A stretch of DNA of 64,000 nt from Collimonas sp. OK242. Its GTDB lineage: Bacteria; Pseudomonadota; Gammaproteobacteria; Burkholderiales; Burkholderiaceae_D. Below are positions 1 to 64,000 of the stretch, in pieces (positions within the stretch are counted from its first letter, which is position 1; each line of letters begins with the position of its first letter). Location of the stretch: positions 62,001 to 126,000 of the forward strand of contig NZ_FNOR01000010.1 of NCBI RefSeq assembly GCF_900107095.1, in the 5' to 3' direction. A program made the translations under genes and the position numbers. Under the pieces are notes generated by a model, which saw only the letters and a list, made by a program, of their open reading frames with translations, was not told the DNA's origin and made no database searches.

Positions 1-365
1 GCCGTGGCGTGCTCGACCCGCTGGCGGCCACCGCGGGCAACTTCGCGCGGGCGGCGCCATTGGCCCTCGTGTTGAGCTTGCTGTCCGTCGCCAATGCTTA
101 CGCGGATGCGGCGGGGGTTGCACTGGCCATCGCCTCTGGCGCACTCACGTCCGGCATCGGGTACGTCATCTGGTATGCCGCGCTGAGCAAGCTTTCCGCC
201 ATGCGCGCAGCCACGGTACAGTTGTCGGTGCCGCTCATCGCCGCATTTGGCGGCGTGGCGTTCCTATCGGAGGCGATCACACCGCGCCTGGCTGCTGCCT
301 CCGTGGCGATCCTTGGCGGCATCGCGTTGGTGCTGAGCAGCAGGTCGCACAAGCCGCGCCCGTAG
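1..365 (+). CDS. EamA/DMT-family transporter, C-terminal part (cut by window start)
   Basis: The reading frame is open from the first base to a TAG at 363-365, so only the last ~120 residues are present; the GTG at 9 is probably internal. About four hydrophobic helices are visible, separated by short polar loops, and the last half has the usual shape of an EamA repeat: a Gly-rich helix, a helix carrying 'TVQLSVPLIAAFGGVAFL', a short loop with 'SEAIT', then a final Gly-rich helix. Members are ~10-TM inner-membrane exporters of metabolites or amino acids. The substrate cannot be told from this fragment. Confidence 0.8.
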   Translation, partial: RGVLDPLAATAGNFARAAPLALVLSLLSVANAYADAAGVALAIASGALTSGIGYVIWYAALSKLSAMRAATVQLSVPLIAAFGGVAFLSEAITPRLAAASVAILGGIALVLSSRSHKPRP

Positions 366-670
366 CGTCTATCGTGGATCTGGCGCACCGTGCTCTCAGC
401 GCAAAGAATATGGCTTGTGCACCTAAGAACCCCAATCGGGGAGCGCCTGGTTGTGGAAAGATCGCGCGTCGCTTAAAAGGCGGGGATTCAAGCGGCCGAT
501 GCATACGGACCTGTGGCTGAGCAGATTCTGCAGGTCATTGCACCGTCGACGACGCCCGGGCGGTGGCTCTCAGCGCAGTATTTTCGTCCGTCAATTTACT
601 GCTATAGTGCCATGTTGCCATCATCGACCTGCCCCCTCCCCCCTTCAATCGACAATTCCACGAGAGCCCC
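366..670. other. Intergenic region, no gene recognised
   Basis: About 300 bases separate the DMT transporter end from the M20 peptidase. Short open frames here have no recognisable protein features. A TATAGT hexamer at 603-608 could be a -10 element for the peptidase gene, but there is no convincing -35 at the right spacing. Confidence 0.4.
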
Positions 671-1912
671 ATGAAGAAAAAACACCTGATAATGCTGCTT
701 GTCGCCTTGGGCTGCACCGCTTCCGCCGCTTCCTTTGCTCAGACCGCCCAGGCTGACCAGGCCCTGCTACAGGCCGCGCAAAAGCGCAAGGACGTCATGG
801 TCAAGGACCTGGCTACGCTGGTCAACATCGATTCCGGCACCGACGACGCCAAGGGGCTGACGCAGGTCGAAACCGTGCTGGCCCAGCGCCTGAAGGAAGT
901 CGGCGCCAGCGTCGAGATCGTCGCCGCGCCGCCGGCCGCAGGCAAGATGGTGATCGGCAAGTTGCAAGGCACAGGCACCAAGAACATCATGCTGATGATC
1001 CATTACGACACCGTGTTCGGCGTCGGCGAAGCTGCCAAGCGCCCGTTCAAGATCAGCGGCAACAAGGCCTTCGGTCCGGGCGTGGCCGATGCCAAGGGCG
1101 GTGCGCTGTTAATCGTCTATGCGCTGGATATCGCGCGCGAACGGGGCTTCAAGGATTACAAGACGCTCACCGTGCTGTTCAATCCGGACGAAGAAAAAAG
1201 CTCGCTCGGTTCGCGCGGCATGATCGGCAAACTATCTTCCGGCCAAGACTACGTGCTGGTGTTTGAACCGCCTGAAGCCGACGTGGTGACGGTGGCCACC
1301 AACGGCATCGCTTACGTCCATCTCGACGTCAAGGGCCGCGCATCGCACGCCGGCTCGGCGCCGGAAGCCGGCCGCAACGCCGCCGTCGAATTGTCCAACC
1401 AGATTATCCAGCTCAAGGACCTGGGCAGCACGGCCAAGGGCACGACCGTCAACTGGACCGTGATCCAGGCCGGCGACCGCGTCAATATCATTCCTGAAAA
1501 AGCCAGCGCCACGGCCGACATGCGCATGTCCGACGTCAGCGAGATCCAGCGCGTGCAGGCCGATGCCGACAAGATCATCCGGAACAAGCTGATCCCCGAA
1601 ACCGAGGTCAGCGTCAAGGTGGAAAACCGCCGTCCGCCGTTCAGCAAGAACGCCGACAGCGATCATCTGGCCGCCACCGCCGACAGCATCTACAAGGAAC
1701 TCGGCAAGTCGATCACACCGGTCTCCATGCGCTACGGCACCGACGCCGGCTTCGCCTACAATCCCAAGACCGGCAAACCGGTGGTGCTGGACGGCATGGG
1801 TATCGTCGGCGACCGCATCCACTCGTCGGACGAATGGGCCGATCTGGACAGCGTGGTGCCGCGCCTATACCTGACGGTGCGCATGATGGAAGCGATGGGC
1901 AAAGGGAAATAG
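671..1912 (+). CDS. Secreted M20-family metallopeptidase (glutamate carboxypeptidase type)
   Basis: The 413-residue product is a zinc-dependent exopeptidase of the M20 family, closest in style to glutamate carboxypeptidase (CPG2), which cleaves C-terminal glutamate from folates or peptides. Residues 1-23 form a Sec signal peptide (lysines, hydrophobic core, S-F-A cleavage site), so it acts in the periplasm or outside. Visible metal-site residues are H111 and D113 ('MIHYDTVF'), bridging D140 ('GPGVADAKGG'), the catalytic E174-E175 pair ('NPDEE'), E199 or a neighbour, and H384 ('GDRIHSSDE'). The M20 dimerisation domain sits at roughly 210-320. The gene stands alone; substrate specificity within M20 is inferred. 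Confidence 0.88.
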   Translation: MKKKHLIMLLVALGCTASAASFAQTAQADQALLQAAQKRKDVMVKDLATLVNIDSGTDDAKGLTQVETVLAQRLKEVGASVEIVAAPPAAGKMVIGKLQGTGTKNIMLMIHYDTVFGVGEAAKRPFKISGNKAFGPGVADAKGGALLIVYALDIARERGFKDYKTLTVLFNPDEEKSSLGSRGMIGKLSSGQDYVLVFEPPEADVVTVATNGIAYVHLDVKGRASHAGSAPEAGRNAAVELSNQIIQLKDLGSTAKGTTVNWTVIQAGDRVNIIPEKASATADMRMSDVSEIQRVQADADKIIRNKLIPETEVSVKVENRRPPFSKNADSDHLAATADSIYKELGKSITPVSMRYGTDAGFAYNPKTGKPVVLDGMGIVGDRIHSSDEWADLDSVVPRLYLTVRMMEAMGKGK

Positions 1913-1917
1913 ACAGT

Positions 1918-2133
1918 CGGCAACCGGCCATTCGGAATCGATGATGCTGAAGCGTACCGAGTTACGCTTCCGTCCATCCGGCATGATGGGCTCGTGCCGG
2001 ACAATGCCCTCTTGTTTTGCACCGATGCGTAGAATCGCGGCGCGCGATTTTTCGTTAAGTTCGTCCGTAGTGAATTGCACGCGGACGAACTGCATGAGCT
2101 CGAATGCGCAAGTCAAAAGAAGGTACTTCGCTT
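1918..2133 (-). pseudogene. Remnant of a GNAT acetyltransferase (C-terminal part only)
   Basis: Reading the minus strand gives a run with the typical C-terminal half of RimJ/RimL-like GNAT acetyltransferases: 'YLLLTCAFE', then 'VQFTTDELNEKSRAAILRIG', then 'MPDGRKRNSVRFSIID'. A TAA lies just upstream of this run, no N-terminal acetyl-CoA-binding half is present, and the 3' side runs on into the end of the M20 gene. Only ~70 of the usual ~190 residues remain. It is therefore a truncated relic, not a working gene. Family assignment is from motif recognition. Confidence 0.6.
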
Positions 2134-2144
2134 AGATCGCATCA

Positions 2145-3962
2145 CTAACTCTTTTGCCTATCAACCCAAGCATTGACGACGCGCTCCAAAATAGTGAGCG
2201 GTAATGCGCCGTGCGACAGTATCTCATTGTGGAATTTCTTTAGATCGAAATTGGGACCCAAGGTCTGTTTTGCGTGTTCTCTTAGCGCAAGAATTTTCAA
2301 CATGCCCGCCTTGTATGCGAGCGCCTGTCCCGGATTGACAAAATAGCGCTCAACCTCTGCCGTGACGTCGCCTTCGGACATGCCGGTATTGTCGACCATG
2401 TAGCGGATCGCTTGCTCGCGAGTCCAGTGCTTGTAGTGAATCCCGGTATCGACCACCAGGCGTGAGGCGCGCATCATTTCGTCCCGCAGGCGGCCAAGGT
2501 TGTCGAGCGGATCGCTTTCGAAGCCGAGTTCACCGGCCAACCGTTCCGCGTACAACGCCCATCCTTCGACGTAGGCCGTGAACGGGATTACCGTGCGGAA
2601 GAATGGAACATCCTGTAACTCTTGCGCAATCGAGATCTGGAAATGGTGGCCTGGAATTCCTTCGTGGTACGCCAGTGTGCGCATCGCGAATTTCGGTGTT
2701 TCGCCGGGAACGCGCATGTTGGCGTAGAACACGCCTGGGCGTGAACCGTCCAGGGAGCCCGGCTGATAATACGCGCCGGGCGCTGTCGCCTGCGAGAATT
2801 CCGGCACAGCCTTTACTTCAACCCCGAGTTTAGGCCGGATGTCGAATGCGGACCCCAGACCCTGGTTGACCTCGTCGAGTATCGCCTGATATCGCGCCAG
2901 CATCGCCAGCTTTCCTTCAGGACTATTGGCATATTGCTGTTGCGGGTCGCGCGCCAGGTGCTGCACGCGCGCACCTATGGTGCCGTCAGTTAGATTCTGA
3001 CCCTTTAACAAGGTATCCATTTCCGCGCCGACGCGGGCGACTTCCGCCAGGCCAAGCCGGTGGACTTGCTGCGGCGTCATATCGGTAGTTGTATGCATGC
3101 GCACACACCACGCGTAGTAACTGTCGCCATCCGGCAAGTGCCACGCACCGTAATTACCCTGGGCCTTCGGCTCCAGAGCGGCGAAGTAATCGATTAGTTT
3201 TCGATAAGCAGGGTAGACGCTATGCTGGATTGCTTGGTCGGCCTGCGCCAATAATTGTGCGCGGGTCGCGGCATCAAGCCGCTCCGCAGGAATCTTGTCC
3301 AGCTTGTCCTTGAAGCTGACAAACAAGGTATTCTCCGCGGATGGTTTGGCGATGAATCCCTTCATTTGTACGATGACTTTGTCCACGGTGAATTGGGGCG
3401 GCACTATGCCTTTGCTCTCACGCAGCTTCAGGCTTTCCAGCAATTGATCGAACTTGCGCGGGAACTTGTTCAGGCGTGCGATGTAGCTGTCCGCCTCGCG
3501 TTTGCTCGTCACCTGATGAATCTGCACCATGAAATCCGGCAGCCCGCTTTGCATACCTTGCATCTGGTTGACCGGAAAATCGTAGTCGCGGAAGCGCTCG
3601 CCATCTACCTGTATTTGCAGGAAGTAAGCCAGAGTGTCGTATGACAATTGACCCTCGCGGTCCAAGCCGGACCTGTCGTAGCTCTTCAGCGTCGCCAGGC
3701 TGCTTTTCAATTCATCTAGACTTTTCGTTTCGTGTGCCGGCGACACATCATCCAGATCCGAGCTATAGAAATCCGCCCAGCCCGGCACGATGCGCAGCGA
3801 CGACAGCAGCTCGGGACTGTCCAGTGCAAACGACGCAAACACGCGGCCGTAGAACCAATCGATTTTCAAGGGCTTAAAATACCAGGTTTGGAACAGCATG
3901 ATTGCCGCCAACAGAAAAATAGACATCAACCCTGCAAATAGCCACTTTGCTGCACGCTTCAT
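2145..3962 (-). CDS. DUF885 family protein, membrane-anchored putative zinc peptidase
   Basis: The product (605 residues from the ATG at 3962) is a DUF885 protein. The hallmark motif 'YHEGIPGHH' is at residues 432-440, giving an H433-E434-x4-H439 arrangement like a zinc peptidase site; relatives behave as or are predicted to be carboxypeptidase-like. Residues ~1-25 form an uncleaved or lipid-free signal/anchor helix, so the body is periplasmic. An upstream in-frame ATG at 4037 exists, but the start at 3962 is preferred because GGAG lies 7 bases upstream of it and the signal helix then begins at residue 1. Convergent with the GNAT relic. The reaction is inferred only. Confidence 0.85.
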   Translation of the reverse strand: MKRAAKWLFAGLMSIFLLAAIMLFQTWYFKPLKIDWFYGRVFASFALDSPELLSSLRIVPGWADFYSSDLDDVSPAHETKSLDELKSSLATLKSYDRSGLDREGQLSYDTLAYFLQIQVDGERFRDYDFPVNQMQGMQSGLPDFMVQIHQVTSKREADSYIARLNKFPRKFDQLLESLKLRESKGIVPPQFTVDKVIVQMKGFIAKPSAENTLFVSFKDKLDKIPAERLDAATRAQLLAQADQAIQHSVYPAYRKLIDYFAALEPKAQGNYGAWHLPDGDSYYAWCVRMHTTTDMTPQQVHRLGLAEVARVGAEMDTLLKGQNLTDGTIGARVQHLARDPQQQYANSPEGKLAMLARYQAILDEVNQGLGSAFDIRPKLGVEVKAVPEFSQATAPGAYYQPGSLDGSRPGVFYANMRVPGETPKFAMRTLAYHEGIPGHHFQISIAQELQDVPFFRTVIPFTAYVEGWALYAERLAGELGFESDPLDNLGRLRDEMMRASRLVVDTGIHYKHWTREQAIRYMVDNTGMSEGDVTAEVERYFVNPGQALAYKAGMLKILALREHAKQTLGPNFDLKKFHNEILSHGALPLTILERVVNAWVDRQKS

Positions 3963-4037
3963 CTGGAGTCTCCGGAAGTGTTCTTCGATGGCGGACGAGG
4001 ACAGCCGCTCATGCGGTCCTCGATATGTGAAAGTCAT

Positions 4038-4260
4038 CTACAGCGCTGGGTTTTACTGTCGCTTTGGCCGCGCTGTGAATAGCGGTAAATATTGCCACAA
4101 AACAATTGTCTGAGCAATATCGAAGTCCCTGATTACCGCCGGCAGCAATGGTTTAGGCGTTGCCTTCGCCCGGGCCAAGCATTTACTATCCAAAACGGAC
4201 TATCGATCAGCCATAAGGCCATCCAATGCCGTGTAGCGAGAATGGCGAAGTTTCGTTAGC
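4038..4260. other. Intergenic region upstream of the DUF885 gene
   Basis: No protein-like frame was recognised between the DUF885 gene and the dehydrogenase relic. This stretch presumably carries the DUF885 promoter, but no clear -10/-35 pair stands out. Confidence 0.3.
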
Positions 4261-4382
4261 CTAAGAGAGAACGACAAACTTGCCTAACGCCTCGTTGCGC
4301 TCCATCAACTGATGGGCCTGAGACACCTCGGAAAATGTGAAAATACGCGACGGGCGCCAGTGCTTCAGCCAACGCACAGTTT
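4261..4382 (-). pseudogene. Relic of a zinc-type alcohol dehydrogenase/quinone reductase C-terminus
   Basis: The minus strand encodes ~38 residues ending in a TAG at 4261-4263, with 'IFTFSEVSQAHQLMERNEAL' followed by 'GKFVVLS'. This is the standard last ~35 residues of medium-chain dehydrogenase/reductase proteins of the NADPH:quinone oxidoreductase type (helix after 'F.L.E..+AH..ME.....GK.V'). Upstream the frame breaks within a few codons and no Rossmann domain exists. It is a 3' gene fragment left by a deletion. Confidence 0.6.
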
Positions 4383-4533
4383 GATATCATCACCTGATGT
4401 GTGGTCTTTGGCGCAGTCTTTGGCGGCATGTCGATTTAGACTATTCCCGTTCGACTAGATATCAAGAAATCCCTGAATCCTGCGACTCGACGATCTCTTC
4501 TTGTGGAGTCCATCATCTTTGGAAAGACCTGAT

Positions 4534-5979
4534 ATGACTGAACATTCCATCTCTACCGCAAACGGGCATCCCGACCGGCGCGGGCTAGCGCTAATCGTGC
4601 TGTGCCTGGGAGTACTGATGATCGTGCTCGACACCACGATCGTCAATGTGGCGCTGCCATCGATCAAGACGGATTTGCGGTTTTCCGACACCTCGCTGGC
4701 CTGGGTAGTGAACGCCTATATGCTGACTTTCGGCGGCTTCTTGCTACTGGGCGGCCGGCTGGGGGATTTGTACGGGCACCGGCGGCTGTTCCTGCTGGGT
4801 ATCGCGCTATTTACATTGGCGTCCCTGGCTTGCGGCCTCTCCACCACGCAAGGCTTCCTGCTGGCGGCACGCGCTGTACAGGGGCTGGCCGGGGCCGTGG
4901 TGACAGCGGTGGCGCTGTCGCTGATCATGGATCTTTTCACTGAGCCGGCCGAGCGCGCCAAGGCAATGGGTGTCTACGGTTTTGTCTGCGCCGGCGGCGG
5001 CAGTCTCGGCGCGATGCTGGGCGGGCTGCTGACTGACAGCCTGAGCTGGCATTGGATTTTTCTGGTCAATCTGCCGATCGGCGGCGCCGTGATCGCGCTC
5101 TCGTTGCGATTGCTGCCGGCGCTGCACAGCCAGAAGCAATCCCGGCATCTGGATGTGTTCGGCGCCATCACTGTTACCGCCGCGTTGATGCTCGCCGTGT
5201 ATGCGATCGTGAATGGCAACGAAGCCGGCTGGGCCGCGCCGCGCACGCTGAGCCAACTCGCCGTTGCAGCCGCATTGCTGGCGGCGTTCCTGGTGATCGA
5301 GACGCGGGTGCGGGCGCCGCTGATGCCGTTGCGGCTGTTCCAGTTGCGTAATGTCGCCGTCGCCAATATGGTGGGCGTGCTGTGGGCTGCGGCGATGTTC
5401 GCCTGGTTCTTTCTCTCCGCGCTCTATCTGCAACTGGTACTCGGCTACACGCCGCTGCAAGTCGGCCTGGCTTTCCTCCCGGCCAATCTGATCATGGCGC
5501 TCTTTTCGCTGGGGATCTCGGCCAAGCTGGTGATGCGTTTCGGTATTCGGCGGCCGCTGGCGGCGGGCTTGTTGCTGGCGGTATGGGGGCTGCTGCTGTT
5601 TGCCCGCGCACCGGTCGACGGCCGTTTTGTTGCCGACGTATTGCCCGGCATGGTCCTGCTCGGCCTGGGCGCGGGAATTGCGTTCAATCCGGTGCTGCTG
5701 GCCGCAATGAGCGATGTCGCGCCATCCGAATCCGGACTCGCCTCGGGCGTGGTCAACACCTCTTTCATGATGGGCGGCGCGCTCGGCCTTGCGGTACTCG
5801 CCAGCCTGGCGGCGTTGCATACCGAAAATCTGCTGGCTGCCGGCACGCAGCCGCTGGCCGCGCTCAACAGCGGTTATCAGGCAGCTTTCCTGGCGGGAGC
5901 CTGCTTTGCCGGTTCGGGAGCCGTACTTGGCGCCCTGCTCTTGCGTACCAGGACAATGGAGGGCGCCGTACCTGCCTGA
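4534..5979 (+). CDS. MFS transporter, DHA2 (EmrB/QacA) drug-efflux type
   Basis: The 481-residue product is a 14-helix major facilitator of the DHA2 family, which exports drugs and dyes by proton antiport. Helix 1 carries 'MIVLDTTIVNVALPSI', the family's D1 motif; motif A 'GGRLGDLYGHRR' follows helix 2, and a motif C-like Gly/Pro-rich helix follows later. The ATG at 4534 is chosen over the TTG at 4501 because GGAAAG lies 7 bases upstream and the polar N-terminus then fits the family. No partner membrane-fusion protein or regulator is adjacent, so it probably acts as a single-component pump. Substrate unknown. Confidence 0.9.
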   Translation: MTEHSISTANGHPDRRGLALIVLCLGVLMIVLDTTIVNVALPSIKTDLRFSDTSLAWVVNAYMLTFGGFLLLGGRLGDLYGHRRLFLLGIALFTLASLACGLSTTQGFLLAARAVQGLAGAVVTAVALSLIMDLFTEPAERAKAMGVYGFVCAGGGSLGAMLGGLLTDSLSWHWIFLVNLPIGGAVIALSLRLLPALHSQKQSRHLDVFGAITVTAALMLAVYAIVNGNEAGWAAPRTLSQLAVAAALLAAFLVIETRVRAPLMPLRLFQLRNVAVANMVGVLWAAAMFAWFFLSALYLQLVLGYTPLQVGLAFLPANLIMALFSLGISAKLVMRFGIRRPLAAGLLLAVWGLLLFARAPVDGRFVADVLPGMVLLGLGAGIAFNPVLLAAMSDVAPSESGLASGVVNTSFMMGGALGLAVLASLAALHTENLLAAGTQPLAALNSGYQAAFLAGACFAGSGAVLGALLLRTRTMEGAVPA

Positions 5980-6022
5980 TCCGCAATCTCCCTGGTGTTA
6001 TCTATTCTGTCGGGACAAGCCT

Positions 6023-6214
6023 ATGTTTGAGAAAGAAATAGAGGAAGAAGCAGACACAAAACTGATCAGCAAGGCCGAGTACGATGCGATCGTGGCTGAA
6101 TTCGATCTCATGTGGAATCGCACAACGACGCCGCAGGAACAGTCGCGCATGGAACGCATGATCCGGTTGATCGATGCCTTCGAAAATAGCCGGAATAGCC
6201 GTCGCAAAAATTAA
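6023..6214 (+). CDS. Small HigA-antitoxin-like N-terminal domain protein
   Basis: This 63-residue acidic then basic protein resembles the N-terminal segment of HigA-type antitoxins: 'ISKAEYDAIVAEFDLMW' followed by 'PQEQSRMERMIRLIDAFE', the two-helix region that in HigA precedes the HTH. Here the protein stops with an Arg/Asn/Lys-rich tail and has no HTH, and no HigB toxin is adjacent. It lies ~45 bases after the MFS gene and ~95 bases before the ABC exporter. It is either a truncated antitoxin or a free-standing small protein; the family resemblance is moderate. Confidence 0.5.
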   Translation: MFEKEIEEEADTKLISKAEYDAIVAEFDLMWNRTTTPQEQSRMERMIRLIDAFENSRNSRRKN

Positions 6215-6310
6215 TCTGCATTCGGGATTAGAATGCACGGCAAGACACCGACGTCGCGTACGCCACGTACGCCACATACGTCACCTGCACTCATACTGAT
6301 CGGACGGCTC

Positions 6311-7233
6311 ATGCAAAATGTCATTTCCATAGTGAATCTCTCCAAGATCTACGCCTCCGGCTTCCGGGCGCTCAACAACATCAATCTCGACATCCGCCGT
6401 GGCGAAATCCTGGCATTGCTAGGACCGAACGGCGCCGGCAAAACCACCCTGATCAGCTGCATCTGCGGGATCCTGAACATCTCCGAGGGATCGGTACGGG
6501 TGGATGGCCACGACATCGTCAAGAATTTCCGCCCTGCCCGATCGCTGATCGGCCTGGTGCCGCAAGAACTGACCACCGATGCCTTCGAAACGGTATGGGC
6601 TACTGTATCCTTCAGCCGCGGACTGTTCGGCAAGCCGGCCAATCCTGCCTACATCGAGAAAGTGCTCAGGGATTTATCGTTGTGGGACAAGAAGGACAAC
6701 AAGATCATGACGCTGTCCGGCGGCATGAAGCGTCGCGTGCTGATCGCCAAGGCCTTGTCGCATGAGCCGCAGATCCTGTTTCTCGACGAGCCGACCGCAG
6801 GCGTCGACGTCAACTTGCGGCATGACATGTGGGAACTGGTCCGTTCGTTAAGGGACAGCGGCGTAACCATCATCCTGACCACCCACTACATCGACGAGGC
6901 CGAAGACATGGCCGACAGGATAGGCGTGATCAACAAGGGCGAGATCATCTTGATTGAGGAAAAAAAGGAACTCATGCGCAAGCTCGGCAAAAAATTGCTG
7001 ACGCTGCAGCTGGAGCAACCGCTAGACTGTATTCCACCCGAGCTTGCGGCCTTCAGCCTGAGCTTGTCCAGCGACGGCAGCCAGCTGGTCTATACCTACG
7101 AAAACGACGGCGAACGCGTCACCATCATTTCGCTGTTGAATGCCCTCAGCGAAGAAGGCATCCAGTTCAAGGATATCCAGACCACCCAGAGTTCGCTTGA
7201 AAATATTTTCGTCAACCTGATCAAGGACGAGCA

Positions 7234-7237
<4 letters not shown>
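6311..7237 (+). CDS. ABC-2 exporter ATP-binding protein (YadG-like)
   Basis: The 308-residue product is the ATPase of an ABC-2 type exporter, matching the YadG pattern closely. Walker A 'GPNGAGKT' is at 38-45, the signature 'LSGGMKRR' starts at 135, Walker B 'ILFLDEP' is at 155-161, and the H-loop lies in '[14 protein letters not shown]'. The C-terminal ~80 residues form the extra domain seen in DrrA/YadG-type ATPases. The longer reading from 6233 adds a Pro/Thr-rich segment unlike the family, so the ATG at 6311 is preferred although its ribosome site is weak. It overlaps the permease gene by four bases (ATGA), so the two are translationally coupled. Confidence 0.88.
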
Positions 7238-7995
<758 letters not shown>

Positions 7996-8055
7996 AAAAT
8001 CAATCTCAATTCACATATCTATTCACAAAACGATCCATCGACTTTGAAAGCAACC

Positions 8056-8439
8056 ATGCCTGCAGCAAGCCCTCTTTCCATAGTTCAAGCACAGCTTGAC
8101 GCCTATAACGCCAAAGACATCGACGCCCTGCTGACGACCTACGCAACGGATGCCGAGCAGTACCAGCTGCATGGCGAGATGCTCGCACGCGGGCATGAAC
8201 AAATGCGAGCCCGCTTCCTGGCCCGGTTCGCCGAACCGGATCTGCACGCCGCCCTGATTTCACGTACGATCATGGAAAACGTGGTGATTGACCATGAAGT
8301 CGTGACCCGCAATTTTGCTGAGGGCGTGGGCAGCGTCGACATGCTTTGTGTATACGAAATTGCGGATGGCCGCATCCAGAAAGCTTCGTTTGCAGTTGGC
8401 AAGACCAAATTGAATACGCTACCCCATGCCAAGGCTTAG
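8056..8439 (+). CDS. NTF2-like (SnoaL/steroid isomerase-fold) protein
   Basis: A 127-residue protein of the NTF2-like superfamily. The N-terminal helix 'VQAQLDAYNAKDIDALLTTY' followed by a short loop with 'ATDAE' is the family's entry signature, and the C-terminal half alternates strands as expected ('DMLCVYEIADGRIQKASF'). Such proteins bind or isomerise small hydrophobic ligands; no catalytic residue set is clear here. The ATG at 8056 is chosen over TTG at 8044 because GAAAG lies just upstream of it. It follows the exporter by 60 bases but no functional link is evident. Confidence 0.75.
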   Translation: MPAASPLSIVQAQLDAYNAKDIDALLTTYATDAEQYQLHGEMLARGHEQMRARFLARFAEPDLHAALISRTIMENVVIDHEVVTRNFAEGVGSVDMLCVYEIADGRIQKASFAVGKTKLNTLPHAKA

Positions 8440-8532
8440 GTGAATCTCGGTTAATGATTGACGATTGACGATTATTCAGGTGCCGGTGACGCGGATGGGG
8501 AAGAATATCCGGACCGAGGAAACACCTGCCCT

Positions 8533-8925
8533 ATGAATCGACAGGATATGCGCAACAGATTTTCGAGCCTCCAGCTGTCCCTGTATCTGATCGCTGCGGC
8601 GGTCTTGCTGGTGGGATTATTATCCGCCGGCTTGATCTATCGTACGTCCGCGGAACAGGAGAACCGCGCCGCCAGCTACCAGATCATAGGCGGGAACGCC
8701 TATCCAGTCGCAGCAGACGATTCGAAGGCTTATCTTCGTGACATGGAACTGTATGGTGGAACAGCGGGAATATTGATCGCTGATTTCAATCGATGGCTGG
8801 GCAGCCTGTGGCATGGCAAGCGGCTGGCGTACGTGCTAGCCATCTTTTCAGTTGGCATAGCTTATATCTGCTTCTCTGTGGCGCGCGGCCAGATGCCCGA
8901 TCAACCGGAAAACCCGGACAGATAA
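8533..8925 (+). CDS. Hypothetical protein with two membrane helices
   Basis: A 130-residue protein with hydrophobic helices at about residues 15-37 and 98-115 and a soluble loop between them. The first helix is 'LYLIAAAVLLVGLLSAGLIY', and the second follows a 'WLGSLWHGKRLAY' motif. GAGGAA lies ~11 bases upstream of the ATG. I do not recognise a family. The loop sits in the periplasm if the positively charged N-terminus is cytoplasmic. Confidence 0.6.
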   Translation: MNRQDMRNRFSSLQLSLYLIAAAVLLVGLLSAGLIYRTSAEQENRAASYQIIGGNAYPVAADDSKAYLRDMELYGGTAGILIADFNRWLGSLWHGKRLAYVLAIFSVGIAYICFSVARGQMPDQPENPDR

Positions 8926-9196
8926 AGCGCAGGAGTGACGTTTCAGGCCATGTCCCGCGCCCTGCGATCCAGCTTATCGCCGAGCGGCTCGCCGCAACCG
9001 AGATCAACTACGCGCAGATCGATAAGGAGCGGCAACGGCTCGCAAAATGCTGCGTTTCAGCGTCCAATATTCGTTATCATGTTCAAAGGTTAGCAAAGCT
9101 TAGCTGGCAACCAACCCAATAATCAACCCCAAGAAAGAAATCACCCGGCTCCGCTGGGTTATGATGCGCAGTTATTTCCTACAGAGTGAGCCCTCC

Positions 9197-10252
9197 ATGT
9201 ACAGTCTATCCTCCCAATCGCCCGCGCGGGGCTGGTCGTTCTGGTGGAAACCAGCCTTGTTCGTACTGGTGGCCGTGGTTGGCCTGTATTACGTCAAATG
9301 GTCGCCCTACTACCTCAAATCGTTCCTGGCAGCGGACAAGCACAGCATAGGCGCGTCCATCCTCGACGATCAGCAGGGATCGCCCGTCACCGCGGCGCTG
9401 ACCTATGCCAAGGTATATTTCCTGGCAATCTGGAAAGCCGCGGTACTGGCGGTGATCCTGGGCTCGCTGCTGCAAGTGCTGATCCCGCGCGACTGGCTGC
9501 TGCGCCTGTTCGGCCGTCCCGGCTTTAATTCGGTCTTGCGCGGCGGCTTGTTCGCTCTGCCTGGCATGATGTGTTCTTGCTGCGCCGCTCCGGTGGTCGC
9601 GGGGATGCGCCGCCAGCAAGTCTCGGTGGGTGCGGCGCTGGCCTTCTGGATCGCCAATCCGGTGCTTAACCCGGCCACGCTGGTATTCATGGGTTTCGTG
9701 CTGGGCTGGGGCTTCACCGCCCTGCGCCTGGTGGCAGGCCTGGTGCTGGTGTTGGGCGTCTCACTGATTGCGCAGCGCGTGTCCCGCCCCGAGCAAACGC
9801 CTGAACCCGCGCAGGAAGCAGTGGCCGAGGCCGCAGCGCCTGATTCGCAAAATTTCCTGGGACGTTGGTCGCGCAGTTTATGGCAGCTGTTCTGGAGCAC
9901 CATCCCGGTGTATATCCTGGCGGTACTGGCGCTGGGTGCGGCCCGGGTCTGGCTGTTCCCCCATGTCGATGGCGCCATGGGCAGCAGCCTGCTCTGGCTG
10001 GTGCCGCTTGCCGTCGCTGGGACACTATTCGTGATTCCCACTGCAGCCGAAATTCCTATCGTGCAAACCATGATGTCGCTGGGCCTGGGCACGGCGCCGG
10101 CAGTGGCGTTGCTGATGACCTTGCCAAGCATCAGCCTGCCGTCGCTGCTGATGCTGCGTAAAAGTTTCGATGCCAGGGTATTGCTTACCGTCGCGTTGCT
10201 GACGATACTGGTCGGCGTGGTCAGCGGGCTGGTGGGCGCGTTGCTGCTTTAA
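9197..10252 (+). CDS. DUF318/ArsP-like permease
   Basis: This 351-residue protein has about eight to ten membrane helices and belongs to the DUF318 permease group (ArsP/YraQ relatives), some members of which export organoarsenicals. The diagnostic Cys cluster is visible as 'GMMCSCCAAPV' with C126, C128 and C129, and a second copy of the helix pattern with 'PTAAEIPIVQ' occurs in the C-terminal half. A charged linker of ~25 residues (rich in Glu, Ala, Pro) separates the halves. The ATG at 9197 begins the usual short polar N-terminus. No arsenic genes are nearby, so the substrate is open. Confidence 0.75.
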   Translation: MYSLSSQSPARGWSFWWKPALFVLVAVVGLYYVKWSPYYLKSFLAADKHSIGASILDDQQGSPVTAALTYAKVYFLAIWKAAVLAVILGSLLQVLIPRDWLLRLFGRPGFNSVLRGGLFALPGMMCSCCAAPVVAGMRRQQVSVGAALAFWIANPVLNPATLVFMGFVLGWGFTALRLVAGLVLVLGVSLIAQRVSRPEQTPEPAQEAVAEAAAPDSQNFLGRWSRSLWQLFWSTIPVYILAVLALGAARVWLFPHVDGAMGSSLLWLVPLAVAGTLFVIPTAAEIPIVQTMMSLGLGTAPAVALLMTLPSISLPSLLMLRKSFDARVLLTVALLTILVGVVSGLVGALLL

Positions 10253-10261
10253 GCGCCGGCC

Positions 10262-10755
10262 TTGCCGGCAATCGAAACCCAACGAACTTTGTTGACCGTG
10301 CTGCACCCCGACAATGCACACCTGCTGCTCGCCTACCAACTAGCGAACAAGGACCATTTGGCGCCATGGGAACCCGCGAAGGACAGCAACTTTTATACCC
10401 CGGAATCCTGCCGCGGGCGCGCTGAAAAGGCGCATCGTTCATTTCTGGACGGCACTTCCCTGAATTTCATTGCAGTTGACAGAAGCTCGCAAAAGATGGT
10501 TGCCGGTTGTAATTTTACGAATATCGTAAGAGGCCCTCTGCTGGGCGCCAACATGGGCTATTCAGTCGCCAAAGAATTTGAAGGCCGGGGCCAATGCGAG
10601 AGATTGCCGCGACGGGAATACGTTACATATTCGATGTGATTGGCCTGCATCGCATCATGGCAAACCATGTACCTGCTAACGTGAGAAGCGAGATTTCGCT
10701 TTTGATCGACGACGGTCTGTCGTGACCGGCTGCACCCAGCCAATAGTGGACATTC
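10262..10755 (+). pseudogene. Frameshifted RimJ-like N-acetyltransferase
   Basis: Frame 1 (10262-~10592) encodes the first ~110 residues of a RimJ-type ribosomal-protein acetyltransferase, with 'HLAPWEPAKD' and 'MGYSVAKEFEGRGQ'. At that point homology jumps to another frame: from the ATG at 10594 'MREIAATGIRYIFDVIGLHR' and 'IMANHVPANVRS' follow, which is the RimJ acetyl-CoA-binding region. After 'ANVRS' about 15-20 expected residues are missing, then 'LLID' and, in a third frame, 'VCRDRLHPAN' match the expected C-terminal end. So there are two frame changes and one internal deletion. The gene is dead. Confidence 0.7.
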
Positions 10756-11035
10756 GCTAGATGCTTCGTTACAACCTTGCGGCGCACTTTATCCATAAGA
10801 TTTTCTATGTTGCGACCAAAATTATTCTCGCTTGCCTACACTTCGCCAAAAGCGGATATTGTCGTTTTACAAAATTGCTAGTTGACCTGCCAAGGTTGCT
10901 CTTTGCAAAAAAAATAGCTATTGCACAGAGAGCCTCGGCCAACATTCCATTTCCTAAATAACGGCCTCTAGAATTCGGCGCTGTCGCTGGAATGAAAAGA
11001 TCGTTGCCCTAGAAATATTAATTGGTAAAACATAC
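10756..11035. other. AT-richer intergenic region upstream of the cupin gene
   Basis: Composition drops in GC from here to about 12.7 kb. A 66-codon open frame at 10761-10961 has no family features and is not called. No clear promoter was identified. Confidence 0.3.
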
Positions 11036-11437
11036 ATGAAGTTATATTTTTCTATTTCTATCATTCTCGCAACCATCATGTCCACCCACTCCGTATTGGC
11101 TGCCGATAAGGCACCTGCGAGCAAGGAGACGCAGGTTTTCCAAAGAATTGCGATTCAGGGAACAGATCGCGAAATGGGCCTGGGAATTTCCGAATTCCCT
11201 CCCAATGCTGAAAAGCCACGACACATGGCAACTGGCCCCGAAGTCTGCTACGTGCTTGAGGGTGACATAGTATTAAAAGTGAATGGCAAGCCTACGCAAC
11301 ACATTCACGCAGGCGGGACTTTTCAAATAGCAGCGAATGCGGTCCACGTCACCAAAGCCGGACCGATGGGGGCGAAAGTCATTGCAACCTGGGTCTACGT
11401 ACCTGGAAAACAGTTCAACATTCCGGCTCCAAACTGA
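11036..11437 (+). CDS. Secreted single-domain cupin protein
   Basis: A 133-residue protein with a Sec signal peptide (cleavage about after A22, V-L-A) and one cupin barrel. Cupin motif 1 is seen as 'KPRHMATGPEVCYVLEGDI' and motif 2 as 'AGGTFQIAANAVHV'. Metal-binding His/Glu residues are partly present (H64-like His, Glu in 'GPEVCYV', His near the end of motif 2). The function of such periplasmic cupins is usually unknown; sugar or small-molecule binding is possible. It shares the low-GC patch with the beta-lactamase downstream and has fewer G/C-ending codons than its surroundings. Confidence 0.75.
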   Translation: MKLYFSISIILATIMSTHSVLAADKAPASKETQVFQRIAIQGTDREMGLGISEFPPNAEKPRHMATGPEVCYVLEGDIVLKVNGKPTQHIHAGGTFQIAANAVHVTKAGPMGAKVIATWVYVPGKQFNIPAPN

Positions 11438-11551
11438 TCTTGCATCCCTTGACTTCACTCTTGTGCCAAGCATCGAGAAACTTCTTGTGACGTGAAATTA
11501 TTTCGGGGAACGGACAAGTGGAGAGTTATTGCTCAACGTGTCTAACAAATT

Positions 11552-12721
11552 ATGAACACATTAAAACTACTATCTTTTTCAGTATATTTACTCGCTGCAA
11601 GCAGCAATGCAGCAAGCACTGTCGATCAATCCAAGATCACAGATACTGTAGATGCGGCTATCCAGCCACTGATGCAGAAGTATAGTATTCCCGGTATGGC
11701 AATCGCAGTGACCATCAATGGCCATAATTATTTCTACAACTATGGTGTAACGTCAAAAGAAACGCAGCAGCGCGTTACCAACAAGACGCTTTTTGAGATC
11801 GGGTCGTTCAGCAAAACATTTACGGCGACGCTGGCGTCTTACGCTCAAGTCAATGGAGATCTGTCACTCTCTGATAGCCCGAGCAAATATTTTCCTTTCT
11901 TGCGCGGCAGTAGCTTTGACAATATCAGCCTGCTGAATCTGGGTACGCATACTGCGGGTGGCCTTCCGCTGCAAGCTCCGGACAATATATATAATACCGA
12001 TCAGTTAATGGATTATTTTAAGCATTGGGAACCTATCCACGTTGCTGGCACATACAGAAAGTATTCAAATCTAAGTATCGGGATGCTTGGCATGATTGCG
12101 GCCAAAAGTATGGATATGTCTTTTGAGGACGCGCTTGAAAAGAAATTATTTCCAGAACTTGGCATGACGCATAGTTACATCAATGTGCCAGCCGATCAGA
12201 TGAAAGATTACGCGCAAGGTTACACCGCAAAGGATGTACCAGTCAGGTTGAATCCCGGGATTCTGGCGTCCGAAGCATACGGCGTGAAATCAGGCTCGGC
12301 GGACTTGATCCGATTTATTAACGATAACATCCAGGCGAGTAGGCTCGGTGAAAAATTTCAACGTGCGATCACGGACACTCACACAGGATATTTCAGGTCA
12401 GGCGAATTTACGCAAGATTTGATTTGGGAGCAATACCCTTATCCTGTAGAGTTGAAACAACTGCTGTCCGGTAACGATCCTAGTGTTATCTATCAAGAAG
12501 CCGTCGCAAGCAAACTAAGCCCGCCGCTGCCACCGCAAGCGGACGTTCTGATCAACAAAACCGGTTCAACGAACGGCTTTTCCACCTATGCAGCCTTTAT
12601 TCCATCTAAAAAAATTGGCATTGTGATCCTGGCCAATAAATCCTATCCCATCGATCAAAGAGTGACTGCCGCGTATCAAATACTCACACAACTGGATAAC
12701 CAGGGCGCATCAAAAAAATAG
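11552..12721 (+). CDS. Class C beta-lactamase
   Basis: The 389-residue product has a signal peptide (~1-20) and all three active-site motifs of serine class C enzymes: S85-F86-S87-K88, Y171-S172-N173, and K336-T337-G338. Spacing between them and the overall length fit AmpC (E. coli ~377 residues). It would hydrolyse cephalosporins in the periplasm. No divergent ampR lies upstream; the preceding gene is a cupin on the same strand, so expression is not obviously inducible by the usual route. GC is visibly lower than in the surrounding genes, as for the adjacent cupin, which suggests acquisition or weak amelioration. Confidence 0.92.
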   Translation: MNTLKLLSFSVYLLAASSNAASTVDQSKITDTVDAAIQPLMQKYSIPGMAIAVTINGHNYFYNYGVTSKETQQRVTNKTLFEIGSFSKTFTATLASYAQVNGDLSLSDSPSKYFPFLRGSSFDNISLLNLGTHTAGGLPLQAPDNIYNTDQLMDYFKHWEPIHVAGTYRKYSNLSIGMLGMIAAKSMDMSFEDALEKKLFPELGMTHSYINVPADQMKDYAQGYTAKDVPVRLNPGILASEAYGVKSGSADLIRFINDNIQASRLGEKFQRAITDTHTGYFRSGEFTQDLIWEQYPYPVELKQLLSGNDPSVIYQEAVASKLSPPLPPQADVLINKTGSTNGFSTYAAFIPSKKIGIVILANKSYPIDQRVTAAYQILTQLDNQGASKK

Positions 12722-13087
12722 TCGTCAGCCGGAGAGTTTCACGCTTTCGTCAATTGGTGCGCCGAGCAAATTAGTGGTGCGATGGTCAGGCCAAGGTTCC
12801 TCACGAAACGCCTCGTCACCTGAGGCGTATGCCGGGGAAAAATTAAATGTTTACGGTAGGTGTTGAGCGTCCGGTTTGGAGCAACTCGAAGGCCAGCAAA
12901 GGGTCGCAACCTGTCTTTTACGAATGGATCAGTTTGGCCAAGACCTGTTATAGAACGCCGGAGCCAAACAAGGTGTTTAGCCATCCTGAATCACGGCAAC
13001 GGCAACGATGGCAAAGCGGACACTCGTTCGCTTTGCCCATATTGCTCGGCTGTTTGAGACGTTTCCGGCAAGTCGCCTTGGCGATAT
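12722..13087. other. Intergenic region after the beta-lactamase
   Basis: No protein-like frame is convincing here. A perfect 7-bp inverted repeat (arms ACGCCTC/GAGGCGT at 12808-12814 and 12822-12828, 7-base loop) lies ~87 bases after the beta-lactamase stop, but no T-run follows, so it is at best a weak terminator. Confidence 0.35.
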
Positions 13088-13918
13088 CTAAAAACAATGT
13101 TCCGGGGCCGGAAAGGACTTGTCTTTCACTGCCTTGATATAGGCGCGGATCGCGCCTTCAATGCTCGACTGTCCTTCCATGAAATTACGCACGAAGCGAA
13201 CCTTCTTGCCGGGAAAGACATCCAGCATGTCGTGCATCACAAGCACTTGTCCCGAGCAATCCGGGCCGGCGCCAATGCCGATGGTCGGAATGGCCAGCAT
13301 CTCCGTCACTTCCTTGCCCAGCGCGGCCGGAATGGCTTCAAGCAAGAGCAACGTTGCGCCCGCCGCCTGGAGCGCCATCGCATCGGCTTTCAGCCGCTCC
13401 GCACTTTCTGCCGTTTTTCCCTGCACCTTGAATCCGCCCAGTTGATGCACGGCCTGCGGTGTCAGGCCGAGATGGGCGAATACCGGTATGCCACGCTCGG
13501 TGAGGAATGTCACGGTGTCGGCCAGCCAGGCGCCGCCTTCAAGCTTGACCATCTGCGCACCTGCCTGCATCAGTTTCACTGCATTGTCGAATGCCGACTG
13601 CGGTGTGGCATAGCTGCCAAATGGCATGTCCGCGGCCAGCAGCGCGCTCCGGTTTCCGCGCGCGGCACATGCGGTGTGATACATAATATCCGCAATCGTC
13701 ACCGGCAATGTCGTGCTGTGTCCCTGCAAGACATTGCCGAGCGAGTCGCCCACCAGCAGCAAATCGACGCCGCGGTGGTCCATCAGTGACGCAAAGCTGG
13801 CGTCGTAGCAGGTCAGCGTCGCAATCTTTGCGCCGGCACCGCGCATGGCCGATAGTGATTGCACGGTGACCGCTTTGCTGCGCATGGCGCCTTCGCTTTC
13901 CTGCAGATATCCCGACAT
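13088..13918 (-). CDS. panB: 3-methyl-2-oxobutanoate hydroxymethyltransferase
   Basis: PanB transfers the hydroxymethyl group of methylene-tetrahydrofolate to 2-oxoisovalerate, the first committed step to pantothenate. The 276-residue product shows the family's core: '[13 protein letters not shown]', the Mg-binding Asp in '[13 protein letters not shown]', 'KLEGG' with the catalytic-site lysine region, and '[13 protein letters not shown]'. The ATG at 13918 is chosen over the one at 13922-13924 because AAGGA sits 6 bases before it, whereas it abuts the other. No panC is next to it, so the pathway genes are split. Divergent from the hotdog thioesterase. Confidence 0.95.
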
Positions 13919-14180
13919 AGCCATTCCTTAATGTTCAATAATTCGTACTTGCCGCGTCTTGCCCGATGCTCAAGAGCGCAAAGGGGAATGATGATAACCG
14001 AAAAGGCCTGGGTTTTCGTAGGTCGCACGCAGCGCGGCGCTCGGAGTTATCATACCGGCTCAGCCGAATCCGCTTACTTGCCGGACATGGCTTTCCTTAT
14101 GCATAATGGCTGCATGAATATTCGGTCCGCCTAATAACCGTTAAGCGTCATGCACGATCCCGTCAAGAGGCCATTTTCCG

Positions 14181-14597
14181 ATGAGTGACATTCAAGAACG
14201 CATCGCAGTCAGCTTCAAATCGCAAGGCCTTATGGCGACCCTCGGTGCGAAGCTTGTCTCGGTCGCAGATGGCGAGGTGCAAATAGAATTGCCATTCTCC
14301 ACGCAGCTTTCCCAACAGCACGGCTATGTTCACGCCGGCGCAATCACAAGTATTGTTGACAGCGCATGCGGGTACGCAGCGTTGACCAAGGCGCCGCTCG
14401 AGAGCGAGGTTGTCACAGCCGAGTTCAAGATCAACTTCGTGCGGCCTGCGATCGGCGAACGATTCTTAGCCGTCGGAAAAGTACAGACTTCAGGCAAGCT
14501 ACTCACGGTCTGTACAGGAGAAGTCCGAGCCTTATCGGGAACCGTCTGGAAAGTGATTGCCATCATGCAGGCAACGATCGTCAACGTCCGTGCCTGA
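14181..14597 (+). CDS. PaaI-type hotdog-fold thioesterase
   Basis: A 138-residue hotdog protein of the PaaI/DUF4442 kind, which hydrolyses acyl-CoA thioesters. The central helix motif 'HGYVHAGAITSIVDSACGYA' contains the expected His-Gly and the acidic Asp of the hotdog helix, followed by strands 'VVTAEFKINFVRPA' and 'GEVRALSGTVWKVIA'. Such enzymes act as tetramers in the cytoplasm, often on aromatic acyl-CoAs. It is 36 bases upstream of the MFS gene on the same strand, so the two may be co-transcribed. Confidence 0.85.
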   Translation: MSDIQERIAVSFKSQGLMATLGAKLVSVADGEVQIELPFSTQLSQQHGYVHAGAITSIVDSACGYAALTKAPLESEVVTAEFKINFVRPAIGERFLAVGKVQTSGKLLTVCTGEVRALSGTVWKVIAIMQATIVNVRA

Positions 14598-14633
14598 CAC
14601 CTGGCCGCATCTCAATTTCTCGCACACAGAATA

Positions 14634-15842
14634 ATGAGCGATCTGAACGCTGTAGCAATTTCCTCTGATTCGGACGTCGACGGCACTGCCGTCCGTCGCC
14701 GCTCCCTGCTGGCGGCCTGCAGCGCCCATGCAGTACATGATGGCCTGACCGACCTCATCTACGTACTGCTGCCTATCTGGCAGGCGCAATTTTCCATCAG
14801 TTACGCGCTGGTGGGACTGCTGCGCGGATCCTATTCCGGCATGATGGCCGGCTGCCAGCTGCTAGCCAGCCGGCTGGCAAAACGCTGGGGGCGAGAACGC
14901 ATGCTGGTGGGAGGAACGGCGCTGGCCGGCATCGCCTACCTGATTGCCGGTCAGGCCGGAAGTCTGACGGTACTGCTGATTGCGCTGTTGCTGGGTGGTC
15001 TGGGAGCCAGTACTCAGCACCCGCTGGCGTCCTCGTTGATCACCGATACGCATGAGGCCGGCGGCGGCGTCAAAGAGGCGCTGGCACAGTACAACTTTGC
15101 CGGCGACATCGGCAAGACGCTGATACCGGGTCTGGTGGGCCTGTTGCTGGTGGTCGCGAGCTGGCAGGCCAGCGTTACGCTGATGGGCTTGCTCGGACTG
15201 GCCGCAGCCGGTCTGCTGCGGTGGCTTATTCCGGTACGGGACGAACAGGTATCCAGCAAGGGGAAAGCCGCCAAGGTAATAACCGGCACCGGTTCGGCCA
15301 GCGGACTGCGTGCGCTGCTGCTGACCGGCACCCTCGACAGCGCGGTGCGGATGGGATTTCTCACCTTCCTGCCATTCTTATTGAAAAGCAAAGGCGCCGG
15401 CACGGCAGGCATCGGCCTCGCGCTGTCGCTCTTGTTTGTCGGCGGCGCGTTCGGCAAATTGTTTTGCGGTTATCTGGGGGCGCGCATCGGCATGATGAAA
15501 ACGGTGTGGATCACGGAATCCGCCACATCTCTATTGATCTTGCTGGCGGTATGGTTACCGCTGTTCGGAATGATGGCGATGCTGCCGCTGCTGGGGCTGG
15601 CTTTGAACGGGACGTCTTCGGTACTGTACGGCGTGGTGCCGGAATTGGCCAAAGCGGGAAAACGCGAGCAAGCTTTTGCGCTGTTCTATACCTGCACCAT
15701 AGGTGGTGGTGCGTTGTCACCGGTGCTGTTTGGTCGGCTGGGCGACATTGCAGGAGTCTCCACTGCGTTGATAACCCTGGCGGCGATCCTGCTGTTCACA
15801 TTGCCGTTATCGTGGCGGGTACAGAAAGAGATCGGCGCCTGA
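14634..15842 (+). CDS. MFS transporter, fosmidomycin-resistance (Fsr)-like
   Basis: The 402-residue product is a 12-helix major facilitator. The segment 'HAVHDGLTDLIYVLLPIWQ' in helix 1 and 'GGLGASTQHPLASSLI' after helix 4 are the family marks of Fsr-like efflux carriers. A central charged loop at ~200-215 separates the two six-helix halves. It probably exports a small phosphonate-like or other polar compound; the specificity is not shown by the sequence. Starts 36 bases after the thioesterase. Confidence 0.82.
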   Translation: MSDLNAVAISSDSDVDGTAVRRRSLLAACSAHAVHDGLTDLIYVLLPIWQAQFSISYALVGLLRGSYSGMMAGCQLLASRLAKRWGRERMLVGGTALAGIAYLIAGQAGSLTVLLIALLLGGLGASTQHPLASSLITDTHEAGGGVKEALAQYNFAGDIGKTLIPGLVGLLLVVASWQASVTLMGLLGLAAAGLLRWLIPVRDEQVSSKGKAAKVITGTGSASGLRALLLTGTLDSAVRMGFLTFLPFLLKSKGAGTAGIGLALSLLFVGGAFGKLFCGYLGARIGMMKTVWITESATSLLILLAVWLPLFGMMAMLPLLGLALNGTSSVLYGVVPELAKAGKREQAFALFYTCTIGGGALSPVLFGRLGDIAGVSTALITLAAILLFTLPLSWRVQKEIGA

Positions 15843-15951
15843 TTGCCGTGCATTCGCATCAAAGCGGGCACAAATCAAATGCCATAGGCTCCCATGCAAA
15901 CACTAGTCATTCCGATATTGATGACGCAAACCAGCCGGTCAGGCGCCTCAG
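15843..15951. other. Intergenic region after the Fsr-like gene
   Basis: Nothing recognised. The next 180 bases hold a small unassigned open frame described separately. Confidence 0.3.
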
Positions 15952-16131
15952 GTGTATGCTTATGAGGTAAATCCTGATTTGTTGCTTTTCACGGAAATCG
16001 AGTACGGTACAAAATGGTATCGAGACACCGGACACGCAGGCGGCATGCCGGTCCCCGAGCTTCAACCGGGGCGGAGTTATTCCGCAGTAGCCGGAGTTAC
16101 CCAGCAAAACTGCGCCCCATATCAACATTAG
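15952..16131 (+). CDS. Possible small unassigned ORF or gene remnant (59 codons)
   Basis: A GTG-initiated frame of 59 codons ending in TAG reads in a protein-like way: 'VNPDLLLFTEIEYGTKWYRD' then 'AGGMPVPELQPGRSYSAVAG'. A TGA lies ten codons upstream in the same frame, so it is not the visible end of a long gene. There is no clear ribosome site and I recognise no family. It could be a relic of a larger gene, like the other remnants in the window, or chance. Confidence 0.22.
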   Translation: MYAYEVNPDLLLFTEIEYGTKWYRDTGHAGGMPVPELQPGRSYSAVAGVTQQNCAPYQH

Positions 16132-16162
16132 TCATCGCATCGATGGGAAAGGCGAAGGAATT

Positions 16163-16612
16163 ATGGCTGCGAACACAATTCGACTTCATCGCATACTCCG
16201 GGCAAGCCCCGAGAGAATCTACCGAGCGTTTCTCGATGCCGACGCGATGGCTAAATGGCTGCCGCCAAATGGTTTCACTGGCAAGGTCCACCATATTGAT
16301 GCCAAAGTCGGCGGCACCTACAAAATGTCGTTTACGAACTTCGCCACGAGAGACAGTCATTCCTTTGGCGGAGAGTATCTCGAGCTGATACCCAACGAAC
16401 GGATTCGGCATACGGATAAATTCGACGATCCTAATTTGCCGGGGGAAATGCAGACGACAGTTTCTTTACTGAAGGTCTCCTGCGGCACTGAGGTAAACAT
16501 TGTGCAAGAAGGCATACCGGAAGCCATTCCACTTGAGGCTTGCTATCTCGGGTGGCAGCAATCGCTCACTCTTCTTGCGCAATTGGTTGAGGCTGAGATT
16601 GCCGAGCAATAA
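16163..16612 (+). CDS. SRPBCC (AHSA1-type) ligand-binding protein
   Basis: A 149-residue START/Bet v 1-fold protein of the AHSA1 group. The opening strand-helix 'HRILRASPERIYRAFLDADA' with 'MAKWLPP', and the middle strands 'GGTYKMSFTNF' and 'GGEYLELIPNERIRHTDKFD', are the family pattern. The C-terminal long helix with 'GWQQSLTLLAQLVEAE' closes the ligand cavity. These proteins bind hydrophobic ligands in the cytoplasm; the specific role is unknown. The next downstream sequence is a reductase relic. Confidence 0.85.
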   Translation: MAANTIRLHRILRASPERIYRAFLDADAMAKWLPPNGFTGKVHHIDAKVGGTYKMSFTNFATRDSHSFGGEYLELIPNERIRHTDKFDDPNLPGEMQTTVSLLKVSCGTEVNIVQEGIPEAIPLEACYLGWQQSLTLLAQLVEAEIAEQ

Positions 16613-16749
16613 GTTGGCAAGCCAATGCCTGACCTTCAAGTGAACTGGACAGCCAAAAGCCGTTCAGCCCCGGCTGCCAGTTGCGCCCAACCGACGATAG
16701 CCGGAAAGGTTGATGGGGCGACGAGCCGCCGTAGCACACGTCCGTCTTC

Positions 16750-16965
16750 GTGCAGACGCATCACCCGCGGGCGGCGTATCTATTATTCGACAGTATCTGC
16801 GCGCCAGCCTGATTGACGAACTACATCTCGCCATCGGACCTGTCTTACCCGGATCAGGTGAGCATCTCTTGAATGGCATCGATATGCATGCCTTGGGCTA
16901 TGACTGCACGAGCCACGTGGCGGGCGAACGTGCGGCTCACGTCTTTCTGCGCAAACGGCCGCGAT
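16750..16965 (+). pseudogene. Relic of a RibD C-terminal-type dihydrofolate-reductase-like protein
   Basis: One frame carries 'GGVSIIRQYLRASLIDELHL', 'AIGPVLPGSGEHLLNGIDMH' and 'HVAGERAAHVFLRK', which is the C-terminal half of the small DHFR-like (RibD_C) reductase family. The N-terminal half with the nucleotide-binding strand is absent, and the frame runs on ~35 codons past the expected end with no homology. It is a 5'-truncated relic. The ~120 bases between the AHSA1 gene and this point show no intact frame. Confidence 0.6.
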
Positions 16966-17183
16966 TCGGTCGGGCATATCATCAGCAGCTTCTCAACTCA
17001 CGTATCAGGCAGGTCTGTGTGAGGACAGCGTTGGCAACATCCATTATTTCACCTGTCGTAATTAAGGCTTGACCTCAAGTCCACTTCAACTTGTATTCTG
17101 GCGCGTAACCCAACTTGGCACATCGCTCAAGCCCTTACGTTGGCAGCATGTTAATTTACACATCAATAATTCAAGGAGCCGAC
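16966..17183. other. Intergenic region upstream of the thiopurine methyltransferase gene
   Basis: No gene recognised. The last bases hold a strong ribosome site, AAGGAG at 17173-17178, 5 bases before the tpm ATG. Confidence 0.4.
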
Positions 17184-17828
17184 ATGGAAGCAAGTTTTTG
17201 GCATCAAAAATGGGAACGAGGCGATATTAAGTTTCATGAAAATGAGACAAACCCGTTACTAATACAACATTTCGGAAAATTGAATCTGGCCAATGGCAGT
17301 CGTGTATTCCTGCCGTTGTGTGGCAAGACACGCGATATCGCATGGCTGCTTGCCGGCGGTTATCGCATCGCTGGCGCAGAATTGAGCGAACTTGCCATTA
17401 GCGATTTATTTAAAGAACTTGGCTTGGAGCCGACCATATCCAAAGTCGGGAAATTGACACGCTACAGTGCTAAAGATATCGACATATTAGTTGGCGATAT
17501 CTTTGATATATCAACAGAATACCTTGGCCCCGTCAGCGCGATATACGATCGCGCCGCTCTAGTCGCCCTGCCCGCTCGCACGCGGGAGCAATATACGTCG
17601 CACCTGATGAAAATAACCGGCGCAGCGCCGCAGTTGCTGATCTCTTATGAATACAGCCAACTGCTGATGGATGGCCCGCCGTTTTCAGTTACCGAGGACG
17701 AAGTAAAGCAACACTATGGCGCTGCTTACCAAGTGAAATCTGTCGAACGCAAGAATGTCGCGGGCGGATTGAAGGGGAAAGTTGCGTCGACGGAGTCCGC
17801 TTGGCTGCTCCAAAAAACCGGTAAATAA
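17184..17828 (+). CDS. tpm: Thiopurine S-methyltransferase
   Basis: A 214-residue class I SAM-dependent methyltransferase of the TPMT family. It opens with 'EASFWHQKWERGDIKFHE', the family N-terminus, and has the SAM-binding strand 'RVFLPLCGKTRDIAWLL' and 'YDRAALVALPARTREQY', the TPMT-specific region. Bacterial members methylate thiols, tellurite and selenium oxyanions, giving volatile or less toxic products. The ATG at 17184 is fixed by AAGGAG 5 bases upstream, excluding the longer frame from 17115. GC is lower than in neighbouring genes. It stands alone. Confidence 0.92.
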   Translation: MEASFWHQKWERGDIKFHENETNPLLIQHFGKLNLANGSRVFLPLCGKTRDIAWLLAGGYRIAGAELSELAISDLFKELGLEPTISKVGKLTRYSAKDIDILVGDIFDISTEYLGPVSAIYDRAALVALPARTREQYTSHLMKITGAAPQLLISYEYSQLLMDGPPFSVTEDEVKQHYGAAYQVKSVERKNVAGGLKGKVASTESAWLLQKTGK

Positions 17829-18019
17829 TACGGTGGGGCGCAATCCATGGCGTGTTGCGTCCACCGGTTGCATCCCGGTCGAAAACCGACAGTCCGTAGT
17901 CGGCCACTACGGGTCAGATATACCGCCGCCAGAAAGCCAGCGGCCGCACTCGCCCGAATTGTTCCAGTGTTATATTTCAACATTCTGCTGTTCAAGCTAA
18001 ATTCAAAAGGAATACGATC

Positions 18020-18874
18020 ATGGCAAACATCGCTTTTCTCGGCACCGGATTGCTCGGAAGCGCATTCGCGGAAGCCGCCTCAAAACGAGGTGATTCGGTC
18101 ACTGCATGGAATCGCTCCCAGGACAAGGTTCTGGCCCTCGCGCAGTTCGGCGTCAAGGCAGCGTCAACACCCGCCGAAGCGGTACGATCTGCTTCAAGAG
18201 TGCATATCGTGCTGAAAGACGACGCGGTGGTCGAGGAAGTTATTGCGGCGGCGCGTAGCGGGCTTTCCCCTGACGCGATCCTGATCGATCACACCACGAC
18301 ATTGCCGGCGCTCACTGCCGAACGTGCCGAACGCTTGCGCGCGGCCGGAGTGAAGTATCTGCACTGCCCTGTTTTTATGGGGCCGGCGGCCGCCCGCGGT
18401 GCCCAGGGCTCGATGATGGTCGCAGGACCGAAGGCGCTGTTTGAATCCGTCCAGGCGGATCTCGCCAAAATGACAGGGCGTCTCGAATACATGGGCGAGC
18501 GCGCCGACCTTGCCGCGGCCAACAAATTGTTTGGAAATGCCATGATCATCGGCCTCTCCGCGGTGATGGCTGACATCCTTACCCTGGCGCAGGCGAGCGG
18601 CGTTAACGGTGAGGACGCCGTCAAGTTGCTGGGGCTGTTTGATTTGAATACGATGGTGGCGGGCCGGGGGCTGAACATGGCAAAGGGTAACTTCACCCCG
18701 AGTTTCGAGTTGGCGATGGCGCGCAAGGATGTTCGGCTGATGCTTGAAACTGCAGCTAATCGGCCGCTGGCGGCATTGCCATCGATTGCAGCCAGGATGG
18801 ACCAGCTGATTGCAGCAGGACATGGCGCCGAGGACGCCAGCATCATCGGTCTCGACGCGGTGCCGCGGCCTTGA
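18020..18874 (+). CDS. NAD(P)-dependent 3-hydroxyisobutyrate-dehydrogenase-family oxidoreductase
   Basis: A 284-residue beta-hydroxyacid dehydrogenase. The Rossmann glycine motif G8-x-G10-x-x-G13 is at the N-terminus, the substrate-binding 'DHTTTLPALTAE' region follows, and the catalytic lysine is K169 with N173 in 'AANKLFGN'. The loop 'PVFMGPAAARGAQGSMMVAG' matches the family's 'PVSGG...A..G.L..M.GG' region with changes, so the substrate may differ from hydroxyisobutyrate. AAAAGGAA lies before the ATG. No operon partners. Confidence 0.85.
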   Translation: MANIAFLGTGLLGSAFAEAASKRGDSVTAWNRSQDKVLALAQFGVKAASTPAEAVRSASRVHIVLKDDAVVEEVIAAARSGLSPDAILIDHTTTLPALTAERAERLRAAGVKYLHCPVFMGPAAARGAQGSMMVAGPKALFESVQADLAKMTGRLEYMGERADLAAANKLFGNAMIIGLSAVMADILTLAQASGVNGEDAVKLLGLFDLNTMVAGRGLNMAKGNFTPSFELAMARKDVRLMLETAANRPLAALPSIAARMDQLIAAGHGAEDASIIGLDAVPRP

Positions 18875-18909
18875 GCGCTTAGGCCGCTCACGAAGATATG
18901 TGCGGCGAA

Positions 18910-19725
18910 CTATTGTCCGCTGCGAGCCTCCGCCAGCGCAATGGCCAGGTGCTGCACCTTCTTTTTCAACTGATCGCGCTCTTCGCTGAGTTCTGCGACC
19001 AATGAGGTCAAACGATGAATTTCGATTTGATCGGGCGTGGCGTCGCTCGGCGGCGGATCCAGTTCCGGCTTGGGCGGCAGCCGGGCCTCGCGCACTTGCC
19101 TTGCTGCCTGGCGCAGCTCCTTCTTGCCGCCGGCAACAGCCGCTATCTGCTTCTCGCTAGGCAAGGAAGCTAAGGCGGCGGCCGCATTAATGGAAATGAT
19201 GCCCGACTTTACGGCGCCAACCAGTTCAGGCGCAGCCGTCTTCTGGATTTTTTCGATTTGCCCCAGGGTCGCGCTGCTCATCCTGGCCGCACGCGCGACG
19301 ACCTCCCGGGTCCATGGCGGCTCACTTTCGGCCTGAACGGCGGCATCGGCGCCGGCCGGCTCTGCGGGCGAACGCTGGGCTTGCGCCTGCGCCTGGCGCG
19401 CCGCTACGATCTCTTTCTTGCGCAGCGCCAGCACACCGCGCTGAAAATCCGACACGCTGCGCCGCCCGAGGTGATTGTCGATCATCCACAGATGCACATC
19501 TTCCATCGATTGAAACGTGGGGTTCTGCATGGTCTTGAAAGGGATTTCGTGTTTCTGGCAGATACCGTAGCGGTTGTGTCCATCCACCAGAAGGTCGCCC
19601 CACAACACCAATGCATCACGGCAGCCTTCGGACAGCAGGCTGCGCTCCAGAGCAATGAATTCGTCTTCGGTCAACGGGTCGATATAGGCGCGGAGGTCTT
19701 CGTTGATGGTAATGGTGGTGGTCAT
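18910..19725 (-). CDS. Orphan ParB/Srx-fold nuclease-domain protein
   Basis: The 271-residue product starts with a ParB N-terminal-like fold: 'IDPLTEDEFIALERSLLSEG' then 'DALVLWGDLLVDGHNRY', the usual nucleotide-binding box being represented by 'DGHNRY'. A helical middle follows, then a segment at ~175-215 similar to the ParB HTH ('VGAVKSGIISINAAAALASL'), and a C-terminal coiled coil with 'LVAELSEERDQLKKKVQHL'. ParA is absent and no parS is evident, so it is unlikely to be the chromosomal segregation protein. Comparable orphan proteins occur on plasmids and integrated elements. Role not known. Confidence 0.75.
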   Translation of the reverse strand: MTTTITINEDLRAYIDPLTEDEFIALERSLLSEGCRDALVLWGDLLVDGHNRYGICQKHEIPFKTMQNPTFQSMEDVHLWMIDNHLGRRSVSDFQRGVLALRKKEIVAARQAQAQAQRSPAEPAGADAAVQAESEPPWTREVVARAARMSSATLGQIEKIQKTAAPELVGAVKSGIISINAAAALASLPSEKQIAAVAGGKKELRQAARQVREARLPPKPELDPPPSDATPDQIEIHRLTSLVAELSEERDQLKKKVQHLAIALAEARSGQ

Positions 19726-19923
19726 GGATCAGAAGAAATAAAATGAGAGCACAGGTAGTGTACGCACCGCTGCCGTTTTACGCTACGTGACAACCCTGCA
19801 TTTTTAATAAATCGTGAGGCCCAGAAAAATCTCAATTGGGTCAAGTGAGGGCGCGCTTTCACAATGAGGTTTACTCTATAGCCAATTCCCGGGATACTGA
19901 AAAAACAAGCAAAAAGAAAAGGT

Positions 19924-20673
19924 ATGGACATTCTTTCATTTGATTCGCTGACCGCCTATTGGTCCACCCCCGAGGTCGGGGCCAATATCCTCATATTTTT
20001 CAACTTGCTGGGGGCCTTGTTCCTCGGGGCGCTGGTCGGCTATGAACGCGCCTATCATGGCCGTGCCGCCGGCATGCGCACTTACGGCCTGGTATGCATG
20101 GCTTCTGCCGGACTGACTGTATTCGCCGGATATCCGGCGCTCTGGTATGGCGGCCATGCCGGCCTGCCGCTCAATCCGGATCCGACTCGGGTAGTGCAAG
20201 GCATAGTCACTGGCATCGGCTTTCTTGGCGCCGGCGTAATCATGAAAGAAGGCCTGAATATCAGGGGACTTACCACGGCGGCGTCGATCTGGGCGGCATC
20301 GGCGATTGGGGTCCTGGTGGGCGTCGGCTTTTACATAGCGGCGATATCCCTGACGCTGCTGTCTGCCATCTGCATGGTGTGGGTAGCCAAGCTTGAATAT
20401 TGGCTGCCGTCGCGGGCGGGCGTTGCCATCCTGGTTGAGTTCGAAAAGGGTTTTGTCCCGCACGAGGACGCGCTGCGCAAGATCGCCTTGCAGCATGGCT
20501 ACGAGATCGTCAAAGACTCCTTGTCCATCAGCTCGCACGACAAGCATGCAAAATGGCATTTCATCGCTTTCGCCATCGATAGCAAGAAAGGCTCGTCAGT
20601 TTCAGAACTGGCGCGCATGATGAATTCTTACGAAGGCGTGGAGAATTTTGATTTGACCCACTGCCGCAACTGA
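19924..20673 (+). CDS. MgtC/SapB-family membrane protein
   Basis: The 249-residue product has the MgtC membrane domain with five helices in the first ~150 residues, including the signature 'LGALVGYERAYHGRAAGMRT' and 'GFLGAGVIMKEGLNIRGLTT', then a ~90-residue ACT-like C-terminal domain. MgtC proteins modulate F-ATPase or Mg homeostasis and help survival at low Mg or in hosts. AAAAGGT is just before the ATG. The MgtA transporter is not adjacent, and no leader peptide or Mg riboswitch is seen upstream. Confidence 0.9.
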   Translation: MDILSFDSLTAYWSTPEVGANILIFFNLLGALFLGALVGYERAYHGRAAGMRTYGLVCMASAGLTVFAGYPALWYGGHAGLPLNPDPTRVVQGIVTGIGFLGAGVIMKEGLNIRGLTTAASIWAASAIGVLVGVGFYIAAISLTLLSAICMVWVAKLEYWLPSRAGVAILVEFEKGFVPHEDALRKIALQHGYEIVKDSLSISSHDKHAKWHFIAFAIDSKKGSSVSELARMMNSYEGVENFDLTHCRN

Positions 20674-20764
20674 GTTGCGACTCCGGCCTCTGACCGATCA
20701 TGAAGTGGGCCGATTACGCCGAACTTTGGGGCACGGATCACGACGAAGTGAAGCAGGCATGCAA

Positions 20765-21187
20765 TTACCTGATCAGCGTCACCGGCACATGGGTGAGATG
20801 GATCACTTTGTTCATGATCGAACCCAGAATCAGGTTGCCCAAGGCCCCCCTGCCGTGGGTGCCCATGACAATACAGTCGCACTTCTCTTCCTGAGCATAA
20901 GCAACGATGCTTTTCGCAATGGAGCCAATACGGGTGCTAGCGATGTAAGGAACATCTGCCTCTTCGAGTATCCGTTTTACGGGCTGCAATACCTCATCGG
21001 CCGCCGCAGCTTCAATCTTCCTGATTTTTTCGAGAGGCAAATAAGCCTGGATTTTGCCATCAAGATGTTCTTGCACATTCAGCAAATGGATCTGTGCAGT
21101 AGCGCCGCTCTTGACCATTGAGCTTGCATACTGCACTGCCCGTAACGCATAGTCTGAGCCGTCAACCGGAATCAGTATTTTTTGCAT
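20765..21187 (-). CDS. Universal stress protein (UspA family)
   Basis: A 140-residue UspA-fold protein. The first strand 'KILIPVDGSDYALRAV' and the ATP-binding motif 'GTHGRGALGNLILGS' (G-x2-G-x9-GS) are intact, so it likely binds ATP. It is convergent with the mgtC gene; 91 bases separate the two stops. Such proteins are induced in starvation or oxidative stress; the sequence shows no specific regulation. Confidence 0.93.
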   Translation of the reverse strand: MQKILIPVDGSDYALRAVQYASSMVKSGATAQIHLLNVQEHLDGKIQAYLPLEKIRKIEAAAADEVLQPVKRILEEADVPYIASTRIGSIAKSIVAYAQEEKCDCIVMGTHGRGALGNLILGSIMNKVIHLTHVPVTLIR

Positions 21188-21396
21188 TTCGCACCTCGGT
21201 CACAAAAATTTTGACGGTGTGATCACATCAACAATCGTGGCTACCGGCAAGCTGGGAAATACCCATGATTCATTTAGCCCATACTTCTATGGCTATCTTG
21301 TAAGGAAGATTAGCAGCTCCCAAGTAAATATTCCGTAAATAATTAAATTGATGGTGTAGACGAAACCTAAAAAAAGAGGATTTGCTATGTGGAACG

Positions 21397-22074
21397 CTAC
21401 CAGACAAAAGGCAGCAAGCGGTAGCGAACCTTCCGGCAATAGTCTGCATACCCTGCCAAATTCTTTTGCAAGAATTTTTCCTCATCAAGAAGCCGCCATA
21501 TAAGCGCCGGCAGGAACAACATCAGCCCGCACAAGCCCCACCACGAGCCGAGCGCAAGCGGCATGCCTGCAAGCAGAGGGAGCGCTCCGGCATACATGGG
21601 ATGCCGTACCAGCGCGTACGGTCCCGTCGAAATGACCTTCTGGCCTGCGGCTATCTGAATCGTGGAGGCGGCGTAGGTATTTGCCTTGAGCACCAGGAAG
21701 ATCAGGAGAAAGCTGAACAGGATGAGTGCGTCTGCCGCCAGCGATATATATGCCGGCACCGGCGACCATCCGAAGCGGTGATCGAATGCGGGAAAAACAA
21801 ACAAGGCGATAAATCCTGTTATTGCAAACAACATCAGGATCTTTTGAAGCGGTTCTTTTTCTGCCGTCGGCCCCGCGCTCATGCGCCGTTCCAGGAGCTT
21901 TGGGTCGTTCATCGCCAGGTATACCGTGATGGCGGCCGAGGCTCCCACAAAGACGGCCATGAACAACCATCCCTGCCAGTAGTCGATAGTCCCGGCGGAC
22001 ATAAAAAGAAGTGCCGCCATGACGATGCTGCCAAGCAAGCTGGCTCGAAACGCGCGAAAGTTTAGCCTATTCAT
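21397..22074 (-). CDS. Isoprenylcysteine carboxyl methyltransferase-family membrane protein
   Basis: The 225-residue product has about five hydrophobic helices and the ICMT/PEMT-like C-terminal motif: 'STGPYALVRHPMYAGALPLL' followed by 'RLLDEEKFLQKNLAGYADYC', the SAM-binding segment shared by these integral membrane methyltransferases. It would methylate a lipid or other membrane substrate using SAM. Bacterial members have no known prenylated protein partner. The start at 22074 places the first charged residues just before helix 1. A 43-codon frame ends 12 bases upstream on the same strand and may be co-transcribed. Confidence 0.8.
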   Translation of the reverse strand: MNRLNFRAFRASLLGSIVMAALLFMSAGTIDYWQGWLFMAVFVGASAAITVYLAMNDPKLLERRMSAGPTAEKEPLQKILMLFAITGFIALFVFPAFDHRFGWSPVPAYISLAADALILFSFLLIFLVLKANTYAASTIQIAAGQKVISTGPYALVRHPMYAGALPLLAGMPLALGSWWGLCGLMLFLPALIWRLLDEEKFLQKNLAGYADYCRKVRYRLLPFVW

Positions 22075-22085
22075 TCTGCAACAGT

Positions 22086-22217
22086 TCAATCCGGCCTGCC
22101 CCACTGGGCAGAAGTACTATCGTTATGGATTGCCCCGCAGTGATATTCAACATAAGAACTCACTACCGCAGCCACTATCAAGGCGACAGCTATGGCACTC
22201 CAAAGTGTAGATTTCAT
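22086..22217 (-). CDS. Putative 43-residue single-span membrane peptide
   Basis: A frame shorter than usual cut-offs: 43 codons with one hydrophobic helix ('LWSAIAVALIVAAVVSSYV') and a short polar tail ending 'SAQWGRPD'. Its TGA lies 12 bases before the start of the methyltransferase gene, so it could be the first gene of a two-gene unit. A purine-rich GAGCGGCGG stretch precedes the ATG, a mediocre ribosome site. No family is recognised. Confidence 0.4.
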   Translation of the reverse strand: MKSTLWSAIAVALIVAAVVSSYVEYHCGAIHNDSTSAQWGRPD

Positions 22218-22414
22218 ATCCGCCGCTCTTTCATCCGCTCGGATTTACCATATTACGCTTCCTGGCTAACTACGCGCTGCATGTCGCAGCAAACAGTCAT
22301 GCCCCTATCCGGTCAATATCAAAATTGCTTTGCGAAGCTATCCGTGGCACGATCCAACACTATCGACTTTGTGTATTGATACCCTCCTCTACAATTGATA
22401 GCCTGGCAATCCAT

Positions 22415-22948
22415 ATGACCATACTGACCACGCAGCGCCTGCGCCTTGAACCATTCAACGACTCGCATCTGGCAGGGCTCAATGCGGTTAGCCGCGATCC
22501 GGAAGTGATGCGCTACATTACCGGAAAACCGGAGACGCTTGAGAACACTGCTGCGGCGATTGCGCGCGTCAAGACACGCTGGGCCGAATGGGGATTTTCA
22601 TGGTGGAGTTTTATCGAGCTTGAGACTGAACAAATCATCGGCTCCGGTTGCATTCAATATTTAGGAGGAGATACTGCGAATTCATTGGAAATCGGCTGGC
22701 GTCTGCGGCAGGACAAATGGCGTCAAGGCCTTGCTTCCGAAGCGGCGCGCAGGATGGCGGCGTTCGCTTTTGAGACGGTTGGCGGCGATCGTTTATGCGC
22801 GGTGTGCCATCAGGAGAACGCCAGCTCGGCTCGCGTCATGCAACGCCTGGGGATGCGATTTCAAGGTATCGAAAGATGGAATGAAATGGATACCGCCGTC
22901 TACGCCATGACGCGCAGCGAATGGGAATCCGGCCATGGACAGGCTTGA
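22415..22948 (+). CDS. GNAT-family N-acetyltransferase (RimL-like)
   Basis: A 177-residue acetyltransferase. The opening 'TQRLRLEPFNDSHLAGLNAV' and the acetyl-CoA loop 'WRQGLASEAARRMAAFAFET' are typical of RimJ/RimL-type GNATs, and 'NASSARVMQRLGMRFQG' completes the fold. The substrate (ribosomal protein, amino acid or antibiotic) is not indicated. Its last 14 bases overlap the start of the downstream LysR gene, so both are likely in one transcript. Confidence 0.85.
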   Translation: MTILTTQRLRLEPFNDSHLAGLNAVSRDPEVMRYITGKPETLENTAAAIARVKTRWAEWGFSWWSFIELETEQIIGSGCIQYLGGDTANSLEIGWRLRQDKWRQGLASEAARRMAAFAFETVGGDRLCAVCHQENASSARVMQRLGMRFQGIERWNEMDTAVYAMTRSEWESGHGQA

Positions 22949-23837
22949 AGCAATGCGCCTCTTCACCCAGATCGTTGATCTGGGCAGTTTCACCAAGGCC
23001 GCAGGATTGCTGGAAATGCCACGGGCAACCGCCACCCACGCCATGCAGGAGCTGGAACAGCGGCTGGGAGTACGGCTGTTGGAGCGGACCACGCGCAAGG
23101 TCAAGCCGACGCTCGATGGCCGCGGATTTTATGAGCGATGCTGCCGGATCCTGGCGGACGTGGAAGATGCCGAAGCCTCGCTCGACCTTGGCTCGGCGAA
23201 TCCGACCGGCGTGCTGCGCCTGGGCTTGCACGGCACGCACGCAACCCAGATCATCCTGCCGCGTTTGGCTGAATTTCGGCAGCGTTATCCGCGCCTGGAC
23301 ATAGCGATCAGCAGCGGCGACCGGCTGGTCGATCTGGTCGGCGAAGGCATCGACTGCGTGGTGCGGATCGGCGTGCCGAAGGATTCCTCGCTGGTGGCGA
23401 AACGGCTCGCCTCGTTACCGGAAATCATCTGCGCCAGCCCGGAATACCTGGCGCGCTGCGGTACTCCCCTGGTCCCGGCAGACCTTGGCGCCCATCAAGC
23501 GGTCGGCTTTTTCACGCGCAATCATGATATTCAATACCCCTTCACTCTGCTGCAAGGCGGTCAGGTAAAGGAGTACAAAGCCGGCAGCTGGATAGCAGTC
23601 GACAGCGCCGATAGCTACACCCATTGCGCGTTACTGGGATTCGGTCTGATCCAGGTGCCGCGCTTCCGGGTAGAACAGTACTTGCAGACAGGCCAGCTGG
23701 TAGCGGTACTCAACGATCAAACCTGCCCCGAGCTGCCTGTGATGGCGCTATACCCATCCCACAACCAGCTGTCGCCCAGGGTCAAGGTGTTCGTCGAATG
23801 GGTGTCCAAAGTCTACGCCGAACATTTTGCCTGCTAG
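22935..23837 (+). CDS. LysR-family transcriptional regulator
   Basis: A 300-residue LTTR of the CrgA-like subgroup. The winged HTH is at ~1-60 ('MRLFTQIVDLGSFTKAAGLL', 'LGVRLLERTTRKVKPT'), and the effector domain with two Rossmann-like subdomains fills ~90-295 ('VLRLGLHGTHATQIILPRLA'). It overlaps the GNAT gene by 14 bases and is on the same strand, unusual for an LTTR that regulates a divergent neighbour; its targets are probably elsewhere. Confidence 0.9.
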   Translation: MDRLEAMRLFTQIVDLGSFTKAAGLLEMPRATATHAMQELEQRLGVRLLERTTRKVKPTLDGRGFYERCCRILADVEDAEASLDLGSANPTGVLRLGLHGTHATQIILPRLAEFRQRYPRLDIAISSGDRLVDLVGEGIDCVVRIGVPKDSSLVAKRLASLPEIICASPEYLARCGTPLVPADLGAHQAVGFFTRNHDIQYPFTLLQGGQVKEYKAGSWIAVDSADSYTHCALLGFGLIQVPRFRVEQYLQTGQLVAVLNDQTCPELPVMALYPSHNQLSPRVKVFVEWVSKVYAEHFAC

Positions 23838-23894
23838 AGTCGGTGCAGTATACTGTCTTACTTTACGACTACTGCCATCCCGAAGGACGATATC

Positions 23895-24239
23895 ATGAAC
23901 GCTTTGCCACCATGCCCAAAATGCAATTCCGAATTTACCTATGAAGACGGCGGCCTCTTCATCTGCCCCGAGTGCGCCCATGAATGGCCGGCGCAGGCTG
24001 CTGCGGAATCAGGCGCAGACAGCGCCAAGGTTTATCGCGACGCAGTGGGTAACATATTGCAGGATGGCGATACCGTCACCGTGATCAAAGACCTGAAATT
24101 GAAAGGTTCCGGCGGCGTAGTCAAAGTGGGCACCAAGGTAAAGAATATCCGCCTGGTCGACAGCGATCACGATATCGACTGCAAAATCGATGGTTTCGGC
24201 GCCATGAGCCTGAAATCGGAGTTCGTCAAGAAGGTATAG
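23895..24239 (+). CDS. yjdM: Zinc-ribbon protein of the PhnA/YjdM family
   Basis: A 114-residue protein with an N-terminal zinc ribbon (C-x2-C in 'CPKCNSEF' and 'CPECAHEW') and a C-terminal PhnA domain ('[20 protein letters not shown]' ... '[10 protein letters not shown]'). The old name PhnA (phosphonoacetate hydrolase) is a misnomer for this family; its role is unclear. The stop is followed within 10 bases by a strong hairpin. It is a single gene. Confidence 0.92.
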
Positions 24240-24246
24240 CCGTGCG

Positions 24247-24267
24247 GGGGGCGGTAGCCCCGCCCCC
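24247..24267 (+). terminator. GC-rich hairpin after yjdM
   Basis: Perfect 8-bp arms GGGGGCGG and CCGCCCCC with a 5-base loop begin 8 bases after the yjdM stop. No T-run follows on either strand, so it may be a processing or Rho-assisted stop rather than a classical intrinsic terminator. Confidence 0.45.
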
Positions 24268-24362
24268 AACAGATAACCGGGTTTTCGAGCCGTCCAACAA
24301 AGCGTCGCCTGCCCTCCATGCCCAGACACAATCCAGCACTGCATCGCATACGAAAAGCCCCC

Positions 24363-25661
24363 ATGACCGCGCAGCGCCTGCGGCTTCTCATCCTCGGCGC
24401 AATCGTACTGGCAGCGGCACTGGGCTGGGCCCTGGTGATCATGCTCAAACCCGCGATCCAGCGCACGATTGTCATCACTGCCGGCGCCGACAAAGGCATC
24501 TATAACGGTTTTGCAGCGCGCTACGCGCCGCTCTTGAAGCGCGAAGGCATTACCCTGGACATCCGTGGTTCCTCCGGCTCGGTGGAAAACTATCAACGGC
24601 TGAAAGACCCCGACAGCGAATACGAAGTAGGTTTTATCCAGTCCGGCACCACGACCCCGACGGAAAACGACAGTCTGCAGACCATCGCGGCCGTTTCCTA
24701 TGAACCGATCTGGGTGTTTTATCGCGGCGACGCCGTCATCACCCGGCTGGCGCAACTGAGCGGCAAGCGGATATCCATCGGCGTGCCGGGCAGCGGCCTG
24801 CTGAAAGTCGCGCGGGTTCTGCTGGGTCACAGCGGTATCAGCGCCGATAACGCTACGCTGCTGGAGATGGATGCTTACAAGGCTTATCAGAATCTGGAAA
24901 ACGGCCAGCTGGACGCCGCATTTTTTATCGGCCGTCCGGATGCCGCCATGCAGCAGACCTTGCTCAACAGCGATTTGAAGTTAATGAGCTTTGCGCAGGC
25001 AGACGCGCTGGTGCTGAAGTTCCCTTCGCTCTCCAAGATTGTCTTCCCGCGCGCCTCGACCAGCGTCGCCAACGATTTACCGCAAGCCGACGTGACGCTG
25101 CTGGCCGCCACCGCACTGCTGGTTTCCAAGGATAGCCTGCACCCGGCCCTGACTTACCTGTTGCTGGAAGCGGCGAATTCGGCCCATGCCCGTGAAGATT
25201 ACTTTACCCCGCGCGGTTCGTTCCCCAACCTGAATTCGGATGATTTTCCGATTTCCGACGAAAGCATACGTTACTTCAAATCCGGCCGCCCTTTCCTGCA
25301 GCGTTACCTGCCGTTCTGGCTGGCCAGCTTCATCGAAAGACGCTTGCTGATCCTGCTGCCCTTCATGGCCCTGTTGTTCGGCCTGCTGCAGGCGTTGCCG
25401 CGCATGGTGGCAGCGCGCATGAAAAACCGGCTGGTGGTCTGGTATCGCGAGATCAAATCGCTGGAAGATGAAATATGGGCGTCCAAAAACCCCACCAGGG
25501 AACAAGTTGCGCAATGGCGCGACGACATCGAGAACATTGACGCCAATGCCAGCCAGATACGCATCCCACAGCGTTATTTCCAGGATGTGTATGCGCTCAA
25601 GCAAGCTATCCGGGTGGTGCGGGAGCGTATTTTCCAGGTAGCTCAGCAGGTTGAGAAATAA
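24363..25661 (+). CDS. TAXI-family TRAP-type solute-binding protein, membrane-anchored
   Basis: The 432-residue product has an N-terminal anchor helix (~7-28), then a TAXI solute-binding domain at ~35-310 ('IVITAGADKGIYNGFAARYA', 'SGSVENYQRLKDPDSEYEVG', 'RISIGVPGSGLLKVARVLL'), then a second membrane helix at ~330-350 and a C-terminal cytoplasmic coiled-coil-like tail. Classical TAXI proteins feed TRAP permeases, but no DctQM gene is here. The C-terminal helix and tail make it look more like a sensor or membrane-fixed binding subunit. The ATG at 24363 is chosen because the anchor follows directly; 24318 is a possible alternative. Confidence 0.85.
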   Translation: MTAQRLRLLILGAIVLAAALGWALVIMLKPAIQRTIVITAGADKGIYNGFAARYAPLLKREGITLDIRGSSGSVENYQRLKDPDSEYEVGFIQSGTTTPTENDSLQTIAAVSYEPIWVFYRGDAVITRLAQLSGKRISIGVPGSGLLKVARVLLGHSGISADNATLLEMDAYKAYQNLENGQLDAAFFIGRPDAAMQQTLLNSDLKLMSFAQADALVLKFPSLSKIVFPRASTSVANDLPQADVTLLAATALLVSKDSLHPALTYLLLEAANSAHAREDYFTPRGSFPNLNSDDFPISDESIRYFKSGRPFLQRYLPFWLASFIERRLLILLPFMALLFGLLQALPRMVAARMKNRLVVWYREIKSLEDEIWASKNPTREQVAQWRDDIENIDANASQIRIPQRYFQDVYALKQAIRVVRERIFQVAQQVEK

Positions 25662-25729
25662 ATTGAAAAGCAACTTGAAAAGCAGGCCGGACATTGCCGA
25701 AGGATACTGCCGGCCATGGCTGATTTTGC

Positions 25730-26389
25730 TTACTCCAACTTCCACACATACTGCATTCTTGTCGTAGATTGCACCGGCTGGCCATCAGCCATGGCGGGTG
25801 TGAAATGACAGAGACTCCAGGCTTTCAACGTCGCTCTGTCAAGGTCTTTGAAACCGCTGCTTTTTTCAATTGTGGCATCCAGCACGCTGCCGTCGGCGCC
25901 TATGGTCAGCCTCAAATTCACGCTGCCCTGTTCTTCATTGTGCAAGGAAGTTCTCGGATATTCCGGCTTTTCGCAATTCCCGGTAACCCTGGCGCTGGTA
26001 TGCGCCGGCGGGCCTGGCGCTGGCGTTGCGGCGGCAACCGGTTGCGCTACAGAGGTAGGCAGATCGTTGGTCGGCGGCTTGACATTGGTTACCGCCGCAA
26101 TCACGTTTTCCGGGGCTTGCGGCTGTACCTTGACCTCCGGCGGCGGCACGTAGGCGGGCGGCGGCGCAGCGGTTTTCGGTGCTGGCGGGGTCGGCTTGTC
26201 TGGCGGCGGAGGTGGCGGCGGTTTGATTTCCGTGATGATCTTGGCGATCACCGGCTCCTGGATGACATCGACGACTTTGCGGGCCAAGCCGGTCACCAGT
26301 GCATACACAACTGCTATATGCATCAGAACAACAACACTGACGCCAACCCATTTTCGGCCGGGGTCGGCCTCATCAAACGTGAAATCCAT
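25730..26389 (-). CDS. TonB-family energy transducer
   Basis: The 219-residue product has a short cytoplasmic N-terminus, one membrane helix (~16-37), a long Pro-rich periplasmic spacer ('IKPPPPPPPDKPTPPAPKTA' and further Pro/Val/Ala repeats) and a C-terminal TonB domain (~135-219: 'EYPRTSLHNEEQGSVNLRLT', 'SSGFKDLDRATLKAW'). It would couple the proton-motive force to outer-membrane receptors. AGGAG 8 bases before the ATG at 26389 fixes the start. No exbB/exbD or receptor gene is adjacent, so it must share an Exb complex encoded elsewhere. Confidence 0.88.
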   Translation of the reverse strand: MDFTFDEADPGRKWVGVSVVVLMHIAVVYALVTGLARKVVDVIQEPVIAKIITEIKPPPPPPPDKPTPPAPKTAAPPPAYVPPPEVKVQPQAPENVIAAVTNVKPPTNDLPTSVAQPVAAATPAPGPPAHTSARVTGNCEKPEYPRTSLHNEEQGSVNLRLTIGADGSVLDATIEKSSGFKDLDRATLKAWSLCHFTPAMADGQPVQSTTRMQYVWKLE

Positions 26390-26562
26390 TGAAGGACTCC
26401 TGTCTGCTCGCCTGCTTACCCGCGTTTGCGGCAATCATCTTATCGGCGGCAGCACACTACCCGCCGATATGCTAATTTCTTATCGGATTGCCTATTTTCA
26501 TATTAGCAGCTTGGCGGCAACAGTAAAGGTATCCGCTAAAAACTTGCGGGCCGATGCATCGC

Positions 26563-26892
26563 TCAGTCGACCACGAACAGCTTCGCGCCGATGGTAGTAA
26601 AAGACCGGTGCGGCTCGGCGTTGTCTGCAACCTGGTAGCTCATCCCGGCTTGCAGAAAAAACCTGCGGCCATCTTCCAGTTCGGTGTGCAGTTCGCCTTC
26701 AAGGCAAAACAGGATATGCCCCTTGGTGCACCAATGGTCGGCCAGATAGCCCGGCGTGTAGTCGACCATGCGAACCCGAATCCCGCCGAAGTGACGGGTG
26801 CGCCAATACGCCATTCCGGTTTCGCCCTTGTGCTCGGTGCGCTCAACCGTCTCCCAGTCTGTGGTGCCGAACGGAATATCAGTCATCTTCAT
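26563..26892 (-). CDS. DHCW-motif cupin-fold protein
   Basis: A 109-residue small cupin recognised by 'YLADHWCTKGHILFCLEGEL' (the DHCW-like box) and 'LQAGMSYQVADNAEPHRSFT'. AGGGG lies 6 bases upstream of the ATG. The metal-binding residues of the barrel (His, Cys, His, Glu) are present in the first box. Function unknown; no operon is evident, and its neighbours (tonB-like and xdhC) have no obvious link. Confidence 0.85.
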   Translation of the reverse strand: MKMTDIPFGTTDWETVERTEHKGETGMAYWRTRHFGGIRVRMVDYTPGYLADHWCTKGHILFCLEGELHTELEDGRRFFLQAGMSYQVADNAEPHRSFTTIGAKLFVVD

Positions 26893-26938
26893 GTTTTTCC
26901 CCTTAGCCCCTGGCTAAATTATCCCGCTACCCTGCCAA

Positions 26939-27958
26939 TCAAGGCCGCTCGACCATCCGCAGATCGCTGACGCCGTCGGCGCCGTTAGCACCAACTGCAC
27001 AACTCGACGGCGTCACGGCCACACTGCCGCGATTGCGCAACATCACCAGCTCGGCCAGCACCGACACCGCAATCTCTGCCGGTGAACGGCTCAGGATAGA
27101 CAAGCCGATCGGCGCATGCAAGCGTTCAATCTGCGCGCGGCTTAAATCCAGCATCAGCAACCGTTCCTTGCGCGCCTCGGTGCTTGCCATCGAGCCGATT
27201 GCGCCGACATAGAAAGCGTCCGTCCTGAGCGCCTCCATCAGCGCCATATCGTCGACTTTTGGATCGTGGCTGAGCGTGACGATCACGGTGCGGCGGTCAG
27301 GCTTGAAAGCCAGCACCGCATCGTCCGGCATGCCATCCAGCCAGATCACACCGTCGGCCTGCCAGTTGCGGCGCTGTTCTTCGCGTGGGTCGTTCAGATA
27401 GACTGAAAAATCCAGCGCAGGCGCCATCTGCGCCAGATATTCGGAGACCTGGCCGGCGCCGATGATCAGCAAACGCCAGCGCGGGCCGAATACCTGCACT
27501 AGTTCTTCCTCATCGAAACGCAGCGCGAAATCGGCATCGCTGGCTTCAATGCTGGCCTGGCCGCTGCGCATATTCAGGCGGCGCTGCACCAGGTGGCGGC
27601 CGGCTACCGCTTCAAGCAGCGGCGTCAGCGAGGCGGCATCGCTCAGTGGCTCGATCACCAGTTCCAGCGTACCGCCACAGGGCAGGCCAAAGCGGCGCAT
27701 TTGCTCGGCGCTGATACCGTAGCGTACCAGTTCGATCTGATGCGGGAAGGCGGCGGAAAAACGCTGCATCAGGTCGTCTTCGATGCAGCCGCCCGAGACC
27801 GAGCCGGTAAAATCGCCGTCATCCGTTATCGCAAACAGTGAACCAAGCGGACGCGGCGCCGAACCCCAGTTGCGCACTACCGTCACCATGGCTACCCGCT
27901 TCCCCTGCTGCAGCCAGCTGACGGCGCTTTTCAATACTTGATAATCGACTGCGTTCAT
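26939..27958 (-). CDS. XdhC/CoxI-family molybdenum-cofactor insertion chaperone
   Basis: The 339-residue product has the XdhC/CoxI N-terminal domain ('VAMVTVVRNWGSAPRPLGSL', 'FTGSVSGGCIEDDL') and the C-terminal NAD-binding-like XdhC_C domain ('LLIIGAGQVSEYLAQMAPAL', 'YVGAIGSMASTEARKERL', 'LHAPIGLSI'). XdhC binds Moco, promotes sulfuration and inserts it into molybdenum hydroxylases such as xanthine dehydrogenase. No hydroxylase genes are in the window. It follows the ABC permease gene by 76 bases on the same strand, so it may be the last gene of that operon. Confidence 0.9.
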   Translation of the reverse strand: MNAVDYQVLKSAVSWLQQGKRVAMVTVVRNWGSAPRPLGSLFAITDDGDFTGSVSGGCIEDDLMQRFSAAFPHQIELVRYGISAEQMRRFGLPCGGTLELVIEPLSDAASLTPLLEAVAGRHLVQRRLNMRSGQASIEASDADFALRFDEEELVQVFGPRWRLLIIGAGQVSEYLAQMAPALDFSVYLNDPREEQRRNWQADGVIWLDGMPDDAVLAFKPDRRTVIVTLSHDPKVDDMALMEALRTDAFYVGAIGSMASTEARKERLLMLDLSRAQIERLHAPIGLSILSRSPAEIAVSVLAELVMLRNRGSVAVTPSSCAVGANGADGVSDLRMVERP

Positions 27959-28034
27959 GGCTTACCTGATCATAATTGATACTTATCAGTGTAGTGAAAA
28001 ACAGGATCGGCTGCGCGACAAGCCACAGCACTCT

Positions 28035-28886
28035 TCACAAACGCTCAGTCTCGCCGCTCTTGGGCTGCCACTTCATCAAGCGCTTTTCGATCATCCCCAC
28101 CACCGTATCGAGCACCAGCGCAAAGGCGGTCAGCACCAGTATCCCGGCAAACACTGTATTGATGTCGAATGCACCTTCGGCTTGCAAGATCAGGTAGCCG
28201 ACGCCGCGCGCCGAACCGAGGTATTCACCGACGATGACGCCGACGAAAGCCAGCCCGACCGAGGTATGCAGGCTGGAGAACACCCAGGAGGTAGCTGACG
28301 GCAGGTACACCGTGCGCAATAACTGACGCTGGTTGGCGCCTAGCATGCGGGCATTGGCGAGCACCACCGGGCTGACTTCCTTGACGCCTTGATAAACGTT
28401 GAAAAACACGATGAAAAATACCAGCGTCACTGCCAACGCCACCTTGGACCAGATGCCGAGTCCGAACCACATCGCAAAAATCGGCGCCAGGATCACCCGC
28501 GGCATCGCGTTGGAAGCTTTGATGTAAGGATCCAGAATGGCCGAGGTCAAAGGCGACAGGGCCAGCCACAAGCCGACGCCGAGACCGAACACCGTGCCTA
28601 TGCCAAACGCCAGCATGGTCTCGCTCAGGGTGATCAGCAGGTGTGAATAAATCTCCGCCGGGAACGTCAGCGTAAACCAGGTGTGGTCGCCGAAACCGAC
28701 TTCCAGCGAACCGCTGCCGACCGTAAACCACTGCCAGACACGTTGCAGCACCTTGATCGGCTCGCCGAAGAAAAACGCCGTTTGCGGATTGCGTGTCGCC
28801 AGGTGCCAGATGAAGAAAAATATCAGCAGCACCAATACTTGATATACCCGCAGATTCCTATAATTCGGCTTGATGGCTTTCCACAT
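28035..28886 (-). CDS. ABC transporter permease, NitT/TauT type
   Basis: The 283-residue permease has about six helices and the binding-protein-dependent transport EAA-like loop ('VFFNVYQGVKEVSPVVLANA' followed by 'MLGANQRQLLRTVYLPSA'). This is the SsuC/TauC/nitrate type. It forms an inner-membrane channel with the ATPase encoded next to it, 45 bases upstream. The substrate cannot be read from the permease. Confidence 0.9.
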   Translation of the reverse strand: MWKAIKPNYRNLRVYQVLVLLIFFFIWHLATRNPQTAFFFGEPIKVLQRVWQWFTVGSGSLEVGFGDHTWFTLTFPAEIYSHLLITLSETMLAFGIGTVFGLGVGLWLALSPLTSAILDPYIKASNAMPRVILAPIFAMWFGLGIWSKVALAVTLVFFIVFFNVYQGVKEVSPVVLANARMLGANQRQLLRTVYLPSATSWVFSSLHTSVGLAFVGVIVGEYLGSARGVGYLILQAEGAFDINTVFAGILVLTAFALVLDTVVGMIEKRLMKWQPKSGETERL

Positions 28887-28931
28887 GATCCCGTTTTGTC
28901 CTTGTTATCCTGGTTATCCCGGATTGCGCTG

Positions 28932-29741
28932 CTAAGCGACTTTCTTTTGCTGCTGATAGCCCTTCAACACTTCGTCGCGCAGCACGCTCCAGATCTGCTG
29001 GTGCAGCTCGACAAAACGCGGATCGCTGCGGATTTCAGCTACGTCGCGCGGGCGCGGCAAATCAATCACGAACTCGCCGATCGGATGGGTTCCCGGCCCG
29101 GCCGACAGCACCACCACCCGGTCCGACATGGCGATCGCCTCATCCAGGTCGTGGGTGATGAACAGCACCGCCTTGCGTTTGGCGCTCCACAATTCCAGCA
29201 CTTCGTTTTCCATCAGTTGCCGGGTCTGGATATCCAATGCCGAAAACGGCTCATCCATCAGGATGATGTCAGGATCCAGGATCAAGGTCTGCGCCAGCGC
29301 CACCCGCTTGCGCATGCCGCCCGAGAGCTGATGCGGATAACGGTCGCCGAAGCCTTGCAGGCCGACCCGCGCCAGCCATTCTTCACCCAGCTGGCGCGCC
29401 TTGGCTTCATCGGTTTCCCGATACTGCAAGCCGGCGATGACATTCTGCAGCGCGCTGCGCCAAGGCATCAGCGCTTCGGCCTGGAACATGTAACCGGCGC
29501 GGCGATTGATGCCAAGCAGCGGCTCGCCAAACACCTTGACGCTGCCGGATGAAGGCTGCAGCAAACCGGCGCCGACATTCAACAAGGTCGATTTGCCGCA
29601 GCCGGTCGGCCCGACCACGGAAACGAATTCGCCCGGCGCGATCGACAAATTGGTGTCAGCTACCGCAGTGTAGCGCTGGGAACGATCGTCTTTGGAGATG
29701 AAGGTGCAACTGACGTTGTCGAGAAAGAGGGCTGGAGTCAT
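28932..29741 (-). CDS. ABC transporter ATP-binding protein, NitT/TauT type
   Basis: The 269-residue ATPase has Walker A 'GPTGCGKST' at 44-52, signature 'LSGGMRKR', and Walker B 'IILMDEPFSALD', all as in SsuB/TauB. The frame is open to a TTG at 29786 but the ATG at 29741 gives the usual N-terminus. Ribosome site is poor there. It is separated from the upstream binding-protein gene by a strong hairpin, so it may be made at a lower level than the binding protein. Confidence 0.9.
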   Translation of the reverse strand: MTPALFLDNVSCTFISKDDRSQRYTAVADTNLSIAPGEFVSVVGPTGCGKSTLLNVGAGLLQPSSGSVKVFGEPLLGINRRAGYMFQAEALMPWRSALQNVIAGLQYRETDEAKARQLGEEWLARVGLQGFGDRYPHQLSGGMRKRVALAQTLILDPDIILMDEPFSALDIQTRQLMENEVLELWSAKRKAVLFITHDLDEAIAMSDRVVVLSAGPGTHPIGEFVIDLPRPRDVAEIRSDPRFVELHQQIWSVLRDEVLKGYQQQKKVA

Positions 29742-29776
29742 GGGAGTGTGGATTGGCTTGTTACGGCTGCCTGGCG

Positions 29777-29800
29777 GGGCGGGCAAATTTTTGCCCGCCC
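29777..29800 (-). promoter_or_regulatory. Intercistronic hairpin between binding-protein and ATPase genes
   Basis: Perfect 11-bp arms GGGCGGGCAAA and TTTGCCCGCCC with a 2-base centre begin 6 bases after the binding-protein stop. No T-run follows on the minus strand. A hairpin here would stabilise the upstream mRNA or partly stop transcription, giving the usual excess of binding protein over transporter. Confidence 0.6.
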
Positions 29801-29806
29801 TGCTTG

Positions 29807-30844
29807 CTATTTGTACTTGGCGTTGGCTTTTTTTACAAACTCATTGGTATAAGTTTGCGACAAATCGATATTTTTGCCGGCCAGCTCAGGATCGAATGCT
29901 TCCAGTGTGTGCAGCGCGACTTTCGGGCCGGCGTCAGGAATCGTACCGTCCGGTGACAGCGCCTCGCGCACTTTCATGAAAGCTTCGATGTACAAGGCAC
30001 GGTCGCCCAGCTGATAGCTCTCCGGCACCGCCTTGACAATATCCGACGGGCCGGCTTTCTGCAACCACTTCAGGGCGCGCACCATGGCGTTGGTCAAGGC
30101 TTGCGTGGTATTCGGGTATTTCTTGATGAAATCGGCGGAGGCGTACAAGGTGGCTGCCGGCATCGGGCCGCCAAACACGGTGTTGGTGTCTTTCAAGGTG
30201 CGCGTATCGGCAATGATCCTGATCTCATTATTCTGCTGCATCATGGTGATCAGCGGATCGAGATTGACGATCACGTCGATAGAACCGGAGCGCAGCGCCG
30301 ACAATGCGCCGGCCGAGGCGCCCACGCCGATGTAGGAGACGTCGGTCGGTTTCAGGCCGCCCTTGGCCAAGACGAAATTGGACATCATGCTGGTCGAGGA
30401 ACCCGGCGCGGTAACGCCGATCTTCTTGCCTTTCAGATCCGCAATCGACTTATAGTTAGGCATGGTCTTGTTGGACACGCCCATGACGATTTGCGGCGCC
30501 CGGCCCTGCAGCACGAATGCGGTGATATGCTGATTCTTGGCCTGCATGCTGATGGTGTGCTCGAACGCACCGGAGACCACATCGGCGCTGCCGCCGATCA
30601 GCGCCTGCAGCGCTTTGGCGCCGCCGGCGAAATCGGAAATCGTTACATCCAGACCTTCATCCTTGAAATAACCGAGCTGTTCGGCAATCGTCAGCGGCAG
30701 GTAATAGAACAGGTTTTTGCCGCCCACCGCGATAGCCACTTTGGTTTTCTCAGGTGTCTGCGCAAACAATTTGCCATTGAATGTCAGGTACCCCGCCAAG
30801 AACAGGCAAAGGGCGATGCCAAACTGCTTCCAGCTGAATTTCAT
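29807..30844 (-). CDS. ABC transporter substrate-binding protein, NMT1/SsuA-like
   Basis: The 345-residue periplasmic binding protein has a signal peptide (~1-28, F-A-Q cleavage region) and the NMT1/SsuA fold: 'YLPLTIAEQLGYFKDEGLDV', 'GGAKALQALIGGSADVVSGA', 'DLKGKKIGVTAPGSSTSMMS'. It is the first gene of a binding protein-ATPase-permease-xdhC array on the minus strand. Such proteins bind sulfonates, nitrate, pyrimidines or similar compounds. The downstream xdhC makes a substrate of a molybdenum hydroxylase (purine or N-heterocycle) a guess worth holding lightly. Confidence 0.9.
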   Translation of the reverse strand: MKFSWKQFGIALCLFLAGYLTFNGKLFAQTPEKTKVAIAVGGKNLFYYLPLTIAEQLGYFKDEGLDVTISDFAGGAKALQALIGGSADVVSGAFEHTISMQAKNQHITAFVLQGRAPQIVMGVSNKTMPNYKSIADLKGKKIGVTAPGSSTSMMSNFVLAKGGLKPTDVSYIGVGASAGALSALRSGSIDVIVNLDPLITMMQQNNEIRIIADTRTLKDTNTVFGGPMPAATLYASADFIKKYPNTTQALTNAMVRALKWLQKAGPSDIVKAVPESYQLGDRALYIEAFMKVREALSPDGTIPDAGPKVALHTLEAFDPELAGKNIDLSQTYTNEFVKKANAKYK

Positions 30845-31075
30845 TTTGTCTCCTCGTATATCCAGGGTTATTTCACTACTGCTTAGTTTTGTTTATGTCA
30901 GTAATGGTGCTTTTCTTTGCCATCTTGATGTGGCTATTCGGAAACTGAGTTACTAGCGGGCTCTATGATAATACTGTCTTTCTGGAAATAAATAGCCGCC
31001 TGTCATTATGTTTTTTTAGCATGGCAGCTCGGCCTCGCCATCGGCTTCGCCACCGGCCTCGCCAGACGCTAGATG

Positions 31076-31672
31076 TCAGGTCGCACGCCGGTCCAGCATC
31101 GCACGGGCGATGGTGCCGGCATCGACATATTCCAGCTCCCCACCCACCGGCACCCCACGCGCCAGGCGGCTGACTTGCAGGCCGCGGGCTTTCATGGTTT
31201 CGCTGATGTAGTGGGCAGTGGCCTCGCCTTCGTTGGTGAAATTGGTCGCCAGCACGACTTCCGTCACCACGCCGTCGGTGGCGCGGCCTATCAGTTTTTC
31301 CAACTGGATGTCTTTCGGACCGATGCCGTCCAGCGGCGACAAGCGGCCCATCAGGACAAAATACAAGCCCTTGAAAGTCAGGGTCTGTTCAATCATCAGC
31401 TGGTCTGTCGGCGTCTCCACCACGCACAGCAAGGTGGGATCGCGCTCAGGATCGAGGCAGGTTTCGCAGACCTCGTTCTCGGTGAAGGTATTGCATAGCG
31501 CGCAGTGGCGGATCTGATCGACCGCCTGGGTCAGCGCCCGCCCCAGCAGCGCCGCACCGTCACGGTCATGCTGCAACAAATGATAAGCCATGCGCTGAGC
31601 CGATTTTGGACCGACACCGGGCAGATGACGCAAGGCTTCGGTGAGTAAGGTAAGACTGGAAGGAATTTTCAC
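31076..31672 (-). CDS. recR: Recombination protein RecR
   Basis: A 198-residue RecR with N-terminal helix-hairpin-helix ('[20 protein letters not shown]'), a four-Cys zinc finger ('CALC' and 'CETC'), a Toprim domain and the C-terminal Walker-B-like '[20 protein letters not shown]'. RecR works with RecO and RecF to load RecA at gaps. It is the third gene of dnaX-ybaB-recR, a widely conserved arrangement. Confidence 0.97.
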
Positions 31673-31712
31673 GTCAAGCCTTGAATCATGCGACGCTCAA
31701 AAATGAGCTTGG

Positions 31713-32033
31713 TCAGAATGGCAATTTGAAACCGGCTGGCATGCCGGCAGTCAGGCCGGACATTTTTTCCGCCGACAGCGCTTCAGCTTTACGCACCGCA
31801 TCGTTGAAAGCGGCAGCTACCAGGTCTTCCAGCATGTCCTTGTCGTCGGCCAGCAAGGAAGCGTCGATCGCTACCCGCTTGACGGCGTTCTTGCAAGTCA
31901 TCACGACTTTCACCAGGCCGGCGCCCGATTCGCCTTCGACTTCGATCAAGGCCAATTGGTCTTGCATCTTCTTCATGTTGTCTTGCATTGCCTGGGCTTG
32001 TTTCATCAGCCCTGCTATTTGGCCCTTCATCAT
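31713..32033 (-). CDS. ybaB: YbaB/EbfC-family nucleoid-associated protein
   Basis: A 106-residue protein of the YbaB/EbfC family, which binds DNA as a dimer with tweezer-like helices. The N-terminal helix '[20 protein letters not shown]' and the central '[20 protein letters not shown]' are diagnostic. GGAG lies 8 bases before the first of two tandem ATGs. The gene sits between dnaX and recR (47 and 40 bases), as in most proteobacteria. Confidence 0.95.
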
Positions 32034-32080
32034 GGTGTTTCTCCTATAAAAACAAAAAAATTCATTACAAAAAAAATTGA

Positions 32081-34207
32081 TTACCCCAGAGGCTTGATCG
32101 ATCCAGGCACAATCGAAGCGCCGAATTCGCGCATCATGCTCTGAATGAAAGGGTCGTTTTGCGCAGTCTGTTCCGCCAGCCGCTGCCGTTCTGCCTGCGC
32201 CGCCATTGCCTGGGCGTTAGCGGTATGGCGGACCGGGCCGAGCTCGGTTTCCACTTTTACATTACGGCCGAAATGCTCGGTCAGCGCTACTTCCAACTTA
32301 TCAACGCTGCCGGCCGAGCGCAAGGTATCGAAAGGAATCCGCAGATGGAATTGGACTGCCGCGCCGCTGCTGTCGGATTTGATCAGTTCGCTCTGCTGCG
32401 CCAGCTGATGCGCTACGCCGCGTACCGCCAGGTTGGCGGCCAGCAACGGCCAGTTGCCGTCCCAGTTCAGGTTCGGATCGGGCTGCAGGACCAGTGGCGG
32501 CAACGGTTCTAGCGGAGCCGCAGGCTGCGGGACAACAGCTTCGGGGCGCGCAGTCTGACGGTTATTGTTTGCCGCCCCGTTTGCCGCCCCGTTCACTCCG
32601 CCGGCGGCTGCAGAGGCGCGCGGAGCTGCGAATTGTGCGTACGATTCAGTTTTTTTTTCAGCCGCCGAACTGGAAAATTCGGTATCTGGCAAATCCATGG
32701 GCAGAGGGATCTCTTCTTCCCAAGGCGGCACGGAAGAATTTTGCGCTGCCTGCTGCACATAAGCCGGCGCTGCAGGCTTGGCTTGCACCTCGGCTGGCTG
32801 GCTGGCCGGCGCCGCCTGCGCCTGGCTTGGCTGCGGTCGCGCGGCGGCGCCGCCCTTGCGGGAAGATGCAGCAGCGCGCGCCGCTTCCAGCGCAGCTCTT
32901 GCCGGACTCATGGCGCTCGTATCCGGACGCGCTACCGGCGCGCTGGTGCTGACTGTCTGCGGAGCGCTGCTCAAGCGCGCGGCCGTGGGTGCTGCCGCAG
33001 CTTGCGCCGCGGCCGGCCTGGATGCAGGAGCCGGCTGCGGCGCCGGCGCGGTGCTCACCTGAGGCCGTGGCCGGCCGACTGGCGGCGGCGCTACCGTGCT
33101 GCCGTCGGCTTGCGGCCGGAATGCCAGCATGCGCAGCAAGGTCATCGAAAAACCGGCATATTCGTCCGGCGCCAATCCCAGTTCATTACGGCCATGTACG
33201 GCGATCTGGTAAAACAGTTGTACTTCCTCGGCATCGAACAAGGCCGCCAGCCGTATCACTTCTTCGCGTTCCGGCAAATCGTCGGCCAAGGCGGCGGGAA
33301 CGCTTTGCGCCAAGGCTACCCGATGCAGCAAAGTGCCCAGGTCCTGCAGCGCAGCGTTATATGACAGGCTGCGGCTGGCCATGTCGTCGGCGACCGCCAG
33401 CAAACCGGGACCGTCCTTTTGCGCCAGCGCATCGAGCACGCGGATCAGATACGACTGATCGAGCGCGCCCAGCATGCCTTGCACTGCTTCCAAGGTCACT
33501 TTGCCGGCAGCATAGGCGATCGCCTGATCGGTCAGCGACAGCGCATCGCGCATCGAGCCGTGCGCGCCTTGCGCCAGCAAACGTAAAGCCGGCGTTTCGA
33601 ATTCGATTTGTTCCTGGCCCAGGATATTATCCAGATGGCCGATGATATGGCCAGGCGGCATCTGCTTCAGGTTGAACTGCAAGCAGCGCGACAGCACCGT
33701 TACCGGAATTTTTTGCGGATCGGTGGTAGCCAGGATGAATTTGACATGTTCCGGCGGCTCTTCCAGCGTCTTCAGCATCGAGTTGAAGGCATGGTTGGTC
33801 AGCATGTGCACTTCATCGATCATGTAGACCTTGAAGCGCGCATTCGACGGTGCATAGACAGCTTGTTCCAGCAGCTGCGCCATTTCGTCGACGCCGCGGT
33901 TCGACGCCGCATCCATCTCGATATAATCGACGAAACGCCCGGCATCGATCGCCACGCATGCTTCGCACACACCGCACGGTGCGGCGGTGATGCCGCCGTT
34001 GCCGTCGGCCCCGATGCAATTCAGCGATTTCGCCAGGATCCGCGACAAAGTAGTCTTGCCGACACCGCGGGTGCCGGTGAACAGATAGGCGTGGTGCAAA
34101 CGCTGCTGCTCCAAGGCATGCGTCAAGGCCCTAACGACGTGTTCCTGGCCGACCAGCGTATCGAAACTTCTGGGGCGATATTTACGGGCGAGAACTTGGT
34201 AGGACAT
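32081..34207 (-). CDS. dnaX: DNA polymerase III tau/gamma subunit, with a probable -1 frameshift site
   Basis: The 708-residue tau subunit opens with '[20 protein letters not shown]', has Walker A 'GTRGVGKT' at 45-52, a zinc module C64, C78, C81, C84, and 'DEVH' in the Walker B/DEXH position. Domains I-III cover ~1-370; a Pro/Ala-rich linker follows; the C-terminal ~110 residues form the alpha-binding domain. At codons 518-519 lies a run of nine A that can slip to -1, where AAC is followed by TGA, giving a 520-residue gamma-like form. The start is fixed by homology because the longer frame is only antisense to the aidB gene. The ribosome site is weak. Confidence 0.95.
32596..32658 (-). promoter_or_regulatory. 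dnaX slippery A9 run with downstream stem
   Basis: On the coding (minus) strand, nine A (32650-32658) are read GAA-AAA-AAA-ACT in frame. A -1 shift, or one extra A in the mRNA, gives AAC then TGA. About 24 bases downstream a 6-bp stem (CTCCGC/GCGGAG, positions 32620-32625 and 32596-32601) could act as a stimulator. An upstream Shine-Dalgarno-like stimulator as in E. coli is not evident. Confidence 0.6.
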
Positions 34208-34477
34208 AGGCGACGAATATGGGCTGCAGGTTGTGAAATACAAACAGCATTTTACCTGACAGACGCAATTAGCACGGTTTTTAAACTTGGCGGCCGATTC
34301 CGCCTTATCGCCACCCGGCGTTCCGGGCTTAATCGGGGAGGAAAGCAGGGGAACGATGAGATTGAGTATGGTCTCTAAATAAATGCGGGGCAGCATTGCC
34401 CTGAGAACCGGGACAAGAGGTAAAGTCGAAAGAGGTAAAGTCGAACCATCCGGCACAACAATCTCAGGAGACCAATC
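34208..34477. other. Divergent intergenic region between dnaX and aidB
   Basis: About 270 bases carry both promoters. I looked for a 4.5S RNA gene, which often lies near dnaX, and did not find its conserved core on either strand. Confidence 0.35.
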
Positions 34478-36124
34478 ATGCCAGGGCAAATCCATGAAGT
34501 GACAAATCAGGTGCCTGAGCTGTATGGCAACAATCTGTTTCTGGACGACACCATCCTGCAGGCTGGCGTCAAGCGCCTGCATGGGCAGTGGCACGCCGGC
34601 CAGCTGGCACGCTACGGCGCCGAACTGGGCAGCAAGGAAACCTGGCAACTGGCTGAGCTGGCGAACCGCCACCAGCCCGAACTGAATACCTTCGACCGCC
34701 TCGGCAACCGCATCGATGTGGTCGATTTCCATCCGGCCTGGCATGCCTTGCTGGGCTTGCTGCGGCGGGAGGGCTTGCACGCCCTGCCCTGGATCAAGCC
34801 GCAAAGCGGCAGCCATGTGGCGCGGGCGGCTGGCTATTTCCTGCACGCCCAGGTCGAAGCCGGATCGCTTTGCCCAACCACCATGACATTTGCCTCGATC
34901 CCGGTATTGCAGCAAGAACCGGCGCTGTTTGCCGCTTTGCAGGCGAAACTGTTGTCATGTGAACATGATAGCCGCGACCTGCCTCTGGATCACAAAAACT
35001 CTATCCTGATCGGCATGGGCATGACGGAAAAACAAGGCGGCTCCGATGTGCGCAGCAACACGACCGCAGCGACACCGCTGGCAGGCGGTAGCGGCCGCGG
35101 CGCCGGTTACCTGCTGACCGGCCACAAATGGTTTTTCTCCGCGCCCATGTGCGATGCGCACATGATGCTGGCGCGCACAGAAATGGGCTTGAGCTGCTTT
35201 TTCGTACCGCGCTGGCGGCCGGATGGCAGTAAGAATCCGGTGCAGATCCAGCGTTTGAAAAACAAACTCGGCAATCGCTCCAATTCCAGCAGCGAGGTGG
35301 AATTCCGGAATGCCTTCGGCATCATGGTCGGCGACGAAGGCCGCGGCATCCCGACCATTATCGAAATGGCCAACCACACGCGCCTCGATTGCGTCATCGG
35401 TGCCGCCGGCCTGATGCGCCAGGCACTGGTGCAAGCGCTGCACCACGCGCGCCACCGCAGCGCTTTCGGCCGCCTCCTGGCGGAACAGCCGCTGATGCAA
35501 AACGTGTTGTCCGACCTGGCGCTGGAAAGTGAAGCGGCAACGCTGCTGATGCTGCAGCTGGCGAGCGCTTTCGAACAAGCCGACGATCCGCTGCAACGCG
35601 CCTGGCGCCGCATCGTCACACCCGCCGCCAAATTCTGGATTTGCAAACGGGCGCTGGAATTCACCGGCGAATGCATGGAAGTCTGGGGCGGCAACGGCTA
35701 CGTCGAAGCCGCACCGATGGCGCGCTTTTACCGGGAGGCGCCGGTCAATTCGATCTGGGAAGGTTCCGGCAACGTGATGTGCCTGGACGTGCTGCGCGCG
35801 ATTGAACGCGAGCCGGCCGGCTTCGGCTTGCTGCTGGAGCAACTGGCTGAGGTGGCGCACGATCATCCCGGCTTGCGCAGCATGCTGGACGATTTGCTGA
35901 AGGATCTGGCGACTCCGCCTGAACAGCGCGAGATGCTGGGACGCCGCTTTGTGCAGCGCCTGGTGCTGACGGTCCAGGGCGCCTTGATGTTGCAGCATGC
36001 GCCGGCGGCAATCGCGGAAGCGTTTATCGCCAGCCGCAGCGAGGCGATGGGCGGGCGCGTCTACGGCACCTTGGCGGCGGTGCATCTGCAGCAGCAGATT
36101 TTGCAGCGCACCTGGGCGCAATGA
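34478..36124 (+). CDS. aidB: AidB-like acyl-CoA dehydrogenase-family protein
   Basis: The 548-residue product is an acyl-CoA dehydrogenase homologue of the AidB type, by length (E. coli AidB 541) and motifs: 'IGMGMTEKQGGSDVRSNTTA', 'GHKWFFSAPMCDAHMMLART', and 'EVWGGNGYVEAAPMARFYRE'. AidB binds FAD and DNA and is part of the adaptive response to alkylation damage; it also has weak isovaleryl-CoA dehydrogenase activity. No Ada-like gene is nearby. An antisense open frame over the 5' part only extends the dnaX frame. A good AGGAG lies upstream of the ATG. Confidence 0.92.
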   Translation: MPGQIHEVTNQVPELYGNNLFLDDTILQAGVKRLHGQWHAGQLARYGAELGSKETWQLAELANRHQPELNTFDRLGNRIDVVDFHPAWHALLGLLRREGLHALPWIKPQSGSHVARAAGYFLHAQVEAGSLCPTTMTFASIPVLQQEPALFAALQAKLLSCEHDSRDLPLDHKNSILIGMGMTEKQGGSDVRSNTTAATPLAGGSGRGAGYLLTGHKWFFSAPMCDAHMMLARTEMGLSCFFVPRWRPDGSKNPVQIQRLKNKLGNRSNSSSEVEFRNAFGIMVGDEGRGIPTIIEMANHTRLDCVIGAAGLMRQALVQALHHARHRSAFGRLLAEQPLMQNVLSDLALESEAATLLMLQLASAFEQADDPLQRAWRRIVTPAAKFWICKRALEFTGECMEVWGGNGYVEAAPMARFYREAPVNSIWEGSGNVMCLDVLRAIEREPAGFGLLLEQLAEVAHDHPGLRSMLDDLLKDLATPPEQREMLGRRFVQRLVLTVQGALMLQHAPAAIAEAFIASRSEAMGGRVYGTLAAVHLQQQILQRTWAQ

Positions 36125-36442
36125 ATGCGCGGTTTGCGCAGAAATCGTAATTTTCAGGTTTGCGACCTAAGATTCAAGGAGGCAAATTACGCAACGATTG
36201 CAGTGATGGGTAATCCCCCCACAGAAGAATCGTCCAACCAGACAGTATCGGCGCTGAGCCGCAGGAGTGATCAAAATTTTTCTTGACGATGCGAGCGTCG
36301 CGTAAAGTCTTTCAGCTGTGAATTGGGATTGCGCCGTTTGTACTTGTGGTGTGAATACGAATAGCTTCTGCTGCGAAAACTGAACTGGTGTACATCAGCA
36401 GCGAAATCACCTCAATACTAGTCCAGTTCTTTGCCTCTTCCA
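36125..36442. other. Intergenic region between aidB and the low-GC islet
   Basis: No gene recognised on either strand. GC declines towards the right end, where the diverged direct repeat begins at 36443. Confidence 0.35.
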
Positions 36443-36486
36443 TTTAAAGGTGGATTGAAAAGTGGAATGGGATATTTTGTCGAAGG
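36443..36486 (+). repeat. Diverged direct repeat, copy 1
   Basis: This 44-base element matches 37613-37656 at 36 of 44 positions without gaps; 7 of the 8 differences are transitions. Both copies share TTTAAAGGTGG at the left and TTTGTCGAA near the right. The pair brackets the three small low-GC genes. Confidence 0.6.
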
Positions 36487-36512
36487 CATCCAGAAAAGCC
36501 GGATATGAAATA

Positions 36513-36803
36513 TCATTTTTTTCGGTATGGATCATTTTGCAGTTTCTTTTTTTCCGATTTCTCTTTAGAGAACGCAACAAATATGCCAAAAACAATAACC
36601 ACCAATCCATATCCAAAACCACGCAGCATCCGTTCGGATGTTTCAAATGGACTTGGGTTAAAAAAATGAAAAATTGTAAAAAACAAAATTATCGCCAACA
36701 ATAATTCCGAGGAATATTTTTTCCCTATGAACTTTGGAATTACATTTATTGCAAGCCAGAACATAAAAAAGGCGTTCAAGATTATGAATAAGTTGGCGTT
36801 CAT
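36513..36803 (-). CDS. Small three-helix membrane protein, possible immunity-type
   Basis: A 96-residue protein with three hydrophobic helices (about 4-24, 32-49 and 62-80) and a strongly basic tail with 'EKSEKKK'. A G-rich stretch GGGGGGG precedes the ATG. No family is recognised. It lies 24 bases after the next small membrane gene on the same strand, downstream of a bacteriocin-like precursor; small helical membrane proteins in that position are often immunity proteins, but that is only position-based inference. AT-rich codon use differs from the rest of the window. Confidence 0.55.
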   Translation of the reverse strand: MNANLFIILNAFFMFWLAINVIPKFIGKKYSSELLLAIILFFTIFHFFNPSPFETSERMLRGFGYGLVVIVFGIFVAFSKEKSEKKKLQNDPYRKK

Positions 36804-36827
36804 AATTCCCCCCCAAGAAAAATAATA

Positions 36828-37106
36828 TTAGTCCGGTCTCTTTTCGGCCTTCTTCTTTTTTCTTATTTCCAGCATCTCATCGAGCATCAGGACAGCGACC
36901 ATTAGTGTTGCCACAGCTAGACTCAGAGCGATTGCAAGCATCAAGTTAAAAAACTTTTCATCAGGTCGAACCCAAAGACCCACCATGGTTAGCACACTTG
37001 TAGACAAAAAAAAGAAAACAATAAATACCTTCTTCTTTGAAGTTCTACGGGACCGAAAATATTCCGCTAATGCGCCACCAACAAAGCCGCTTATTAGTTC
37101 AAGCAT
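36828..37106 (-). CDS. Small two-helix membrane protein of the low-GC islet
   Basis: A 92-residue protein with a Gly-containing N-terminal amphipathic stretch ('LISGFVGGALAEYFRSRR'), two hydrophobic helices (~27-45 and 52-77) and a Lys-rich tail ('IRKKKKAEKRP'). It lies between the bacteriocin-like gene (39 bases upstream) and the three-helix protein. No family is recognised. GC is low. An immunity or assembly role is possible by position alone. Confidence 0.55.
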   Translation of the reverse strand: MLELISGFVGGALAEYFRSRRTSKKKVFIVFFFLSTSVLTMVGLWVRPDEKFFNLMLAIALSLAVATLMVAVLMLDEMLEIRKKKKAEKRPD

Positions 37107-37145
37107 AAAAATTGATTTTCCAATTATTTAGGCAAGTAGCGAAGA

Positions 37146-37598
37146 CTACTCATACATCCGATAACGAGTTTTTTCAATTGCGCCATTGCCTATTATTTGC
37201 AAGCTATAGTTTGCTGCCATCATAGCTGGCCGCCATGCTATATTTGCAGCCCATCCCCCACCGGACGCCGCCATTAAAGCCCCGCCACCGGATCCTATCA
37301 ATGCCCCCGTTCCGGCCGCAATCCCCGCACCTGCCCATGTCAGATTTCCCCAATTACCGGCGACATATACAGCGCTACTAAATGCAGCGCCACCAATGGC
37401 GCCAACCACCGCCACAGGAAACACCGCCCCTTCAGTCTCCTTCATTTCTTGATGAGACAGCAGCGCCAATTCCAATGGCAGACTATCTGTTCGAAATATC
37501 TGTTGTACGTCATCAAGACGTGCTTCATTTTCCTGCATCGCCATCACCGGCGAGATGACAACAACGCTAAAACTCATTGCGAGTACAAGTTTCTTCAT
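37146..37598 (-). CDS. Secreted Gly-rich bacteriocin-like precursor with a double-glycine-type leader motif
   Basis: The 150-residue product begins with a Sec-type signal peptide (1-20, 'MKKLVLAMSFSVVVISPVMA'). Residues ~35-57 contain 'PLELALLSHQEMKETEGA', which has the shape of the double-glycine leader of class II bacteriocins (L-S-x-x-E-M ... G-A) normally cut by C39 peptidases. The rest is hydrophobic and Gly/Ala-rich with repeated G-x3-G spacing ('AGAGIAAGTGALIGSGGGAL'), fit for membrane insertion. Having both a Sec signal and a double-glycine motif is unusual. A C39 peptidase is not in the window. Ribosome site AAAGGGGA precedes the ATG. Confidence 0.55.
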   Translation of the reverse strand: MKKLVLAMSFSVVVISPVMAMQENEARLDDVQQIFRTDSLPLELALLSHQEMKETEGAVFPVAVVGAIGGAAFSSAVYVAGNWGNLTWAGAGIAAGTGALIGSGGGALMAASGGGWAANIAWRPAMMAANYSLQIIGNGAIEKTRYRMYE

Positions 37599-37612
37599 GG
37601 TGAGTTCCCCTT

Positions 37613-37656
37613 TTTAAAGGTGGGTTGAGAAGCGAAACTGGATACTTTGTCGAAAG
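37613..37656 (+). repeat. Diverged direct repeat, copy 2
   Basis: This is the partner of the copy at 36443-36486. It sits 15 bases upstream of the precursor gene's start on the minus strand and so overlaps that gene's likely promoter or leader. Confidence 0.6.
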
Positions 37657-37727
37657 TGCGGAGAAAATTAGTGCGAATGCTGGAACCTCTATTGCCCGAT
37701 GCATTGGTAGATCCCGGGGGACTCAAG

Positions 37728-38367
37728 GTGCTTGCTGCTGACAACCCATAGGCAAGACCGAAAGTCAGGTCAGTGGTGGCGCGCCGCCGGTGAGGGTTAC
37801 CCGGTCATTGACGGCAAAGGCAAGCGATGGATTAAGCAGGAAAAATTTCCTGGCTTATCGCGCTGCCGGCCATCCATGACTTGCGGCAGCGCTGTTTTCC
37901 TTCAATCGTTCTGTCAACGCCATCTCAACAAAGCCAAGCAAAGCGGGTGTTTCACCTTCTTTCAAAAAGCGATAATTCAAACTGAGCCATGCGTCCGAGA
38001 AGCGATTGCTATTTTCATTGGATATGCCCGAAAAACTGGATGCACGGCTGTTATTTCACACATAGCTGCCACGCCCATATAGCTCGGCATTCTTGCTCAA
38101 TCCGTAGCGCAGCCCTAAGGTGGCGATGCGCGTGGACAGCGCAATAAACGATGTCGGGCCAGCTTCGACAATGATCGGCTCGCCGGCGGCGATGCCTTCC
38201 TGATTGCTGTTGGCATAGGAAAACGCAGCATCCGGCGTCACTTTGCCTTTGTCGGTAAGCAAGTCTTCGATGGTGAGCGGAAGCTCTTCCATGGCATCGA
38301 ATGATGCGATGGCCACGAACGCTGAAACGCAGAAATGTCTGTAATTTATTTGCATGTCGACTTTCAT
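37728..38367 (-). pseudogene. Decayed outer-membrane beta-barrel protein gene
   Basis: From the ATG at 38367 (or 38355) a signal peptide and 'ELPLTIEDLLTDKGKVTPD', 'GEPIIVEAGPTSFIALSTRI' and 'ATLGLRYGLSKNAELYGRGS' are read, the N-terminus of a family of outer-membrane barrel proteins often found beside C39-peptidase genes. A TGA at 38056-38058 interrupts it. Downstream the same frame gives 'SNRFSDAWLSLNYRFLKEG', then the match moves to other frames ('GFVEMALTERLKENS', 'FAVNDRVTLTGG', 'TDLTFGLAYGLSAAS'). So the gene has one stop, several frameshifts and internal losses, and cannot make a barrel. Confidence 0.65.
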
Positions 38368-38423
38368 GCTACAAGACCGACAATGTAAAAAATATTGGCA
38401 AAGTGCTTAAAACGACTTAAAGC

Positions 38424-38462
38424 AAAAAGGCCGGGAATACTCTCAACGAGTAGTCCCGGCCT
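38424..38462 (-). terminator. Intrinsic terminator of mrcA
   Basis: A 15-bp stem with one mismatch (arms starting AGGCCGGGA and ending TCCCGGCCT, 5-base loop) is followed on the minus strand by five T. It lies 25 bases after the mrcA stop. Confidence 0.85.
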
Positions 38463-38486
38463 CTTGCATCTCGGTTCCCAGCAGAC

Positions 38487-40919
38487 TTAATGACCGCCAA
38501 ATAGCTTGAGAATATTCTGCTTCTCATCCTCTTGCGGCGTGATCGGCGTCACAGGCCCCGGTACCGGCAAGCCATCAGGGCCGATTTCGACAGGGGCCGC
38601 AGCACCGGCGCCCAGTCCAAGCGTAGCGATGAAGCCGTTGCCCGGCGTGAAATTATCGAAGTAAAACTCGTTGTTGATGGTGGTGACGCCGTCCGGCATA
38701 GGCATTTGATAGCTCGGCACGCCGCGCAACGCGCGCCCCATGTACTCGGTCCAGATTGGCAACGCCAGCTGCGCGCCGAACTCGCGGCTGCCCAAACTCT
38801 TAGGCTGGTCGTAACCCATCCAGGCCACCGCCACCAGGCTGTTCTGATACCCGGCAAACCAGCCGTCGAAAGCATCGTTGGTGGTGCCGGTCTTGCCGGC
38901 CAGGTCGGTACGGTGCAGCACATTGGTGCCGGCGCCGGTGCCGCGTTGCGCCACCGATTGCAGCAGGCTGGTCATGATGTAGCTGTTGCGCGCGTCCAGC
39001 ACCCGCGTCGCATTCTGGCCTGCGATCTGCGGCTCGACCTTGGTCAATACGGCGCCGCGTGAGTCGGTGACTTGCGCGATCAAATAAGGATTGACCTTGT
39101 AACCGCCGTTCGCCAGCACCGCATAGGCGCCCACCAGTTGCAGCGGCGTGACTTGTCCCGCGCCCAAAGCCAACGGCAGATAAGGCGGGGTTTTGTCGAT
39201 ATCGAAACCGAAATGGCTGGTGACGAATTCCTGCGCGTATTTGACGCCGATCGCATCCAGCAAACGGATCGATATCAGATTCTTCGAGCGTTGCAAGCCG
39301 GTACGCAGCGGCATCGGGCCGTCTGGCTGATCGTCGTCTTTCGGTTCCCAGGCGTCCTGGCCCGGTCCGCCGGGAAAGGATACCGGCGCGTCGTTAATGA
39401 TAGACGCCGGTCCGAAGCCCTTTTCCAGCGCCGCCGAATAGATGAATGGCTTGAACGTCGAGCCGGGCTGGCGCCAGGCCTGGGTCACATGGTTGAATTT
39501 ATTCTGGTTGAAGTCAAAGCCGCCTACCAGTGCGCGGATAGCGCCGCTTTGCGGCGTCAGCGACACCAAGGTGGCTTCGACCTGCGGCAGCTGCGTGATT
39601 TGCCAGCCTTTGGCAGTATTGATGACGCGGATCACGGAGCCTGGCTGAATCCGCAGATTCTTGCCGGCTTTCGGGCTCAAGGCAGCTGCGGCAAGACGCA
39701 AGCCCTCGCCGCTGATGGTGACAGCACTATCGTTGCGCAACATCACTTGCACCTGCTTGGCGTCGGCACGCAACACCACGGCCGGCAGGATATCGTCATT
39801 ATCCGGCTTGTCCTGCAAGGCATCTTCAATCGCCTGGTCACGCTCGTCGCCGGCGGCCGGCAACTCGATGGTGGCCTCCGGACCGCGATAGCCGTGGCGC
39901 CGGTCGTAATCCATGACGCCCTTGCGCACCGCGTCATACGCCGCCTGCTGGTCGGCTGCATTGAGGGTGGTGACGACGCTCAGGCCACGGGTGTAGGTGT
40001 CTTCCTTGAATTGCGCGTACAACATCTGGCGCACCATTTCGATGGCGTATTCGGCATGCACGCTGTAGTTGTTACCCTTGGTCTTGACCTGGATGTCTTC
40101 CGCCGCCGCCTGATCGTATTGTTCCTGGGTGATGAACTTGAGGTCGAGCATGCGCTTCAGGATATATTGCTGGCGCACGTGCGCGCGCTTCGGATTGACC
40201 ACCGGATTGTAGGCCGAAGGCGCTTTCGGCAGCCCGGCCAGCATCGCTGCCTGGGCCAGGGTGATGTCTTTCAAGTCCTTGCCGAAATAGGTACGTGCGG
40301 CAGCGGCGAAACCGAAGGAACGCTGGCCCAGGTAGATTTGATTCATGTAGACCTCAAGAATCTGATCCTTGCTCAGCGCTGTCTCGATCTTGTAGGCCAG
40401 CAGAATTTCATAGATCTTGCGGGAATAGGTTTTTTCGCTCGACAAGAAAACGTTGCGGGCTACCTGCATGGTGATGGTGCTGGCGCCCTGCGAAGCGCCG
40501 CCATGCATGATATCGGTCAGTCCGGCACGCAGAATGCCGATGACGTCGATGCCGCCATGCTGATAAAAGCGCGCATCTTCAATCGCCAGCACCGCATTCT
40601 TCATGTCCGCCGGAATGTCGTCCAGCTTGACCAGGCTGCGCCGTTCCTCGCCGAACTCGCCGATCAAGACATGGTCGGCGGTGTAGATGCGCAGCGGCAC
40701 TTTGGGCCGATAGTCGGTGATCGCGTCGAGCGCCGGCAATTGCGGCGTCATGACTACCAGCGCATACGCCAGCAACAGGCCGCCGATGACCACGCCGGCC
40801 GCAAACAGGCCGCCAATCGTGAGCAATAGCGCATGCGCCACGCCGCCCTTGCCGTTTTTCCCGGTCTGGCCAGAGCGGGACTTATTTGTATCTTGCTTGG
40901 TTTTCTGTGTTGATGACAT
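38487..40919 (-). CDS. mrcA: Penicillin-binding protein 1A
   Basis: The 810-residue product is a bifunctional peptidoglycan synthase. One membrane anchor lies at ~28-58. The glycosyltransferase domain has its catalytic E114 in 'IEDARFYQHGGID' plus 'QGASTITMQVARN'; an OB-like insert follows; the transpeptidase domain has S487-T-F-K490, 'RSKN' and 'GKTGTT'. PBP1A polymerises and crosslinks glycan at the inner membrane. The gene is monocistronic, with an intrinsic terminator, and lies where many betaproteobacteria place it (near pil or comEC genes). Confidence 0.97.
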   Translation of the reverse strand: MSSTQKTKQDTNKSRSGQTGKNGKGGVAHALLLTIGGLFAAGVVIGGLLLAYALVVMTPQLPALDAITDYRPKVPLRIYTADHVLIGEFGEERRSLVKLDDIPADMKNAVLAIEDARFYQHGGIDVIGILRAGLTDIMHGGASQGASTITMQVARNVFLSSEKTYSRKIYEILLAYKIETALSKDQILEVYMNQIYLGQRSFGFAAAARTYFGKDLKDITLAQAAMLAGLPKAPSAYNPVVNPKRAHVRQQYILKRMLDLKFITQEQYDQAAAEDIQVKTKGNNYSVHAEYAIEMVRQMLYAQFKEDTYTRGLSVVTTLNAADQQAAYDAVRKGVMDYDRRHGYRGPEATIELPAAGDERDQAIEDALQDKPDNDDILPAVVLRADAKQVQVMLRNDSAVTISGEGLRLAAAALSPKAGKNLRIQPGSVIRVINTAKGWQITQLPQVEATLVSLTPQSGAIRALVGGFDFNQNKFNHVTQAWRQPGSTFKPFIYSAALEKGFGPASIINDAPVSFPGGPGQDAWEPKDDDQPDGPMPLRTGLQRSKNLISIRLLDAIGVKYAQEFVTSHFGFDIDKTPPYLPLALGAGQVTPLQLVGAYAVLANGGYKVNPYLIAQVTDSRGAVLTKVEPQIAGQNATRVLDARNSYIMTSLLQSVAQRGTGAGTNVLHRTDLAGKTGTTNDAFDGWFAGYQNSLVAVAWMGYDQPKSLGSREFGAQLALPIWTEYMGRALRGVPSYQMPMPDGVTTINNEFYFDNFTPGNGFIATLGLGAGAAAPVEIGPDGLPVPGPVTPITPQEDEKQNILKLFGGH

Positions 40920-41034
40920 AGCAATATTCGATGGAGATAGCCCTGTATCCTACAACATGCCGGGCATGGGACCTCGAATGGCTACTAATTGTTACCAACT
41001 AATCAGCGGCCCGGCTACCCGGAAGCCCTCCGGC

Positions 41035-41838
41035 CTAAGCCGTACGGGAAGCCAGCAGCGATTGAATCATCTGACGCGTGGTAGCCGCAGCCAGTTCCGG
41101 CGTTTCCATTGGAAACAGGTGGCCGCCAGGGATCTGCCTGAAATATTTCCCCACCAGGCGCTTGGTCGCAGCCAGGCCGGCTTGCCGGCATTCGACCGAG
41201 TCGACGCCGCCGACAAAGCCGATAGGCACCGGGAACCCGCTCTTCAGCACGTTGCCCATATCGTGCGGCAAGGTCCGGTAGACCGCGGTTTCAATGTCGC
41301 GCCGAAAGCGCAGGACCATATTGCCCTGCTCCTCTTCCAGCCCGTAAGTAATGTAATCGCGCAACACTTCCGGCGCCCAGCTGGCAAACACCTGCTTGCC
41401 GGCGAAGTGCTGATAGGCAGCCTCGGCGCTCGGCCACAGATTGCGCCGTTTGGCCGAGAACCTGGCTTGCGATACCCGCTTATCCAGTCCCAAAGCTTTC
41501 GCGCCGCGCAACAAGCTCGCGCGCCAGCCGACCACTACCGGCGTATCGAGCATCACCACGCAACTGACCAGGTCGGGACGCTGGTGCGCCGCCAGCAAGG
41601 CCAGGCCGCCGCCCATCGAATGGCCGACCAGGATCACCGGCTGCGAATAACGCGCCGCCAGTTCATCAATCAATTCCTGCACCAGCGCCGGCCAGCCGTC
41701 GGTGACGGGATACTTTGGATTATGGGCATGGATGTCGAGCGAGCGCACGTCGTAATCGTGGCCCAGGTACTCCAGGAACTGACGATATGTTCCTGCCGGA
41801 AAACTGTTACCGTGAATGAAGTGCAAAATCGGGTGCAT
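41035..41838 (-). CDS. Alpha/beta-fold hydrolase
   Basis: A 267-residue alpha/beta hydrolase. The oxyanion loop 'HFIHGNSFPAGTY' is near the N-terminus, the nucleophile is S74 in 'GHSMGG', and the catalytic His is probably in 'IPGGHLFPME' near the C-terminus; the Asp lies in 'VGGVDSVECR' or nearby. Lid helices occupy ~110-180. Substrate unknown. It lies between mrcA and comEC, each separated by more than 100 bases. Confidence 0.88.
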   Translation of the reverse strand: MHPILHFIHGNSFPAGTYRQFLEYLGHDYDVRSLDIHAHNPKYPVTDGWPALVQELIDELAARYSQPVILVGHSMGGGLALLAAHQRPDLVSCVVMLDTPVVVGWRASLLRGAKALGLDKRVSQARFSAKRRNLWPSAEAAYQHFAGKQVFASWAPEVLRDYITYGLEEEQGNMVLRFRRDIETAVYRTLPHDMGNVLKSGFPVPIGFVGGVDSVECRQAGLAATKRLVGKYFRQIPGGHLFPMETPELAAATTRQMIQSLLASRTA

Positions 41839-42060
41839 AAGCCTATTTCATGTATTTCATAAATAAAACAGCGAAGCTGTCTTGATGGGGTCTCATTTAA
41901 AACCTAAAACAACGATGTTCCAAAGGGAATTTTAGAGCTGGCGCTCAGAACCGGGACAGAGTTTCAGCATTTGGATTTCCGCATATTTTCATTTGTTTCC
42001 ATCTATTGCCGTTTATACGCCTCCGGCCGGCATATCCCCTCACATTGCTGCAGCTCGCTG

Positions 42061-44532
42061 TCAACGGCCATACCAATAGCGACGGTGCTGCTCACGATAC
42101 GTGCCGGCGGTGATGGAAGCACCGAATTTCAGCATGATTGCGCCGTCCTGGTCATTGCGTAAGGTCTCAATGCCCAGAGCCTGGTAACGCTCCAGCACTT
42201 GCCGCTGCGGGTGGCGGAAGCGGTTGCGATAGCCGACCTGGAACATGGCGATTTGCGGATCGACTTCCGCCAAGAAAGCAGCGGTAGACGAAGTACCGCT
42301 GCCGTGATGAGGTGCTAACAACACATCGGCCTTCAGCTGTCCGGCATGACTGGCAATCAGTTTCATTTCCTGTGCCGTTTCCACATCTCCCGGCAATAGA
42401 ATGGCGTGCTCCCCATAAGTGATCTTGAGCGTGCAGCTGTCCGTATTTGGATTGTGCGAATTGCGCGCATCGTGTTTTCTCGACGCGGCCAGCGCCGCTT
42501 CGCGTGCCGAATAGTGATCGAGATCCGGATACAGCATGTTAAATTTCATGCCTCCCCACTGCCAGTCTTGCCCGTCAAGGCAACGCCGGTGATCTGCTGC
42601 AGCCCTGACAATCGGGTGCTCCAGCGGCAGCGATGAATACACGGCGTTCACCTTGACGCTATTCATGATCGACAACGCGCCGCCGGAATGATCATCGTGG
42701 TTATGCGACACCACCAGCGCGTCCAGCCCGGTGATGCCGCGCGCCCTCAGGTAAGGAATAATGACCCGGCTGCCGGCATCCGATTCGGGCGAATAAGCGG
42801 GACCGCTGTCGTACAACAAACGGTGATCGGCGGTTTCTATCAATACCGCCATTCCTTGGCCGACATCCAGCGCCGTGACCCACATTTCACCGGCGCCGGG
42901 ACGACTGCCGTTATCCAGCAGCAATGGCAGCCAGCCGGCCAGCGCCAGCCAGCGCAGCGGCCAGCCGCGCGGCGCCAGCAACCATATGGTTGCCAGCAGC
43001 GCCAATCCGAAAGTCCATGCCTGCGGCAACGCCGCTTGCCATACGGCAAACGGCAAGGCGCTTAACCAGTTCAGGAACACTGCCAGCTGCTCAATCAGCG
43101 CATGCGCGCCACGCCACAGCCAGGTCGACAGCGGCGCCGGCAACACGCTGGCAAACAGCGTCAGCGGCGTAACCACCTGTCCGACCAGCGGAATCGCCAA
43201 GGCGTTGGCAAGCGGGCCGATCAACGACACCTGGCCAAACAATAACGCCGTCAACGGCAGCAAGCCGATGGTCACCGCGTATTGGGTCGCGCCGGCCATT
43301 TTCAATACGCCCAGGGAGCGCGCGACGCGTGATTTTCCTTCTGCAGCCACGGCCAGGCTACGGCCGACGCTGGCGTACAGGATCACGCCGACGGCGCAGA
43401 ACGACAGCCAGAATCCGGGCCATAGCAAGGCCCAGGGATCGACCAGCAAGACCACCGCCAGCGCTGCGCACAACACATGCGAAACGCTGGTGATGCGCCC
43501 GCTCCACAAAGCCAGCGCGACAGTCAGCAGCATGTACAAGGTGCGTTGCGCGGGTATGCCGAATCCCGCCAGCAGTACGTAGCACAGAGCCGCCAGCGCC
43601 CCGCTCAATGCGGCGACCTTTTGCGCCGGCAGCAGCAAGGGCAAGGCTGCTTTGGTGAAGAAGGAGCGGCGCCACAACGCCGCCATGATTGCCGCGAACA
43701 TGCCGGCAATCATCGTGATATGCAGACCGGAAATAGCGACCAGGTGGCTGATGCCGGTGCGATTGAACACTTCCCAGTCGGATTGATCGATGGCATTCTG
43801 GTCGCCGACCGCCAGCGCCACCAGCACGCCGGCATAACGATGCTCGGGCAAGGCTTGTAAGATCCGTTCGCGCAGGCGGCTGCGCAGCACTTCAATCAGG
43901 TTACCCGGGCTGAATACGAACGCCTGCAGCTGCCGGTTCTGTAATTCCGGTTTCTGATCAGAACGCACGTAGCCGGTGGCGCGCAGATTGCGCTCCAGCA
44001 GCCAGGCTTCATAGTCGAAGCCATGCGGATTCGCATTGCCGTGCGGACGCTTCAAGCGCACGCTCAGTTGCCAGCGCGCGCCAGGCTGAACTTGAACCGG
44101 CAGCGCCTGACCCGCGGTCTGGTCCCAGAACAGCGCCAGGCGTTTTGGAACGATCGGTGAAACGCCGTCCTGATCCAGAACTTTCTCCACAGCAAAAATA
44201 AAGCGGGCACCTGACTCGGAATGCGACGGCAAGCTGTCAATCGTGCCAATCACGGTGATGTCGCGCCCTTCCCATGCCGCCGGCAATTCATGCCGCAGAT
44301 AGTATTGGGCAAACAGTGCCGCCCAGGCCATACCGAACAAGGCGCCGGCCAGCATGTTCGCGGCTGATTTGAAACATGCATATTTGAGACATGGATCAGG
44401 GATTTTGTAAGCCGCCACGGCCGGCAATAGCGCCAGCAGCAGCAAGCCGCACAATTGCCAGACGGCTGGCAATGACGCTCTTGTTTGCAAAAAAGCAACG
44501 CCAAGCACGAAGCCGATGACGGCGCTGCGCAA
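42061..44532 (-). CDS. comEC: DNA-uptake channel protein ComEC/Rec2
   Basis: The 823-residue product has an N-terminal DUF4131/OB-like region, the Competence domain of ~8 helices (~220-500) and a C-terminal metallo-beta-lactamase-like domain with H610-x-H612-x-D-H615 ('SHNHDDHSGG'). ComEC carries single-stranded DNA across the inner membrane in natural transformation. The start is a TTG at 44530-44532, with AAGG 8-9 bases upstream; there is no better ATG. The gene follows tatD by 19 bases and is likely co-transcribed. Confidence 0.94.
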   Translation of the reverse strand: MRSAVIGFVLGVAFLQTRASLPAVWQLCGLLLLALLPAVAAYKIPDPCLKYACFKSAANMLAGALFGMAWAALFAQYYLRHELPAAWEGRDITVIGTIDSLPSHSESGARFIFAVEKVLDQDGVSPIVPKRLALFWDQTAGQALPVQVQPGARWQLSVRLKRPHGNANPHGFDYEAWLLERNLRATGYVRSDQKPELQNRQLQAFVFSPGNLIEVLRSRLRERILQALPEHRYAGVLVALAVGDQNAIDQSDWEVFNRTGISHLVAISGLHITMIAGMFAAIMAALWRRSFFTKAALPLLLPAQKVAALSGALAALCYVLLAGFGIPAQRTLYMLLTVALALWSGRITSVSHVLCAALAVVLLVDPWALLWPGFWLSFCAVGVILYASVGRSLAVAAEGKSRVARSLGVLKMAGATQYAVTIGLLPLTALLFGQVSLIGPLANALAIPLVGQVVTPLTLFASVLPAPLSTWLWRGAHALIEQLAVFLNWLSALPFAVWQAALPQAWTFGLALLATIWLLAPRGWPLRWLALAGWLPLLLDNGSRPGAGEMWVTALDVGQGMAVLIETADHRLLYDSGPAYSPESDAGSRVIIPYLRARGITGLDALVVSHNHDDHSGGALSIMNSVKVNAVYSSLPLEHPIVRAAADHRRCLDGQDWQWGGMKFNMLYPDLDHYSAREAALAASRKHDARNSHNPNTDSCTLKITYGEHAILLPGDVETAQEMKLIASHAGQLKADVLLAPHHGSGTSSTAAFLAEVDPQIAMFQVGYRNRFRHPQRQVLERYQALGIETLRNDQDGAIMLKFGASITAGTYREQHRRYWYGR

Positions 44533-44551
44533 ACCGGCCGCCTTGCGTTAC

Positions 44552-45349
44552 TTAAGCCAGAGCCGCCAGACGCGGCAATGCAGCGCGGGCGTTGGCGGCA
44601 GTTGCCTGCGCAAGTTCCGGTACGGCCATTCCGCGCAGCTCGGCCAGCACTGCGCCGATACGGGGAATCTGTTGCGGCTGGTTGATGTCGGGATGGAGCC
44701 AGGCAGGCGCCATGTCGGGCGCATCGGTCTCCAGCACCAGCGCGTCCAATGGCAATTCGGCCGCCAGCCGCCGGATTTGCAGCGCACGCGTAAATGTCAT
44801 CGCGCCGCCAAAACCGAGCCGGAAGCCCAAGCCGATGAAAGCCTCGGCTTGCTGGAAACTGCCGTTGAATGCATGGGCAATGCCGCCCTGCACTTTGATC
44901 CGGCGCAAATGCTTGAGAAGAATATCTTGCGAGCGGCGCACATGCAGCAAGACCGGCAAATCGAATTCACGCGCCAGTTTCAGCTGTTCGACGTAAAAAT
45001 GCTCCTGCTTGTCACGCAGAGGGCCGCTTTCCATGCCGGGGACAAAAAAATCGAGGCCGATTTCGCCGATCGCGACAAAGCGCGGGTCTGCCAACGCCGC
45101 AGCGATCGTATTGCGCAATGCCAGCAAATCGGCTTCCTCGGCTTGCGGCACATACAAGGGATGTATGCCCAGCGCATAGGTACAATTAGGCAGTTGCGCA
45201 GCCAGTGCGGCAACCGTAGCGAAATTGGCGCGCGCCACTGCCGGGATCACAATCCAGCTGACGTCCTGCTGCTGCGCCGCCGCCGCGACCAGCGTCTGTT
45301 CGCCGGCAAATTCGGCGGCGTCGAGATGACAGTGGGTATCTATCCACAT
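44552..45349 (-). CDS. TatD-family metal-dependent hydrolase
   Basis: A 265-residue TIM-barrel hydrolase of the TatD group. Metal ligands H6 and H8 ('DTHCHLD'), 'IGEIGLDFF', 'LHVR', 'AFNGS' (usual 'HCFSG') and 'LETDAPDMAP' are all in place. TatD proteins are 3'-5' exonucleases on DNA/RNA; the gene is next to comEC here, which makes a role in handling incoming or damaged DNA plausible but unproven. The His of the usual 'HCFSG' is retained as 'HAFNGS'. Confidence 0.93.
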   Translation of the reverse strand: MWIDTHCHLDAAEFAGEQTLVAAAAQQQDVSWIVIPAVARANFATVAALAAQLPNCTYALGIHPLYVPQAEEADLLALRNTIAAALADPRFVAIGEIGLDFFVPGMESGPLRDKQEHFYVEQLKLAREFDLPVLLHVRRSQDILLKHLRRIKVQGGIAHAFNGSFQQAEAFIGLGFRLGFGGAMTFTRALQIRRLAAELPLDALVLETDAPDMAPAWLHPDINQPQQIPRIGAVLAELRGMAVPELAQATAANARAALPRLAALA

Positions 45350-45505
45350 CGGATGATCTTTTCAAAAATGGGGAGAACAAGGCTTGATAGATTGTTATCG
45401 TAGCATGCGCTGATAGCCGGCTTACATAAGCATCTACATAAACAATCCCCTCGCTCCGCCTCAGAGCCTGATAACATGATGCCAAAAAGTATTTGTTAGA
45501 AAGCA

Positions 45506-46510
45506 ATGCAGATGTCCACAGCACACCAGCCGTCCTCTCCGTTCGACCAGCGCGAATTCCGCAATGCACTGGGTACCTTCACCACCGGCGTCACCATCGT
45601 TACCGCTTGCTCGTCCGACGGCAAGCTGGTTGGCGTCACCGCCAACAGCTTTAATTCGGTCTCGCTCGATCCGCCGCTGGTATTGTGGAGCTTGTCAAAA
45701 TCGTCGAACAGCCTGGCGGCTTTCGAAGCCGCCGAATATTGGGCGGTGCATATCCTGTCGCATGACCAGGACCAGCTGGCCACCCATTTCAGCAAGCGCG
45801 CGCACGACAAATTCGCCGGCCTCGATCTCGAAACCGGTTTGGGCGGCGCGCCGCTGCTGGACGGCTGCACTACCCGCATGCAATGCAAAACCGCCTATCG
45901 CTACGACGGCGGCGACCATATCATCATGGTCGGCGAAGTCATGCATTTTGAGCATTCCGACATCGCCCCCTTGGTTTACCAGCGCGGCAATTACGCTATC
46001 GCCACCCGCAAGGAACTGGCCGATGAAGCAGAAGCCTTGATCAAGGCGACTTCCGCTTCCGGCAGCTTCGATGAAAATTCGATGAGCTACCTGCTCGGCA
46101 GCGCCTATTTCCATTTATATGGCAAGCTGCGCGAATTCGGCGCTCTGAAAGGCTTGAACGATGCCGAATTTTTCGTGCTGAACACGCTGGCCGCACGTAA
46201 CGGCCGCAGCCTGGCAGAGTTGAACCGCCTGTTTGTCCATGCCGGCCATACGCCGCTGCTCAATGTCCTGGACGACATGACGGCGCGCGGCTTGTTGCAA
46301 GTGGTGGTGGATCAGGGCGAACGCAATGAACGCGGCCAGTTTTACCTGACCGCCATCGGCCACGACCTGGCGCAAGAAATTGCCGATGCCGGCAAGCAAA
46401 CCGAGCTCGCATTGCTGAGCAACCTGGGCGCAGTCGATACCATCGCCTTGCGCACGCTGCTGCGGCGTTTCATTACGCTGACCGACGAAGGCAAGTTGCC
46501 GGGCGAGTGA
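45506..46510 (+). CDS. Flavin reductase fused to a C-terminal MarR-like domain
   Basis: The 334-residue protein has an N-terminal flavin reductase (FMN-binding split barrel, ~12-170: 'FRNALGTFTTGVTIVTACSS', 'GVTANSFNSVSLDPPLVLWS') and a C-terminal ~140-residue winged-helix MarR-like domain ('LNDAEFFVLNTLAARNGRSL', 'LLNVLDDMTARGLLQVVVDQ'). The same architecture is known in the reductase (C1) of 4-hydroxyphenylacetate 3-hydroxylase, where the MarR part is a substrate-sensing regulatory domain, not a repressor. It would supply reduced flavin to a monooxygenase, but none is next to it. It opens a cluster with LysR, MFS, DUF2848 and amidase genes. Confidence 0.88.
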   Translation: MQMSTAHQPSSPFDQREFRNALGTFTTGVTIVTACSSDGKLVGVTANSFNSVSLDPPLVLWSLSKSSNSLAAFEAAEYWAVHILSHDQDQLATHFSKRAHDKFAGLDLETGLGGAPLLDGCTTRMQCKTAYRYDGGDHIIMVGEVMHFEHSDIAPLVYQRGNYAIATRKELADEAEALIKATSASGSFDENSMSYLLGSAYFHLYGKLREFGALKGLNDAEFFVLNTLAARNGRSLAELNRLFVHAGHTPLLNVLDDMTARGLLQVVVDQGERNERGQFYLTAIGHDLAQEIADAGKQTELALLSNLGAVDTIALRTLLRRFITLTDEGKLPGE

Positions 46511-46592
46511 GCAAGAAGTATTAGCAAACACCTGCAGCAACGGCAATGCGCTACACTGAATTCCTACCCATGATCGACTCTCGACAGCGCCG

Positions 46593-47543
46593 ATGAACAT
46601 CCGCTTCCTCGAAACCTTCGTCTGGCTGGCGAAATTGAAGAATTTCCGGCTGACGGCGGAAAAACTGCACACCACCCAGGCCGCGGTATCTAGCCGCATC
46701 GCCACGCTGGAGCAGGATTTCGGCGTGCGCCTGTTCGACCGCGGCGCGCGCGAAGTCGCATTAACCACCGATGGCAGCAAGGCGCTGGGGTATGCCGAAC
46801 GCATCGTCAAGCTGATGCGCGAAATGAAGGAAGGCATGTCGGCCCGCGACAACTATTCGGGCGTGCTGCGGATAGGCGTGATCGAATCGATCGTGCATAG
46901 CTGGTTCCCGGATTTGATCGGCCGTATCCACAAACTGTTTCCGCAACTGGAAATCGAAATCGCCAGCGACACCACCATTCACTTGCGCGAGCAGTTCAGC
47001 AAGGGCGACCTCGATCTGGTGCTGCAGGCGGAACCGGTGATCGCGCCGAATATCCGCAATCTCAAGCTGTGCGAACTGCCGATGCGCTGGGTTGGCAGCA
47101 GCAAGCTGGAGATCGGCAACGAAACCCTGAGCCTGTCCGATCTGGCGGCCTTCCCGCTGGTCAGCTTTGCCCGCAATTCCGGGCCGCATACCATCATCGA
47201 GCAACTGTTTTCCAACAGCGAACGCGGCTCGCTGCACATCAATTGCATTACTTCGGTGGCGACCATGATACGGCTGGTCAGCGATGGCTTCGGCGTCGCC
47301 GCGGTGCCGCCGGCGATCATCCAGCGCGAGCTCAACGACGGCAGCCTGCAGCTGCTGCGGGTCGACGCCGATTTTCCGGCGTTGTTGCTGATGGCCTCAT
47401 TTCGCAACGATCCGGAAAATGCCCTGACCGAAACGATTGCCAGCATCGCCCAGGAAACCACCTCCGAATTCGCACTGAATTGGGGACCTGAAATCGCCAG
47501 GCTGCCGTCCGGCCCGCTGGAACTGCCCTTTCCGCCGGTCTAA
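46593..47543 (+). CDS. LysR-family regulator of the flavin reductase-amidase cluster
   Basis: A 316-residue LTTR: HTH at ~1-60 ('VWLAKLKNFRLTAEKLHTTQ', 'VSSRIATLEQDFGVRLFDRG') and an effector domain ('VLRIGVIESIVHSWFPDLIG'). It lies between the flavin reductase and MFS genes on the same strand, with a 243-base gap before the MFS gene that probably holds the controlled promoter. It likely responds to the compound handled by the cluster. Confidence 0.9.
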   Translation: MNIRFLETFVWLAKLKNFRLTAEKLHTTQAAVSSRIATLEQDFGVRLFDRGAREVALTTDGSKALGYAERIVKLMREMKEGMSARDNYSGVLRIGVIESIVHSWFPDLIGRIHKLFPQLEIEIASDTTIHLREQFSKGDLDLVLQAEPVIAPNIRNLKLCELPMRWVGSSKLEIGNETLSLSDLAAFPLVSFARNSGPHTIIEQLFSNSERGSLHINCITSVATMIRLVSDGFGVAAVPPAIIQRELNDGSLQLLRVDADFPALLLMASFRNDPENALTETIASIAQETTSEFALNWGPEIARLPSGPLELPFPPV

Positions 47544-47786
47544 GCCGGCACGGCAGCAAGTGCGCGCGCATCTCTCCCAAACGCCCCACTTTTGCTCATA
47601 AGATTTTCCATTCATTCGCGCTGACAATTTCTTGTTGGACAGCGGCTGATCGACTGCGCATACTCGATTCATCCGGTAGCCAAGACTGTCAGCAATGACT
47701 TTGGCCGCCGGTGACGGTCGTCAAAGAAATGCCGCGCCATCCTTCGCCAACCGCTGCGGAGCAAATCCATTTTCGGGTGACATCAA

Positions 47787-49073
47787 ATGAGCAACAACAT
47801 CAATAATGCGGCGATTGCGCTGCAAGATACCTACAGGAAAATCGCCTGGCGCCTGATTCCTTTCCTGGTATTCCTGTTCGTGCTGGCCTGGATAGACCGG
47901 GTCAATGTCGGCTTTGCCAAGCTGCAAATGTTGCAGGACCTGCAATTCAGCGAAGCCATCTACGGTCTCGGCGCCGGCATCTTTTTCATCGGCTACTTCC
48001 TGTTTGAAGTACCGAGCAACCTGCTGCTGGAGAAAATCGGCGCCCGCAAAACCCTGGCCCGCATCACCATCCTCTGGGGCCTGACCTCGATGGCGATGGT
48101 GTACGTTAAAACACCGGCCACGTTTTATATCATCCGCTTCTTCCTGGGCGTGTTCGAAGCCGGCTTTTTCCCCGGCGTGGTGCTCTACCTGACCTACTGG
48201 TTCCCGGCCGCACGGCGGGCTCGCGTCAACGGCTTGTTCATGACCTCGTTCGCAATCGCCGGCGTAGTGGGCGGACCGATTGCCGGTTTCATCATGAGCC
48301 GCATGGATGGCGTCGGCCATTTCGCCAACTGGCAATGGCTGTTCCTGCTGGAAGGCATGCCGTCGGTCCTGGCCGGCATCCTGGTGCTGCTTTACCTGCC
48401 GGAAAAACCGCTCAACGCCAAATGGCTGAGCCAGACAGAGCAGCAAGCAGTAACCCGCGCATTGGCTGCCGAAAACCACGATCATAAGCATGCTTCGCTG
48501 CGCGACGCTTGCCGCAATTACCGGGTCTGGATTTGCGCTGCGGTGTATTTCTGCGTGGTCAGCGGCAATGCCACGATTGCGTTCTGGTCGCCATCCATCA
48601 TCAAGGAAATCGGCATCGTCGGCAACCTGCAGATCGGCCTGATCTCGGCCATCCCCTTCCTTGCCGGCACCATCGCCATGATCTGGAACGGCATTCACTC
48701 TGACCGCAGCGGCGAACGTCGCCTGCACTGCGCACTGGCGACACTGGTGGCCAGCATCGGCCTGATACTGACCGGATTCTTCATCGGCAATGCAGTGCTG
48801 GCGCTGTGTGCGCTGACACTGGCTGCGATCGGGATCCTGGCTGCATTCCCGGTGTTCTGGTCGATTCCCGCCGCCTTCCTGACCGGCACCGCAGCCGCCG
48901 GCGGTATTGCGCTGATCAATTCGATCGGCAACCTGGCCGGCTTCGCTGCTCCGTATCTGATCGGCTCGCTGAAAACCACCACCGGCAGCGTGGCTTCCGG
49001 CCTCTATTTCGTAGCGGCGCTGGAGTTCTGCGCGACGATATTGGTTTTGCTGTTCATCAAAAAAGTGCGGTAG
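47787..49073 (+). CDS. MFS transporter, anion:cation symporter (phthalate permease-like)
   Basis: A 428-residue 12-helix ACS-family carrier. Marks include 'FVLAWIDRVNVGFAKLQM' in helix 1, 'GYFLFEVPSNLLLEKIGAR' with motif A, and 'YWFPAARRARVNGLFMTS'. ACS carriers import organic anions such as phthalates, tartrate, galactarate or hydroxy-aromatic acids. Its position between the LysR gene and the DUF2848/amidase genes makes it the probable uptake system for the cluster's substrate. Confidence 0.9.
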   Translation: MSNNINNAAIALQDTYRKIAWRLIPFLVFLFVLAWIDRVNVGFAKLQMLQDLQFSEAIYGLGAGIFFIGYFLFEVPSNLLLEKIGARKTLARITILWGLTSMAMVYVKTPATFYIIRFFLGVFEAGFFPGVVLYLTYWFPAARRARVNGLFMTSFAIAGVVGGPIAGFIMSRMDGVGHFANWQWLFLLEGMPSVLAGILVLLYLPEKPLNAKWLSQTEQQAVTRALAAENHDHKHASLRDACRNYRVWICAAVYFCVVSGNATIAFWSPSIIKEIGIVGNLQIGLISAIPFLAGTIAMIWNGIHSDRSGERRLHCALATLVASIGLILTGFFIGNAVLALCALTLAAIGILAAFPVFWSIPAAFLTGTAAAGGIALINSIGNLAGFAAPYLIGSLKTTTGSVASGLYFVAALEFCATILVLLFIKKVR

Positions 49074-49172
49074 TTACAAACCCGTTTCTCATTCCTCGTT
49101 CTTCATTCATTCTAAACCCGCGCGGCCTGGCTTAAACCCCAGGCCGGTCGCCTCCGTATAGCTGGAATCATC

Positions 49173-49856
49173 ATGCACATCTCCTTTCAAATCGATACCA
49201 AACAAGGCCCGCGCCGGCTCGACACCGACATCCACACCCTGATCGTAGCCGGCTGGGCCGGGCGCGACCACGCCGCCATCGAACACCACATCGAAGAACT
49301 CGCCGCACTCGGCATCTCGCGTCCGAGCGCCGTCCCCTTGTATTACCGCATCGCCAGCAACCAGCTGACCCAGGCGCGGCAGGTGCAGGTAGTCGGCCCC
49401 GATTCATCGGGCGAAGTGGAAACCTTTGTCTTCGCCGTGGACGGCGAACTGTACGTCAGCATCGCTTCCGACCACACCGACCGCAAGCTGGAGGCGCATA
49501 GCGTAGCGCTGTCGAAACAGGCATGCGTGAAACCGGTCGCCACCGGCGCCTGGCGTCTGGCCGAGGTAGCCGACTATTGGGACGAACTGGTAATCCGTTC
49601 CTACATCGAAGAAAACGGTGAACAGCTGCTGTATCAGGAAGGCCCGCTGGCGTCGCTGCGCACCCCGCAGGATCTGATCGCCGGCTACACCGGCGGCGGC
49701 ATGCTGCCTGCGGGCAGCGGCATGACCTGCGGCACCGTCGCCGCAATCGGCGGCATCCGTCCGGCGCAGTCATTTACAATGGAACTGTTCGATCCGCGCC
49801 GGCAACGCAGCTTGCGCCATCATTACCAGGTTGAAGTATTGCCGGAAGTTGCCTAA
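49173..49856 (+). CDS. DUF2848 domain protein
   Basis: A 227-residue DUF2848 protein. The family body is seen in 'LIVAGWAGRDHAAIEHHIEE', 'LGISRPSAVPLYYRIASNQL', 'VASDHTDRKLEAH'-type sequence (here 'IASDHTDRKLEAH') and 'GSGMTCGTVAAIGGI'. The family resembles fumarylacetoacetate-hydrolase-like proteins at the C-terminus and occurs next to amidases and MFS carriers; no reaction has been shown to my knowledge. It is 43 bases upstream of the amidase, so both are probably in one operon. Confidence 0.85.
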   Translation: MHISFQIDTKQGPRRLDTDIHTLIVAGWAGRDHAAIEHHIEELAALGISRPSAVPLYYRIASNQLTQARQVQVVGPDSSGEVETFVFAVDGELYVSIASDHTDRKLEAHSVALSKQACVKPVATGAWRLAEVADYWDELVIRSYIEENGEQLLYQEGPLASLRTPQDLIAGYTGGGMLPAGSGMTCGTVAAIGGIRPAQSFTMELFDPRRQRSLRHHYQVEVLPEVA

Positions 49857-49899
49857 GCCAGATTTCAGATATCAGATTTCATTCATTTCCCGAGGCCGC

Positions 49900-51261
49900 A
49901 TGACTACCACGCCCCCCCCTACCCTGCACACCCTGTCTGAAGCCTTGCGCAAGAATAGCGTCAGTTCGGCGGCTCTCACCGAAGCGGCACTCGAACGGGC
50001 GCTCGCACCGTCCGGCGAAGGCAGCCGGGTGTTCACCGAAATTTATGCCACGGCAGCGCGTGCCGCGGCGCAAGCATCCGATCTGCTACGCGCCAGCGGC
50101 CAGGTACGCTCGCCGATAGACGGCTTGCCGATTTCGGTCAAGGATTTGTTCGATGTCGCCGGCAGCACCACGCGCGCCGGCTCGGTGGCCTTGCGCGATG
50201 CAGCGCCGGCCGCCGCCAGCGCACTGGTGGTGCAGCGCCTGACGGCAGCCGGCGCAGTCATCGTCGGCCGCACTAACATGACCGAATTTGCCTATTCCGG
50301 CCTCGGCATCAATCCCCATTACGGCACCCCGCGCAATCCCTGGGACAGAGCCAACGGCCGCATCCCGGGCGGCTCCTCGTCCGGCGCCGCAGTCTCGGTC
50401 AGCGACGCCATGGCGGTCGCCGCCATCGGTTCCGATACCGGCGGCTCGGTGCGGATTCCGGCCGCACTGTGCGGACTGACCGGTTTCAAGCCGACTGCGC
50501 GCCGGGTTTCGTTGCAGGGAGTATTGCCGCTGTCGACGCAATTGGATTCGATTGGCCCTATCGCTAACAGCGTCGCCTGCTGCGCCACCCTCGATGCAAT
50601 CCTGGCCGGCGAACCGGCGCCAGAGCTGACGCCATTTTCCCTGCATGGTTTGCGTCTTGCGCTGCCGACCACGCTGGTGCTGGACGGAGTTGACAGTCAA
50701 GTAGCAGCAGCATTCGCCAACGCACGGCGGCGACTGCAGGCAGCCGGCGCGCTGATTGAAGAAATCGAGATACCCGAATTTGCCGCACTGGCTGCAATCA
50801 ATGCGAAAGGCGGATTTTCCGGCGCCGAAGCCTATGCCTGGCATCGGACGCTGATTGCCGAGCGCGCCGCCGCCTACGATCCACGCGTGATTTCACGCAT
50901 CTTGCGCGGCAAGGATATCAGCGCGGCCGACCTGATCGACCTGTTCGCGTCACGCAAGCAATGGATAGCGGCCGTCGAACGCAGGATCTCCGGCTACGAT
51001 GCGCTGCTGATGCCAACCGTGCCGGTCGTGGCGCCTGCCATCGCCGCCCTGGAAGCCAGCGACGACGCGTATTACGCTGCCAACGGCCTGATCTTGCGCA
51101 ATCCGTCCGTGATCAATTTTCTCGATGGCTGTGCGCTGTCGCTGCCCTGCCATGCCGCTGGCGAGGCGCCGGTCGGATTGATGCTGGCTGGTGCAGGCGG
51201 CAACGATAGGAAGATCCTGGAAATCGGGCTGGCGGTGGAGGCCGCGCTGGCAATTTCCTGA
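49900..51261 (+). CDS. Amidase-signature family hydrolase
   Basis: The 453-residue amidase has the Ser-cisSer-Lys triad: K81 in 'ISVKDLFD', cis-Ser S159 in 'GGSSSGAA', nucleophile S183 in 'SDTGGSVRIPA', with the family spacing of 24 between the serines. Amidases of this type cleave carboxylic amides, including indole-acetamide, malonamate and heterocycle-derived amides. The ATG at 49900 is chosen for GAGG 5 bases upstream; the frame is open to 49831 over the end of the DUF2848 gene. No GatB/C partner, so it is not the tRNA amidotransferase. It is the last gene of the cluster and convergent with the DUF1223 gene. Confidence 0.92.
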   Translation: MTTTPPPTLHTLSEALRKNSVSSAALTEAALERALAPSGEGSRVFTEIYATAARAAAQASDLLRASGQVRSPIDGLPISVKDLFDVAGSTTRAGSVALRDAAPAAASALVVQRLTAAGAVIVGRTNMTEFAYSGLGINPHYGTPRNPWDRANGRIPGGSSSGAAVSVSDAMAVAAIGSDTGGSVRIPAALCGLTGFKPTARRVSLQGVLPLSTQLDSIGPIANSVACCATLDAILAGEPAPELTPFSLHGLRLALPTTLVLDGVDSQVAAAFANARRRLQAAGALIEEIEIPEFAALAAINAKGGFSGAEAYAWHRTLIAERAAAYDPRVISRILRGKDISAADLIDLFASRKQWIAAVERRISGYDALLMPTVPVVAPAIAALEASDDAYYAANGLILRNPSVINFLDGCALSLPCHAAGEAPVGLMLAGAGGNDRKILEIGLAVEAALAIS

Positions 51262-51293
51262 ACCAGGTTTTTTGTCACCCTTCAACGGTGCAA

Positions 51294-52091
51294 TCAGTGA
51301 TCAAGCGCCAGCCTTGCCACCTGCAACACTTCGCCACTGCTCGCATTCTGGACGAAGGCAACAATGCCGAAACGATCCGCGCGAACGTCGGCGCCGATGC
51401 CGTCAAGCGCGATTTTTTGATTGATCTGCACCGCGCCGTCTTTCAGCGCAAACGGGCCCAGCCAACGCCGCACAACATAGTCGTGATGCAGTGTCACGCC
51501 ACCGTTCTCACCCGCCGCAATGTTGGATACCAGCTGGTTTTCGTAGACGGCAATGTAAGCATTGTGCCCATCCTTGGAGGGCTGCCGCAACTTGACCTTG
51601 GCCGACAAAGCAAACGTGCGCGCTGCCGTACCTGTCAATTTGATGGCAATGTCGGCCGGCGACGGTTGCTCTGCAATTTTTCCGGCCGCAGCGTCAAAGT
51701 CGCTTTTCGCACTCCAGTGCCGTAATTCGCGGCCGCCAACAAATATTTCCGGCGTATACACCACGCGGTTTTTGGTAAATGCCGCCAATTCCTGCTGCCG
51801 CACGGTAAAGCGGTGATCGCCGAAACTATCCTTCCAGCCGAGATTATCCCAATAATCGACATGCAGGGCGAGTGGCACAACCTTGTCCGGCCTGGCTTGG
51901 GCGCCAAGCCTGGCCAGCCATTGGTCGGCCGGCGGACAACTATTGCAGCCCTCGCTGGAATACAGTTCGACCAGCGCCACCCGGTAGGCCGGACTTTGCG
52001 CCGTATAGTCCTGCGCCTGGGCAAGGGAAGAAATACCGAGTGCAAGCGCAGTCAGCGCGAGCTTGTTTGTCACATTATTAAGGATTTGCAC
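51294..52091 (-). CDS. Periplasmic DUF1223 thioredoxin-like protein
   Basis: A 265-residue protein with a signal peptide (1-26, A-Q-A) and a thioredoxin-like N-terminal domain bearing C49-x-x-C52 ('SSEGCNSCPPAD'). 'LALHVDYWDNLGWKDSFGD' and 'VVYTPEIFVGG' are the family marks of DUF1223. The function is unknown; a periplasmic redox role is a reasonable guess from the CxxC. Convergent with the amidase, with stops 33 bases apart. Confidence 0.9.
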   Translation of the reverse strand: MQILNNVTNKLALTALALGISSLAQAQDYTAQSPAYRVALVELYSSEGCNSCPPADQWLARLGAQARPDKVVPLALHVDYWDNLGWKDSFGDHRFTVRQQELAAFTKNRVVYTPEIFVGGRELRHWSAKSDFDAAAGKIAEQPSPADIAIKLTGTAARTFALSAKVKLRQPSKDGHNAYIAVYENQLVSNIAAGENGGVTLHHDYVVRRWLGPFALKDGAVQINQKIALDGIGADVRADRFGIVAFVQNASSGEVLQVARLALDH

Positions 52092-52180
52092 TTGAGTCTC
52101 CTGGCTGATCGTGTTCCATGGTGCTTGGTCGCGCTGCCGGCGATTTCCTTACAAATCAACTTAAAATCTAGTCAAACTTC

Positions 52181-52963
52181 TTATGGAGCCCGATATAAAT
52201 TAATCACGTCGCGCTCTACCCGCACCAGGTTTTGTCCCGCATCCACGACAAATTCAGCGCCGTTAAAAGATGGCCTGGTCAGCAACAATATGGCGTCGGC
52301 TATTTCCGTAATCGGGGCGATGTAACCGAGCGGTGTTGAGCGAACCGAAGAATATTCGAAATCGGCCTGGCTCTGATCGCCGCTGGTCGTCATCAAACCG
52401 GGGTACAGCGCATTGACGCGCAGCACCGGCGCGGCCGACATGGCCAGCATCGCGGTCAGGTTCCCCAACGCAGCTTTAGCCACGGTGTAACTGAAATCCT
52501 CGGGATGAAAATTGGCGTGCACCTTCTGGTCCACCACGTTGATCACCACTCCCTGCTGCGAGCGTTCCCTGGCATGCTGGTGAAACGCCTGGGTCAGCAG
52601 CAGCGGCGCGCGGCAATTCACCTGCCACGAGCGCTCCAGATCTTCCAGCGCAAAATCGGCCAGCGTATCCGGGAAAAAAATCGCAGCGCAATTGACCAGT
52701 ACATCCAGCCGGCCGAACCTGGCATAGATGGCGGCCATCATTGCCGTCAGTTGATCCGGCGACTGCAGGTCCGCTTGCTGGGCGACGGCAATGCCGCCCC
52801 CGGCTTCGATCGCCTGCACCGTATCCAGCGCCTCCTGTTGCGAGCTGCCGTAATGCACCACCACAGCATAACCCGCTTGCGCAAACCGTTCGGCAATCAC
52901 GCGCCCGACCCGCTTGGCGGCGCCGGTAATCAACACGACGGCCGGAGCTGCGCCATCTGTCAT
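52181..52963 (-). CDS. SDR-family pteridine reductase (FolM-like)
   Basis: A 260-residue short-chain dehydrogenase. The cofactor motif 'LITGAAKRVGRVIAERFA' with Arg after the glycines favours NADPH; the usual catalytic Tyr-x3-Lys is 'YTVAK'; 'DQKVHANFHPEDFSYTVAKA' is the pteridine-reductase mark. Pteridine reductases make tetrahydromonapterin or tetrahydrobiopterin. The gene overlaps nothing and follows a pterin dehydratase gene by ~40 bases, so both act in recycling the pterin cofactor of phenylalanine hydroxylase. The ATG at 52963 is preferred to the TTG at 53008. Role is inferred from motifs and neighbour. Confidence 0.8.
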   Translation of the reverse strand: MTDGAAPAVVLITGAAKRVGRVIAERFAQAGYAVVVHYGSSQQEALDTVQAIEAGGGIAVAQQADLQSPDQLTAMMAAIYARFGRLDVLVNCAAIFFPDTLADFALEDLERSWQVNCRAPLLLTQAFHQHARERSQQGVVINVVDQKVHANFHPEDFSYTVAKAALGNLTAMLAMSAAPVLRVNALYPGLMTTSGDQSQADFEYSSVRSTPLGYIAPITEIADAILLLTRPSFNGAEFVVDAGQNLVRVERDVINLYRAP

Positions 52964-53004
52964 GCCGGTCCCGGGCGGCTTCGCATGCTCATTCAATTTT
53001 TGAC

Positions 53005-53307
53005 TCAATTTTTGACGGCAGCGCCGGCGTGACGGTCCATGAATTGCGCCAGATGTACATCAAGGTCGGTGACGCCGTTCGCATCATGGGTAGTCAGCAC
53101 CACCGCCACGCGATTATAGACATTCGACCACTCCGGATGATGGTCCATTTTTTCTGCCAGCAAGGCCACCTGGGTCATGAAACCAAAGGCGGCATTGAAA
53201 TCGGCAAACTTGAAAGTCTTTTGAATCGCGTCGCGGCCATCCACCGCAGTCCAGGTAGTGAGGCTTTGAATGGCGGCTGCAGCGCCGATATGGGTGGAGC
53301 TTGGCAT
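53005..53307 (-). CDS. phhB: Pterin-4a-carbinolamine dehydratase
   Basis: A 100-residue PCD with the family signature '[20 protein letters not shown]' followed by '[10 protein letters not shown]', including the catalytic His pair. It dehydrates the 4a-hydroxy-pterin left by phenylalanine hydroxylase. The ATG at 53307 is preferred, as upstream residues in the longer frame have no family match. The phenylalanine hydroxylase gene is not in the window. It precedes a pteridine reductase gene, a sensible pathway pair. Confidence 0.92.
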
Positions 53308-53386
53308 TGAAGTATCCGTTCGTGAAAACTTCAATTCTATAACCGGAAGCGTCGGAACGAGTAAAAGATGCGCTGCGAAAGCTCGC

Positions 53387-53548
53387 TCAGTCCGGTTTGG
53401 GCAATTTTCGGTCAAAGAAATCGACAATTTCAGCATTTAATTTGGCGTGTACAGCGGTCCTGTCCATCCCTGATACGTCGGTGCACAAACCACTTGCCAA
53501 GGCATCTGCCAGATCGGCTCGGCCGGATTCGGCACTTGATCTATCCAT
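53387..53548 (-). CDS. Possible C-terminal relic of a hydrolase, or 53-residue ORF
   Basis: The minus strand gives 53 codons from an ATG, ending in TGA, with '[20 protein letters not shown]', which looks like the final helix of alpha/beta hydrolases of the dienelactone-hydrolase type. A TAA lies six codons upstream of the ATG. No ribosome site is evident. I think it is a relic, but the match is to one helix only. Confidence 0.28.
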
Positions 53549-53673
53549 TTGAAAGGTGAACAATTACGTCGCCAGCGTCTTTCCGTCAGGCCTTGTCAAC
53601 CGCTTGCCCAGCCCAGTGCGTTAATGATCGGTATGATCCGCCACAGGCCTCTTCATCTCTCAAAGGAAAAACC
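53549..53673. other. Intergenic region upstream of the glycine-zipper protein
   Basis: Nothing recognised except a good ribosome site, AAAGGA, 7 bases before the ATG at 53674. Confidence 0.35.
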
Positions 53674-53928
53674 ATGAACTCGAAAATCCTAGCAGTAACC
53701 TTATGCGCGCTGGCACTGGCTGGTACGGCCGGCGGCGCCAGCGCCAAGGGTTGCCTGAAGGGTGCTGCGGTGGGCGCGGTAGCCGGCCATTACGCTGGCC
53801 ATCACGCGGTGATCGGCGCGGTTGGCGGTTGTGTCGCGGGACGCCACCTGGCTAACAAGAAAGCCGCTGACCAGGCTGCTGCAGAGCACGCTGCCGACCC
53901 GGCAACACAAGCTGCTCCCGCGAAATAG
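53674..53928 (+). CDS. Small secreted glycine-zipper protein
   Basis: An 84-residue protein with a signal peptide (~1-24, 'GTAGGASA') and a glycine-zipper segment ('GAAVGAVAGHYAGHHAVIGA') followed by an Ala-rich tail. This is the usual shape of small envelope-associated proteins of unknown role. The ribosome site AAAGGA is 7 bases upstream. Two cysteines flank the zipper, at residues ~27 and ~50. Confidence 0.75.
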   Translation: MNSKILAVTLCALALAGTAGGASAKGCLKGAAVGAVAGHYAGHHAVIGAVGGCVAGRHLANKKAADQAAAEHAADPATQAAPAK

Positions 53929-54006
53929 ACAAGAAAATCCTTGGCCGGCAGCAATTCATCATGCATGCCGGCATAATGGACGCCCTTGCACATTTCCCTG
54001 GGCACC

Positions 54007-54546
54007 ATGAAATTCCTCGCAATCTCGGGCAGCCTACGCGCGGCCTCTCATAACTCTGCCCTGCTCCGTGCCATGGCGCGTCTGGCGCCGGCCGGCGTCA
54101 GCGTAACGCTGTACCGCGGCCTGGGCGATTTACCGTTGTTCAATCCCGATATCGAAGCCAGCGACCCGGCTGCCGTAGCGGACTTGCGTACTCAGATCGT
54201 TGCCGCCGACGCCTTGCTGATCGCCAGCCCGGAGTATGCGCACGGCATCACTGGCGTCATGAAGAACGCGCTCGACTGGATGGTGGGTTGCGAGGCTTTT
54301 GTTCTCAAGCCGGTGGCATTGCTGAACGCCTCGCCAAGGGCGGTGCACGCTCACGCCTCTTTAACAGAAATCGTGACGATGATGTCGGCTCGGATTGTCG
54401 ATGCAGCGTCGGTCACGGTACCCATCCTCGGTTCGCATCTCGGCGAAGATGAGATAGTCCGGCATCCGGATATTTCCGCAGTACTGCAAAGTGCACTGCA
54501 CGCATTGCGTGCCGCCGTGCTGGCGACACGCCTGGAGCGTCAATAA
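54007..54546 (+). CDS. NADPH-dependent FMN reductase family protein
   Basis: A 179-residue flavodoxin-fold reductase. The phosphate loop 'FLAISGSLRAASHNSALLRA' and the flavin-ring loop 'SPEYAHGITGVMKNALDWMV' are classical for the NADPH-dependent FMN/azo/quinone reductase family (ArsH-, ChrR-like). It reduces quinones, chromate or flavins in the cytoplasm. No operon. The ATG at 54007 is chosen since the frame from 53986 adds nothing family-like. Confidence 0.88.
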   Translation: MKFLAISGSLRAASHNSALLRAMARLAPAGVSVTLYRGLGDLPLFNPDIEASDPAAVADLRTQIVAADALLIASPEYAHGITGVMKNALDWMVGCEAFVLKPVALLNASPRAVHAHASLTEIVTMMSARIVDAASVTVPILGSHLGEDEIVRHPDISAVLQSALHALRAAVLATRLERQ

Positions 54547-54565
54547 TTCCCGGGTAAAAGCAGCG

Positions 54566-54925
54566 TTATCGGCTGACCGCCAGCAGAGCCAGCGCGACGG
54601 CTGCCGGCACGGCTTGAATGTACAGGATCTTGCGGCTGACGGTAACTGCGCCGAAGATGCCGGCAACGATCACGCATGCCAGGAAAAAGACCTTGATTGC
54701 AAACCCTGGCGCCCCCATGCACAGGCCCCAAGCCAGGCCTGCAGCCAGGAAGCCGTTATACAAACCCTGATTGGCGGCCAGCGCTTTCGAGGCGGCGGCG
54801 AATTCCGGCGTAAGCCTGAAAGTCTTGATGCCGAAAGGTTTATCCCACAAGAACATTTCGAGAACCAGAAAATAAACGTGCAATAAGGCGACCAAAGCAA
54901 TCAGCAGGCTGGTGACAATATTCAA
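54566..54925 (-). CDS. DUF1304 membrane protein (TTG start)
   Basis: A 119-residue protein of the DUF1304 family with about four membrane helices; 'LHVYFLVLEMFLWDKPFGIK' and 'ANQGLYNGFLAAGL' are the family marks. There is no ATG at the expected start; a TTG at 54923-54925 with GGAG 7 bases upstream gives exactly the family length. Function unknown. Convergent with the FMN reductase. Confidence 0.88.
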   Translation of the reverse strand: MNIVTSLLIALVALLHVYFLVLEMFLWDKPFGIKTFRLTPEFAAASKALAANQGLYNGFLAAGLAWGLCMGAPGFAIKVFFLACVIVAGIFGAVTVSRKILYIQAVPAAVALALLAVSR

Positions 54926-55013
54926 GGCAAACTCCGTTTTCTTAAAATTTTTGGGTGGAACAGGCAATCCCTGTTTCAGCGGGATAGCAAGCGCTATAAG
55001 CGCGATTCGCTTT

Positions 55014-55664
55014 TCACGCTTTTGATTCAAGCTGTTTTGCTTGCTGTGCGGCCAGTTCAGCCTCAAGCGCGGCGACGCGCCGCACTGCCGGCCGGGCATT
55101 GATCCTGTCGATGTAGGCCTGGATCACCGGCGACATCGGCACCAGCTGGAAACCCGTAGTCCACTTTAATGCCGTGCCCCATAAAATATCGGCGGCGCTG
55201 AATTTCTCTCCCAGGATATACGGTCCCTTCTCAAGCTGATCGGTCAAGGTCTTCAGCATGGTCTCGAAATCGCCATAGGGACAGGTCGATGGCGCCGCAG
55301 GCGGATGCTTTTGCGCACGGTCGACCACGGCCGGCTCGAAGCAAGAGCCGTAGTACACCATCCAGCGCAGATACGGGCCGCGCAGCGGATCGCCCAGGGC
55401 CGGCGCCAATCCGGCGTCCTGATACAAATCGGCCAGGTACAGGAAGACCGCGACCTGCTCGGTGATCAACGCCTCGCCGTGCCGTACCGCAGGCACTTTA
55501 CCCATGGGATTGATCGCCAGATATGCCTGCCCGCGCTGCTCTCCTGCTTTCAGGTTGAGGGCATGCAGCTCGTAGTCGGCTCCCAGTTCTTCGAGCAGGA
55601 TGCGGGCGCCCGTGGAACGCGTATTCGGCGAATGGAAAAATGTTACGCGGCGGCTCAGTGCCAT
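55014..55664 (-). CDS. Glutathione S-transferase family protein
   Basis: A 216-residue GST. The N-terminal thioredoxin-like domain has 'FFHSPNTRSTGARILLEELG' (catalytic Ser/Asn region) and 'NPMGKVPAVRHGEALITEQV' (cis-Pro and Ser/Glu for GSH); the C-terminal helical domain has 'GEKFSAADILWGTAL', the N-capping box. Substrate unknown. The DUF1304 gene is 88 bases downstream on the same strand. Confidence 0.9.
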   Translation of the reverse strand: MALSRRVTFFHSPNTRSTGARILLEELGADYELHALNLKAGEQRGQAYLAINPMGKVPAVRHGEALITEQVAVFLYLADLYQDAGLAPALGDPLRGPYLRWMVYYGSCFEPAVVDRAQKHPPAAPSTCPYGDFETMLKTLTDQLEKGPYILGEKFSAADILWGTALKWTTGFQLVPMSPVIQAYIDRINARPAVRRVAALEAELAAQQAKQLESKA

Positions 55665-56045
55665 GACGTCTCCTTGTTTTGAAATTGGCGGCGCTTCGAT
55701 TCAGTAAGGTTTCAGTAATATAGCCCAAGCGCTGCCGACACACTGTGAAACAAACAGACAATATTTTGCGCTTGCAATCCTCGAAATCCACTACTCCGGC
55801 TGTGCAAAAACATGTTGCATTGATTTATTAGCAATATTTTTTCTGTTGGCGCGACCCTGCCGGAAACCTTATTAAACCACGATGTTCCATAGGAGAATTC
55901 CACCGTGGCGGCGCTTGGCACCTGGCCGATATAGCGCAACTAGGCTGTAAGACAAATGTGAAAAGTGTAAGCAAATGCACGGGACACAATTTTGCCGGCT
56001 TCGCTTCGTACAATCGATAGCACTGAACCCATTCAGGAGCGCAAA
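55665..56045. other. Divergent intergenic region, GST and WXXGXW gene
   Basis: About 380 bases with no protein-like frame. The right end has AGGAG at 56035-56039, which fixes the TTG start of the next gene. Confidence 0.4.
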
Positions 56046-56447
56046 TTGAAATATCCTCTCAGCATCGCAGCAATCATTGCCGGCCGATTTTCAGCTTTTA
56101 TCCATCCGCCGCAAAAAATCCAGGTCGTAAGCAATGTAACGCTCAGAAATGCGCCGCCGGCGCCGAAAGATGAATTTGAACCCAGTCCGCGCGCCGGCCT
56201 GGTCTGGAGCCCTGGATTCTGGAATTATGTAGGCGGCTGGTATGTATGGGAAGCCGGTCATTGGGAGCTGGAGCGGAGCAACCAGCTTTACCTGAAACCC
56301 GGCTGGCAAAAAGTCATACACGGCTGGCAGCTGCAGCGCGGCGAATGGCGTGTCACCTCGGTCAACTTTAACAAGAAGGGAGCCGCCGGCAAAAATCAGG
56401 ATAGCAGCCTGGAATCGCATTACGATCCGCTCGCGGCGTTTCGCTAA
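56046..56447 (+). CDS. WXXGXW/YXWGXW-repeat envelope protein (TTG start)
   Basis: A 133-residue protein with a hydrophobic N-terminal helix and repeated aromatic-Gly motifs: 'LVWSPGFWNYVGGWYVWEAG' and 'WELERSNQLYLKPGWQKVIH', typical of a betaproteobacterial envelope family. AGGAG 6 bases before a TTG at 56046 fixes the start; the longer frame from 55992 lacks a ribosome site. The signal segment 'AGRFSAFIHPP' has no Cys where many relatives have a lipobox, so it may not be lipidated. The last four bases overlap the convergent gene. Confidence 0.75.
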   Translation: MKYPLSIAAIIAGRFSAFIHPPQKIQVVSNVTLRNAPPAPKDEFEPSPRAGLVWSPGFWNYVGGWYVWEAGHWELERSNQLYLKPGWQKVIHGWQLQRGEWRVTSVNFNKKGAAGKNQDSSLESHYDPLAAFR

Positions 56448-56686
56448 AGTCGATTATCCGACCCTTTTTCAATTGCATCGCGGCGCAGCTGGCTGCGCTC
56501 CTGGCAGCGAAAACAGATCCAGCGCCTGGATTTGTTGCGCAACACGAAATCGCCATCCGCGACGGCAACTTCGCCCTGATGATGTGAACAGAATCGTTTG
56601 CCGGTAACGTTTGCCGTGGCCCGGGTCACCAGCGCCAGCCGGTCTTGTCGCTGCAGATATGCGGTCATTGCTGATTCTTCTTTCAT
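56444..56686 (-). CDS. Small zinc-ribbon-like hypothetical protein
   Basis: An 80-residue basic protein with Cys and His positions suited to a zinc site: 'KRFCSHHQ' and 'RRWICFRCQER'. No family is recognised. The start may be at 56686 or six codons later; ribosome signals are similar. It overlaps the convergent WXXGXW gene by four bases and is 36 bases downstream of another small gene on the same strand, so the two may be co-transcribed. Confidence 0.5.
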   Translation of the reverse strand: MKEESAMTAYLQRQDRLALVTRATANVTGKRFCSHHQGEVAVADGDFVLRNKSRRWICFRCQERSQLRRDAIEKGSDNRL

Positions 56687-56722
56687 TGCCTGGCCGGTTC
56701 AAAGCAGTTGAACCTGCGGTGG

Positions 56723-56968
56723 CTATTTTCCGAACGGATTGATATTGACAGCATCTTGCACTTTGCTCGACGACGCCGGTGATGAAATCGCCGATGTGGC
56801 AGAACTGGTCGCCATCGGGCTGGATAAAAAGATGCTGCCGTCCTGCGCCGCAAGCACATTCCGTGTCTTGGCTTGCGCTATCGAATCGTCGGCCGAGCAA
56901 GCGGCGTATATGCCGCCGGCGCCCAAAGCAAGCGCTGCAGCAATCCAGGCTAAATTCGTTTTATTCAT
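56723..56968 (-). CDS. Small secreted hypothetical protein
   Basis: An 81-residue protein with a signal peptide (~1-23, ending 'GIYAACSADDS', possible cleavage at Y-A-A or a weak lipobox with Cys-24) and a Ser/Ala-rich low-complexity tail ending 'NINPFGK'. GGAG 8 bases upstream of the ATG at 56968 fixes the start. No family is recognised. Confidence 0.6.
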   Translation of the reverse strand: MNKTNLAWIAAALALGAGGIYAACSADDSIAQAKTRNVLAAQDGSIFLSSPMATSSATSAISSPASSSKVQDAVNINPFGK

Positions 56969-57089
56969 GTCAGGTTCTCCGTACGCAGGCACCATCCCGT
57001 CAACACATTCACTGCCGCCTCATCGTCGCCAAATAGAACAGATGAAAGACGACGCCGCCCGCACTGCGCTATCGATAAAACCTGCATGC

Positions 57090-58094
57090 TTACTGATTCG
57101 AATCGGCGCCGATGCCGATGACAGGCGCACTTTCCTGCTTGATACTGCGCGTCGAAAAAAACGCGGCAAAATTAAACACCGAACGCGGCAAGGTCGCCCA
57201 CAAAGTTGCGCCGACAATCAGCGCGCCGCCGATCCAGGACAGCGTACCGAGTTTTTCGCCCAGCCAAAAAGAAGCGAATAGCGCACCGAAAACCGGCTCG
57301 CTTCCCATCAACAGAGAAACCCGGGTGGGGTTGCTGCGCCGGACGCCATAGTTCTGTGCAAAAAAAGCAAATATCGTGCAAAACAACACCAGGTAAACCG
57401 TACTCACCCAGAAGCTGGGTTCGCTGGGCAGGGGCGGCAGGCCGCCCTGCATGAACAAGCCGGCAACCAGCAAACAGCCAAACCCCACCACCCCGGACTG
57501 CACCGCGGTCAAGGTCAGGTTGGACATGTTTTTATTGACCGTCAGGCGCTTGGTCATGACCATCATGAAGGCGCGCATCAAGGCCGCCGCCAGCATCAGG
57601 CCGTCTCCCGGATTGAAAGTCAGATCGCTGCCAATGGTCAGCAGCCAGGTGCCGAAGAGCGAGATGAAAGCCACCACGAACGCGCTGGCCTTAGGGCGCT
57701 GCGCCATCACCAGCCACTCCACGAACGGGGTAAAGACCACGCACAGGCTGATCAGGAAAGCGGCATTCGAGGCCTGGGTCAAGGCCACGCCGAAGGTCTC
57801 GCAAATGAAGATGGCAAGCAGAATCAGACCCAGCGGCAATCCCGCCCGCAACGCGGCCCTGCCTTCCGGCCTGGCCAGTTGACGCAAACTAGGTAGCAAC
57901 AATACGAAAGTCATGCAAAACCGAATCGCCACAAAACCCAGTACCGGGTAAAACACCAACGCATCCTTGGCCACACCATAGCTGGTACCCCACACTATCG
58001 CGACCAGCAATAACAGCAAATCGGCGATCCAGAGGCCTTTGGCGGAAGAATTGGCAGAGGATTTGGCAGAATCGCCGGCAGATAAATTTGTCAC
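57090..58094 (-). CDS. EamA/DMT-family exporter
   Basis: The 334-residue product has ten helices in two EamA repeats ('IVWGTSYGVAKDALVFYPVL' at the start, 'RVSLLMGSEPVFGALFASFW' near the end). DMT exporters such as RhtA export amino acids and analogues. It starts with GTG at 58092-58094; GGAG lies 9 bases upstream. It follows the dioxygenase gene but an intrinsic terminator stands between them and a 9-bp inverted repeat lies just upstream of the start, so it has its own promoter. Export of the dioxygenase product is inferred from position and from the similar IDO-exporter pairing in Bacillus thuringiensis. Confidence 0.88.
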   Translation of the reverse strand: MTNLSAGDSAKSSANSSAKGLWIADLLLLLVAIVWGTSYGVAKDALVFYPVLGFVAIRFCMTFVLLLPSLRQLARPEGRAALRAGLPLGLILLAIFICETFGVALTQASNAAFLISLCVVFTPFVEWLVMAQRPKASAFVVAFISLFGTWLLTIGSDLTFNPGDGLMLAAALMRAFMMVMTKRLTVNKNMSNLTLTAVQSGVVGFGCLLVAGLFMQGGLPPLPSEPSFWVSTVYLVLFCTIFAFFAQNYGVRRSNPTRVSLLMGSEPVFGALFASFWLGEKLGTLSWIGGALIVGATLWATLPRSVFNFAAFFSTRSIKQESAPVIGIGADSNQ

Positions 58095-58108
58095 TTCGCT
58101 TTACTCCA

Positions 58109-58129
58109 GATAGCGCTAACAGCGCTATC
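58109..58129. promoter_or_regulatory. Perfect 9-bp inverted repeat upstream of the DMT gene
   Basis: GATAGCGCT, 3 bases, then AGCGCTATC, 14 bases before the GTG start. No T-run follows on either strand, and the symmetry suits a dimeric repressor. It may instead be a hairpin in the 5' untranslated region. Confidence 0.5.
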
Positions 58130-58136
58130 AGTTAAG

Positions 58137-58173
58137 AAAAAAACGTTCCGCTTAGGTGGAGGCTGAGCGGAAC
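58137..58173 (-). terminator. Intrinsic terminator after the dioxygenase gene
   Basis: Arms GTTCCGCT and AGCGGAAC (58145-58152 and 58166-58173) with a 13-base loop are followed on the minus strand by CG and seven T. It lies 42 bases after the dioxygenase stop and ends the ArgG-like/dioxygenase transcript. Confidence 0.8.
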
Positions 58174-58214
58174 AAACGGCGGGAGCACCGAGGATATTGG
58201 TCAGGCCTGTTGCG

Positions 58215-58967
58215 CTAGGATATTCTGGTGTAGGCAATCACCAGTACATCTCTGAATGCCTCGCGTTTTTCTTCAAACGGCAACACCTTGGTCACCCCGT
58301 GCATGGTGCGGGCATCGTCAGCCAGCACCAAGTCCATAGGATCGGTCAAGGTATAACGGCACATCAGTTTGCCGGCAACATCGGTAATATAGGTTTCACC
58401 GCCGGCCACGTTGTGACGGCGCACCATCATGGTGACGATGTAATCGACGCCGTCGCGATGCAATCCTTCCGGCGTCGGATTGCCGGGCGCATGGGAACTG
58501 GCGCGTATCCGGTAAGGATGCAGGCGGATATCCCATTTGCCGCTGCCGCCCTCGACCTGGTCAAACACCAGCGCCAGAGACAGCAGCAAGCCGGACAGGA
58601 AAGGGTTATCGACAAAGTGCCGCTCCAGCGGCTCGAAATGACGCGCGACGTCACCATTGAGTTTATTGATGTAGCTCGGCTGTACGTAAGGTCCATGCGG
58701 CAGTTGCTGCAGCACGCCGTCGGCCGCGTCCAGCTCGAATGCACCGTAACGGCGGAATCGATAACTGCCGTTGTCGCCCATGTATTTATCTTGCGGCAGG
58801 TTGTTCCAGCAAGCCGCGAACTGGTTCCAGGCCGCAAGATCGACATCGCAGGCAGCTTGCACGGCGCGGCCGGGGAGCACGGTGAACAGCCGGCTGCGCA
58901 GCTCGCCGCTGAGATGATTAATGATGAGCGGCGCAATCTTGATTGGCGCCGAGGCCTCGATTTCCAT
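58215..58967 (-). CDS. BsmA/IDO-type Fe(II)/2-oxoglutarate dioxygenase
   Basis: A 250-residue dioxygenase of the 2OG-Fe_Oxy_2 family, which holds L-isoleucine-4-hydroxylase (IDO) and other free-amino-acid hydroxylases. Fe ligands are H160-x-D162 ('EGLHRDGVDYIVTMMVRR') and H213 ('DARTMHGVTKV'); an Arg near the C-terminus ('AYTR' or 'FRDV') would bind 2-oxoglutarate. The start ATG directly abuts the TAA of the ArgG-like gene, and GAGG in the end of that gene serves as ribosome site, so translation is coupled. The substrate is probably an amino acid or the product of the ligase. Confidence 0.88.
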   Translation of the reverse strand: MEIEASAPIKIAPLIINHLSGELRSRLFTVLPGRAVQAACDVDLAAWNQFAACWNNLPQDKYMGDNGSYRFRRYGAFELDAADGVLQQLPHGPYVQPSYINKLNGDVARHFEPLERHFVDNPFLSGLLLSLALVFDQVEGGSGKWDIRLHPYRIRASSHAPGNPTPEGLHRDGVDYIVTMMVRRHNVAGGETYITDVAGKLMCRYTLTDPMDLVLADDARTMHGVTKVLPFEEKREAFRDVLVIAYTRIS

Positions 58968-60206
58968 TTAATTTTCCTCGGCCAGCAGCTTGCTCGCGTC
59001 CAATACAGAATGGGAAGACAACGACAAGTGACGGCTGGAACGTTGCGCGGCAATTTCTTTTTCCCAGCTATCGCGGTCGGTCAGGTACAGCGGCGCATCG
59101 GCCCGGATCGCGCAGACATCGGCGGCGCCGGCACGCAAACGGTAATTGACAGTGCCGCTGACATGCTGCGCGGTTTCGAGGATGAAGCGGTCTGTCGCTG
59201 CGCGCAACGGTGTGAACCAGCGGCCTTCGATCGCTTCGCGCACCCACAGCTGTTCCATCTTGAGTTTTTCGCGCAGCAGTTCGGCGTCCAGCACTGCCGT
59301 TTCCAGGTGTCGATACGCTTCCAGCAAAGCCATCGCGGCCGGCGCTTCGCGCACTTCCAGCACCTTCTCGCCCTGCTCCAGGTGTTCCAGGCCGCAATAA
59401 CGGCCTATGCCAAACGCACCGACGCGCTGGTTAAGACGCGCGATCAATTCCAGCAACGGCAAAGCCTCGCCATCGATGGCAACCGGACAGCCTGCATCAA
59501 ACCTGAGCGAGATTTCTACGCTGGCAGGCGCCGGATCGAGCGCGGCGGTCCAATCAAACAGCGATTCCGGCACCCAGAACGATTCCGGATTATCGAGCGA
59601 ACCGGATTCGAATTCACGGCACCACAGATTGGCGTCGCCGCTGATGCCGCGTGCCTGGAAGTGCGGCAGGCCGGCAGCGCGCAAGGCTTCGATTTTCTCT
59701 TCGCGCGAAATCGCGGTGTATTCATATGGCGTGCCGTAATAACCGGCATAGCCGAGTTGGGCGATCGCGCCATTCAAACGACGCAGCGTGTTCTGCGACT
59801 GATTGGCGGTATGGACGATGGCGTTGCAGCCCAGGCGCAACGCGGTTTCAACCGCGAAGCGGGCGATGATAGGACGCGACAGCGACGAACTGATCGGATA
59901 GATGCCCATATACTTGGCATTGGCGCGAATCGCCGGCAGCACGGCATCCTCGGCAAACGCTTGCCGGCCATCGATCACCAGCAATTCGGCGCCAAAATGC
60001 GAGGTGATCTGTTGCAGGTCCGCGGCGTCGACGCCCTCGCCCAGATCGACAGTCAGCGCCGTGACGCGGCAACCGCTGTCGACCAGGCATTTCAAGGCGT
60101 AAGTGCTATCCAGTCCGCCACTGAATAAAGTCAGGACATGCTCGCACTGGCCGGCGACCAGTTTCAGGTCGTCGATACTGCGTATTCTTTTTAGCGGCTG
60201 AATCAT
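58968..60206 (-). CDS. Argininosuccinate-synthase-like ligase (ArgG paralogue)
   Basis: The 412-residue product is built like ArgG, which ligates citrulline and aspartate via an adenylate. The ATP loop 'SGGLDST' is at 29-35, and 'ISGDANLWCREFESGSLDNP' matches the ArgG 'D.NLW.R..E.G.L..P' segment. But the aspartate-binding box of ArgG (G-K-G-N-D-Q-V-R-F) is here replaced by 'TANQSQNTLRRLNGAI', so the nucleophile or acceptor is probably not the usual one. The ATG at 60206 (GGAG 5 bases upstream) is chosen over 60230. Divergent from a LysR gene. Not the house-keeping argG by motif and context. Confidence 0.85.
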   Translation of the reverse strand: MIQPLKRIRSIDDLKLVAGQCEHVLTLFSGGLDSTYALKCLVDSGCRVTALTVDLGEGVDAADLQQITSHFGAELLVIDGRQAFAEDAVLPAIRANAKYMGIYPISSSLSRPIIARFAVETALRLGCNAIVHTANQSQNTLRRLNGAIAQLGYAGYYGTPYEYTAISREEKIEALRAAGLPHFQARGISGDANLWCREFESGSLDNPESFWVPESLFDWTAALDPAPASVEISLRFDAGCPVAIDGEALPLLELIARLNQRVGAFGIGRYCGLEHLEQGEKVLEVREAPAAMALLEAYRHLETAVLDAELLREKLKMEQLWVREAIEGRWFTPLRAATDRFILETAQHVSGTVNYRLRAGAADVCAIRADAPLYLTDRDSWEKEIAAQRSSRHLSLSSHSVLDASKLLAEEN

Positions 60207-60266
60207 AGGCGCTCCGGTACTGGATGGCATGAGTGAATTAATAAGGACAAAATAATGACGAATACC

Positions 60267-60340
60267 TCGACAAATACGAATAAAGACATCGTTATCGATA
60301 GTTATTATGTTTTATTCCGGCAAATACGATAATCTATCAA
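60267..60340. promoter_or_regulatory. Putative control region between ArgG-like and LysR genes
   Basis: Two copies of CAAATACGA start at 60271 and 60321, exactly 50 bases apart, with a palindrome TATCGATA (60293-60300) between. The stretch is AT-rich. It is where a divergent LysR regulator would bind. Regulator binding is not shown. Confidence 0.4.
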
Positions 60341-60372
60341 TTCAGAACAACACTTATGCGCGACGGGAATAA

Positions 60373-61326
60373 ATGGGAGCTAACCGATATATCAAGCTGA
60401 TGCCTGACATGGCGGTGTTTGTGCGGGTGGTGGAAACCGGCAGCTTTTCGACGGCGGCCCTCGAGCTGGGCATGACGCCCTCGGCTGTCAGCCGCCAGGT
60501 ATCGCGTCTCGAACAGGCATTATCGGTCAGATTACTAGAGCGCACCACGCGCAAGCTGCGCCTGAGCGAATCCGGCAGCGAGGCTTATCAGCGCTGCCTG
60601 GAAATGGTGAACGCGGCCAAGGCGGCGATGGACGTCGCCGATAAATTCGTGGCGGTGCCGCAGGGCCTGCTGCGGGTCGGCATGCCGAAAGCCTTCGGCA
60701 AATCGGTGGTTACTCCCCTGATACCAGGTTTCCTGGAAAAATATCCGCAAGTCGATGTGCAACTTATTCTGACCGATCGCCACGTCGACTTGATCAATGA
60801 CGATGCCGACCTGGTGATCCGCATCACCAGCCAGCCAGCCGACGGCCTGGTGGCGCGGCCGCTGATGTCGATCGACCAGGTGCTGTGCGCTACCCCCAGC
60901 TATCTGGCCCAGCACGGCACACCCAAACAGCCGCAAGACCTGTGCGGCCACAGCTGCCTTTACCTCGGCGAAACCGCGGGAGATTCCGACTGGCGCTTCA
61001 TGCGCCAGGGTGAAACCACCATCATCAAGGTCAGCGGACGCTATGTCGTCAATCACAGTGAAGCGCGGCTGGAAGGCGTGCTGCAAAATCTGGGTATCGG
61101 CTGCCTGCCCTATTTCATCGTGCGCAACGCCCTTGAGCAAGGCCTGGTAAAAGCCGTGCTCACCGATTGGGAATTCGTCGCCGCCTATCAGGGCACAGCC
61201 TTCATACAATACCTGCCGACCCGTTATCTGGCGCCCAAAATGCGGGTATTCATCGATCATCTGGCCAGCCATATGGAGGCCGACCTGAAACCCCTGGACC
61301 GGCGGCGGCTGGCGGCCGGCAAATGA
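60373..61326 (+). CDS. LysR-family regulator, divergent from the ArgG-like operon
   Basis: A 317-residue CrgA-type LTTR. HTH: 'FVRVVETGSFSTAALELGMT' and 'VSRQVSRLEQALSVRLLERT'. The effector domain begins 'LLRVGMPKAFGKSVVTPLIP'. It is transcribed away from the ArgG-like/dioxygenase operon, the usual geometry for an LTTR and its target. GGGAATAA precedes the ATG. Confidence 0.9.
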   Translation: MGANRYIKLMPDMAVFVRVVETGSFSTAALELGMTPSAVSRQVSRLEQALSVRLLERTTRKLRLSESGSEAYQRCLEMVNAAKAAMDVADKFVAVPQGLLRVGMPKAFGKSVVTPLIPGFLEKYPQVDVQLILTDRHVDLINDDADLVIRITSQPADGLVARPLMSIDQVLCATPSYLAQHGTPKQPQDLCGHSCLYLGETAGDSDWRFMRQGETTIIKVSGRYVVNHSEARLEGVLQNLGIGCLPYFIVRNALEQGLVKAVLTDWEFVAAYQGTAFIQYLPTRYLAPKMRVFIDHLASHMEADLKPLDRRRLAAGK

Positions 61327-61521
61327 AACATCTGGTCCGCAGCAAACAGATGCTGGCATTGACCAGCCTGGTTTGCCTGTATGGCCTGCCGAAGGCCGGC
61401 CCATAGCAATTTTTACGCGACGTTTTTACGTAATGTTTACAAGCCCGTCATCCCTTTTTAGAGAATCTTTACGCCCCCCCTGCTAATCTGTAATCACCAA
61501 AACGACCAGTAGACATCCTCT
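61327..61521. other. Intergenic region after the LysR gene
   Basis: Nothing recognised; GGCCTGCCGAAGGCCGGCC-like imperfect symmetry at ~61380-61402 may be a weak stop for the LysR transcript. Confidence 0.3.
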
Positions 61522-61893
61522 ATGAATCAGGTAATTTCAGCATCGTCGGCATGGCGCTTTTCTTCGCTTCCCGCGGCCGTTTCAAAAAAAACCCAGGCTC
61601 CCGCCTTGCCCATCCCGCTAAGCTCCAATCGCAAGCAAACGCTCCCCAGCCAAAAAGATCTCATGATGTGCATCACGGTGGATGCCGCTTCCGTGGCTGA
61701 GCTGCGGCGCGTCATCGTCAGTACCTGCGGCGACCTGATGGTCTATATGCGGATCAAGCCGGTCGACCACGCCAGCAAGATGAAATTCTGGCTGTGCCTG
61801 AGCAAGACCTCGGTTGACGCTGTCATCGGCAACATCATGCGGGCCTTGCCGCAGGCAGAATTTGGCCGCATTACGCCGCTGACGCCGGCATGA
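61522..61893 (+). CDS. Small ACT-like/ferredoxin-like fold protein
   Basis: A 123-residue protein. After a ~45-residue Ser/Pro/Lys-rich head, residues ~48-115 show an alternating pattern ('MCITVDAASVAELRRVIVST', 'DLMVYMRIKPVDH', 'FWLCLSKTSVDAVIGNIMRA') consistent with a beta-alpha-beta-beta-alpha ACT-like fold. ACT domains sense amino acids. A functional link is suggested only by proximity to a DapA-family gene 54 bases downstream. The start could lie at one of several codons. Confidence 0.55.
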   Translation: MNQVISASSAWRFSSLPAAVSKKTQAPALPIPLSSNRKQTLPSQKDLMMCITVDAASVAELRRVIVSTCGDLMVYMRIKPVDHASKMKFWLCLSKTSVDAVIGNIMRALPQAEFGRITPLTPA

Positions 61894-61947
61894 ACGTCAC
61901 CATCTGCATCGAAACTTTCACTCACCTACTGAAAACAAAACATCATC

Positions 61948-62892
61948 ATGTCCACCTTTGAAGGCATCTGGGTTCCCCTCGTCACGCCTTTCCGACAAGG
62001 CAAACTCGATCTTTACAGTGCGCAGCAACTAGCCCTGAGCTTGTCCGCTGCCGGCGTGCACGGCCTGGTGGCCTGCGGCACTACCGGCGAAGCGGCGACA
62101 TTGAACGAGCATGAGCAAGACAGGATGTTGTGCGGCGTGATGGAAGCCGTGCAACACCGTTGCCCCGTTGTGATGGGCGTCAGCGGCAGCGACACACGGG
62201 TAGTCGCGGAAAAAATCGCGCGCCTGAACGCACTGCGGCCAGCCGGTTTCCTGGTCTCGGCGCCGTCTTATGTGCGCCCCTCGCAAGAAGGCATACGCTT
62301 GCACTTCGAGGCGGTGGCGAACGCGGCCGAGAGTCCGGTCATCCTGTACAACATTCCGGCCAGGACCGGCGTCAATATTGATGTCGCCACCGTGATCGCA
62401 CTGGAACGCCACGCGAATATCGCGGCAGTCAAGGAGTGCGGCGGCAATCTGGCGCAGACCATGGAATTGATCAACCACACGGATCTGAACATCTTGTGCG
62501 GCGATGACGCCTTGTTGTTCAACACGCTCTGCCTGGGTGGGCATGGCGCCATTTCCGCCGCCGCGCATATACGGCCGGACTTGTTTGTGCATCTGTTTGA
62601 ACTGGTGCGCGCCGGACAAATCGGCCCGGCGCGGACCCTGTTCAGGCAGCTGTTGCCGATGATACAGCTGCTGTTTTCGGAGCCGAATCCCGGCCCCGTG
62701 AAAGCTGCCCTGGCCATGCAAGGGCAGATGCTGGACGAACTGCGCCTGCCAATGACGCCTATGTCCGCGCCGGGTCGCCTCAAACTGGCCAAGGCGCTGG
62801 AAAAACTGAAAGCGATCCCGATTGCCGGGAAAGCTGCGAAGTCCGCATTCTCCGTCGCCGGCGAATCCAGGCTGCTCGGTCTTGTGCGATGA
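61948..62892 (+). CDS. dapA: 4-hydroxy-tetrahydrodipicolinate synthase family aldolase (DapA-like)
   Basis: The 314-residue product is a DHDPS/NAL-family class I aldolase. Key residues match E. coli DapA offset by one: T46 ('GTTGE'), Y134 and R139 ('LYNIPARTGV') and Schiff-base lysine K162 ('IAAVKECGGN'). It condenses pyruvate and aspartate semialdehyde to start lysine and diaminopimelate synthesis, if it is the true DapA. The extra ~20 C-terminal residues are unusual. It is followed after 7 bases by a ParA-like gene, so translation may be coupled. Confidence 0.85.
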   Translation: MSTFEGIWVPLVTPFRQGKLDLYSAQQLALSLSAAGVHGLVACGTTGEAATLNEHEQDRMLCGVMEAVQHRCPVVMGVSGSDTRVVAEKIARLNALRPAGFLVSAPSYVRPSQEGIRLHFEAVANAAESPVILYNIPARTGVNIDVATVIALERHANIAAVKECGGNLAQTMELINHTDLNILCGDDALLFNTLCLGGHGAISAAAHIRPDLFVHLFELVRAGQIGPARTLFRQLLPMIQLLFSEPNPGPVKAALAMQGQMLDELRLPMTPMSAPGRLKLAKALEKLKAIPIAGKAAKSAFSVAGESRLLGLVR

Positions 62893-62899
62893 CGCTCTC

Positions 62900-63478
62900 A
62901 TGATACTGACTATCGCATCGCAAGAGCTGTCCGCCACATCCGACCTTGCCGATTCAATGGCGGCAGCGATCGCGCGGCGCCGGGCGCGCGCCGGCCGCAA
63001 TGTACTGCTTATCTACAAGACGACGGTTGCCACTGATGGCTGGCTGGCGACGGCAATCAAATCGGGGGCGGAAACACGCGAAATTCCCGCCATGAACATT
63101 GCCAATGAACTGGTGTCGGCAAAAATGGAGTATCACGATATCGTCATCAGCATGCCGCAGCTGGAAGACGCGGGTTCACTGTACGCACTGGCGACGGCAG
63201 AGTTGGCCGTATTTGCGATACAAGCAGATCAATGGCGGTCAGACAGGAATCTGATTTCAAGCATTCATGCAGCCCGAACCAGGAATCCCGAATTGCCGGT
63301 GCTGCTACTGATCGACAATCTTCAAGGCACTGCAGGGCGCGCCATCATGGCGGCACTGTCGGCGCAAATCGCCAATGTCCGCTTCCTGCATCTCTCCGCG
63401 AAGAAACGGGATGAGACTAGCGTCGGCGCCTTGTACCAGGCGATCTACGCGCACTGCGCAGCTGCCTGCCAGGCCTGA
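62900..63478 (+). CDS. ParA/MinD-like protein lacking the Walker A motif
   Basis: The 192-residue product follows the order of strands and helices of ParA/Soj small ATPases ('ILTIASQELSATSDLADSMA', 'GRNVLLIYKT', 'YHDIVISMPQLEDAGSLYAL', 'RNPELPVLLLIDNLQGT'). The deviant Walker A 'KGGxGKST' expected near residue 10 is absent; 'ASQELSATSD' stands in its place. So it is unlikely to hydrolyse ATP. It starts 7 bases after the DapA-like stop. Family call is by pattern, not by a conserved motif. Confidence 0.5.
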   Translation: MILTIASQELSATSDLADSMAAAIARRRARAGRNVLLIYKTTVATDGWLATAIKSGAETREIPAMNIANELVSAKMEYHDIVISMPQLEDAGSLYALATAELAVFAIQADQWRSDRNLISSIHAARTRNPELPVLLLIDNLQGTAGRAIMAALSAQIANVRFLHLSAKKRDETSVGALYQAIYAHCAAACQA

Positions 63479-63594
63479 GCGGCATTCTCTGGAAATGACC
63501 GGGCCGGGATTCTGGCGCGTCCTGGATGCTCGCCTGCATGGATGGCAATCAATCAACACTTGCCAAAAATGTCTGATACGTGTCAAATCGGCAT

Positions 63595-64000
63595 ATGAAA
63601 ATTTCCCCGGCACTCCCCATATGGTCCATTGCGACTCCGCTCGCCGGTTGGCTCTTTCTTGGCGGCGCGAGTTTTAATCTCGGCAGCAGTTATACAATAT
63701 TACTCGTGGCCGGCTTGCTCGGCAGCGTGCTGGCAGCGGTATATCACGCCGAGGTAGTGGCGCATCGGGTGGGCGAACCTTACGGCACCCTGGTGCTGGC
63801 GCTGGCGGTGACATTGATTGAAGTGGCGCTGATCGTATCGCTGATGCTGGCCGGCGGCGAAGAAACCACGGGGCTGGCACGCGATACGGTGTTTGCCGCC
63901 ATCATGATAATTCTCAACGGTATCGTCGGCATCTGCCTGCTGGTCGGCGCCAGCCGCCATAAGGAACAAAGCTTCGGCTTGCTGGGCGTCAGCGCCTCGC
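63595..64000 (+). CDS. chaA: ChaA-type calcium/proton antiporter, N-terminal part (cut by window end)
   Basis: The frame is open to the end of the window; 135 residues are visible with about four helices. 'VYHAEVVAHRVGEPYGTLVL' followed by 'ALAVTLIEVALIVSLMLAGG' contains the CAX/ChaA alpha-repeat acidic motif, and 'FAAIMIILNGIVGICLLVGA' is the next helix. ChaA exchanges Ca2+ (or Na+, K+) for protons across the inner membrane. The ATG at 63595 begins the usual short N-terminus. Confidence 0.85.
   Translation, partial: MKISPALPIWSIATPLAGWLFLGGASFNLGSSYTILLVAGLLGSVLAAVYHAEVVAHRVGEPYGTLVLALAVTLIEVALIVSLMLAGGEETTGLARDTVFAAIMIILNGIVGICLLVGASRHKEQSFGLLGVSAS

Follow-up and report, generated by a model that had tools for sequence, protein, structure and literature searches.

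Why does a Collimonas genome carry an ArgG-like ligase beside a dioxygenase, an exporter and a LysR-type regulator? All four genes are present in the window, the 64,000-nucleotide stretch of Collimonas DNA analysed here (Table 1). A preliminary description regarded them as a locus for a small metabolite, in which an amino acid is modified and exported. This proposal is well supported, as a true ArgG is encoded elsewhere in the genome and the trio of ligase, dioxygenase and exporter is conserved. The gene order and the coupling of ligase and dioxygenase, in which the TAA stop of the first directly adjoins the ATG of the second, are borne out by the list of open reading frames and by the sequence. 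The four family labels (ArgG-like, dioxygenase, EamA and LysR) also hold, with all Pfam scores over their cut-offs. The ligase scores 93.3 bits for Arginosuc_synth and 126.5 bits for Arginosuc_syn_C, the dioxygenase is a member of PF10014 (gathering cut-off 23.1), and both domains of a two-domain EamA protein are found in the exporter. With a probability of roughly 0.6, we propose that the product of this cassette is a free amino acid, oxidised and carrying a nitrile, which is exported.

Table 1. Genes and intergenic features of the Collimonas locus, in window coordinates
Feature	Coordinates	Strand	Size and basis
EamA (DMT) exporter	57090-58094	-	334 aa; PF00892 119.6 bits, two stretches
Hairpin and terminator-like hairpin with T run, dioxygenase-EamA gap	58137-58200	-	Collimonas conservation, fold z-score
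Fe(II)/2-oxoglutarate dioxygenase, PF10014 (BsmA/IDO fold family)	58215-58967	-	250 aa; 226.7 bits
ArgG-related ligase, candidate nitrile synthetase	58968-60230	-	420 aa; NF038212 argG_rel 619.8 bits
Ligase/LysR intergenic, putative control region	60231-60372	.	Collimonas alignment
LysR-type regulator, divergent	60373-61326	+	317 aa; PF03466 143.4 bits, PF00126 76 bits

Conservation of the cassette

The trio is conserved far outside this strain. The dioxygenase adjoins the ligase in 56 of 80 named loci (the best 80 of 147 relatives) and EamA accompanies both in 53, so the association is not one of chance; the dioxygenase and exporter were found by blastp from the Collimonas proteins, and distant ones may escape. 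In the same best 80 of 147, EamA without the dioxygenase occurs in none and a divergent LysR gene adjoins the ligase in 38. The cassette is found in four phyla, Pseudomonadota, Cyanobacteriota, Myxococcota and Actinomycetota. Variations in layout have been observed, including an exporter-first order on three rhizobial plasmids (5/13 plasmid records examined) and a ligase-dioxygenase fusion of 660 aa. The ligase can also do without the dioxygenase, since 24 of the 80 named loci (best 80 of 147) have none; 21 of these are from actinomycetes, and 15 of the 21 carry an adenylation-domain motif. The distances among the three proteins are correlated (r 0.56, 0.87 and 0.51; 0/5000 permutations each; 58 rows thinned to 38), which may largely reflect shared ancestry.

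Several candidates were tried and rejected. Relatives of the dioxygenase occur in 59 of 300 genomes of the order and argG_rel in two of 300 (apparently the same draw), and the dioxygenase was therefore dismissed as a marker of the cassette. A dapA-like gene (61948-62892) and a GST gene are present in five and six, respectively, of the six named Collimonas loci and in none of the other genera listed, and neither is counted as part of the cassette. The GC and GC3 of the trio are those of the neighbouring genes, and base composition thus gives no sign of a recent foreign arrival.

The ligase and its nitrile synthetase relatives

Sequence similarity to ArgG does not make the ligase an ArgG. It belongs to the NCBIfam argG_rel family (cut-off 425) and falls under the cut-off of the five ArgG equivalogs listed (score/cut-off 227.6/334, 218/268.2, 216.7/512, 122.4/603 and 57.4/657). 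The true ArgG of the same genome (G000:C14), found when it was asked whether the ligase is the only argG, scores 878 bits against a cut-off of 657. The ligase resembles ArgG in its fold, its ATP site and most of its citrulline-site residues; in what we take to be human ASS1 numbering, Y87, S92, N123, R127, S180 and E270 are kept. It differs in that aspartate-site T119 and D124 are missing and the TGKGND aspartate/ATP box reads NQSQNT, within the TANQSQNTLRR segment that had been reported in its place and is present at residues 141-151. Two more presumed citrulline contacts are altered, S189 to E and Y282 to R, so these residues do not cleanly support a pocket for a free amino acid; 9leh, the best structural match, is altered likewise.

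The best PDB matches of the ligase are 9leh/9lei, named 'nitrile synthetase', at 345.7 bits and 44.8% identity (9leh); the best true ASS reaches 168.7 bits, and the 9leh score is about twice that of any true ArgG. We presume that 9leh/9lei is ArtA, from the auranthine pathway of a fungus. One report describes ArtA and NitB as carrying out just the step from amide to nitrile, and lists Q146, S197 and D199 as the amide-contact residues of ArtA (PMC13060819). These three letters fit onto 9leh at a single offset, 29, among 60 tried, and all three are present in the Collimonas ligase with identical numbering. Q146 is the telling residue because the S and D also occur in true ASS. Its equivalent is found in 95 of 97 aligned locus rows, and one of the two exceptions (L002) is a true ArgG by sequence; this alignment left out a broken reading frame of 246 aa (L028) and two copies of the Collimonas locus (L001 and L010).

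In a tree of 92 of the 102 rows, from which the near-identical Collimonas rows L004-L009 and L011-L013 and the true ArgG L002 were dropped, 9leh falls inside argG_rel and three ASS chains fall outside. In a more careful tree, built on 48 of the 102 rows, ArtA clusters with L015, the fused copy, and with three copies carried by rhizobial plasmids (support 100/99); within a 12-row set it also groups with copies from Bradyrhizobium and marine Gammaproteobacteria (support 99/93). ArtA is 63% identical to the neighbouring rhizobial plasmid copies.

The preliminary description supposed that ArgG chemistry joins a second amino acid here. This part is not supported: the aspartate residues are lost, the ArtA amide contacts are kept and ArtA is nested in the family, and nitrile formation is therefore preferred over a conjugate. 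From its sequence, the ligase can be regarded with fair confidence as an ATP-dependent nitrile synthetase that dehydrates a side-chain amide. It shares a family and amide-contact residues with ArtA and NitB, but ArtA serves the fungal NRPS product auranthine, whereas the Collimonas ligase sits with a dioxygenase, an exporter and a regulator. Glutamine has been put forward as one of the units from which the auranthine family is built (PMC3397440). Pocket residues alone do not discriminate between glutamine and asparagine as the ligase substrate; glutamine is the most likely amide.

A proposed route to a cyano-amino acid, and its alternatives

The former citrulline site of the ligase would accept a free L-amino acid whose side chain bears an amide, L-glutamine being the likeliest candidate. 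ATP would adenylate the amide oxygen to give an AMP-imidate, and because no bound aspartate attacks it, AMP would be eliminated to leave a nitrile, which from glutamine would be 2-amino-4-cyanobutanoate. Before or after this step, the dioxygenase would oxidise the carbon chain, hydroxylation being the simplest possibility, and EamA would export the product. We would guess that this product is an antimetabolite or a signal.

A role for the dioxygenase in oxidising the free amino acid of the cassette is suggested by its residues. All 28 of the ligase-linked dioxygenases in the alignment carry H170-x-D172, H223 and R239; H170, D172 and H223 are presumably the iron triad and R239 the 2-oxoglutarate contact. 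The fold family and these residues are common to the amino-acid dioxygenases of PF10014, namely IDO, HilB, TqaL (by PDB match) and BelL/HrmJ (by review), but the Collimonas enzyme lies on a branch of its own. It scores 32.3 bits on the HilB isoleucine dioxygenase model, under the cut-off of 350, and the ligase-linked dioxygenases branch apart from 18 unlinked relatives. The latter represent 18 of the 57 genomes that have the dioxygenase without argG_rel, near-identical Collimonas rows and short pieces being omitted.

Does the dioxygenase make a mimic of serine or threonine? As a special case of the proposed route, which we hold tentatively and consider somewhat doubtful, it would be a beta-hydroxylase of free glutamine or asparagine (or the nitrile) and the product an antimetabolite. 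Two clusters that contain the ligase and the linked dioxygenase have adenylation domains that appear Ser-like (L044, first domain) and Thr-like (L097) in a weak hand reading that assumes the meanings of the codes. Of two seryl-tRNA synthetases in the L044 genome, one lies within the cluster, and self-resistance genes can sit inside a biosynthetic cluster. However, there are just two such clusters, the second domain of L044 appears Gly-like and a further domain lies upstream (L130), a third cluster (L101) does not seem Ser/Thr-like, and the NRPSs may load plain serine or threonine. A broader proposal, which is rather unlikely, is that a horizontally mobile cassette in at least four phyla secretes a hydroxylated, Ser/Thr-mimicking cyano-amino acid of an unrecognised class of exported antimetabolites. 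NRPS peptides would sometimes incorporate it, an additional seryl-tRNA synthetase then conferring self-resistance, and the fungal nitrile synthetase would have been acquired from this cassette.

It is also unlikely that the ligase is an ASS-like conjugating enzyme that couples an amine other than aspartate to activated citrulline, or to a different ureido or amide amino acid that it activates, with export of the conjugate. The retained ASS fold, ATP site and citrulline-site residues would suit such an enzyme, and a switched nucleophile would likewise change the aspartate box. Yet the altered box matches 9leh at N, S, Q, N and R and departs from it at two positions, with Q in place of L and T in place of S; 9leh is also nested within the ligase family. 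Besides ligase, EamA, dioxygenase, LysR and antisense shadows, the top neighbour cluster is an adenylation-domain group in 14 loci, and the next commonest clusters occur in at most ten loci and are headed by Vibrio or Collimonas loci. Since the commonest extra neighbours reach so few loci, a general partner gene for conjugation is unlikely.

The dioxygenase of the proposed nitrile route could instead close a ring or desaturate, giving for example a cyclopropane or an unsaturated cyano-amino acid. A review attributes cyclopropanation to BelL/HrmJ and aziridination to TqaL, relatives in this fold (PMC10764440), a precedent that also tells against a simple Ser/Thr mimic. The seven PDB matches of the dioxygenase include a TqaL chain, 7eeh, but the best matches carry function-free names and the sequence holds no pointer to such chemistry, which makes this outcome quite improbable. 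Despite its Pfam ASS domains, it is very improbable that the ligase is simply a second argininosuccinate synthase for making arginine, set among unrelated genes, given the true ArgG, the lost aspartate box and the conserved trio.

Enzymatic nitriles are rare, and to our knowledge the ArgG-like route to them is known through ArtA/NitB alone. The beta-ethynylserine (bes) pathway offers a parallel in that it ends with a 2-oxoglutarate dioxygenase and gives a small amino acid that resembles Thr and contains a triple bond, but the bes alkyne arises through halogenase chemistry, without an ArgG-like enzyme. No paper on the bacterial ligase-dioxygenase-exporter set was found in the open-access literature searched, among the matches listed; the chemistry is known and the bacterial cassette is apparently undescribed. 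It has so far been hidden by the likeness of the ligase to an enzyme of arginine synthesis. NCBIfam labels the family merely 'argininosuccinate synthase-related', and the nitrile reading, if true, explains this common 'not ArgG' annotation. It would also provide a three-gene route to new cyano-amino acids and point to bacteria as the source of the auranthine enzyme.

Exporter, regulator and intergenic elements

A role for EamA in exporting the cassette product is suggested by its sequence and position, but it may serve another job, since four Collimonas genomes without the cassette but with the hairpin element keep an EamA that is 75-79% identical. The gap between dioxygenase and EamA is 120 bp and contains a predicted terminator-like hairpin in Collimonas. 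Because this hairpin precedes EamA, tight coupling is limited to the ligase and dioxygenase, and the exporter may be controlled apart from that pair. The hairpin element is strongly conserved within Collimonas, with a fold z-score of -3.59 for 58098-58190, and may act as an attenuator for the exporter or as a small RNA. An Rfam scan of the gap gave no family, its one match being on the opposite strand at 15.8 bits against a gathering cut-off of 46.5. A promoter and terminator scan gave no excess over shuffles, with 2 promoter-like sites against 2.1 in the shuffles and 7 terminator-like sites against 5.6 (sd 2.4); its terminator loop limit was 8, and the longer-looped gap hairpin thus escapes it. 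The LysR protein would control the divergent ligase-dioxygenase transcript, and in the region between them a block at about 60304-60355 is almost invariant across seven Collimonas sequences.

Nature of the ligase and the reaction proposed for it

The preliminary description read this locus as making a modified, exported amino acid by ArgG-type conjugation. The gene order it gave is confirmed by the ORF listing and the sequence, the locus is real and conserved, and the idea of a modified, exported amino acid is judged right, but the conjugation chemistry is to be replaced by nitrile formation. The whole explanation, a nitrile-bearing, oxidised and exported amino acid, is given a probability of about 0.62, a judgement and not a computed value. 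Judged in the same way, dehydration of an amide to a nitrile by the ligase, taken alone, is quite probable, hydroxylation by the dioxygenase is rather probable, and glutamine has an even chance of being the ligase substrate.

Features of the cassette and its control regions (window positions)
Feature	Positions	Strand	Basis or remark
EamA exporter	57090-58094	-	ORF listing; Pfam above cut-off
64-nt element between dioxygenase and EamA	58137-58200	-	hairpin, then terminator-like hairpin with T run
Dioxygenase	58215-58967	-	ORF listing; Pfam above cut-off
Ligase	58968-60230	-	ORF listing; Pfam above cut-off
LysR regulator	60373-61326	+, divergent	ORF listing; Pfam above cut-off

The start of the dioxygenase directly abuts the ligase stop. 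The ligase falls in the NCBIfam family argG_rel (619.8 bits, cut-off 425) and reaches the cut-off of none of the five listed ArgG equivalogs. A full ArgG is found elsewhere in the same genome (G000:C14, 878 bits; cut-off 657); the ORF just before it we take to be argF. By its sequence, the window ligase is not ArgG. The solved structures closest to it are 9leh (345.7 bits) and 9lei (344.8 bits), both named nitrile synthetase; the best true argininosuccinate synthase (ASS) structure reaches 168.7 bits.

Auranthine, made by Penicillium, bears an aliphatic nitrile (PMC11637627), and its close relatives have been proposed to contain glutamine as a building block (PMC3397440). A 2026 preprint (PMC13060819), which cites Zeng et al., names Q146, S197 and D199 as the amide-contact residues of the nitrile synthetase ArtA. 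We infer that 9leh is ArtA because, of 60 numbering offsets tried, just one (29) brings Q, S and D to the named places. S197 and D199 are also present in true ASS, so Q146 bears the weight.

Numbered as in human ASS1, five positions are changed alike in the window ligase and 9leh (T119 to N, K121 to S, G122 to Q, S189 to E and Y282 to R), and at two more the window ligase and 9leh differ from each other: G120 (Q and L, respectively) and D124 (T and S). Across an alignment of 97 locus rows, including the true ArgG L002, which is a biased sample since the loci were mostly chosen by similarity to the window, N123, R127, S180 and D182 are invariant, S at K121, E at S189 and R at Y282 each occur in 96 rows, Q at G122 in 95 (the other two have one G and one H) and N at T119 in 93. 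The lone K, G, D and Y rows match the sequence of L002. The window ligase keeps the citrulline-site residues Y87, S92, N123, R127, S180 and E270 and has lost the aspartate-site residues T119 and D124, which suggests that the citrulline site holds a free amino acid and that no aspartate is used; two further citrulline contacts, S189 and Y282, are altered, which blurs the free-amino-acid reading.

In both a quick tree of 92 rows and a careful tree of 48 rows, 9leh lies inside the bacterial family, beside three rhizobial plasmid copies and a fused ligase-dioxygenase, L015 (100/99), and within a 12-row set with copies from Bradyrhizobium, Vibrio, Photobacterium, Amphritea and Microbulbifer (99/93). 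Its identity is 63.5% with the Rhizobium copy L099 and 44.8% with the window ligase. The one characterised member thus seems to have branched off from the bacterial cassette, and the nitrile synthetase probably reached the fungus by transfer from bacteria. The deep bacterial branches have no settled order; for the branch to which the window ligase belongs, the case for nitrile formation is therefore built on the kept residues together with the nesting of 9leh. The enzyme class is already known through ArtA and NitB; the bacterial cassette with dioxygenase and exporter appears undescribed within the open-access literature searched.

Conservation and distribution of the cassette

Neighbourhoods were compared at 80 named loci, the best 80 of 147 relatives of the window ligase; the nearest, from C. 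antrihumi, is 97% identical, in line with the window being Collimonas DNA. Among these best 80 of 147, a PF10014 dioxygenase lies within 1.5 kb of the ligase at 56, both dioxygenase and EamA accompany it at 53, and a divergent LysR occurs at 38; EamA without the dioxygenase was not seen. The 53 full trios come from Betaproteobacteria (18), Gammaproteobacteria (23), Alphaproteobacteria (1), Cyanobacteriota (1), Myxococcota (1) and Actinomycetota (9).

Layouts vary. Plasmid layouts were taken from five of 13 plasmid records, of which the Burkholderia cenocepacia one has no annotation there. Three plasmids typed conjugative (Rhizobium, Agrobacterium and Mesorhizobium) have the order exporter-ligase-dioxygenase, and a conjugative Bradyrhizobium plasmid has ligase-dioxygenase with an EamA gene about 8 kb off. 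Two genomes of another class have ligase and dioxygenase fused into one ORF (L015, 1459-3438, 660 aa; L016) with EamA just upstream. The rearranged and fused layouts argue that ligase, dioxygenase and exporter work together. Pairwise distances correlate at 0.56 (ligase-dioxygenase), 0.87 (ligase-EamA) and 0.51 (dioxygenase-EamA), each unmatched in 5000 permutations of 38 thinned loci, although shared ancestry adds to these values. The 65 ligase-linked dioxygenases, including that of the window, are set apart from 18 unlinked relatives at the cost of two label changes, one of them forced by starred branches. Ligases carried by rhizobial plasmids of conjugative type (L099, L100, L101) share 63% identity with 9leh, which suggests that the gene passed from bacteria to a fungus.

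Within the genus, 9 of 14 further genomes carry argG_rel, whereas none of 45 genomes sampled from the remaining genera of the family and order does. A draw across the phylum gave 5 of 398, a figure that includes the genome of the window and one congener. The cassette is rare and patchy, matching one that is gained or lost; GC and GC3 give no mark of the trio as recent. Dioxygenase relatives (E <= 1e-20) occur in 59 of 300 genomes of the order and argG_rel in 2, so this dioxygenase family extends beyond the cassette. PF10014-type dioxygenases without argG_rel were seen in 57 of the 300, and some of those sampled (L104-L121) group with the unassigned structure 3pl0.

Loci without the dioxygenase and peptide synthetase contexts

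The dioxygenase is absent from 24 of the best 80 of 147 loci. Of these, 21 are actinomycete loci, out of 31 (L064, L067-L096), and 15 of the 21 have an adenylation-domain motif. Pfam confirms an adenylation-carrier protein at locus L064 and one of the ATP-grasp type at L067. In all 31 actinomycete ligases, position 87 is His instead of Tyr. These loci may put the same chemistry to a second use.

A cluster in Salmonella enterica subsp. diarizonae (L044) combines an NRPS, the ligase, the dioxygenase and a second seryl-tRNA synthetase, with a phosphopantetheinyl transferase candidate identified by eye and, upstream, an additional NRPS-like protein with a reductase domain at its end. That genome has two seryl-tRNA synthetases, and the divergent second copy is the one in the NRPS cluster (L044, L130); it is a possible self-resistance gene. 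In Burkholderia cenocepacia (L097, 7983-16480) the ligase accompanies a TauD enzyme, a PF10014 dioxygenase, an AMP-binding protein and an NRPS-like ORF read by eye. The adenylation codes, read by hand against the code table, are taken as Ser-like (L044, first), Gly-like (L044, second) and Thr-like (L097). The Ser-like first code and the Thr-like code hint weakly at a beta-hydroxy amino acid; the Mesorhizobium NRPS (L101) fails to fit this pattern.

Control regions in Collimonas

In the gap between ligase and LysR, a block at about 60304-60355 is nearly invariant in seven Collimonas sequences and is a likely LysR binding region. The element between dioxygenase and EamA has a core of about 30 nt that hardly varies, and is followed by a palindrome up against the EamA ribosome site. 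At E <= 0.01, 13 of 14 further genomes of the genus carry the element in one copy each, against none of 45 genomes outside it; among 145 genomes sampled across the family, its 33-nt core turned up in 7, every one of them in this genus. In the four genomes that have the element but lack argG_rel (G005, G006, G007, G013) it follows an EamA homologue, 75-79% identical, whereas here it precedes EamA, and those four 3-kb loci have no ligase or dioxygenase match. These findings weaken the idea of the exporter as a simple third gene of one transcript in Collimonas. The element matches no Rfam family and may be a small RNA or an attenuator.
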